IMG/VR virus record: IMGVR_UViG_3300030116_003298
Span: 1-31,937 of that record
From: a virus
Strand: one strand, 5' to 3'
Length of the DNA: 31,937 nt
Part shown: piece after piece, positions 1-31,937 of the stretch
Layout: every line of letters starts with the position of its first letter
How positions within the stretch are numbered: position 1 is the stretch's first letter
The notes under the pieces: generated by a model
Told to the model about the DNA's origin: nothing
The model's input: only the letters and a program-made list of their open reading frames with translations
Database searches by the model: none
Program-made: the position numbers and the translations under genes

Positions 1-132
1 CATAGCAAAATGAATCAACATTTTTTTAATATGGTTATTTACTAGCGAAAGGTAATTTCCTGCTAATGTTCCTGCAGTAATATCGTTGCTAATTTTTTCG
101 TATAAATTTGTACCTAAATAATTTTGTATATG
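1..132. repeat. Terminal direct repeat, left copy (circular closure)
   Basis: Bases 1-132 match bases 31806-31937 with one difference (A at 28, G at 31833). The repeat lies inside a coding sequence, and the difference is synonymous (Ile ATT versus ATC, minus strand). Joining the two ends through one copy restores a single uninterrupted open reading frame. This is best read as the overlap of a circular assembly or a circularly permuted genome. A true packaged terminal repeat is possible but would normally be identical in both copies. Confidence 0.95.
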
Positions 133-243
133 TATATCTTGAGCAATTAAACAAAACTGAACAAATTTATCTACATCAGTATTACCATTTAATGCAGTAA
201 ATTTTGGTATATCATTTGTTGTTATAAATAATGGGTAACTCAT
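1..243 (-). CDS. DUF6712-like head-tail connector, N-terminal part (split by contig end)
   Basis: This is the 5' part (81 codons, ATG at 243) of a gene that crosses the contig junction and finishes at 31494. The joined protein is 184 aa and begins MSYPLFITTNDIPKF. It resembles the DUF6712 family of Bacteroidetes phages, small helical proteins encoded next to the portal and thought to act as head-tail connectors. The start follows the portal stop by 6 bases, in an A-rich leader. The neighbouring portal supports a role at the neck. The family assignment is from memory of sequence style; the connector role is inference. Confidence 0.75.
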   Translation of the reverse strand, partial: MSYPLFITTNDIPKFTALNGNTDVDKFVQFCLIAQDIHIQNYLGTNLYEKISNDITAGTLAGNYLSLVNNHIKKMLIHFAM

Positions 244-249
244 TTTTTT

Positions 250-1995
250 CTAATTTCTTGGTTCTAAAAATCCTTGATTTTTCATATCTTTTGGCTTAAT
301 ACCAACTTCTTTTGGTTCTTGTGTTCTAGTGATTTTATAACCAAAATTTCTTGCTTTATTTATGCCTATTGATTCTCCTTGTTTGTTTTTTTGTGTACTC
401 ATAAATGTTCTTCTTATCCATTTATGATGACAATTTCCACCACCTTTGTATAGCCATATAGAATATGTGTCTGCTCCTCGTGGACCCCATCCCGGATTTA
501 CTGCTTTATTCTCCATAGAAACAATATCTTCTTTTCTATACATTTTATTTGCAGAAACCATTGCACTACAGAATGGTCTTGTCTTATTCGTAGTGTCTCC
601 TACATATTTGTATCTTACCTTAAAATATTTTTCTTTAATTTCTTTGTCTAAGTCGCTACTTTGTTTTGGTTTAGCAGAACCCGTTGAAACTAAATCCCAT
701 ATTTTAGATAATGTAGTTTTGTTGTTTTTATGTGCTTCTAAATTCCAAGATTTAAGTTGTTCGTCAAAGTCTTTCTCTAAGTCATAATCTACTTCTCTCT
801 CATCTATCAATTCCCACTCATCAGAATCATCTTCTCCATAAGTATTTATAAAATCTTGTAATTGATTGTGTAACTGTGTCTGAACTTCTTCTTTTTGTTG
901 TTGTTTTTCCTCAATAGAATCCATTAAATTTAATCTTCTAAAATAGATGTCTAAAGAACAACCATTAAATGCTAAGTATTCTTCTATCCTGTCAATTATT
1001 GCTTCTTGAAACGGAACTATTGCTTGATTATAAAACACCTTTGTAGCCATTTCTATCTCATCTGCATTAGAACTGAATCCGTGATTTTCATTTGTTACAC
1101 CTACAATCATTGGACTGATTACTGTATGTGCATTCAGAATTTTTGCTTGTGCTTCTTTTGAAAGGTATTCATAATGTTGAGGTGCATCTGTAAGAGGTAT
1201 ATCTTCAACAGTAGTTTTTGCTTCTTGATTTGAATTAAAAGCTATAATTACTTTGTCACCTTTTGCTCCTGTAAGTTTCCCTTTTACTTGTCTTGATATT
1301 TGACGTTGTTCTTCGTCTGAAGGTATTCCGTTATTGAAATTTACAACCTTCGTTCCCGAAAATCCATTTTGAACATCGTTTATTTGATAGTCTGCAATTT
1401 CTTCCTCAAGAACACAATAAGGTAATCCTCCGTGATAATCTACATCAGTATAATATTTCATATCTACAGAATCAAACTTTACACAATCAATTTCTATTGA
1501 ATTTTTTGATGTTCCGTAAGCACTAAATTTCTTTGGTGGATGTTTTCTGACCTCATCCCAATTATCAGAATAGTAATATGTATCTATATATCCGTCTTTG
1601 TTACATTTCCCTGCTCTTATTAATCTTGTAGGAACGTAATCTACACTGATTATTTTTGTATGTTGTTTGTTATACAGAATCTGAAAATATCCTGCACCTA
1701 ACATTTTAAAATTTAAAGATATTCCCCTCAATGTAGCAGGAGAAATCATTGCTTTCATCATAGCATATTCGTTAGGTTTTTTAGAAGCATTTAATGCGTG
1801 TAATCCACGACCATAAATTAACCTTGCTATGTTGTTTATGACTGCGTTATTTGTTGTTGAATTTTTGTATCTAGCAATTAACCAATCGTAATAATCATTT
1901 TTAGCACCATATTCAATCCAATCTTTATTGTTAGATTCAATTACTTGTGGTTTTTCATAAGTAGCTAATTCTAGTATATGTACGTTATTCTCCAT
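250..1995 (-). CDS. Portal protein with C-terminal minor-capsid-like extension
   Basis: This 581-aa protein has the features of portal proteins of Bacteroidetes siphophages: an N-terminal stretch around residues 25-70 (DWIEYGAKNDYYDWLIARY), a middle region with ISPMIVGV followed by a polar helix, and a charged Gln/Glu-rich segment around 365-400. It would form the dodecameric gate through which DNA is packaged. The last 120 residues carry TRPFCSAM and NPGWGPRGADTYSIWLYKGG followed by a Cys-His-His cluster. These resemble the MuF-type minor capsid domains often encoded separately after portals, so a fusion is likely. The start overlaps the previous stop as TAATG, suggesting translational coupling. 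The portal call is fairly sure; the MuF-like extension is inference. Confidence 0.8.
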   Translation of the reverse strand: MENNVHILELATYEKPQVIESNNKDWIEYGAKNDYYDWLIARYKNSTTNNAVINNIARLIYGRGLHALNASKKPNEYAMMKAMISPATLRGISLNFKMLGAGYFQILYNKQHTKIISVDYVPTRLIRAGKCNKDGYIDTYYYSDNWDEVRKHPPKKFSAYGTSKNSIEIDCVKFDSVDMKYYTDVDYHGGLPYCVLEEEIADYQINDVQNGFSGTKVVNFNNGIPSDEEQRQISRQVKGKLTGAKGDKVIIAFNSNQEAKTTVEDIPLTDAPQHYEYLSKEAQAKILNAHTVISPMIVGVTNENHGFSSNADEIEMATKVFYNQAIVPFQEAIIDRIEEYLAFNGCSLDIYFRRLNLMDSIEEKQQQKEEVQTQLHNQLQDFINTYGEDDSDEWELIDEREVDYDLEKDFDEQLKSWNLEAHKNNKTTLSKIWDLVSTGSAKPKQSSDLDKEIKEKYFKVRYKYVGDTTNKTRPFCSAMVSANKMYRKEDIVSMENKAVNPGWGPRGADTYSIWLYKGGGNCHHKWIRRTFMSTQKNKQGESIGINKARNFGYKITRTQEPKEVGIKPKDMKNQGFLEPRN

Positions 1996-2315
1996 TATAT
2001 AATTATAAAGTCATTATTTGACGTTGTTTGTGTATATTGTCCACTATTGATTGTGTAATCTGAAATAGTCTGATTCGTGCAAAATATTCTACCTTTGTAA
2101 ACTATTTCCGTTCCGTTTTTTACCTCAAAACTATATTGTTGCCCTTCTTTTAAAGCGAATGTTCCTTCTACAACCATATAATATAAATCGTAAGTCGGTG
2201 TAAAAGAGTAAGTTGTTGAGCCTGTGATACCTTTTATTACTATGCTATCTGCTTGGTTTACTCTTGGTATAATTTTGAAGTTTTGGCTAGTACCCTGTTC
2301 CTTTAATATTACCAT
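1995..2315 (-). CDS. Small beta-rich virion-associated protein, function unknown
   Basis: This 106-aa protein is predicted to be mostly beta strand, with alternating hydrophobic residues and many Thr, Ser and Tyr. Proteins of this shape (an N-terminal NFKIIPR-like strand and a late YKGRIFCT segment) are often found beside the portal in Bacteroidetes phages. It is the first gene after an intrinsic terminator and is coupled to the portal by a TAATG overlap. A head-decoration or neck role is plausible from position only. I do not recognise a characterised family. Confidence 0.65.
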   Translation of the reverse strand: MVILKEQGTSQNFKIIPRVNQADSIVIKGITGSTTYSFTPTYDLYYMVVEGTFALKEGQQYSFEVKNGTEIVYKGRIFCTNQTISDYTINSGQYTQTTSNNDFIII

Positions 2316-2352
2316 ACTTAAATAACTATTTTTTTGGGTTTTTGTTTATTTA

Positions 2353-2380
2353 TAAAAAAAGCCACCCGTAAAGGTAGCTT
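2353..2380 (-). terminator. Intrinsic terminator after the third paralog gene
   Basis: Read on the minus strand, AGCTACC and GGTGGCT pair over seven positions (one G-U) around a six-base loop and are followed by seven T residues. It lies between the genes ending at 2401 and starting at 2315. Confidence 0.85.
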
Positions 2381-2400
2381 AATTTATTTAAGGGTTAGTA

Positions 2401-2787
2401 TTATATTCCTTTTTTTTCTAGAGCCTTTGTTCTGTCAGAATGTGGAACGTCTAATAATCCTGCAGTTATTTTTTCATAGATATCATCCCATTCTCTAGGT
2501 GGTGTAATACCTATATCTTTTGCTTTTTTTCTAGCTTCTACAACAATTTTAACTGCTTTTGTTTCTATAGATTCTAATTGTCTTAAAATGTCTTTATTCA
2601 TTTTATTGATAGTCTTGAAATTAGCTTCTAATGTTTTAGCATTATTAATCCCTTTTGCTGCAAGACCACTTGCTTGTTGTAGTAAAGAATTTAATTCAGA
2701 TTCTATTGATAAATTTACTTGTTCTGCTTTTAACTCTACTCCTGTTTTTTTATATAGTATATCTAATACTCTTTTATAACTATTCAT
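2401..2787 (-). CDS. Tandem paralog C, helical virion-region protein of unknown function
   Basis: This 128-aa, almost entirely helical protein is the last of three adjacent related genes. Its N terminus (YKRVLDILYKKTGVELKAEQ) shares the pattern Y-x2-V-L-x2-L-x5-7-[DE]-L-K-x-E-x-V-x-L with the two genes upstream. It also aligns with paralog A over its full length, including a KA-x2-I-x5-10-DIG-x3-P segment near residue 90. Heptad-like spacing suggests coiled coil. It lies between the tube-like protein and the portal, so a scaffold, internal or neck-assembly role is possible. No function is recognised. A terminator follows the stop. Confidence 0.75.
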   Translation of the reverse strand: MNSYKRVLDILYKKTGVELKAEQVNLSIESELNSLLQQASGLAAKGINNAKTLEANFKTINKMNKDILRQLESIETKAVKIVVEARKKAKDIGITPPREWDDIYEKITAGLLDVPHSDRTKALEKKGI

Positions 2788-2790
2788 TTT

Positions 2791-3291
2791 TTATAGGTTA
2801 TCGGGTTCTACGTCTCTACTTAATTTTTTTCGTAAATCATCTAGTTCACCACCAAATTCATTCATCATACTGTTCGGTCTCATAAAATCTTTATTTTGCC
2901 TAGGGTCTAAACCTACTGCTTTATATGCATCTTCAAAATCTGCTAAAAGTACATCTAATTTCTCCCATACATCGTAACCTTGATTCATTACTTTTTCTGA
3001 AGAACTTGCAATACTTTGGTGTTTTTTGTATGTACTTTGTAATTGTTTTCTTCTGTCCTTTTCTTCTTCTCTATTTTCTGCTATAAGCTTACCTAAAGAT
3101 AGGTCACCAAATATTACAGCCTCTTGAGAAGCTTCCATTTCTGCATTTAAATCGACTGCTTGAGTATATAAAGCATCTAGTTTAGCCCCTAAATTCTTTA
3201 GGTCATTTAACATATTTAAATTTACTTGTTCTGCTTTCAACTCTACCTCGTCTTTTTGATATAGTCTGTTTAATACTGATTTGTAACTCAT
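2791..3291 (-). CDS. Tandem paralog B, longer helical protein of unknown function
   Basis: This 166-aa protein begins MSYKSVLNRLYQKDEVELKA, the same N-terminal pattern as its two neighbours, with a long charged helical middle (residues 70-110) absent from the other two. A segment near residue 124 (AYKAVGLDP) matches the DIG-x3-P element of the paralogs. The start lies 16 bases after the previous stop and the stop is 3 bases before the next start, so the three genes form one cluster. A coiled-coil structural or assembly role is inferred from composition and position only. Confidence 0.75.
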   Translation of the reverse strand: MSYKSVLNRLYQKDEVELKAEQVNLNMLNDLKNLGAKLDALYTQAVDLNAEMEASQEAVIFGDLSLGKLIAENREEEKDRRKQLQSTYKKHQSIASSSEKVMNQGYDVWEKLDVLLADFEDAYKAVGLDPRQNKDFMRPNSMMNEFGGELDDLRKKLSRDVEPDNL

Positions 3292-3307
3292 TTTATTATT
3301 ATTAAAA

Positions 3308-3685
3308 TTAATAAACTAAATAGATTCTAGCTTTGTCAGATTTAGGTATTCTTGAAGTATTAAGTCTAATTTGTTTTAACATATCTGTAAAAGAATCGGG
3401 CATTCTTAATCCTATTTCATCTGCTAATTTATCTGCATCAAACATTATATCTGTAGCTTTCCTGTCTAGTTCTTTAGCTTTCTCTAAATCTTTCTTTAAT
3501 TCTGCGTTAATTTGATTGTATAAATTATTTACTTTTTTAGCTTTTGCGTATGCTTTAGCTAAATGTGAATTAGATTCGTTGAAAACTTTTTTCATATCAG
3601 AATCTAATGCTAAAGCTACTTTCTCAGATTTTAAATCTGTATTATATTTTTTAAGTCTTTTTAAGACTGTATTATAATTATTCAT
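3308..3685 (-). CDS. Tandem paralog A, helical protein of unknown function
   Basis: The reading frame is open from 3718, but that upstream Met lies inside a strong terminator hairpin. The Met at 3685 gives MNNYNTVLKRLKKYNTDLKS, which aligns with the starts of the two paralogs downstream, so I take 3685 (125 aa). The protein is Lys- and Asp-rich and nearly all helix, with a DEIGLRMP element matching KDIGITPP of paralog C. It is the first gene after the terminator at 3699-3732. Function unknown; the paralogy is clear by eye. Confidence 0.75.
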   Translation of the reverse strand: MNNYNTVLKRLKKYNTDLKSEKVALALDSDMKKVFNESNSHLAKAYAKAKKVNNLYNQINAELKKDLEKAKELDRKATDIMFDADKLADEIGLRMPDSFTDMLKQIRLNTSRIPKSDKARIYLVY

Positions 3686-3698
3686 ACAACAAGTTATT

Positions 3699-3732
3699 AA
3701 AAAAAATAGAGCAGACAAAACATCTGCCCTAT
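3699..3732 (-). terminator. Strong intrinsic terminator after the tube-like gene
   Basis: On the minus strand a ten-base-pair stem (ATAGGGCAGA with TCTGCTCTAT, one G-U) closes a seven-base loop and is followed by eight T residues. It lies directly after the stop at 3743 and before paralog A. Confidence 0.92.
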
Positions 3733-3742
3733 CTAATTATAA

Positions 3743-4291
3743 TTATGTTCCCGGAACTACCGTGATACCTAATCCTGTTTCCATCGCAGCTTCGTTAGCG
3801 AAGTTGATGAAATTTGCAGGTAACTTTTCGTGTGCTACCATAGTTACTGTGTAACCATTTAAATCACCCATAGCCGTACCTGTTGATACTGCAGTTGTAG
3901 TTACTTCTGCACCATTATCTACACCCATCAAAAAGAAATTACCATTGTAATCTTCAATGATAGCAAAAGGTCTTGCCCAAGCTAATAATTTCATTTCTTT
4001 GTGTGAAGCAATAGTTTGTTTTTTCAACACCATTGTAAGTGTTTGTTCTACGAATGTTGTTCCGTTTTCACGAGATGAAGTGATGTTTTGCTCAAGATTG
4101 TTTCCTCCTTTCAACTCATATTTGTATGCGTTTGCAGTAGAAACTCCGTCTGCTTTACTCATTCCCGTAATAGTGTCGTCAGTATAAGTCCAACTTCCTA
4201 CATCTTTGAAATCTATGAAGTATGCGTGTTTTATACCACCTACTGAATTTTTGCAAGGCTCTAATCTCCCTGCCGTTAAGTCACAAGACAT
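3743..4291 (-). CDS. Putative major tail tube-like structural protein
   Basis: This 182-aa protein starts MSCDLTAGRLEPCKNSVGGI. It has the beta-rich layout of a family common in Bacteroidetes phages, with an internal YKYELKGGNNLEQNI, SSRENGTTFVEQ and IIEDYNGNFFLMG. It sits directly after the capsid gene, with a terminator on each side, as expected for a product needed in many copies. I infer a tail tube or other abundant structural protein. A head-decoration or minor virion protein is the alternative. I know of no firm functional data for the family. Confidence 0.65.
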   Translation of the reverse strand: MSCDLTAGRLEPCKNSVGGIKHAYFIDFKDVGSWTYTDDTITGMSKADGVSTANAYKYELKGGNNLEQNITSSRENGTTFVEQTLTMVLKKQTIASHKEMKLLAWARPFAIIEDYNGNFFLMGVDNGAEVTTTAVSTGTAMGDLNGYTVTMVAHEKLPANFINFANEAAMETGLGITVVPGT

Positions 4292-4313
4292 ATTTTTATA
4301 TTTTAAATGTTAC

Positions 4314-4340
4314 AAAAAAAGGTAGGCACTTTTACCTACC
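4314..4340 (-). terminator. Intrinsic terminator after the capsid gene
   Basis: On the minus strand GGTAGG and CCTACC form a six-base-pair stem with an eight-base loop, followed by seven T residues. It lies 26 bases past the capsid stop. Confidence 0.88.
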
Positions 4341-4365
4341 CTTTTTAAAATCTAGTTAATTATTC

Positions 4366-5304
4366 TTATGCTCTGTACCAAACTATGTCGCCTGCTATTC
4401 CTGTTTGAACTGCAGCCGTAAATCGCATAATAACTCTTACATTTCTTGAACCATCAAGAGGAGCCATATCAATAACTTGTACTTCTGTAGTATCTGATAA
4501 AAGACCTGTACCAAAGAATAAGTTTGATTTTTGAGCAGCAACTGCTTTGTTAGCACCAAGACCTTGAGCAACTACTAAAGGAATACCATCAAAAGATAAA
4601 GCACCATTAGTGTACCACATTGTACCTTGACCTTCAATACCATTAGCACCTAAGCCACTTGCAGCATATCCTCCTAATGCACGTACATATGCACGAGCCA
4701 TTCCCGGAGCAACATAAAGCATTAAATCTTCTTTACCGTAAACTGTAGTTGGTATAGCATCTACTAATTTACCTAACTCAGTAATTACATTTGATGAATC
4801 TACAGTTGTTCCTGCTACATCAATAACGTCTGCATCTGCATCTAATAAATCAGAGAATCCTGCAAATTCACCATTAGTAGCATCTGTACCTTCCCAAATG
4901 TTTGATTCGATATTGTTAGCTACTTTTGCAGCAGTTTGTGCAATCACGAACTCCTCAAAAGATGGTGCTAAATTATCAAACGCAGAGAATCCCATTTGCT
5001 CTGCCTCCCAAGACGCGTGTAATTCTTTTTTACACAAGCTAATGTTTACTTGAAATTCTTCGGGTGTAATAACTTTTTCTGTTAGTGTTAATGCTCCACT
5101 TGCAGTAAAATCACAAGTTGAATTTCTTACTACGTTATTATCGTATGCACCTACTTGTAAAACTGCTTTGTATTTTACATTAGGCATAATTGTAATTAGA
5201 CCTTTGTCTAATGTTGAAGCACTTAAAAGTGCTGCAGAAATATACTTACCTGCAAACTCTCCTGCATAAGTATTTCCTGTTAATGTTGGGTTTCCACTCG
5301 CCAT
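4366..5304 (-). CDS. Major capsid protein (HK97-fold type)
   Basis: This 312-aa protein lies in the classic order protease, scaffold, capsid. It has the expected length for an HK97-fold capsid protein without a fused delta domain, and a typical start (MASGNPTLTGNTYAGEFAGK). Other family-like segments are CKKELHASWEAEQMG near residue 90, FEEFVIAQTAAKVANNIE near 125, and a C-terminal RVIMRFTAAVQTGIAGDIVW. It should form the icosahedral shell. A terminator lies just downstream and no promoter is visible upstream. Confidence is high from context and overall pattern. Confidence 0.85.
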   Translation of the reverse strand: MASGNPTLTGNTYAGEFAGKYISAALLSASTLDKGLITIMPNVKYKAVLQVGAYDNNVVRNSTCDFTASGALTLTEKVITPEEFQVNISLCKKELHASWEAEQMGFSAFDNLAPSFEEFVIAQTAAKVANNIESNIWEGTDATNGEFAGFSDLLDADADVIDVAGTTVDSSNVITELGKLVDAIPTTVYGKEDLMLYVAPGMARAYVRALGGYAASGLGANGIEGQGTMWYTNGALSFDGIPLVVAQGLGANKAVAAQKSNLFFGTGLLSDTTEVQVIDMAPLDGSRNVRVIMRFTAAVQTGIAGDIVWYRA

Positions 5305-5327
5305 TTTTTTGTTTTTATAAATTAATA

Positions 5328-5951
5328 TTATGAATTACATATTCTTTCCATCACTCTATCCATTGTAGATTTTGCTCTATTTTGAGCATATTTTACATTT
5401 ATCCCATTTGAAGTATTTTCGGGATTGTGAGTAATAGGTTTAGCATCTGCTATATCAGATAACTCTACTTCTTTTTCTTCTTCTTTTTCTTGTACCCCAT
5501 CTTTATTTAGATTAGTCTTAAATTCTTCAAGTTTACTGTCTATTAAATTAGCTATTGTTTCCAAATCTTCTTTTGAGAAATAAGATTCTTTTGTTACTGC
5601 TTCAACTATCTTTTTAGGTGTTGCAGCTTTTTCAGTTGGCTTATCAGAAGCAGCTACTTCTTCTTCTGCGTCTGCAGGTTCTTCAGTTTCTTCTTCTTTT
5701 TCACCGATAGATGCAATTATACCTTCTTCTTCAACAGTAAGTATCATACCATCTTCAAGAACATATTCACCTTCGGGTAAAGCTATTTTTTGGTCATCTT
5801 CTGTAACAATTACAACTGCTTGACCTTCTTCAAATGTTTCTGCTTCAATCACAGTAACACCATCTTCTAATTTCATTTGTGCTAACTTAATTTCCACTTC
5901 CATTCCTAGAGCAGTTTTGATAGCATTAAGTGTTTTACTTGCTTGATTCAT
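5328..5951 (-). CDS. Putative capsid scaffolding protein
   Basis: This 207-aa acidic protein (long Glu runs around residues 84-96 and 153-161) lies between the prohead protease and the capsid gene, the usual place of a scaffold. Residues 20-90 are short strand-like repeats (VVIVTEDDQKIALPEGEYVL) seen in scaffolds of Bacteroidetes phages. The C-terminal 90 residues are helical and charged and end in a basic patch that could bind the capsid. Its N terminus (LNAIKTALGMEVEIKLAQMK) resembles the N-terminal motif of the three tandem paralogs. It would be degraded by the protease during maturation. Role inferred from context. Confidence 0.7.
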   Translation of the reverse strand: MNQASKTLNAIKTALGMEVEIKLAQMKLEDGVTVIEAETFEEGQAVVIVTEDDQKIALPEGEYVLEDGMILTVEEEGIIASIGEKEEETEEPADAEEEVAASDKPTEKAATPKKIVEAVTKESYFSKEDLETIANLIDSKLEEFKTNLNKDGVQEKEEEKEVELSDIADAKPITHNPENTSNGINVKYAQNRAKSTMDRVMERICNS

Positions 5952-5987
5952 TTCATTAATAATTATTGATTTATTTAATTAACTATT

Positions 5988-6581
5988 TTACTTTAAATAT
6001 GTTGTATTTTTGATAATTTCTCTTATTTCTTCAAGTAGTTTTTCATCGGCAGATAGTTGGGCAGCAGTTTCTAATTCTTCAAAACCTTGAAACATACCTT
6101 CTATACTAAACCCTTTGTATTCTCCTTCTTTTACTAGCTTCCATTCTTCGTCATTATAAATTTTCATCATTATAACCCAAGAACCAACAGGAGCATTTAA
6201 CTTATACAAGTTAGATTTATCATTTTTGGTGTCCTCAACTATCCAAGATTCAATAACTGTTGCTCCCTTGACAGGTTTTTCGTGTTCACTTGTTACGTTG
6301 TTAGCATTCAGATTACGCATATACAATTCCTCTGCTTTAGCTATCGTTTCTGCACTAAAATAAATGTTAAATTCTTTGTCTTTTACTTTACGATAGATTC
6401 TTTTTTCGGGAATCAAAGCTAATCCGACAAGTACTCTACGTTCTTCATCTGCGACTTTTAACTCTATTCCTTGTTGGCTTAAAGCAACCCAATTTTCTTC
6501 TATCGCAGGGTTTTCTACTAAAGAAACGGCAAACACACCATCCTCTTTTTCGTTTCTGATAAATAATTCTATTTCTTGCAT
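5988..6581 (-). CDS. Prohead protease, XkdF-like (Peptidase S78_2 type)
   Basis: This 197-aa protein matches the pattern of XkdF-like phage serine proteases. An early VSLVENPAIEENW is followed by LIPEKRIYRKV, a SEH motif with the likely catalytic His at residue 100, ESWIVEDTKNDKSN, and GFSIEGMF with the likely catalytic Ser at 159. It would cleave scaffold and capsid proteins during prohead maturation. Its position directly before the scaffold and capsid genes supports this. No truncation is visible. Confidence 0.85.
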   Translation of the reverse strand: MQEIELFIRNEKEDGVFAVSLVENPAIEENWVALSQQGIELKVADEERRVLVGLALIPEKRIYRKVKDKEFNIYFSAETIAKAEELYMRNLNANNVTSEHEKPVKGATVIESWIVEDTKNDKSNLYKLNAPVGSWVIMMKIYNDEEWKLVKEGEYKGFSIEGMFQGFEELETAAQLSADEKLLEEIREIIKNTTYLK

Positions 6582-6617
6582 ATCTAAATTACTTTATTTT
6601 TAATTATTTGTTTGATT

Positions 6618-8759
6618 TTATAAACTAGCATTTTCAATTTTATTTCTATCTAAACTCTGTGCAGTAGTAACATCTCCCGAAACAACATATGCTCTTGCAG
6701 GTTGGTTTTGTTGCCCACCTATTGCTTGTGCTAATTGATTTTCAGAACCTGCTCCTACCACATTAAATTGTGGAACTGAAGGAGCACCACCACCTCCTGT
6801 ATCTGCAGGAGTAGGACTTGAAGATTCATATTTTGTGTTTTTAATTTTTGCTATATTCGCAGCAGTAGTCGCAGCTGCAAGGGCAGCCATAATAGGTGCT
6901 AACACAGGACCGACAACAGGAAGTCCAACTGTAGAATTATATGCCTGCATTACTGATTGTATTCCTGTGACTATTGCAGTAGCTAATTGTATTTGTTTAT
7001 CTCTTTCAAATGCTTTTTTTCTGATACGTTCTTTCTTTTCTTCGTCATCACCTGCTTTAGCTAACTCTGCATCTGTTATAGCAGAACTCAAAGAAGATAG
7101 ACTGTTCATAGCATTAACAATACCACCCATAGCAGCTTCTCTATCTGCTTGTTTTTGTTCTTCTGCTTCTTTGTCTTTTTGTTTTTGTTCTTCCCTGTAA
7201 GTATCGTTTATTTCTGCAAGTTTATTCTTATGTATTTGTTCAAGTAATTCTATTTGTTGGGCATCTCCTTGAGCAGCTAATATTTTTTGTTCAAATGCTT
7301 GTCTTTCTAATTCTAATTCTTTAGCTAATCCATCTTTTAATGTTTCATTTTTTAAATCTTGGATTAATTTTTCTCTAGCTATTACTTCATTTTTAGTTTT
7401 TTCTTCTTTTTCTTTACGTTTATCTGCCCATTTATTTCTTATTTCTTGTAAACTTCTTTCTAAATTATCCTCTGCAATTTCTTTTAGCTTCTTTTTTTCT
7501 TCATCATTTAGACTTTCATTCAATAATAAGTCTTTTAATTCTCTTTTGTGTGCTAATTTTTTTGCACTAATTTCTGATAATTGTGTTTCTGCCCTGTGTT
7601 CTCTTAATTTATCTTCTATTAACCTTTGGGCAGCTAACCTATCGGCAGCTTCTTGTTTTTCTTCGTCTTTACGTCTTTGTGCATTTGCTATTCTTTCTTG
7701 TCTAGCAGCTTCATTATCTGCCTTCGTTTGTTTTTTGAAATTTATTTTTTCAATTTTGATGTTTGCGTGATGGTCTTTGTCTAATTCTAATAATTGGTGG
7801 TATTTATCTTTATGTTGTATAATTTCATCGCGTATACTTAGAGCTAATTCTTGATTCCCTTCCTCATATGCTTTTTGTTTTGCAATTCTTAAATCTTTTA
7901 TAGTTTTTAATTCTGCTTTTGCTTTAAGTTGGTCGCCTTTACGTTCTGCTCGCATTAAACCTAACTTTTGTTTATGTAATTTAAATCCTGTAACACCTTC
8001 TGCTTCCATTAAAGCTATTCGTCTTTTTTGTTTACCTAGGATTCTATCCATATTTTGTTCAATAAATCTTACTGTTTTTTCATAAGACTTATTTAATCTT
8101 TCGTTCATTTCTTCGGCACTTTCCGTTGCTTCTGCAACACCAAACCAAGCCTTCATTAGATTATTAACAGGCTTCCATAACGCAACAACTAAAGCAATTA
8201 AAGCAGTTACACCCATCACTATAACCCCTATTGGGTTTAAAGACATTACTACATTCAAAACTTTTTGAACAACAGTAGAAGCCATAATAGCATTTTTCAA
8301 TTTCTTGAATCCTGCAATCCCTTCTCTTATCCCTTGAATACCTTGTGATATAGCCATCGCAGATTGTACCTTTAAAAGCATACCTTCTACTTGTTCTGAT
8401 TCTACACCGAACATACCCATAGTACCCATCCCTAATTCAAAGGCATCAGAAACACCTTGAAGGGCAGTACCCATATTTTGGTCTATACTTTGCGACATAG
8501 CATCAACTACCAAGTCTGTATCTATCATTACTTTACGATACCTACCTATTTCTACTGCTAAATCTTCAAACTCCTTCGTGTTTTGTTGCCCTGCAGCAGC
8601 CATTTCATATAGCCTATCTTCTAATGTACCTATTGCAGATATTGTTGGCTCAACACCTTCTCCGTGAACTTTCTCAAAACTTCCACCTAACTCATCTAAA
8701 GTTTTTAATGGTTGTTTTGCATTAATTCTTAGGTTAATTGTTTTATCTATTCTTGCCAT
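6618..8759 (-). CDS. Tail tape measure protein
   Basis: This 713-aa protein has long charged helices, a hydrophobic patch at about residues 160-200 (SLNPIGVIVMGVTALIALVV), a very Lys/Glu/Arg-rich coiled-coil centre (residues 220-540), and an Ala-rich hydrophobic segment near 600-650. That is the standard make-up of tape measure proteins, which set tail length and help DNA enter the cell. It points to a long-tailed phage with a short-to-medium tail. A purine-rich site (GGGAGAAG) precedes its ATG and lies inside the small overlapping gene upstream. Confidence 0.85.
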   Translation of the reverse strand: MARIDKTINLRINAKQPLKTLDELGGSFEKVHGEGVEPTISAIGTLEDRLYEMAAAGQQNTKEFEDLAVEIGRYRKVMIDTDLVVDAMSQSIDQNMGTALQGVSDAFELGMGTMGMFGVESEQVEGMLLKVQSAMAISQGIQGIREGIAGFKKLKNAIMASTVVQKVLNVVMSLNPIGVIVMGVTALIALVVALWKPVNNLMKAWFGVAEATESAEEMNERLNKSYEKTVRFIEQNMDRILGKQKRRIALMEAEGVTGFKLHKQKLGLMRAERKGDQLKAKAELKTIKDLRIAKQKAYEEGNQELALSIRDEIIQHKDKYHQLLELDKDHHANIKIEKINFKKQTKADNEAARQERIANAQRRKDEEKQEAADRLAAQRLIEDKLREHRAETQLSEISAKKLAHKRELKDLLLNESLNDEEKKKLKEIAEDNLERSLQEIRNKWADKRKEKEEKTKNEVIAREKLIQDLKNETLKDGLAKELELERQAFEQKILAAQGDAQQIELLEQIHKNKLAEINDTYREEQKQKDKEAEEQKQADREAAMGGIVNAMNSLSSLSSAITDAELAKAGDDEEKKERIRKKAFERDKQIQLATAIVTGIQSVMQAYNSTVGLPVVGPVLAPIMAALAAATTAANIAKIKNTKYESSSPTPADTGGGGAPSVPQFNVVGAGSENQLAQAIGGQQNQPARAYVVSGDVTTAQSLDRNKIENASL

Positions 8760-8895
8760 TCTTCTCCCTTTTTATCTGTTGTTTTTTATCTTTTATTGTT
8801 TTAGGGATTTTGTATAATCCTTTAGCTATATCAATGTTTTTACTTACACCGAAATAGTCTTTTTTATTTAATAATTCTAATATGTTTTCTAGCAT
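8743..8895 (-). CDS. Small 50-aa protein between tail genes
   Basis: A 50-codon frame starts at an ATG that overlaps the stop of the upstream tail gene (TAATG) and ends 17 bases inside the tape measure gene in another frame. It begins MLENILELLNKKDYFGV and ends with a Lys-rich tail. It fills a gap that would otherwise be about 135 bases in a genome with almost no gaps, and start and stop fit the translational coupling seen elsewhere. Function unknown. Confidence 0.6.
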   Translation of the reverse strand: MLENILELLNKKDYFGVSKNIDIAKGLYKIPKTIKDKKQQIKREKNGKNR

Positions 8896-11234
8896 TATGC
8901 TTCTTGATTAATTATTATGTTTGTTGTTTTAAATGATGTTCCCGTAGCATCATAATATGTCACAGGAATACATTGACTTCTAGAAGAACCTGTAGTGTTA
9001 CGAGGAATTGTTATATCTACTCTCCTATTTGTTGTGTATGTAACAGGCAAAGAAAATGTTATAAATTGCGTTTCTTTTGTTGCACCTAATGTAACATAAC
9101 CACCACCACCATCAAACTGTTTTGTAGGATTTGGTGCTTTAACCATACTTATAGGAATAGATAATGTTGAAGCATCACTCCCTACTGTTGGTGGGTAATC
9201 TCCAATTGGTTGTAAATATTGTCTATTCCAATCTGACAATAAAACTAATTGAATTTCTCCTGTTATCAAGTTAGTTTTCATTGATTCTATAAGGTATCTT
9301 TTATCACGCAATAATATAGAATCATCTAAAGTAAGTGTCATTAATTTAGGTAATGGTAAAACACATTTAACAGTAACTTTCCTTGTTTTATCATCATATA
9401 AATTAGTTAAATAATCCCTGTAAAACATAGCAAAAAGTGAATCGGGTATTTCTATACCTTTTAATGATGAAACTTCTAAACCAAAGTTTTGTGTTACATC
9501 CATAGTATTAAATACTTGGTCTTGACCAAAAGGCATATACTGTTGTATGTGTTGAGCAGAAGTACCATCGTGTAAATAAAAACTTACATTAGTATTTCTT
9601 AATTCATCCATAAATAATTTTACAGGTTTTGGTACATAACTTTTACCATCAACTGCTTTATCTATCGCATAACTTACTTGAAGATTTGAATTACTACTAC
9701 TGAATTTCGTAAATTGCATATTTTCAAAAGGTAATTTGACATTAAATTTTCCTCCATCATAATTGTAAGCATCTTTTAAATTACCATATTGAAATCCTGT
9801 TCTATCTAAAAATTCTGCATTTAAAAATGCTTTAGATTTTTGATACTCAAATGAAATTTCTTTATATAATTTAGGTCTATCTACTTTTATACTTTCCGTA
9901 TCAGTATGTTCTGTTATATTTACTTCTCCTCCGTGAGCATACCAATCCATTAATGGCTCAATAACGTATGTTAAATCATTGCTAGTGGGGTATAAAGTAA
10001 GATTAAACATTTTCAGTATTCCCGAAAACCAATCTGCTACTGTAATATCGGGTGCTATTGTAGTCAAATCTAAATTTGTTGTTGCAGTACTACTAGCAGT
10101 TGCAGATGTACTAAATGTTGTAGGTAAATTTACAAAAGTTATATTTCCTCCTCCTAAATCTAATTCATTAACTGCCGTTATTGTGTGGTATACTGTTCCT
10201 GTGATTGTTGTAGTTGCAGATAAATTATAACACCTTACTTGAAAAGTATAAGTATCATTCAATGATGGTAGGTTAGCAAGATTATCGACTATTGTATGTG
10301 TTGCCGAGGTTGCACTACCACTATCTATTGATTGTATTTTAGCACCATTTTTAAAAACATCTAAAAAATAATTACAAGCAGGACTAGTGTTTATAAGAAC
10401 TTGTATTTTATGTGTTGAACTATTACCACCAAAATCCCCTTGTACTGTATCAAAAGTTAGGTTTATTTCGTTTACCCCTATCATAGAATTAGCCGTTCCC
10501 GAATCGTCAAATAAAAGATTTACAGGTTCACTTGTTATGAAAAATGATTCTTGTGATTTCCATAATGTCCAAGATTTTTTCATATAATCACTATCAAAAA
10601 AATTACTATTAAAAGTAAGACCATATTTGTTTTTAATTCTTTCTATTATTTTAGAATCTCTAATAGCAGGAAATAAACCTGCGTATGGTATAGCATTTCC
10701 CGATTGTGATATATCTGTTGAAGCACCATCCCCTGCAGTCCAAACTGTATCTGAACTTATTAAAGGAAATCTTATATCCATATCAGAAGAATCTGTTATT
10801 GTGTTTTTTACATTAGTGCCTGTATATGCAAAATTGACATCTTCCCAATTTAAGTCGCCTAATTTATCTACCCCAAACTTATCTTTAAGAGTAACTACAT
10901 CTCCATAAAAAGTAATTTTGTAAGATTCTGCTTGATTTTGTATTATTTCTGAACCTTCAAGCTGCACTTTACCCTTGCGAAATGGTACGTGATTAATTTC
11001 AATCCTCGCTTCTGCCCTTTCTTTAGCCACAAAAGTACCATCAACATCATTATTGTAAAAGAAATCAAATATACGATTATTATTATCGGAACAAGGTATA
11101 GTGAATGTTTGAGAAAAATCAGTATAGACTTTAGATATGTCTTGAATATTTTGTATGCTTGAAGTAATTTCAATTTTTTCATCTCCATATAAATCTACTT
11201 TTTGGTCATTTATGTATAACTGAACTGTTCTCAT
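8895..11234 (-). CDS. Large tail structural protein (distal tail or hub-like)
   Basis: This 779-aa protein starts MRTVQLYINDQKVDLYGDEK and continues with a short-strand pattern (SKVYTDFSQTFTIPCSDNNN) typical of a large tail protein encoded beside the tape measure in Bacteroidetes phages. The middle, around residues 255-370, is Thr/Ser-rich and Ig-like. The last 90 residues, after a Gly-rich linker (QFDGGGGYVTLG), look like a separate beta-sandwich module. It probably belongs to the distal tail or baseplate. The start overlaps the previous stop as TAATG. Exact role inferred. Confidence 0.65.
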   Translation of the reverse strand: MRTVQLYINDQKVDLYGDEKIEITSSIQNIQDISKVYTDFSQTFTIPCSDNNNRIFDFFYNNDVDGTFVAKERAEARIEINHVPFRKGKVQLEGSEIIQNQAESYKITFYGDVVTLKDKFGVDKLGDLNWEDVNFAYTGTNVKNTITDSSDMDIRFPLISSDTVWTAGDGASTDISQSGNAIPYAGLFPAIRDSKIIERIKNKYGLTFNSNFFDSDYMKKSWTLWKSQESFFITSEPVNLLFDDSGTANSMIGVNEINLTFDTVQGDFGGNSSTHKIQVLINTSPACNYFLDVFKNGAKIQSIDSGSATSATHTIVDNLANLPSLNDTYTFQVRCYNLSATTTITGTVYHTITAVNELDLGGGNITFVNLPTTFSTSATASSTATTNLDLTTIAPDITVADWFSGILKMFNLTLYPTSNDLTYVIEPLMDWYAHGGEVNITEHTDTESIKVDRPKLYKEISFEYQKSKAFLNAEFLDRTGFQYGNLKDAYNYDGGKFNVKLPFENMQFTKFSSSNSNLQVSYAIDKAVDGKSYVPKPVKLFMDELRNTNVSFYLHDGTSAQHIQQYMPFGQDQVFNTMDVTQNFGLEVSSLKGIEIPDSLFAMFYRDYLTNLYDDKTRKVTVKCVLPLPKLMTLTLDDSILLRDKRYLIESMKTNLITGEIQLVLLSDWNRQYLQPIGDYPPTVGSDASTLSIPISMVKAPNPTKQFDGGGGYVTLGATKETQFITFSLPVTYTTNRRVDITIPRNTTGSSRSQCIPVTYYDATGTSFKTTNIIINQEA

Positions 11235-12289
11235 TATTGAATATTATTTATAAGTGGATTAGCATAATTAAAACTCATTTCATAATTAATCATTCTGTCG
11301 TTTATGCTTGTTTTCAATTCTAATTGTGTGTTACTAGGAACAACAGGTCTGTTATCTAACCTAATTGTTTCACTTAAAAGAATCTGTTGCATAACATCAC
11401 TATATCCTTCTCTTACCCAACCTGTGTTTACAGTAATATTTTCTTGACCATTGATATTAAACTCTTGTGTAATATTATTTGTTGTTTGAAATGTTGTTGG
11501 GTTAGAAGGCATCATTTTATACATACTCCTTGTCGCTTGTGTTTTGCTTTTTGATACCTTAAAGAATATTATTGTTTGCCATACTCCATATTTATTTACA
11601 AAATCGCAAATAACAGGAGTGTATTTTGGTTCGCAAACCTCTGTAAATGTGAATGTTTTTTGAAGCACACTATCTTTGTAAATCTTCAATCTTGAACCAT
11701 TACCTTTATGCGTTGGTGGTATATACGGAATATGACCATTCTCTGTTCCGTTCATATCTATATTTACATCTGCAGTTGTTCCGTCTAAACATTCATATAC
11801 TGCATCCCAATCATCACCTCCTCCGTGTTCTTCTTGAAAATAAAACAACGCACCATAGTTTTGGTCTTTTAGCATATAGTATTCTCCTTCATCTAGCATT
11901 ATATTTGCATCTAATACAGGATTTGCACCATCTGAAAAATACCCATATCCATTATAACCAATAAAATACAATGTCTGTGTTGTTACTCCTGCTCTTTTAA
12001 CTATTGCTTTACAATAAACATAGTTTGAAGCTGCCGTAGCAGTTTCCCCTGTAACGGGAGTAAAAGAAGAATGAGAAATATACCCTTTTAAGTATGGTGC
12101 AATATCAAAAAACACAGTAAGCATAGATGCCGAAGGTGCAGGTTTTGATAAATTATAAGTTGCACTTGCAGGCTCACTACCACCTTCTTGATGTATATAT
12201 AATTCTACTGATATTGTTTGTCCTGCACTAAGTGCTGCTTGAGAAAGCATATACGGACTTCGTGTATTTATTTTTGTATAAGATGCCAT
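11234..12289 (-). CDS. Tail structural protein, beta-rich
   Basis: This 351-aa protein has the Ser, Thr, Tyr and Asn content of an all-beta virion protein. It begins MASYTKINTRSPYMLSQAAL, with later segments IAPYLKGYISHSS and EVCEPKYTPVICDFVNKYG. Proteins of this style lie next to the large tail protein in Bacteroidetes phages. It is coupled to that gene by a TAATG overlap, so the two products probably act together at the tail tip. I do not recognise a characterised domain. Confidence 0.6.
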   Translation of the reverse strand: MASYTKINTRSPYMLSQAALSAGQTISVELYIHQEGGSEPASATYNLSKPAPSASMLTVFFDIAPYLKGYISHSSFTPVTGETATAASNYVYCKAIVKRAGVTTQTLYFIGYNGYGYFSDGANPVLDANIMLDEGEYYMLKDQNYGALFYFQEEHGGGDDWDAVYECLDGTTADVNIDMNGTENGHIPYIPPTHKGNGSRLKIYKDSVLQKTFTFTEVCEPKYTPVICDFVNKYGVWQTIIFFKVSKSKTQATRSMYKMMPSNPTTFQTTNNITQEFNINGQENITVNTGWVREGYSDVMQQILLSETIRLDNRPVVPSNTQLELKTSINDRMINYEMSFNYANPLINNIQ

Positions 12290-12290
12290 A

Positions 12291-12824
12291 TTAAAATTTT
12301 ATTTCGTTTAACCATTTTTCCATATCTAAGCCATATTTAGCAATAATAGAATCGGGTAGTTTTCTAAATTCTTTTTGAAATGGTTTAGTAAAAAAAAGTG
12401 TTGGTTTTAATCCTCTATAATAGATGTTTTTAGCTACTACCCAACCCATAGCATCATAATCTGTTTTCCCATTCTTAAATGTTAATCCCTTTTGTCTAGC
12501 AAACAGGCTCATTTTTTTAGCAAAACTCCTCATTGTTCCTCTACTACTTCCTGTACCAAATCTGTATTTTGAACGAGGTGCTTGTTGCCCTCTGATTTTA
12601 GCATTAGGCGAAACCTTACTTGGATTTTTACCTTTTACACCCTCATCAACAAACCTACCATAATCTTCCATTAAGAATGTTAGTTCCATAGAATTGTCTG
12701 ATACTTTTACTTTAGATTTTAAAGACTTAGCTAAATTACTTCTACCTAATTTCTGTTTACTTTGTCTTATTACAGACTTAGCAAATCTTGATAATTCTTT
12801 CTGTATTTCTTTAGTGTCTTTCAT
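12291..12824 (-). CDS. Neck or tail-completion protein, HK97 gp10-like
   Basis: This 177-aa, very basic protein has the gp10-like layout: an N-terminal helix (IQKELSRFAKSVIRQSKQKL), a strand pair ending in EDYGRFVDEGVKG, a Gly/Ser/Arg-rich loop, and a C-terminal amphipathic helix with FFTKPFQKEFRKL. HK97 gp10-like proteins act in joining tail to head. The phrase FVDEGVKGKN is the typical mark of this family. It lies between a small unknown gene and tail genes. Fairly confident. Confidence 0.7.
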   Translation of the reverse strand: MKDTKEIQKELSRFAKSVIRQSKQKLGRSNLAKSLKSKVKVSDNSMELTFLMEDYGRFVDEGVKGKNPSKVSPNAKIRGQQAPRSKYRFGTGSSRGTMRSFAKKMSLFARQKGLTFKNGKTDYDAMGWVVAKNIYYRGLKPTLFFTKPFQKEFRKLPDSIIAKYGLDMEKWLNEIKF

Positions 12825-12830
12825 ACTTAA

Positions 12831-13118
12831 TTATTGTCCTGCGAATTTATGCACAGGATTTGTTGGTGTTACTATATTGTCAAATTCTATTTCTTGCGAA
12901 CTCATAACATCAACAAAATAACCATCTTCATAAGTTGGTTCTGTTAATACTCTATCTTGTTCGTCATACGTTCCTTCCGTTAATTCTATTTTACCAATAA
13001 AGACTACTGCTTGAATATGCCCTGCGTAATCTAATTTAGAATTTAACAAAACTCCCTTACTCATCAAATCTAAAATTGCTTTTTGATAATCTTCGTATTT
13101 TAACTTATATACTATCAT
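12831..13118 (-). CDS. Small virion-region protein, function unknown
   Basis: This 95-aa protein has an N-terminal helix (YEDYQKAILDLMSKGVL) followed by strands. It is coupled by an ATGA overlap to the adhesin-like gene upstream and followed closely by the gp10-like gene. Small proteins at this place in Bacteroidetes phages are conserved without known function. A neck or tail-completion role is only positional inference. Confidence 0.55.
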   Translation of the reverse strand: MIVYKLKYEDYQKAILDLMSKGVLLNSKLDYAGHIQAVVFIGKIELTEGTYDEQDRVLTEPTYEDGYFVDVMSSQEIEFDNIVTPTNPVHKFAGQ

Positions 13119-14986
13119 ACTGTTCGTGTTACTTTTTTAATTCTACCTGTACTCATTGTGTATGTGCTTGGGTTACTTATTACATTAGTTGAATCATCCT
13201 CAAATGTTTCTGTTACTGTGGATGTTCCCGATAATCCTGTTACAGATAATACATCTGCGTTTCTTGTAGCTTGTGCTGCTCCTGTAACAATATATGAACT
13301 CGGTGTTGATGCTTCTTCTAATTGAATACCCCATATGTAAACATCATTTGCATCGTCACCATCTGCTGCTCTATTTATTATCCTGCAATTTGTTGATGTT
13401 TCTCCACCTGTATTTACAACACTATACCTTACCCAATCTGCAGTTAATGTAACTGAATTACCTCCACTTCCTGCTTCTATTGAAACCTTTTCTCCTGCCG
13501 TTCCTTTCATCCATACAGAAAGAACGTGTGTGTTTGATGTTGTTACTGTGCTATTTCTAAATACTCTAGCAGAATTTACACCACCTAAAGCTAATTTTTC
13601 TGCCGTTGTTGTTCCGTCGGGTGCGACTGCATCATTTGCCGTAACAGTAGAACTATTCTTTTTCCACCAAGCATTATCAAATTCCTGTGAGTAAAGTAAT
13701 AGATTTGTTGATTGTGTTTCTACCAAAACAGATGGACAAGTGACACCATCATAATCTAATCTAGGTACATTTGCTGCAACTGATTCAAGCAAATTACTAC
13801 TGTTGGTTCTATATGCAGTCGTGTTTCTTACTACATCCAAATCAAATCCACCATCAAATGGCTTCATAGCAATTAGCTTTCCTGTTCCGTAGGCAGTTGG
13901 TTGGATTTTTCCCCAAGGTGCAGTAGTAAATATATCAGATGTATCTATACAGGATGGAGATTCAAATGCTCCTCCGTGAGAAACTGCTTTTCCTTTATAC
14001 ATATCTGTAAATACTGTTACAGGATTCTGAACCACTAAAGCAAGAGTATTACTTGCTAGACTTTTAGATGTTGGTGTTAGATTTGCTCCTGTTTCATCCT
14101 TCAAAGTAACGGCAGTTGTTTTTGCACTTACAAATGTTCCTGCACTTGCACCATTGAAATTCATTGTGCTATCTGTTATTACACCATCTGTTGTTCCCGA
14201 AACTACTGCAAGAGAATAACTACCATCTGTATTTCTAACTGTTCCATCGGGAGCAGTTGCAGTTCCATTTACTGCTGCAGGTAAACTATGAGTTCCTACT
14301 GTTGCGCCTGCACTATTACGAACTGTTATTTCTACGTCACTAAGAGCTAATGTTCCTTGTGCTAATACACTTGCCGTATAACTATCATCAGAATTACTTA
14401 CTGTCGCATTTGTAATTGCCTGTGTAAGAGAACCTCCCGAAACTATTGTTCCACTATATAATGTTGTTCCTGCAGAATTAGTAATATCATAGGACGAACT
14501 TTCGCATACACTTGGAGATATAGTACCACAAATTGTCATTTCATTTATGACTTCTACATCAAAAGTAGCTACCCATCCTGCAAAATAGTTTTCAAATCTT
14601 TCAGTAAATGCTTCAAGAGTTGGTTGTGAGCCATCTGCTAACGCAAAATTGTTATCCCGTAAAGTTCCCCTCCTCATTAGTTCTAGCAATCTACTTGCAA
14701 CTGCAAATTGTGTATTCAACACGTCTTGCTCATTGTCATTACCTTTAAATTCATCCGTTGTTGCATCTTTGGATTTATCTACTATATCCATACAAAATAC
14801 TGAAACATTAAAAATGTATGTATTGTCTGTAATAGTTGTATTGTTTACTTGAATATGAGAGTATGGCATTATGGTTTGTTTAGCCAAATCTATCTCCCAT
14901 ATACTACCCTCGGTTACTGAATTACAATACGGGTCTTGTAGTAATTGTGTCTTTATTGTGTCAAGTAAATTGTAGTATGTTATCAT
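13115..14986 (-). CDS. Neck/tail-terminator-like domain fused to adhesin and fibre modules
   Basis: This 623-aa protein appears modular. Residues 1-150 look like a globular neck or tail-terminator domain (MITYYNLLDTIKTQLLQDPY, then TERFENYFAGWVATFDVEV). Residues 150-330 are repeated Thr/Ser-rich strands, with NSDDSYTASV and NTDGSYSLAV as matching repeat cores and SAGTTLY and SAGATVG as another pair. Residues about 330-600 resemble phage fibre or head-spike carbohydrate-recognition modules (RLDYDGVTCPSVLVETQSTN, LLLYSQEFDNAWWKK, APDGTTTAEKL). The outer part likely contacts host or environmental glycans. Starts in an ATGA overlap with the preceding gene. Domain assignments are by eye. Confidence 0.65.
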   Translation of the reverse strand: MITYYNLLDTIKTQLLQDPYCNSVTEGSIWEIDLAKQTIMPYSHIQVNNTTITDNTYIFNVSVFCMDIVDKSKDATTDEFKGNDNEQDVLNTQFAVASRLLELMRRGTLRDNNFALADGSQPTLEAFTERFENYFAGWVATFDVEVINEMTICGTISPSVCESSSYDITNSAGTTLYSGTIVSGGSLTQAITNATVSNSDDSYTASVLAQGTLALSDVEITVRNSAGATVGTHSLPAAVNGTATAPDGTVRNTDGSYSLAVVSGTTDGVITDSTMNFNGASAGTFVSAKTTAVTLKDETGANLTPTSKSLASNTLALVVQNPVTVFTDMYKGKAVSHGGAFESPSCIDTSDIFTTAPWGKIQPTAYGTGKLIAMKPFDGGFDLDVVRNTTAYRTNSSNLLESVAANVPRLDYDGVTCPSVLVETQSTNLLLYSQEFDNAWWKKNSSTVTANDAVAPDGTTTAEKLALGGVNSARVFRNSTVTTSNTHVLSVWMKGTAGEKVSIEAGSGGNSVTLTADWVRYSVVNTGGETSTNCRIINRAADGDDANDVYIWGIQLEEASTPSSYIVTGAAQATRNADVLSVTGLSGTSTVTETFEDDSTNVISNPSTYTMSTGRIKKVTRTV

Positions 14987-15243
14987 TTCTTATATGCTTT
15001 TTTTATTAAATCTGATTCTAATTCGTTTTTTTCTTTTTCAAAACTCAAGTATGTTAAGCAAGTGTGCACATTTAGTTTACTGACTTCGTCAAACCTTCTA
15101 ATATCACCTTTAGCAAGGGTGTAGAAACTTCCGTAAAAACCCCATTTTCTGTTAAAGTTGGATACTTTGTCGAAATCACCTGTATCGCTTCCTCCCGAGT
15201 AGAGCTTTGGATATCGTTCTTTAAGTCGTTTGCTAAATTCCAA
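14983..15243 (-). CDS. Tail assembly chaperone-like C-terminal part (likely made by -1 frameshift)
   Basis: This 86-codon frame overlaps the 3' end of the gene at 15728-15072 by 172 bases. It has no ATG at its head; the first possible start is TTG at 15243, at the 3' edge of a nine-T run. Its core (KWGFYGSFYTLAKGDIRRFD, then CLTYLSFEKEKNEL) is the type of sequence found in a conserved small protein of Bacteroidetes phages near the tail genes. The layout matches G/GT tail assembly chaperone pairs. It is most simply made as the C-terminal part of a 248-aa fusion. Independent TTG initiation is the alternative. Ends in an ATGA overlap with the next gene. Confidence 0.65.
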   Translation of the reverse strand: MEFSKRLKERYPKLYSGGSDTGDFDKVSNFNRKWGFYGSFYTLAKGDIRRFDEVSKLNVHTCLTYLSFEKEKNELESDLIKKAYKK

Positions 15244-15728
15244 AAAAAAACCATTGAACCTAATGCTATACCTAAAGGCATAAACTTCATCAAGTCGCTA
15301 AAATCTTTTGTTCCTGTGTATGGGTAAATATCGTATTTATCTCCTACCTTATTTGTAATAGGTCTAAATAATATAGCCATAGTCTTATGCATTTCTTCTA
15401 TTTTACCCACATAGGAAGTTAAATCTGCGAACTCTCCCGATGTAATATTTTCAAAGTCGGGTATAAATCCGAACTCTTGGCTTTTAATTTTAAATCTATG
15501 TTTAAATTCTACTTCTCCACTCAACAACTCTCTTATATCTTCGGCTACTTCTTTAACGTCTTTATGTGTTATAAGTGCAACCTCGGCAAAAGAGATACCA
15601 CAAAAAATCTCTACTGTTCTTTGGTCTAGAAAAACACCCTCAATGTCTTTAGTAAGTAAATCAAACATTTGGTATTGCCCTAAAGAAATGTCGTTTAAAT
15701 CTGTTGGTACTTTGATTTTTGCTTTCAT
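15072..15728 (-). CDS. Tail assembly chaperone-like protein (zero-frame product)
   Basis: This 218-aa protein starts KAKIKVPTDLNDISLGQYQM after Met. That opening, with a conserved ISLGQYQ, is seen in a family encoded near the terminase or tail genes of Bacteroidetes phages. It is mixed helix and strand with no signal peptide. Residues 157-163 (GSMVFFW) span the nine-T slippery run, where a -1 shift would replace its last 56 residues by the 86-residue second frame. It is the first gene after the terminator behind the terminase. The chaperone role is inferred from the overlap arrangement and from position before tail genes. Confidence 0.65.
   Translation of the reverse strand: MKAKIKVPTDLNDISLGQYQMFDLLTKDIEGVFLDQRTVEIFCGISFAEVALITHKDVKEVAEDIRELLSGEVEFKHRFKIKSQEFGFIPDFENITSGEFADLTSYVGKIEEMHKTMAILFRPITNKVGDKYDIYPYTGTKDFSDLMKFMPLGIALGSMVFFWNLANDLKNDIQSSTREEAIQVISTKYPTLTENGVFTEVSTPLLKVILEGLTKSVN
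15241..15251 (-). promoter_or_regulatory. Candidate -1 ribosomal frameshift site (nine-T run)
   Basis: On the minus strand the zero frame reads GTT TTT TTT TGG. The T-TTT-TTT heptamer allows both tRNAs to re-pair after a one-base backward slip, and reading continues TTG GAA TTT into the 86-codon frame. The shift joins Phe162 of the 218-aa protein to that frame, giving 248 aa. Confidence 0.6.
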
Positions 15729-15804
15729 ATATCTAAATAACTATTTTTTGTTGTTTTTGTAACAAACGATTATTATATTTGGTGCGTTAAATTATTTATT
15801 CGTT

Positions 15805-15842
15805 AAAAAGCATCTGTGGTTTGGGAGAGTGGCAGGTGCTTT
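15805..15842 (-). terminator. Terminator after the large terminase gene
   Basis: On the minus strand AAAGCA-C-CTG pairs with CAG-A-TGCTTT around a loop of about 16 bases and is followed by a T run. The hairpin overlaps the terminase stop region. The long loop and internal mismatch make it weaker than the others. The remaining 75 bases to the next gene are AT-rich with no clear promoter. Confidence 0.6.
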
Positions 15843-15843
15843 T

Positions 15844-17046
15844 TTATTGTATATAATACTTCCCTTTGTTCGGATTATCTAAATGGTAAATAACATTATA
15901 TCTTGCAGCATCTATTGCGTGATTCCATTTATCAATGTATAGCTTACTGCCTTTGTCTGCGTATGCATAATTATTCATTTCTTTTGCAATATTCGTGCTA
16001 TTTTCTTCAACGATAATCTCAAAGTCTTGCATTCTAACTATACCCGATTCTATCGTTCCCTTTTTTACTGCCTGTATATTTACCTTTGCATATCTTAAAT
16101 CTTCTATCAATCTTGGTTCTGCAGAATCGGCAATTATCAACTTATCTCCCACCCTGTCTTTTATCATTGTTCCTAGTATATGTGTTTTAATTCCTCTTTG
16201 GTATATGTGTTCTTTGAGGTAAATCTTATTCTTCTTTTTATCAATAGCCACCTCAATTAGTGTGTCAGGGTCTACCGAGAACCCAAAGTCCATTCCACAA
16301 GATGTTTGTAAGCCATCGGGATTGAACTCACCGAAACTCCAATTACTAAATACTACCCCCTCGGCTTTGTTTAGCCAACCACCCAAGATAATGTGATTAT
16401 ACTTTTCGGGATTCTTTACCTTGATTTCATCTAATTGTCTGATGTAATTTTCGCTTAGGTTTTCGGCATTATCCATATAGGTAGTGTGAATGTAAGTAAC
16501 ATCCTTCTTTACCCCATTCGTTCCTGCTTCAACACCTGCATCTTCAAAGAATCTTTGATAGATAAAATGCTCTTTCGTTGCAGGATTCATTATCATAATT
16601 ACTCTGTTATGGATATCCTTTTGCCGAACAGATAAATCTATGGTATCAAATATCTTCTCATCAACTAATTCTTCGGCTTCATCTAACACCCAAGTAGTTA
16701 CACCCTGCAAAGATTTAAGATTAGCCACTTGGTTTCCCGAACTTGTTTTTATACCCTTAAAGATTATTCTGCTTCCTGTCTTTTTGTAAATTATCTCATC
16801 TCTCCTTATTATAAATCCACCTTCTGCTTGAAACAATTTTATCTTTTCTAGGAACTCGGGTATAATTGATATGTGTGCAGATGTCATCGTGTAACGAGTA
16901 AACAGAATGACGTGTCCTACCTCATTCATTAGAGAACAAAGTATAGTGTTTACAGAATATGATTTCCCCGAACTACGACCTCCTGTTATTATAAAGTATC
17001 TTGTTGGGTTATCAAATACTAAATACTTTTTATTAATCCCTGTCAT
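15844..17046 (-). CDS. terL: Terminase large subunit
   Basis: This protein is the DNA-packaging motor ATPase and headful nuclease. With the ATG at 17046 it is 400 aa; a GTG two codons upstream is the alternative start. Walker A is GGRSSGKS (residues 22-29) and Walker B WVLDEAEE has Asp122-Glu123. The RNase-H-like nuclease Asp residues are seen in GMDFGF (Asp253), IIADSAEP (Asp307) and NHAIDAARY (Asp379). The pattern fits the PBSX-type Terminase_3 group. The start overlaps the small subunit gene. All key residues are present. Confidence 0.95.
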   Translation of the reverse strand: MTGINKKYLVFDNPTRYFIITGGRSSGKSYSVNTILCSLMNEVGHVILFTRYTMTSAHISIIPEFLEKIKLFQAEGGFIIRRDEIIYKKTGSRIIFKGIKTSSGNQVANLKSLQGVTTWVLDEAEELVDEKIFDTIDLSVRQKDIHNRVIMIMNPATKEHFIYQRFFEDAGVEAGTNGVKKDVTYIHTTYMDNAENLSENYIRQLDEIKVKNPEKYNHIILGGWLNKAEGVVFSNWSFGEFNPDGLQTSCGMDFGFSVDPDTLIEVAIDKKKNKIYLKEHIYQRGIKTHILGTMIKDRVGDKLIIADSAEPRLIEDLRYAKVNIQAVKKGTIESGIVRMQDFEIIVEENSTNIAKEMNNYAYADKGSKLYIDKWNHAIDAARYNVIYHLDNPNKGKYYIQ

Positions 17047-17431
17047 CCCCACGGAACACTTTCATCATTTGATTGAAATTGAATCCCGAATCTATCGTGC
17101 CTTCAATCTCTATACTGTCTTTTGGTTTACCATCAATCTGCTCCATAATCATTTGAATAGCCTTCAAGCTATCCCCACCTTTCTTACTCATAGCCCAAGA
17201 TTGTAGCTTCATAGCTATTTGCATTTGTGTAGGAACTTTCATAACAACAGAACCATCTTCATTTACATTTACTATTTGACTTGCAGGGATAGTAACATTC
17301 CCTTCGCTTTCTAATAAATCTTTGACTTGTGCCCTTATTGATATTGGACGACCACCTTTTGTCGCATCATTGTTCGGAAACTGTGTGTCTTTTCCAACCA
17401 TCGGGTCAATGTCTTTTCCAAATTTAGCCAT
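17033..17431 (-). CDS. terS: Terminase small subunit
   Basis: This 132-aa protein directly precedes and overlaps terL. It has a polar N terminus with TKGGRPISIRAQVKDLL, a pattern common in small terminases of this type, and a C-terminal helical part (QIAMKLQSWAMSKKGGDSLK) followed by a flexible tail. Small subunits recognise phage DNA and load it on the large subunit. The N-terminal GRP-type stretch may bind DNA. Its start lies 8 bases past an 11-base-period repeat. Confidence 0.8.
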   Translation of the reverse strand: MAKFGKDIDPMVGKDTQFPNNDATKGGRPISIRAQVKDLLESEGNVTIPASQIVNVNEDGSVVMKVPTQMQIAMKLQSWAMSKKGGDSLKAIQMIMEQIDGKPKDSIEIEGTIDSGFNFNQMMKVFRGDDRD

Positions 17432-17439
17432 ACTTTTAA

Positions 17440-17463
17440 TTTTAAGCCGTTTTTAAGCCGTTT
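17440..17463. repeat. Two-copy 11-base tandem repeat before terS
   Basis: The unit TTTTAAGCCGT occurs at 17440-17450 and again at 17451-17461. Its period is close to one helical turn. It lies in the 56-base gap between the TET gene and terS. It could be a protein-binding site (terminase or regulator), but this is speculation from placement. Confidence 0.5.
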
Positions 17464-17487
17464 AATTTATATAATAATAAAACCCTT

Positions 17488-18297
17488 CTAAATTCCTTTA
17501 AATGCTTTCAGAGGGTAAAATATAAGTGAATTACGATATCCCTTTTCTCTTTCTTTTATAATAGGTGTTACTCCGTGAGTATTCTTCCAAGCAGGATAAA
17601 CCAACATTGAATCATCTGCCTGTTCAAATGTTGCGTTGTAATCGGGAACGTGTAAAGAACCACCTTTTGAATCTCTCCTTTTAGTTAGAATTACATTTAC
17701 TGTTCCAACAATATTTCCTGTATCTCTATGAAATGGTGCAGCAATATTAAAGTTTGATATACTGCTTGTAAATATATTTCCAAATCTCCATTTACTATCT
17801 ATGTCCTCAAATAATTCCACTTGCCTTTTGTGTATGTGTGGTGTTATTTCTTTTAAGACTTCTTCCGACAACAAACTTATTGCCCACATAGATTTGATAA
17901 ATATTCTTGCACTCTCTACCCTGTGTACTGCAGATATGTTTGGGTATGGTCTACGCATATGTGGTTTTGGTGCTATACTTCCTAATATTGTACTCATCTG
18001 CACAGTACCTTTTTTCATAGCTTCCTTTCTTGTCATACCATCTTTATAAACTTTCTGAAAAACATCACTTCTTTCAAGTAAAGATTTTGGTACGTTGTCG
18101 CTTTGAAATTCTTTATTTGCTATCGCTAACAACAGGCTTAATTTTTTACTATACTTTTTTATGTCTTTAACATAGAATCCAACCACCTCACCATCTACCT
18201 CTAGTAAACAATCTTCTGAAACATTAGCTTCTATGTATGGACAATCTTGACCTATTTTCGTTTCGTGTTCTACCTGTGTTAGCTTTAGTTTTTTCAT
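17488..18297 (-). CDS. TET/JBP-family 2-oxoglutarate/Fe(II) dioxygenase (DNA base hydroxylase)
   Basis: This 269-aa enzyme should hydroxylate the methyl group of thymine or 5-methylcytosine in DNA. The C-terminal double-stranded beta-helix carries the iron ligands His190-x-Asp192 (PFHRDTGN) and His241 (NTHGVTP), and Arg255 (YRNSLIFYPL) for 2-oxoglutarate. The family mark GGSLHVPDYN (212-221) lies between. The N-terminal half includes ILGSIAPKPHMRRPYPNISA, typical of phage TET/JBP proteins. It is joined to the TAGT gene by an ATGA overlap and followed by terminase genes. The family and its residues are clear; the target base is not shown by sequence. Confidence 0.9.
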   Translation of the reverse strand: MKKLKLTQVEHETKIGQDCPYIEANVSEDCLLEVDGEVVGFYVKDIKKYSKKLSLLLAIANKEFQSDNVPKSLLERSDVFQKVYKDGMTRKEAMKKGTVQMSTILGSIAPKPHMRRPYPNISAVHRVESARIFIKSMWAISLLSEEVLKEITPHIHKRQVELFEDIDSKWRFGNIFTSSISNFNIAAPFHRDTGNIVGTVNVILTKRRDSKGGSLHVPDYNATFEQADDSMLVYPAWKNTHGVTPIIKEREKGYRNSLIFYPLKAFKGI

Positions 18298-19019
18298 TTT
18301 ACAATTTTATTTAAAGATTTAGCGAATCCTTTTATGTCAATTCTAGCATCTATCCTTCCTTTTTTATTTACAAGTTTTGCGTAAGGATGCCATTTTTTAG
18401 TAATGTTTTTTGCCCATTCAATATCTCTTTTGTTTTGATACAATTCAAATAAGCCACCTTCATTACTCCCGACATTAGGACAAGAAAACCAAAAGTGGTT
18501 AAATCTCAAAACTCCATTACCATTTTTTATTGTTTGTAATTGAAAATCTCTATCCTCTTTAGTGTTCTCCTCATATTTCCAATCTATTTTTTTTACATTC
18601 ATAAGGACACATACTTCTGCGAACTTCCTGTTTACTGAATAAGATGTTTTTTCGTGCCACGCGTGTTGAGTGTAATTTATACCTATCAATTCAAAAGGTA
18701 ATTTTTTTGCTCTTTCTAGAATGTCAAACCAAATAGAAGCATCTTTTTTTACAGTCTTTCCGTTGTATATTCCAAAAGACGACACATCATCATCTGAAAA
18801 AATAACCCATTCCTCATTATTTTCTTTTGCATAATTCAACATAAAATTTCTAACATAAGTAACTCCCTTGTCGTTCTCTTTAATATTGACTTTGTTAGGC
18901 ACGTCATATTCTTCAAACTCTTGTGGCTCTACAAAATGAATTACTTCTATACCTACATCATTAAAAAGTTTGTAAGTTTTTGTGTTGAATCTTCCTTTGG
19001 TTGGTATGTAACAAATCAT
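18294..19019 (-). CDS. TET-associated glycosyltransferase (TAGT), GT-A fold
   Basis: The frame is open from 19085, but the ATG at 19019 overlaps the previous stop (ATGA) and gives the family start MICYIPTKGRFNTKTYKLF, so I use it (241 aa). The metal-binding acidic triad is Asp76-Asp77-Asp78 (VIFSDDDVSS), preceded by GVTYVRN. The C-terminal part carries EDRDFQLQ and NVGSNEGGLFELY, as in TAGT proteins. Such enzymes are thought to add a sugar to the hydroxymethyl group made by TET/JBP enzymes. The next gene is exactly that oxidase, coupled by ATGA. The sugar donor cannot be read from sequence. Confidence 0.87.
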   Translation of the reverse strand: MICYIPTKGRFNTKTYKLFNDVGIEVIHFVEPQEFEEYDVPNKVNIKENDKGVTYVRNFMLNYAKENNEEWVIFSDDDVSSFGIYNGKTVKKDASIWFDILERAKKLPFELIGINYTQHAWHEKTSYSVNRKFAEVCVLMNVKKIDWKYEENTKEDRDFQLQTIKNGNGVLRFNHFWFSCPNVGSNEGGLFELYQNKRDIEWAKNITKKWHPYAKLVNKKGRIDARIDIKGFAKSLNKIVK

Positions 19020-19738
19020 ATTTCTTCCGACTTTAAATAAAACGTATCTTTGATATGTAGTTTTGGGTTTACAGAATGTGCCCAAGAACAGGAAACATAA
19101 TTTTCAAAATAATAATGATTCCTTTCTACCTTTTTCCATTTATCATTTTTCCATTTAGTGAAAATATAATCTTTTGCAGGTTGGTAATTAGGCATAACTT
19201 TCTTCATAATTTTACCCATATATCGTGGACCTGTTGTGTATAAAACAAATCTTGCTTTTCTGACATTATAAACTTCCATATCAGATTTGGCTTTGTAGTT
19301 TTTTTGACAATTATCTATCAAAACTTTCCATAATTCAAATCCTTTTTTAGAACCCATAAAATCATTTTGAACAAATTCATTGTGGTTAGGAATTAATCCC
19401 CTAAGAGAATAGGAAAAAAATGGTCTATCAAGTATGTCATTTATTCTCCTTATAGGAATTAAATCCAAATCAACATAAACACCTCCCAAAAAATACAATA
19501 TCACAAACCTAACATAATCTATTCTCTGAATATCATATCGCATAGACTTATAGAAATCATATTCTTTTGGGAGATTGTTTTTTATTAATTCATCGCATTC
19601 TTCTTCCGACCATAATTTATACTCAAAATCGGGATACAAATTTTTTATCCTAGAATGACTTTCATTGAATAAAGGTATCTCTGAAATATCTTTTCCGTGT
19701 AAGTCAAAATATATTTGATGAATTTTTTTGGGTATCAT
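19016..19738 (-). CDS. GT32/OCH1-like glycosyltransferase (DXD type)
   Basis: This 240-aa GT-A enzyme starts MIPKKIHQIYFDLHG. It has YPDFEYKLWSEEE near residue 35, RYDIQRIDYVRFVILYFLGG near 67-86, and the metal-binding Asp90-Leu-Asp92 in YVDLDLIPI. This is the pattern of the GT32 (OCH1-like, Gly_transf_sug) group, which transfers hexoses. No signal peptide or membrane segment is seen, so it acts in the cytoplasm. ATGA overlaps on both sides bind it to the ParB and TAGT genes, suggesting it extends or varies the sugar on modified DNA. Action on a cell or virion glycan is the alternative. Confidence 0.82.
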   Translation of the reverse strand: MIPKKIHQIYFDLHGKDISEIPLFNESHSRIKNLYPDFEYKLWSEEECDELIKNNLPKEYDFYKSMRYDIQRIDYVRFVILYFLGGVYVDLDLIPIRRINDILDRPFFSYSLRGLIPNHNEFVQNDFMGSKKGFELWKVLIDNCQKNYKAKSDMEVYNVRKARFVLYTTGPRYMGKIMKKVMPNYQPAKDYIFTKWKNDKWKKVERNHYYFENYVSCSWAHSVNPKLHIKDTFYLKSEEI

Positions 19739-20343
19739 TTAAGATTTTTGAAAGCATTTAAAATAATCAAACCTACATCTTTACCCTCTTTTCTAGCATC
19801 GTCTGTCAATCTTCTAGCTTGGTCGTAATGTTCGGGATTAAATTCTAAACATATTGCTCTCTTAATATTCCCTTCTTTTAAATCAATAACACCATCCAAA
19901 TCCAAATCTTCTAGAACAGAGTAATCTATATTCTTGTCACTAATACTAGAATGTAATCCCCATTCCTCTATTTGTGATTCATCTAATTCATCTTCTAATA
20001 ATTGAAAATCAAAATCAATATTAGTTTTTGCAGTTTGATTGTCTGCTAATGCAAACTCTCTACCTTCGGGAGTGCTTAAATCAATGTCATTTCTTTTTAC
20101 GGCTATCAAAGTTTTGCCGTCAGTTTCTACGATTTTAACATCTTCCAAACCTAACTCTCCAAAATTTTCGGTGGTTTTGTTTCCTGCAATTATACGATTA
20201 TTCTTATCAATTAAAATTGAACGACCTGCACCAAATTTTGATAATGATTTTTCCATAAGAGATTTACCATACTGCGTTCCCTTATTGAAATTTTTATCAT
20301 CAAATTTTAAGTCTGTGATTTTACTTTTCTTCATATGCTTCAT
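19735..20343 (-). CDS. Stand-alone ParB-like domain protein
   Basis: This 202-aa protein has a ParB-type N-terminal domain: KFGAGRSILIDKNNRIIAGN (residues 36-55) and EFALADNQTA. In many phages this domain is fused to a DNA methyltransferase. Here the C-terminal part (from about residue 150, ending ARKEGKDVGLIILNAFKNLK) has no methylase motif. It leads the base-modification operon by ATGA coupling to the GT32-like gene. It may bind DNA or set sequence specificity; nuclease or nucleotide-binding activity cannot be excluded. Start at 20343 or the Met at 20334; both overlap the upstream gene. Confidence 0.8.
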   Translation of the reverse strand: MKHMKKSKITDLKFDDKNFNKGTQYGKSLMEKSLSKFGAGRSILIDKNNRIIAGNKTTENFGELGLEDVKIVETDGKTLIAVKRNDIDLSTPEGREFALADNQTAKTNIDFDFQLLEDELDESQIEEWGLHSSISDKNIDYSVLEDLDLDGVIDLKEGNIKRAICLEFNPEHYDQARRLTDDARKEGKDVGLIILNAFKNLK

Positions 20344-20710
20344 ATACTTTTTTAAGTTTATCTACATATTCACGAACACATCCACCACAACCCATATCAT
20401 CATCAATTCTTTTATTGAATATTCTTCTTGCTATTTTCGCTAAAGTTATCCATTCTAAAGGTGCTACACTTGTTGGCTTCCCACTAAAGAATTCATCTAG
20501 AATCTCGTATTCGTATTTATCTAAACATTTAACTTTTGATTTAAAAAGATTGTTTAGTTTTTCCTTTCTTTCTTCACAACCACAGTCATCTCCAAATACA
20601 GTTTTTACTGCTTTTTTGATTCCTGTTGCTTCTGTAATTTTTTCTACCACATCACCTAATCCTTCAACTTTGGCTTTTTTTGTGGTTTTCTTTTTTGTTT
20701 CTTTTTTCAT
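20321..20710 (-). CDS. Small cysteine-rich protein, function unknown
   Basis: This 129-aa protein has a Lys-rich head (KKETKKKTTKKAK), a short element GLGDVVEKITEATGIKKAV, then DDCGCEERKEKLN with Cys43 and Cys45, and MGCGGC with Cys108 and Cys111. The cysteine pairs suggest a bound metal (zinc or iron-sulfur). Similar small proteins with a DCGCEERKEKLN core occur in Bacteroidetes phages. It overlaps the ParB gene by 23 bases, so it may belong to the base-modification operon. No function is recognised. Confidence 0.7.
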   Translation of the reverse strand: MKKETKKKTTKKAKVEGLGDVVEKITEATGIKKAVKTVFGDDCGCEERKEKLNNLFKSKVKCLDKYEYEILDEFFSGKPTSVAPLEWITLAKIARRIFNKRIDDDMGCGGCVREYVDKLKKVYEAYEEK

Positions 20711-20712
20711 AT

Positions 20713-21318
20713 TTATTTTATTAGTTCATAATCTTTGTTTAGGAAGTCTATAAAATCTTCCCCTACCTTTTCCTTTAATCTTAATTTACAATTCTTTAAA
20801 GTGTTAAAAACTGACGTCAAACTTATTCCCGTTTCATTACTTAATATCCTCATACTCCTACCTTCTTTAAGGTATATCTCAAACAACAATTTGTCGTACC
20901 AATGCCATTCGTTTAATTCATCTTCTACTTTCTGTAATAATATATTGTATGCCCTTACATTTTCGCTACCATCTATTGCTGCTATATCAAAATCCTCGCC
21001 TAATCTTATGACTTTCTCTTTAGTTTTACATCTTTGTTTTAGGTGGTTCATAGAAACTCTTTTCAAAGTAATCCACATATACACCATATTTACCTCTCCG
21101 TCTGCATTTAAAACTCTTTCACAAATTGGTAAATCTTTGTATTTTTCGTTTATTCTTTTATCGTTTGGTTTGTGTTTTTTCGTGCCTAATTGAGATAATT
21201 CTATGTAAGCATCTTGGACTATATCTTCGGTGTATTTGTTTTTGGTGTTTTCGGGAAATGAACGTACTATTTTTAAGTATTCATTATGTTTTTTTGAAAC
21301 CACACTAAACCAATCCAT
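20713..21318 (-). CDS. Sigma-70-like RNA polymerase factor
   Basis: This 201-aa protein has a region-2-like helix near residues 28-42 (KYTEDIVQDAYIELSQL), a middle ITLKRVSMNHLKQR helix, and a C-terminal region-4-like helix-turn-helix (GRSMRILSNETGISLTSVFN, then LKNCKLRLKEKV). That is the layout of short ECF-type sigma factors. It lies just before the modification and packaging genes, so it may switch host polymerase to the late genes. No TTTG-type host promoter is seen in front of those genes, which fits. A DNA-binding regulator without sigma activity is the alternative. Confidence 0.7.
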   Translation of the reverse strand: MDWFSVVSKKHNEYLKIVRSFPENTKNKYTEDIVQDAYIELSQLGTKKHKPNDKRINEKYKDLPICERVLNADGEVNMVYMWITLKRVSMNHLKQRCKTKEKVIRLGEDFDIAAIDGSENVRAYNILLQKVEDELNEWHWYDKLLFEIYLKEGRSMRILSNETGISLTSVFNTLKNCKLRLKEKVGEDFIDFLNKDYELIK

Positions 21319-21331
21319 ATACTATATAACT

Positions 21332-21541
21332 TTATTTTGTTGTATTTGTTTGGTCAAACCTCTCCCCTTCTCTCATTATCCTTTCAATTCTGTATTCTAA
21401 AAATTTTCTGTTTATGGTTAATTCTGTTGCATCTATACTGTTTATGTATAGTAATCCGTCTTGAGCATCTAAGCATTTTGAATCGTAGGCAAATTTTCTA
21501 GCAAATAATTCGTTAGCGACTTTGTACTCCACAACGAACAT
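21332..21541 (-). CDS. Small protein of unknown function
   Basis: The frame extends up to a TTG at 21598, but that start lies inside the terminator hairpin. The first ATG at 21541 (MFVVEYKVANELFARKF, 69 aa) follows an A-rich leader, so I use it. The protein is mixed strand and helix with an Arg/Glu-rich end (EYRIERIMREGERF). It comes just before the sigma-like gene. No family recognised. Confidence 0.6.
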   Translation of the reverse strand: MFVVEYKVANELFARKFAYDSKCLDAQDGLLYINSIDATELTINRKFLEYRIERIMREGERFDQTNTTK

Positions 21542-21575
21542 TACATATTTATTTTCTTTTTCCACTCTTAGGTAC

Positions 21576-21603
21576 AAAAAACCCCTGCCGTTGAGCAAGG
21601 GTT
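21576..21603 (-). terminator. Intrinsic terminator after the DUF3127 gene
   Basis: On the minus strand AACCC-T-TGCA-type pairing (AACCC/GGGTT and TGC/GCA, one mismatch) closes a six-base loop and is followed by six T residues, 12 bases after the DUF3127 stop. It divides the recombination genes from the sigma and modification genes. Confidence 0.85.
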
Positions 21604-21614
21604 AGTTTTAAATT

Positions 21615-21950
21615 TTAAAACGGCATATCAGTTTCTAAAACATTTTCTTGTTTTACTTCCTTGACTACTTTGTCGCATCTCCAATGAGATAAGGAATTGT
21701 AAATTCTTCCGTTGTATTCTTTCCCACGTATATTGAACTCCACTTCGACAATATCTCCAACTTTATTATACTCAATGAAGTTGTCCACGTGTTCTGCATA
21801 ATCTTTGGCTTTATACATATTGAAAGCCATAGGTGTAACAAACCCATTATCGCTTGTGTGATTTACTACATAATCTAGCACAACTGCTTCGTTGTCTAGA
21901 ACCTTTTTTTCTCCGATAGATACTATCTCTCCTTTTACTTTGTAACCCAT
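21615..21950 (-). CDS. DUF3127 protein, OB-fold single-strand-binding-like
   Basis: This 111-aa protein fits DUF3127: a first strand pair (VKGEIVSIGEKKVLDN), a long polar loop, KVGDIVEVEFNIRGKEYNGR near residue 63, then NSLSHWRCDKV. The fold is OB-like and the acidic tail ends in ETDMPF, as in single-strand DNA-binding proteins, where the acidic tail recruits partners. It follows the exonuclease and annealing genes, so a role in coating single strands during recombination or replication is likely. A terminator follows. Confidence 0.78.
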   Translation of the reverse strand: MGYKVKGEIVSIGEKKVLDNEAVVLDYVVNHTSDNGFVTPMAFNMYKAKDYAEHVDNFIEYNKVGDIVEVEFNIRGKEYNGRIYNSLSHWRCDKVVKEVKQENVLETDMPF

Positions 21951-21995
21951 TTTTTTTCGTTTTTTCGGTTTTTAATATTTGACAATATAATAAAA

Positions 21996-22775
21996 TTATT
22001 TTAAAGTATTGTAATACTCTCTTGCAAGTATCACTTTTTGTTTCATTTTCTCAATATCTTCATCAGTTAAAATTACCTCAAAAGACTTGATTCTTTCCCA
22101 AGCAGGAATCTGACTTAAATCGTGGAATGAACGAACCTCATCTTCTACTTCTTGACTAACTTCGCTACCTTCTCCCCTAGACCAAGACACTCTACGAATC
22201 TCATCTTCAATAATTAATTCGGGTGTTGGTACAAGACAATAACATAGGTAAGATTTATGTATTCCTGTAAGCCACATATAAGATTTCATTTGCCATTCAT
22301 ATCCTTTATTCTTCAACTCATCATCAAAGAATGGAAAACTTACTGCCGACCAACTAGATTTTACATCAACAATATGTGTTTTTGTAATGACATCGGGAGT
22401 ACCACAAATAAAATCATTCTCATATCGTTTTTGATTCTTCTCCATTTTACCTAAATCTAGCATAGTTTCTGCTAACTTTATAGATAGATTTTCTACTTCA
22501 TTACCTTTGTCAATGTATTTATTGCTAATTGTTTTTTTAATTCCGTAGTTTTTTTCTAGCCATAATTCTTTGACGAATGTTTTTGCTCCTGCAGACAATG
22601 AAGGTAAAGCATCTCTTTTTGATAAAAGATAATCTCTATGTTCTGCTTGTTTTTCAGTTAGTTTAATCTTAGAAAGCAACCCCTCTAATGTGAGAAGTTG
22701 CTTTTCTGAAATTTTTGTGCTAGGTGGTTCTACCATAAGACAACCTAATGCACTTGCCCTAATATAAATACTCAT
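21996..22775 (-). CDS. YqaJ/lambda-Exo-like PD-(D/E)XK exonuclease
   Basis: This 259-aa protein has the YqaJ-type nuclease core: a helix with Glu93 (GNEVENLSI), GTPDVI with Asp128, HIVDVKSSW with Asp137 and Lys139, and EWQMKSYMWL with Gln162. Such enzymes resect one strand of double-stranded DNA. It starts one base after the ERF gene stop, making the exonuclease and annealing-protein pair of a phage recombination system. It could also serve end processing for replication. No key residue is missing. Confidence 0.82.
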   Translation of the reverse strand: MSIYIRASALGCLMVEPPSTKISEKQLLTLEGLLSKIKLTEKQAEHRDYLLSKRDALPSLSAGAKTFVKELWLEKNYGIKKTISNKYIDKGNEVENLSIKLAETMLDLGKMEKNQKRYENDFICGTPDVITKTHIVDVKSSWSAVSFPFFDDELKNKGYEWQMKSYMWLTGIHKSYLCYCLVPTPELIIEDEIRRVSWSRGEGSEVSQEVEDEVRSFHDLSQIPAWERIKSFEVILTDEDIEKMKQKVILAREYYNTLK

Positions 22776-22776
22776 A

Positions 22777-23319
22777 TTATAGGGTTTTTAATGCAGATTT
22801 TTGCATATCTGTTAATTCATAATCTGTAACCATTTGCAAAAATAAATCCCTAGATAATTCCCCACTTTCTAATTTGTTCATAGCTTTCGCAAATCTGTCT
22901 TTAGATAGTGTAGGTTTTCTTTTAGGTTTTTGTTCTCCGTGAGCATCATTATCAATATCCGTAACAATACCCAATATACTAGATAATGCATATCTACGAA
23001 TATATGTAACTGCACTTCCCATTACTTGAAAATCATTCATACCTTTTAGAGATACATCTTTTGGGATATGAGTATCACTCGTTAATGTTTGACCTGTTTT
23101 CGTGTGAAACAAAACTGTGCTTATTGTTGTTCCGTTTATAAGTTGTGTAAACCCTAAATTATGTTTTTTTAATAAAGGGTTAATTACCTTAAAGATTGAT
23201 GGTAAGTCACTGTAAGAATATCCATATCCTTTAGTGCCTTTGTGTATAACAGGGCATTCTTGTTGGAATGCTGCTAAACTTTTCCATAAGTCTGTTTGTT
23301 GTGTTGATTCGTTAATCAT
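22777..23319 (-). CDS. erf: ERF-family single-strand annealing protein
   Basis: This 180-aa protein carries the ERF pattern: GYGYSYSDLPSIFKVINPLL near residues 32-51, STVLFHTKTGQTL, and the strongly conserved GSAVTYIRRYALSSILGI near 102-119 followed by DIDNDAHG. ERF proteins anneal complementary single strands in phage recombination. The C-terminal 45 residues are a separate polar helix pair that may contact a partner such as an SSB. It overlaps the preceding small gene by 8 bases and is followed at once by the exonuclease. Confidence 0.87.
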   Translation of the reverse strand: MINESTQQTDLWKSLAAFQQECPVIHKGTKGYGYSYSDLPSIFKVINPLLKKHNLGFTQLINGTTISTVLFHTKTGQTLTSDTHIPKDVSLKGMNDFQVMGSAVTYIRRYALSSILGIVTDIDNDAHGEQKPKRKPTLSKDRFAKAMNKLESGELSRDLFLQMVTDYELTDMQKSALKTL

Positions 23320-23497
23320 TTTTTTCGTTGTTTATAGATTCATTATTCTGTTGTGTAATCACTTTTGCTAGAAATATTACGGCTTGGTTTACGGCAGTAC
23401 TATTATTGCTTTTCAAACCTTGCCTTTTCAATTCTAACTTGATTACTTCTAAACACTCTTGAGGTGGTGTGTATAACCTTTTTTTGTCTGTACTCAT
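23312..23497 (-). CDS. Small protein of unknown function
   Basis: This 61-aa protein is helical (QECLEVIKLELKRQGL, then AVNQAVIFLAKVI) with a polar tail. It overlaps the upstream gene by 4 bases (ATGA type) and the ERF gene by 8. Its place before the annealing gene suggests the same transcript, not a known function. Confidence 0.6.
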   Translation of the reverse strand: MSTDKKRLYTPPQECLEVIKLELKRQGLKSNNSTAVNQAVIFLAKVITQQNNESINNEKND

Positions 23498-23877
23498 ATT
23501 GTGTATTTTGGTTTATACGTTTTTAAATTTTTAAAAATAAATTCTTGTAATTCTTCTATTGTTTCTGCGTTAGCTTCTGATAACAATTCTTCGCCACAAA
23601 TATATGTGTAAAGATTTGCAACATTTTCGGGATTTGGATATAATGATACCTTACCAAAATTATCCATTTCATATTCTTGGGTTTTTTGTATAGCTTCCCA
23701 AACAGAAATGTTGTGTTGTTTGAAAAATTCTTCTGCATTATAATATCCTATAATGTAATAATCTTGGTTAAATAAAATATGATGCCAATCTTCATCTATA
23801 TTATCATTTGTAATTACTCTGTCTTTTATAGAATCCTCTATGTATTCTAATAGTTCTTGTCTTACCGATTTATTCAT
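23494..23877 (-). CDS. Protein of unknown function
   Basis: This 127-aa acidic protein contains a DEDWHHILFNQDYYIIGYYN segment near residue 25, followed by EFFKQHNISVWEAIQ. This pattern resembles small phage and plasmid proteins of the DUF7222 or antirestriction-like kind that sense or mimic, but I cannot assign it. It is one of a run of small genes started by the promoter at 24747-24778. Confidence 0.6.
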   Translation of the reverse strand: MNKSVRQELLEYIEDSIKDRVITNDNIDEDWHHILFNQDYYIIGYYNAEEFFKQHNISVWEAIQKTQEYEMDNFGKVSLYPNPENVANLYTYICGEELLSEANAETIEELQEFIFKNLKTYKPKYTI

Positions 23878-23880
23878 AGT

Positions 23881-24003
23881 CTATTTGTTAAATTCTTGTA
23901 TTAGTCTATTGTATATTCTGTCTAGTTTTTCCTTATCAACATCTATCTTTTTTAATAATTCAATTATTTCGTTGATTACTGTTGCTTCAATTTCTCCTTT
24001 CAT
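23881..24003 (-). CDS. Small 40-aa protein
   Basis: A 40-codon frame starts at an ATG one base after the stop of the gene at 24005 and ends TAG three bases before the next ATG. It begins MKGEIEATVINEIIELLKK and is one amphipathic helix. It exactly fills the gap between two genes in a tightly packed run, with AAAGGAGAA at its start, which supports it as a real gene. Function unknown. Confidence 0.6.
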   Translation of the reverse strand: MKGEIEATVINEIIELLKKIDVDKEKLDRIYNRLIQEFNK

Positions 24004-24004
24004 A

Positions 24005-24271
24005 TTAAAATCCTATTAGTTTAAATCCTGTTCTGTTTTCAAATTCTGAAACTTCTCCATTTAATTTTCTTAATAGGAATTGTTTATGTTTCCATTCTCC
24101 GAACTCTCGGTAGTCAAAAGGTTCATCCCCTAAATCCTCAAGGGTGGTGTTTTTATCTATTCCGTAGTATTCGTATTCTGTAACTTCTTTGCCATCAATA
24201 TAGAATTTAGTCCATTGTCTTTTTCCTTTAGATGACCAACCAATTTTTTGTACTTTTTGCCTTTCTGCCAT
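24005..24271 (-). CDS. Small protein of unknown function
   Basis: This 88-aa protein begins with a basic segment (RQKVQKIGWSSKGKRQWTKF) and continues with polar, mostly helical residues (DYREFGEWKHKQFLLRKL). It lies in the block of small genes between the promoter at 24747 and the ERF gene. No family recognised. The basic head may bind nucleic acid. Confidence 0.6.
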   Translation of the reverse strand: MAERQKVQKIGWSSKGKRQWTKFYIDGKEVTEYEYYGIDKNTTLEDLGDEPFDYREFGEWKHKQFLLRKLNGEVSEFENRTGFKLIGF

Positions 24272-24278
24272 AATTTAT

Positions 24279-24506
24279 TTATTTATAATTATTTATGTTT
24301 AATCCTTTATTAAAATCAAGTTTATGTAAGTTATCATTCAATACATATATTAAGTCTTTTAATAAATCTGCAGTAGACATATGTTGTAAATCGTCATTGT
24401 CTGCTACTCCATTTGTCCATATTGTATATGCTGCTTTTTTATCTAAATCATTAGCTTTCTTTAAAGCATCTATTATTTGTTGTCTGTCTAATATTAAATT
24501 TTTCAT
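24279..24506 (-). CDS. Small helical protein of unknown function
   Basis: This 75-aa protein is all helix (RQQIIDALKKANDLDKKAAY, then LLKDLIYVLNDNLHKL). The second gene after the promoter at 24747-24778. No family recognised. Confidence 0.58.
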   Translation of the reverse strand: MKNLILDRQQIIDALKKANDLDKKAAYTIWTNGVADNDDLQHMSTADLLKDLIYVLNDNLHKLDFNKGLNINNYK

Positions 24507-24510
24507 AATT

Positions 24511-24723
24511 TTAATTGTTATTTATTGCGTTTAAAACTCCTTCTAAAAGAGAATCTAATTTCTTAAAATGAAATGGTTCTCCAATAAATTCTTCTGATTT
24601 ATTGTCTAAAAGCAAACCCTCTAATAATCTGTTGCTTCCTCTTCCTAAATCAGATATGCTAACCGAAAATTTATCGTTCAGTCTGATTTTTACGCAATTA
24701 ATTTTTTTGTCTCCTAATATCAT
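24511..24723 (-). CDS. Small protein of unknown function, first gene after a promoter
   Basis: This 70-aa protein (MILGDKKINCVKIRLNDKFS) has strand-forming first and helical second halves. Its ATG lies 24 bases past the -7 element of the promoter at 24747-24778, with a short A-rich leader, so it is the first product of that transcript. Early phage products of this size often act on host targets, but nothing specific is seen here. Confidence 0.6.
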   Translation of the reverse strand: MILGDKKINCVKIRLNDKFSVSISDLGRGSNRLLEGLLLDNKSEEFIGEPFHFKKLDSLLEGVLNAINNN

Positions 24724-24746
24724 AATTTAAATTTTTAAATACATTT

Positions 24747-24778
24747 CAAATATAAAAAATATATATTAATTAAGCAAA
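24747..24778 (-). promoter_or_regulatory. Bacteroidota-type promoter, copy 1
   Basis: On the minus strand TTTG (24775-24778) and TATATTTG (24747-24754) are separated by 20 bases, matching the Bacteroidota consensus TTTG-N19/20-TAnnTTTG. The -33 part overlaps the end of ninG. A 33-base stretch (24749-24781) is repeated with one mismatch at 29119-29151. Confidence 0.82.
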
Positions 24779-25296
24779 TTTTTATATAATTTTTTGTACT
24801 TTTTTTGAACTTTTTTTAATTCCTCTCTAGTGTACTTTTTAGTCTTGTGTCTGTTTTCTTCTAGATATTGAACTCTATCTATTCCGATTTTTTTGATAAG
24901 ATTAATTCTGTAATCCAATAAATTTCCGTGAAGGTATGTATTGCAGTATTCACATTGTAGATGAACATTATCTTCATTGAATGTTAGGAATTTACTTTTC
25001 CCACTTGCAATATAGTGCCCTGCATTGATTTTCTTCGGAACGGGATTTCCACACGATATGCACGGATTTCCTTTATCCCTTAATCGTATATACTTATTGA
25101 ATATAGTTTGGGCAACCTTCATTAATTCCTGTGTAGTTTGTAATTTCTCTTTACGTTTCTTTTTTTCCCTGTTCCATTTTTTACTAGCTTCCTTTTTTAA
25201 GTGTTCAAAATAAGCATCAATACATTCATCTTTATAGCAAAACTTTCTATTGAATTGTTTTGGTTCAAATTTCTCTTTACAATTTTTGCATCTCAT
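24766..25296 (-). CDS. ninG: NinG/Rap-like recombination nuclease
   Basis: This 176-aa protein matches NinG (Rap of lambda), a structure-specific endonuclease for branched recombination intermediates. An N-terminal zinc site (Cys3, Cys6, Cys20, Cys25) is followed by a Lys-rich helix, then a second Cys/His cluster: Cys79 and Cys82 (PCISCGNPVP), His94 (NAGHYIASGKS), His112, Cys115, Cys118 and His123 (QCEYCNTYLHGN). The C terminus is Lys/Tyr-rich. It overlaps the PD-(D/E)XK gene by 20 bases. Its last codons form part of the promoter for the next transcript. Confidence 0.88.
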   Translation of the reverse strand: MRCKNCKEKFEPKQFNRKFCYKDECIDAYFEHLKKEASKKWNREKKKRKEKLQTTQELMKVAQTIFNKYIRLRDKGNPCISCGNPVPKKINAGHYIASGKSKFLTFNEDNVHLQCEYCNTYLHGNLLDYRINLIKKIGIDRVQYLEENRHKTKKYTREELKKVQKKYKKLYKNLLN

Positions 25297-25705
25297 ATTT
25301 GACTTCTATTAGATTTTTGTCTTTGTCATAGTAAGCCATAATTTCAATATCGTTGGTAGAGCCAACTCTTGGTTTTCTACCTCCTGTTTTAATTTCTCCT
25401 TTCAACAATTCTACCCTTGAAAAAATAATGCCGTCATAACAAGCCCAAAGCATTACAGGATTCAATCTTTTATCAGACAATTTTAATAGCTTTCTGATAG
25501 CAACGGGCAAAGGGTAACAATCGTTCAAATATCTATTTCTACCTTTTACTTCTAAATAGCAGATAATTCTGTTGTTTTTAATAATGGCAAAATCAACATC
25601 ATTATCTCCCAACTTCTTAAATGTAAATCCATACAATTTACAAAAAAAACTAACTGCCTTATTTTCTCTTTCTAAGTCTTTTTTATTTTCAAATCTTATG
25701 CTCAT
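25277..25705 (-). CDS. PD-(D/E)XK nuclease-like protein
   Basis: This 142-aa protein has a short restriction-endonuclease-like core: Glu14 in the first helix, Asp36 and Asp38 (GDNDVDFAI), and Glu52-Val-Lys54 (CYLEVKGRN). The spacing fits the PD-(D/E)XK fold. Between ninG and the replication ATPase, it likely resolves or trims DNA intermediates. ATGA overlap with the gene upstream. A Hjc-like resolvase or a nickase are both possible; no specific family recognised. Confidence 0.68.
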   Translation of the reverse strand: MSIRFENKKDLERENKAVSFFCKLYGFTFKKLGDNDVDFAIIKNNRIICYLEVKGRNRYLNDCYPLPVAIRKLLKLSDKRLNPVMLWACYDGIIFSRVELLKGEIKTGGRKPRVGSTNDIEIMAYYDKDKNLIEVKYEMQKL

Positions 25706-25977
25706 TTTTTGAATACTTCTAAAAGTTTTTTGATAGATAATCCACCCTCCATAAATGAGCCGTCTGCAGTTTCGTGTAATTCCATTGTTTTTAGGTCTTT
25801 GTTGTATAAGTCAATCATAATTGTTTTTAGATGTTTTTTAGCAGACTTCGGAACATCCACCCTGCTATATCTGTTTACTACAACATACTTGTCTGAATGT
25901 ATTTCTAGACTACACATAAATACTTCGTAATTGAAAACTTTATAATGGACGTCTGATACCTTTTCAAATGTTATCAT
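25702..25977 (-). CDS. Small protein of unknown function in the replication block
   Basis: This 91-aa protein has three or four strands (ITFEKVSDVHYKVFNYEVFM, then IHSDKYVVVN) and a C-terminal helix pair. It is coupled by ATGA overlaps to the ATPase gene before it and the nuclease gene after it, so it is probably part of replication or recombination. No family recognised. Confidence 0.6.
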   Translation of the reverse strand: MITFEKVSDVHYKVFNYEVFMCSLEIHSDKYVVVNRYSRVDVPKSAKKHLKTIMIDLYNKDLKTMELHETADGSFMEGGLSIKKLLEVFKK

Positions 25978-26840
25978 AATTTCAAGCTATTAATTCCTGC
26001 ACAAGTAAATTCTACACCTTTCTCTAATTTGAATAAAATAGGTTCATCAAAAAATGTTGGGCAACCTCCCGTTTCAGTTTCCTTTACTTTCATAACGTGG
26101 ACTTGGGTATACATCCAATCTGTCTTGCTTTGAACGTACCTATGTATAGTCATAAAATCATCACAACGATTTATCCATTTACCACCACCCTCGGCATCTG
26201 CACCATTTGGTCTTACGGGTAATCCTTCGTAAGTATGTTTTATAGGATGAACTTTTCGTAATGATTCTGTTGATGCGTGCATACAAACATAAATACTAGT
26301 GTTAAATTTTTTCGCAAATAATCGTAATTTACTAGCAGTAGAATAGTCGTGTTCGTGAGCATTTACTCCGATAGGTTTTTTAAAGGCATTTATCGGGTCA
26401 ATCATTATTGAATCATACTCCTTATCTATAGCTTGTATTTTTTGCATAAAATCAGTTATTTCCCATATACGTTTATGGTCTATAAAATCAAAATGGTTTT
26501 CTATAAATTCCTTATTTTTTTCCAACTCAATTTTAGTTTGATTTTGAATGCGTTTACCACCATACAAATCTATCAAGTTTCTTTTTAATCCGTTGACTGA
26601 ATTTTCTGCAGCATAAATGAGATGCTTTTTACCGTGAATTTTACTGAGTGCTAAAAAATACCATAGCACCCAATATGTCTTACCTACGTTTGCGTGACCT
26701 AAGATTATGTTAAAACTACCTTGCTTAAATCTTAAATGATTATCTAAATCGTTGTTTATGCCTAGTCCTTGAGGAACTAGGTTTTGCCTTGCTTGTTCTA
26801 GAAACTCATCATTTTCTCTGTGGTTTACTATCAAACTCAT
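25974..26840 (-). CDS. RecA/DnaB-like replication ATPase (putative helicase)
   Basis: This 288-aa protein is a RecA-fold NTPase: Walker A GHANVGKT (residues 48-55), Walker B YDSIMIDPIN with Asp148, and a sensor VCMHAS (His188). A compact RepA-like or DnaB C-terminal core is suggested by the length and by AAENSVNGLKRNL near residue 78. It follows a DUF6291-like gene and a DnaA-domain gene, the set-up of a phage replication initiator and helicase. Hexameric helicase function is inferred. ATGA overlaps on both sides. Confidence 0.8.
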   Translation of the reverse strand: MSLIVNHRENDEFLEQARQNLVPQGLGINNDLDNHLRFKQGSFNIILGHANVGKTYWVLWYFLALSKIHGKKHLIYAAENSVNGLKRNLIDLYGGKRIQNQTKIELEKNKEFIENHFDFIDHKRIWEITDFMQKIQAIDKEYDSIMIDPINAFKKPIGVNAHEHDYSTASKLRLFAKKFNTSIYVCMHASTESLRKVHPIKHTYEGLPVRPNGADAEGGGKWINRCDDFMTIHRYVQSKTDWMYTQVHVMKVKETETGGCPTFFDEPILFKLEKGVEFTCAGINSLKL

Positions 26841-27208
26841 ATTCCTGTAGGTAAATCTTTATTCCAATGAACCACTTTCTCTTTCTCTTTACCTTTACCT
26901 TTCTCTTTTACTTTCTCTTTTACTTGAGGAGTAGGGTGGTTTTTACCCCCTACGGCACCCCCTTGACTACCCCCTAATTTCATTCCTGTTTTACCCTCGT
27001 AACCTTCCACTTGAGCATCGATGTTATTGCTCTGACTGATATAAGCAAATTTTGCCATACCCCTAAGATTTGTTGGTTTTATGCCTAGAAATTGTCTATC
27101 CAATAGGGCATCCATAAAACGAACCTTATCCCTATCATTTAATTCGTTGTAAACATCGTAATAGCTTCGGAAGAAATTGAATCCTCTCCTTTCTGTCTTT
27201 TTTTTCAT
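26837..27208 (-). CDS. DUF6291-like replication-associated protein
   Basis: This 123-aa protein has an N-terminal domain of about 70 residues (FNFFRSYYDVYNELNDRDK, then LRGMAKFAYISQSNNID), found at the head of phage replication proteins of Bacteroidetes and Firmicutes (DUF6291). A Gly-rich hinge (GGSQGGAVGGKN) and a simple Lys/Glu repeat (KEKVKEKGKGKEKEKV) follow. It overlaps the ATPase gene by ATGA. It could load the helicase. The repeat tail is disordered and may vary in length between relatives. Confidence 0.68.
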   Translation of the reverse strand: MKKKTERRGFNFFRSYYDVYNELNDRDKVRFMDALLDRQFLGIKPTNLRGMAKFAYISQSNNIDAQVEGYEGKTGMKLGGSQGGAVGGKNHPTPQVKEKVKEKGKGKEKEKVVHWNKDLPTGI

Positions 27209-27228
27209 AATTATAATTTTATATAAAT

Positions 27229-27570
27229 TTAAAAATTTTTAGCGAATGCAACGTCATTTAAAGTGCCTAATATTTCATACATTAAACATTGCGATTGATT
27301 GTCTTTTACTAATATTCCCATAGGGAATGCTATCTGAACGTCCTCGGTATATTCTTGAAAAACCTTATCGTCTTTGAAAAAATCATAAGTTTTTAATCCG
27401 TGAATAACTGTTGCGTGGTCACGATTAAATTCTGCACCTATTTTTTGTAAAGACATTTTATAGGTATATCTTAAATAAGCAAACAAATAGATTCTTTCAT
27501 ATACGTATTTTCTTTTCCTGCTACTACCGTAAAGACCATTTTTATTAATGTACGACCTAATTAATTCCAT
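27229..27570 (-). CDS. DnaA domain IV-like DNA-binding protein
   Basis: This 113-aa protein carries a helix-turn-helix of the DnaA C-terminal type: KMSLQKIGAEFNRDHATVIH near residues 38-57, where the NRDHATVIHGL part corresponds to the DnaA box-recognition signature. The AAA+ part of DnaA is absent, so it can bind DNA but not act as a full initiator. It lies just before the DUF6291-like and helicase genes, which suggests it marks the phage origin. The last 40 residues are unassigned. Confidence 0.8.
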   Translation of the reverse strand: MELIRSYINKNGLYGSSRKRKYVYERIYLFAYLRYTYKMSLQKIGAEFNRDHATVIHGLKTYDFFKDDKVFQEYTEDVQIAFPMGILVKDNQSQCLMYEILGTLNDVAFAKNF

Positions 27571-27895
27571 AAATTTTATTTAATTGTTTTCTAATATTTT
27601 CTGATATTTCATTGAATGTATATTCACGATTAGGTTTTGATGTACTTTGAATTTTAACATTTGGTTTGTATTCATTATCCCATTTCACATTATCTTTTGG
27701 ATTGAATGCTTTGTGAATTTTATCATTTGTGTTCAATTCTGTAAACCAATCGTATTTGTCTACCATTCTTGAGCAACTCTGACAACTGATAGCTGCCCAA
27801 GAAAAATGATAGACTTTTGTTTTACTCGTACAACGAGGACAGAAAATTTCTTTACCTTTCCTTGGTGCTCTAGTGTATTTATTTACTTTTTTCAT
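27557..27895 (-). CDS. Zinc-ribbon protein in the replication block
   Basis: This 112-aa protein has a C-x2-C-x15-C-x2-C ribbon (Cys19, Cys22, Cys38, Cys41: FCPRCTSK and ISCQSCSR) after a basic head (KYTRAPRKGKE). The rest is polar with a C-terminal helix. The ribbon suggests nucleic-acid or protein binding. It overlaps the DnaA-like gene by 14 bases, so it probably acts in the same process. No specific family recognised. Confidence 0.65.
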   Translation of the reverse strand: MKKVNKYTRAPRKGKEIFCPRCTSKTKVYHFSWAAISCQSCSRMVDKYDWFTELNTNDKIHKAFNPKDNVKWDNEYKPNVKIQSTSKPNREYTFNEISENIRKQLNKIYGIN

Positions 27896-28218
27896 AAGTT
27901 ACAATTTTTTTCATCTTCAATTTTTTGTGCTTCTTTGTGTATTCTATCTACTATTTTTTGGTCTAGACCTATATCTTCTAAAGGAACACCATCAATAGAA
28001 ATATCTTCGTATTTGTGAAATTGACTTTCTTCCCAATGACCTGTGTTCGGGCATTGATGAGTGTCACAAGTTTGCCATCCCCAATCTATATTTACTTCAA
28101 ATTCGTAATTTCCTTCTTCATCGTATAGCCATATTTCTTCCCCAAACACTTCTACCCATAAGGGTAGAGTGCATAGGATTTCCATTCTGCTAGGTGGTAT
28201 ATTATTTTTCATCTGCAT
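27892..28218 (-). CDS. Small acidic protein of unknown function
   Basis: This 108-aa protein is acidic and Trp-rich (VNIDWGWQTCDTHQCPNTGH), with one His/Cys cluster that could bind metal, and a charged C-terminal helix. It overlaps both neighbours and belongs to the transcript that runs from 28471 downstream. The Met at 28212 is an alternative start. No family recognised. Confidence 0.6.
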   Translation of the reverse strand: MQMKNNIPPSRMEILCTLPLWVEVFGEEIWLYDEEGNYEFEVNIDWGWQTCDTHQCPNTGHWEESQFHKYEDISIDGVPLEDIGLDQKIVDRIHKEAQKIEDEKNCNL

Positions 28219-28471
28219 CGTGGTTTATATTGATTTTTAAAACTTTTAAAACATCATAGATAGTGCTCCATCTTGCTCTTTGAGAAATGTATCTTTGTTC
28301 ATTCTTTTTTAGCAATTGTTTTTTTTGTTCTGCATCTGAACCAAAAAATTCTATATTATTATATTCTGATATTTCTTTTCTTAAGGATTCAACATCTCTT
28401 TCGTATATGTGCAATAAATCCCATTCAACACGTTCTTTTTCCTGTAGTATTTTGATTTGTTTTTTAGTCAT
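28202..28471 (-). CDS. Small coiled-coil protein, first gene of the replication block
   Basis: This 89-aa protein is a long charged helix (KEISEYNNIEF, EQKKQLLKKNEQRYISQRAR) suggesting a coiled coil. It follows the strong terminator at 28503-28527 by about 30 AT-rich bases, in which I see no clear promoter. No family recognised. Confidence 0.58.
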   Translation of the reverse strand: MTKKQIKILQEKERVEWDLLHIYERDVESLRKEISEYNNIEFFGSDAEQKKQLLKKNEQRYISQRARWSTIYDVLKVLKININHDADEK

Positions 28472-28502
28472 AGTTATAAAAATAAAATTAAAAAAAATTA
28501 TT

Positions 28503-28527
28503 AAAAACCCCTCCCTTTCGGGAGGAG
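28503..28527 (-). terminator. Strong intrinsic terminator after the 183-aa orphan gene
   Basis: On the minus strand an eight-base-pair GC-rich stem (CTCCTCCC with GGGAGGGG, one G-U) with a GAAA loop is followed by five T residues and then more T-rich DNA. It lies 12 bases after the stop at 28539. Confidence 0.95.
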
Positions 28528-28538
28528 AAGTTGGATTA

Positions 28539-29090
28539 TTAGAAACTATAATCGTAATATTTTTCTGCGAATCCGAAGATGATTGATATTGGGTGGTACT
28601 CTTTGTAAAGTTTAGTGTAACCTTTTACTAATTTGAATTTGTTTCTTGAGTAGTTATCTTCTCCACCAATAATTAGGTCTGTATATTTCATTCCGTTAGG
28701 AAGATTGTTTTTCCATTCGTTACCAAATTCATTCCACAATCTATCTCCTAAAGATTTTTGGATTCTTACTACTTCGTTGTATCTACACCATCCTTTTTTT
28801 GGATGCCATTTTAAAGTTTCAGTTGGATATTCGGGTTTGCTTATGTATTCCCAAGATTGAGATTCTGTCATTCCGTTGTGTTTTGCTTTGTAATCGTATG
28901 CACGAATTTTACACATATCACCATCTTCGCTTACCCATAAAACCTCGTAAGGATTTCTGTCAGAATACATTAATTCTGTTGCACCTTCACCAACTTTTGG
29001 TAAAGTAGAATTGTTTCCCATCATTTGGTTGATGAAACCACCTGCAACACCTACTTTTCGGTATTGTCTTTTTTCTGTCTTTGTTGCCAT
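28539..29090 (-). CDS. Orphan 183-aa protein in its own transcription unit
   Basis: The frame opens at 29108, but the promoter's expected transcription start is close to there. The Met at 29090 (MATKTEKRQYRKVGVAGGF) follows an A-rich leader and lies 27 bases past the -7 element, as in the other promoter copy, so I use it. The protein has a flexible head (FINQMMGNNSTLPKVGEGA), a strand-rich middle (SDRNPYEVLWVSEDGDMCKI) and a Trp/Lys-rich end. No family is recognised. A private promoter and terminator are unusual here and suggest a product needed at its own time or level. Confidence 0.7.
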   Translation of the reverse strand: MATKTEKRQYRKVGVAGGFINQMMGNNSTLPKVGEGATELMYSDRNPYEVLWVSEDGDMCKIRAYDYKAKHNGMTESQSWEYISKPEYPTETLKWHPKKGWCRYNEVVRIQKSLGDRLWNEFGNEWKNNLPNGMKYTDLIIGGEDNYSRNKFKLVKGYTKLYKEYHPISIIFGFAEKYYDYSF

Positions 29091-29116
29091 ATTTATAATT
29101 TTTAACATTTATAACA

Positions 29117-29148
29117 ACAATATACAAAATATATATTAATTAAGCAAA
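29117..29148 (-). promoter_or_regulatory. Bacteroidota-type promoter, copy 2
   Basis: On the minus strand TTTG (29145-29148) is followed after 20 bases by TATATTGT (29117-29124), one or two bases off TAnnTTTG. It shares a 33-base stretch with copy 1 (one mismatch), including bases that in copy 1 encode the end of ninG. It drives the orphan gene. Confidence 0.7.
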
Positions 29149-29186
29149 TTTATATATACTTTTTTTTTGAAGTTTTTGAGCTTTTT

Positions 29187-29903
29187 TTACAGGCTCATAG
29201 GTTGGTTTAGTGCATATTTACCACCAAAGATAACTGCACATCCGATTGCAGGCTTCTTGAAATTTTTACCATAAGCCATAGCATAAGATTTATTGTCTAT
29301 ACCACAACCAACTGCACAACCGAACACTTTGAAATTTTGACCTACTGCATATTCAACACCCATTTCAGTATGCCTATGACCTTGAACTGTAGACATCATA
29401 TCGTCTTTTGCTTTTTTGATAGCTTTACCACTTTCTCCGTGAATATACTGAACACCATCTATTACTACCCTGTCGGTAAATTTCCAACCTTTGACATTTA
29501 ATACATCTGAATATTCTTTAATCCATTGTTTTGGAATACCCCCTGTGAATGCTTTCCTGCGAATAAGCCTATCGTGATTTCCGACCGTAACATCTGCTTT
29601 TGGAAATTCTTTATGCCACCTTGAAAGTCTGTTAATAGCATATTCTAATTCATCTGCTCCACCCATTCCGTCAGGGTCTGTTTCGTGAAAACTTGAGTAA
29701 TGGTTATCTATAACATCTCCTATGAAAACTACTTTATTGCAATTATATCTAGAGTATGTATTTTTACAATGTTCTAAATATGAATCTAAACAAAATGGTT
29801 CGTGCAAGTCGCCTACAACAAGAACTCTATTTTCATTTTTAGTTATATTTTCATATGCTTTTTTTACGTTACCACGCAACCTTGGTCGGAAGTCTTTTTT
29901 CAT
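29187..29903 (-). CDS. Calcineurin-like metallophosphoesterase
   Basis: This 238-aa enzyme has all five metallophosphoesterase motifs: GDLHEPF (Asp32, His34), GDVIDNH (Asp63), GNHDR (Asn109, His110), IHGE (His155) and GHRH (His176, His178). The two-metal site hydrolyses phosphoesters; the target (protein, nucleotide or DNA 3' end) is not shown by sequence. It has no signal peptide. It lies between the lysis terminator and the orphan gene. Phage enzymes of this type may process nucleotides or DNA ends in replication. Confidence 0.88.
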   Translation of the reverse strand: MKKDFRPRLRGNVKKAYENITKNENRVLVVGDLHEPFCLDSYLEHCKNTYSRYNCNKVVFIGDVIDNHYSSFHETDPDGMGGADELEYAINRLSRWHKEFPKADVTVGNHDRLIRRKAFTGGIPKQWIKEYSDVLNVKGWKFTDRVVIDGVQYIHGESGKAIKKAKDDMMSTVQGHRHTEMGVEYAVGQNFKVFGCAVGCGIDNKSYAMAYGKNFKKPAIGCAVIFGGKYALNQPMSL

Positions 29904-29933
29904 AATCGTTTTCAGTAAATATACAAAAAATAT

Positions 29934-29976
29934 AAAAACCCCACCAAAGACGGAAATTCACCGATAGGGCAGGGTT
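29934..29976 (-). terminator. Terminator-like hairpin after the lysis genes
   Basis: On the minus strand AACCC-TG-CC pairs with GG-TG-GGGTT, with an inner CGG/CCG stem, followed by five T residues. The 143-base gap to the spanin gene also holds a lone TATGTTTG (30017-30024) without a matching TTTG upstream. Confidence 0.65.
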
Positions 29977-30046
29977 CTTAATTATAACTATGATTACCTA
30001 AGACAAAAAGGTATAACAAACATAATAAATTTTCTTGTAATAAATA

Positions 30047-30490
30047 CTATCTTTTTAAAAATAATACAATAAATCCTCCACATAAGAATCCAATAAAAAA
30101 CAAAAATAGCCACAATTTCCATCCACCATTTGCATTTCGTGTTTCTGTTTGTTTGATTCTTTTGTCTAATCTTTTATCTAATCTATCTGTCTTTGCAGAT
30201 TCTTTAATTACTTTAATTTCTTTTTTCGCTTCTAGACGTGTTTCTTGACGACTTTTAGGATTCTTTATGTAATTATACTTTATCTTTATTATCGTATCTC
30301 TATGCGTCTTAAAATAAGTGTAATGGATAGTATCGTTTACAACATATGGTATTGAATCTACTGTTGCTATAGTTATTGTATCTGAAATAGTTTTTTCTTT
30401 CAATATTGTCGGGTCTTTTTTAATAGCTTTTTTCAAGTGGTATAGACTTGAGCAACTACACAAAAATAATAATAAAAAAATAAACCTCAT
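30047..30490 (-). CDS. Putative unimolecular spanin (u-spanin)
   Basis: This 147-aa protein has a lipoprotein signal (MRFIFLLLFLCSCSS; L-C-S-C lipobox with Cys13), a long periplasmic middle (strand-rich, residues 30-75, then a charged helix, 80-115), and a C-terminal membrane segment (LWLFLFFIGFLCGGFIVLFL). A lipid-anchored N terminus and a membrane-anchored C terminus is the layout of one-piece spanins, which fuse inner and outer membranes in the last step of lysis. It is the third gene of the lysis set, directly after the endolysin. Confidence 0.75.
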   Translation of the reverse strand: MRFIFLLLFLCSCSSLYHLKKAIKKDPTILKEKTISDTITIATVDSIPYVVNDTIHYTYFKTHRDTIIKIKYNYIKNPKSRQETRLEAKKEIKVIKESAKTDRLDKRLDKRIKQTETRNANGGWKLWLFLFFIGFLCGGFIVLFLKR

Positions 30491-30494
30491 TTAA

Positions 30495-30989
30495 TTATAA
30501 TACAGTTGGTTTTTTAGTGTAAATATTCTTTTCTTGAACATTAATTTCTTTGAGCCATTCTTCAACATCAAAACTTGGACAGGCTTTTGCTGCAAAATGA
30601 TAATGCCCTGCGATTTTCCAATTTGGATGTAAAGTTGTGTGTGCTTTAACGTACATTTCTAATGCTTCTTTTTGAGCATCCGTTCTAGTGTCTTTAGGTC
30701 TATACTTGCCGTTTACCCTTTTAGCAGTTACACCTCCTGCATATACAATATGCCTAGATTTATAATTCATTCCTCTAGCACCATTCGTTACTTCCCATCT
30801 ATCTACGAAATCGTCATCATCATATTCAACTAATGTTTCTATCGTTCCGTCAAGATGTATTAGTTCTGAATATCCTACCTGCGACCAACCATTTTTTACA
30901 AGATGTATTTGTTCAATCCATTCTCTTGATATATTCATTCCTTCGGGTGTCGCAGTACAATGAATTATCAAATATTCTAGTTTCGCCAT
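30495..30989 (-). CDS. Endolysin, N-acetylmuramoyl-L-alanine amidase (Amidase_2)
   Basis: This 164-aa enzyme is a T7-lysozyme-like amidase: the N-terminal IIHCTATPEG gives His10, and the late GHYHFAAKACPSFDV gives His129 and Cys137 as zinc ligands with Lys135 as catalytic helper. It cuts the bond between muramic acid and the peptide stem. It has no signal peptide, so it needs the holin encoded just upstream. The gene follows the holin gene by a one-base overlap and precedes the spanin. Confidence 0.92.
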   Translation of the reverse strand: MAKLEYLIIHCTATPEGMNISREWIEQIHLVKNGWSQVGYSELIHLDGTIETLVEYDDDDFVDRWEVTNGARGMNYKSRHIVYAGGVTAKRVNGKYRPKDTRTDAQKEALEMYVKAHTTLHPNWKIAGHYHFAAKACPSFDVEEWLKEINVQEKNIYTKKPTVL

Positions 30990-31423
30990 TACCTAAGGTT
31001 TTTACGAATATCTCTAGCTTTCAGAATAATACTTGTAATTTTTTCTAAAAACGAGCAACCTTTAACTGCTTTAAACGATTCGTCTATAGATTTAACTTCT
31101 ACTGAAATTAATGCTAATGCAATTAGCTTTGTTGCTAAATAATCTATGCTTATAAAATTGCTTACTAATTCGTTGATTATAAAAAAGTCTGTTGTGTAAA
31201 CTAACAATACTGCTACGATATAACTAACCAATTTTGGTACTAATCCTTTTCGTGCTTTTCTGCTAGATACTTTTTCTTTTAATTTTTTCGCTCTCCAAAT
31301 ACCTGCAATTGTATCTAAAATCGTAGATAATCCTACCAACAATATGATTGGTTTTATAGGACTGAAAAACACTAATATCGTTTTCATAAAAACTGAGGTA
31401 TGTGTTATTATTAATTGTTTCAT
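30989..31423 (-). CDS. Phage holin (phage_holin_4-like)
   Basis: This 144-aa membrane protein has three or so hydrophobic segments (residues 14-36, 63-88 and 97-108), with ILDTIAGIWRAKKL between the first two and a C-terminal basic amphipathic tail. This matches the phage_holin_4 type. It would open the inner membrane for the amidase. The ATG overlaps the preceding small frame as ATGA. The neighbouring amidase and spanin complete the set. Confidence 0.8.
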   Translation of the reverse strand: MKQLIITHTSVFMKTILVFFSPIKPIILLVGLSTILDTIAGIWRAKKLKEKVSSRKARKGLVPKLVSYIVAVLLVYTTDFFIINELVSNFISIDYLATKLIALALISVEVKSIDESFKAVKGCSFLEKITSIILKARDIRKNLR

Positions 31424-31497
31424 TTCTTGTTTTTTGTCATCAAATAGACTTGTAACTTTTTGATGTTCACTTGTTTTGGTTTGTATACTTTTTTCAT
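31420..31497 (-). CDS. Possible 25-aa coupled leader peptide
   Basis: A 25-codon frame (MKKVYKPKQVNIKKLQVYLM, then TKNKK) starts in an ATGA overlap with the stop of the DUF6712-like gene and ends in an ATGA overlap with the holin start. Such exact stop-start coupling on both sides suggests the ribosome passes through it to the holin. It may be only a spacer. Function unknown. Confidence 0.4.
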   Translation of the reverse strand: MKKVYKPKQVNIKKLQVYLMTKNKK

Positions 31498-31937
31498 ATA
31501 GCTACATCTCGTTTATTATAACCTCTAACATATTCCGTCTTTCCGTCATCAAGAACCCATCCCGAAGTGAATGCCTTTTGGTCGGGTTGCATATCTTCTC
31601 CTGTGTTATTATTGTATTCGGGAAACAGACTTGAATTTTCACATATGTATCTTATAAATCTTTCAGTGTAATGTTCTGCTATTTGACGTTCTTTTTCCAC
31701 CAAATAATCCACTTCATTTTTATCAACTGTTTCTCCGTTTTCAGTTCCGTGCTTATAAACTCCTTTATTGGCTATCGTGTAAGCTGCAAATGGTAAATAC
31801 TCCACCATAGCAAAATGAATCAACATTTTTTTGATATGGTTATTTACTAGCGAAAGGTAATTTCCTGCTAATGTTCCTGCAGTAATATCGTTGCTAATTT
31901 TTTCGTATAAATTTGTACCTAAATAATTTTGTATATG
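31494..31937 (-). CDS. DUF6712-like head-tail connector, C-terminal part (continues across the contig end)
   Basis: This is the 3' part of the gene that begins at 243; codons in 31806-31937 repeat those of the left end. The unique part holds VEYLPFAAYTIANKGVYKH and EYVRGYNKRDVAI. The central AEHYTERFIRYICENSSLFP and the phrase with NKGV are typical of DUF6712. The stop overlaps the 25-codon frame before the holin. Confidence 0.75.
   Translation of the reverse strand, partial: HIQNYLGTNLYEKISNDITAGTLAGNYLSLVNNHIKKMLIHFAMVEYLPFAAYTIANKGVYKHGTENGETVDKNEVDYLVEKERQIAEHYTERFIRYICENSSLFPEYNNNTGEDMQPDQKAFTSGWVLDDGKTEYVRGYNKRDVAI
31806..31937. repeat. Terminal direct repeat, right copy
   Basis: This is the second copy of bases 1-132 with one mismatch (G at 31833). 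The continuous frame across it shows the two ends are adjacent in the real molecule. Confidence 0.95.

Follow-up and report, generated by a model that had tools for sequence, protein, structure and literature searches.

A putative DNA base hypermodification operon pairing a ParB-like protein, two glycosyltransferases and a TET/JBP dioxygenase upstream of a phage terminase

What could a ParB-like protein, two glycosyltransferases and an oxygenase, encoded by four close-packed genes just before a phage terminase, be doing together? We addressed this question in the IMG/VR virus record IMGVR_UViG_3300030116_003298, which is classed as linear and whose 31,937 bases are referred to here as the window. 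An initial annotation had described the four genes as one operon for DNA base hypermodification, joined by ATGA overlaps. An ATGA is present on the coding strand at all three junctions (19735–19738, 19016–19019 and 18294–18297). Transcription on the minus strand runs from the ParB-like gene through GT32, TAGT and TET/JBP to a putative terS, 56 bp downstream of the TET/JBP gene, and terL (Table 1). Identical gene order recurs in many contigs, which excludes a chance arrangement, and the ParB-like, GT32, TAGT and TET/JBP genes form one operon.

Table 1 Genes of the operon and the adjoining terminase genes in the window.
Feature	Position	Strand	Basis of assignment
ParB-like protein, 202 aa	19735..20343	-	PHROG and family profile
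GT32-type glycosyltransferase (Gly_transf_sug), 240 aa	19016..19738	-	Pfam; DLD motif D90/D92
TAGT (TET-associated glycosyltransferase, PF20691), 241 aa	18294..19019	-	Pfam; SDDD motif
TET/JBP 2-oxoglutarate/Fe(II) dioxygenase, 269 aa	17488..18297	-	H190-x-D192, H241, R255
Putative small terminase (terS)	17033..17431	-	Position only, without family match
Terminase large subunit (terL)	15844..17052	-	Terminase_3; conserved downstream of TET

A TTG at position 19085 was considered as the start of the TAGT gene and rejected, as homologues match only from the region of the ATG at 19019. The ParB gene overlaps its own upstream neighbour (20321–20710) by 23 bp. Rfam and tRNA searches gave no matches.

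The closest cultured relatives that we found are the Nonlabens phages P12024S and P12024L (Inhavirus; 62% for terL and 35% for the portal protein), which have genomes of about 35.7 kb and were isolated on a marine Persicivirga sp., a flavobacterium. By its sequence, the window appears to come from a small phage of flavobacteria, and, judged by gene order, the stretch missing from the record would amount to no more than a few kb and fall between the portal gene and the lysis genes. A DUF3127 protein is encoded in the window and is annotated in P12024S and P12024L too. A GTDB search for a host or prophage returned one match, a MAG contig labelled as a beta proteobacterium, which was uninformative on the host.

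The 269-aa protein had been assigned to the TET/JBP dioxygenases in the initial annotation. With the Pfam profile Tet_JBP (PF12851) it scored 8.5e-8 and 32.0 bits when searched alone, 3 bits under the cut-off of 34.9, which is exceeded by two relatives about 55–60% identical to it (35.5 and 36.3 bits). The doubt raised by this score is removed by three observations. The iron triad of the HxD...H motif (H190, D192 and H241) and the arginine for 2-oxoglutarate (R255), all named in that annotation, are invariant among 60 homologues. A profile of the family finds TET2 in the PDB at 1.5e-6, and CMD1 weakly. Finally, when an AlphaFold2 model of the protein (pLDDT 94) was compared to the PDB with Foldseek, CcTet, TET2, NgTET1 and CMD1 took ranks 1–26, with AlkB and FTO below them. 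Phmmer searches of the PDB with single TET and single TAGT sequences gave no relevant match. By its sequence and its predicted fold the protein is thus a genuine TET/JBP dioxygenase, as had been claimed. Residue N195 of the window protein, in the motif HRDxxN, presumably corresponds to N1387 of TET2. The label 'queuine tRNA-ribosyltransferase' is attached to the PHROG that best matches the dioxygenase (phrog_6059) and to several RefSeq records, which suggested a queuine/7-deazaguanine route; we rejected it because sequence and fold are those of a TET.

The top structural match, CcTet, was crystallised with N6-methyladenine DNA, as would suit an enzyme that acts elsewhere than on the 5-methyl group of a pyrimidine in DNA, namely on N6-methyladenine or on RNA. 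However, the matches to TET2, NgTET1 and CMD1, whose crystal structures contain DNA of the 5mC type, are almost as good, and the partner glycosyltransferases would presumably need a stable hydroxyl handle, so we give such a target very little credence.

Both glycosyltransferases are well above their Pfam cut-offs, TAGT with 4.1e-14 and 53.4 bits (cut-off 27.5) and GT32 (Gly_transf_sug, PF04488) with 1.5e-13 and 51.7 bits (cut-off 23). The DDD and DLD motifs previously noted in them were also found. In TAGT the DDD lies at positions 76–78, conserved at 86, 100 and 98% in 80 sequences, and D77 and D78 are invariant in an alignment of 20; in GT32 the motif reads GGVYVDLD, whose D90 and D92 do not vary among 19 sequences. 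A GT32 family profile recovered an initiation-specific alpha-1,6-mannosyltransferase from the PDB at 3e-8, and a TAGT family profile found no relevant match there. The TAGT gene adjoins the TET gene in the window, an association that is well known and gave TAGT its name.

In order to learn how the genes travel together, we searched IMG/VR separately with TET, TAGT, GT32 and ParB. The searches used short peptide patterns, kept the best 80 hits each and returned redundant and partial contigs, and the counts are therefore descriptive; where gene presence was scored by HMM (ParB and GT32 loci), the profiles had been built from those very loci. Among the matches listed, TAGT lies beside a GT32 of the window type, meaning at least about 38–39% identity over most of the length, in all 60 stretches and on all 45 contigs, a count that leaves out three weaker full-length matches (L271–L273, 36–38% identity). 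The order GT32–ParB–TAGT–TET was present in 35 of these 60 stretches, ParB–GT32–TAGT–TET, as in the window, in seven and ParB–TET–GT32–TAGT in five; six have GT32 alongside a TET of the P12024L type, and the remaining ones are cut or rearranged (contigs fetched twice are included in these figures). TAGT occurs mostly without GT32 among the IMG/VR matches listed, whereas GT32 of the window type was never seen without TAGT. Because of this asymmetry, GT32 probably acts after TAGT, adding a second sugar to one placed by TAGT. Two successive sugars on one base are described in T-even phages, where TAGT is thought to add the second (PMC13390438). The earlier proposal that the two transferases serve one pathway agrees well with these counts. 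No GT32 match was found in INPHARED phages.

GT32 might instead have a target other than DNA, on a surface or the virion, its place in the operon being accidental, or it could be an alternative first transferase on the hydroxyl used by TAGT. Distant GT32s (L272, L273 and L277 onward, below about 39% identity) do sit outside TET operons, and none of the relatives of known structure recovered by the profile is described as acting on DNA. Nevertheless, the adjacency to TAGT persists across several gene orders and two TET clades, and such reshuffling would have broken up a linkage due to chance; we consider these alternatives distinctly improbable.

The ParB-like protein consists of an N-terminal domain of the ParB/Spo0J type and a conserved C-terminal helical region. 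Alone it had no relevant match in Pfam, and in PHROG it matches phrog_620 at 2.7e-14. A profile of its family, compared to proteins of known structure, finds Myxococcus ParB (1.9e-10) and Spo0J (2.1e-9) over the N-terminal domain; Foldseek matches are weak (2e-4 and above). The nucleotide-binding GxxR motif has the consensus GNMR in the family (GGNMR in most relatives), with the arginine in 92% of 80 sequences. The motif is absent from the window protein, and because GNKT replaces it, nucleotide binding by this copy is doubtful.

Is ParB part of the modification system at all? The Nonlabens phage P12024L resembles the window in that its TET gene adjoins TAGT and in that its complete genome is without a C5-cytosine methyltransferase (C5-MTase). 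Its TET belongs to another clade, however (25% identical to the window TET over 118 aa), and its TET–TAGT unit includes neither ParB nor GT32, is followed by an N6/N4 methyltransferase and lies away from the terminase; P12024S is without this TET–TAGT unit. Hence ParB is not needed for every TET. This unit, the usual place of ParB just upstream of the terminase block and the arginine missing from the window copy would all fit a gene for packaging, partition or regulation with no part in base modification. Against such a bystander role, TET was present in 68 of 76 newly fetched IMG/VR loci among the matches listed, although they had been fetched by ParB alone, and in the other eight the stretch ends 1–1760 bp past ParB. 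ParB and TET also occur together in actinophages and cyanophages, and ParBc domains are found near other phage DNA-modification genes, where their role was called unknown (PMC12783734). We therefore regard the bystander role as somewhat unlikely, and favour a ParB that works with the dioxygenase.

The arrangement ParB–slot–TET–terS–terL was observed in well over 100 fetched IMG/VR stretches, with a variable content between ParB and TET. We took a census of this slot among the matches listed, using loci from the TET search only, dereplicated at 95% (n = 56). The slot contained TAGT in 23 loci, an FkbM methyltransferase in nine, a kinase and/or ADDT in eight, another glycosyltransferase in three and TAGT with a sulfotransferase in three, and was empty in ten. 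Pfam confirms the FkbM, TAGT, sulfotransferase and ADDT (PF18724) assignments; the 'kinases', P-loop proteins with no match to a specific family, take their name from the ADDT that accompanies them, and the third kind of glycosyltransferase (c27), beside TAGT and GT32, has no Pfam match, its name being a reading of the sequence. Placed on a TET tree, which was built quickly and has some long branches, the slot label requires at least 21 changes, compared to six if each content had arisen once. The TET nearest to that of the window (L004, 73–74% identical) has a kinase in its slot, not glycosyltransferases. It follows that the ParB–TET core is stable while the decorating enzymes are swapped. 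The slot enzymes are of kinds that decorate hydroxyl groups or phosphorylated hydroxymethyl groups.

The combination of a lone ParB domain with a GT32-type transferase had been put forward as possibly new, which our searches do not support. Besides the familiar pairing of TET and TAGT, GT32 with TAGT is widespread in IMG/VR and was seen several times in the exact order of the window. Operons of ParB and TET before the terminase have been published in actinophages (PMC9302106, with 4-bp overlaps; PMC11955845). No published description of the GT32–TAGT pairing or of the swapped slot was found in a literature search whose scope left the key papers of 2013–2022 outside.

In the Rhodococcus phage Tonitrus and the Gordonia phage CaiB, as in the window, close-packed ParB-like and TET/JBP genes lie upstream of the terminase (PMC9302106, PMC11955845). 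Their TETs are 29–34% identical to the window TET over the matched part, and their decoration genes, aGPT-Pplase2/ADDT and a DNA kinase, come without TAGT or GT32; PF18724 (ADDT) had no match in the window, where GT32 and TAGT fill the slot instead. The Prochlorococcus phages MED4-117 and MED4-184 have the order ParB–slot–TET–small gene–terL (ParB 29% and TET 45–49% identical to those of the window), but a single FkbM-type methyltransferase and no glycosyltransferase in the slot. The phage C5-cytosine TET system of Burke et al. 2021, as outlined where PMC12730594 cites it, likewise combines TET with glycosyltransferases and uses a C5-MTase, of which none was found in the incomplete record of the window.

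The gene content makes a glycosylated or diglycosylated hydroxymethyl pyrimidine the most likely product. In a cytosine route, a MTase of the host, or one encoded in the missing part of the phage genome, would make 5mC, TET would oxidise it to 5hmC, and TAGT and GT32 would glycosylate the product. The system of Burke et al. 2021, in the same outline, acts on 5-methylcytosine with a C5-MTase and glycosyltransferases, and in T-even phages the presumed substrate of TAGT is glucosylated 5-hmC (PMC13390438). Searching for C5-MTases, we found no match to PF00145 in the window record, no significant match there with short phage C5-MTases as queries, and, among the real genes of the window, neither a PPC motif nor an overlooked small C5-MTase. 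PF00145 was likewise without a match in seven complete TET-bearing cultured phages (MED4-117, MED4-184, P12024L, Tonitrus, MO526, CaiB and Adawi). It did match in five of 30 longer IMG/VR records, one of which has no TET, leaving four of 29 with the ParB–TET operon; three of these four are short C5-MTase-like proteins of 212–222 aa, and where present the C5-MTases sit outside the operon. A hydroxymethylase of the thymidylate synthase type was not found in any of 31 records.

Related TETs, in addition, share operons with ADDT (PF18724) and a kinase, families of the 5-hmdU pathway and gene kinds that the authors of the Tonitrus study linked to thymidine hypermodification (PMC11955845), although 5-hmC is a conceivable substrate for both enzymes. 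On the absence of a C5-MTase and the ADDT and kinase of the sister cassettes, an argument from absence and association, thymine is probably the base rather than cytosine, provided that the operon modifies DNA. The missing C5-MTase is not proof, because the linear record probably lacks a few kb; even so, the cytosine route appears unlikely to us.

Taken together, we think it reasonably probable that this is a DNA base hypermodification operon acting as follows. TET/JBP would oxidise a pyrimidine within existing phage DNA at its 5-methyl group, most likely converting thymine to 5-hydroxymethyluracil. The hydroxyl so formed would receive a sugar from TAGT, and GT32 would probably add another to give a disaccharide. 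The ParB-like protein, being tied both to TET and to the terminase, is a probable DNA-bound partner that may bring the oxidase to phage DNA or couple modification to packaging. The modified base would hide the phage DNA from host nucleases, and protection, the purpose named in the initial annotation, is a fair inference.

The scheme recalls base J of kinetoplastids, in which JBP oxidises T in DNA and a glucosyltransferase then glycosylates it. The proposed logic, oxidation followed by glycosylation, is the same, and the window probably differs in having a ParB partner and a second sugar. We tentatively suggest, with rather less confidence than for the operon itself, a phage counterpart of base J in which a ParB-guided TET oxidises thymine and the exchangeable slot sets the decoration, the window yielding a disaccharide-hydroxymethyluracil. 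TAGT, or TAGT with GT32, would give a glycosylated or diglycosylated base, FkbM a methylated one, TAGT with a sulfotransferase one sulfated via the sugar, and kinase with ADDT one that is phosphorylated and amino-acylated. The exchange of a single cassette would then give related phages different base chemistries.

If true, a glycosylating, base-J-like pathway would be placed in small aquatic phages, and one oxygenase family would offer much the same neighbours with about six decorating chemistries for a clean comparison. The choice between thymine and 5-methylcytosine as the substrate of ParB-linked phage TETs becomes testable, as does the function of ParB beside phage DNA-modification genes (PMC12783734). 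Useful reagents may also come from the slot, in the form of novel glycosyltransferases for DNA and perhaps sulfotransferases for DNA-linked sugars.

The ParB protein of the window belongs to a subfamily marked by the sequence GRSILIDKNNxIIAGNK, which was also found in three related contigs (L016, L032 and L091) and which lacks the arginine of the nucleotide-binding motif that is present in most relatives. The two genes upstream of it in the window were found again upstream of ParB in many related contigs. Other phages of this operon family (contigs L150, L151 and L152) encode very short cytosine C5-methyltransferase-like proteins (212–222 aa), in L150 as a tandem pair.

TET/JBP proteins are labelled 'queuine tRNA-ribosyltransferase' in NC_020857.1 and NC_020847.1, in several mycobacteriophage and Microbacterium RefSeq records and in PHROG phrog_6059. 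This name is very probably wrong, and it seems to have passed from annotation to annotation.

Genes accompanying TET in related phages are listed with their positions below. In contig L010, a 294-aa gene lies upstream of the ADDT fusion.

Features of the window and of related phages and contigs
Source	Position	Feature	Location
Window	19735-20343	ParB	
Window	20321-20710	Cys-containing protein, 129 aa	upstream of ParB
Window	20713-21318	weakly sigma-factor-like protein	upstream of ParB
L010	4509-6014	ADDT transferase–P-loop kinase-like domain fusion, 501 aa	immediately upstream of TET
L013	5435-5998	Sulfotransfer_2 domain protein (domain match 4e-15)	between TAGT-like glycosyltransferase and TET
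L133	4073-4534	gene, ~150 aa	between P12024L-type TET and GT32
L134	5544-5999	gene, ~150 aa	between P12024L-type TET and GT32
L150	241-1560	short C5-methyltransferase-like proteins	
P12024L (L154)	16409-18674	TET-TAGT-N6/N4 methyltransferase	variable site
P12024S (L155)	16313-17452	ATPase-GNAT fusion	same site

Between the sister Nonlabens phages P12024L and P12024S there is a difference at a single site, where the ATPase-GNAT fusion of P12024S takes the place of the P12024L cassette. This fusion may itself be a base-modification gene, since contig L023 likewise has a kinase and a GNAT gene upstream of a TET.

The Sulfotransfer_2 protein is similarly flanked in contigs L011, L012, L014 and L079. 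From this gene order, operons of the L013 type (L011–L014 and L079) are predicted to decorate a base of the DNA with a sulfated sugar.
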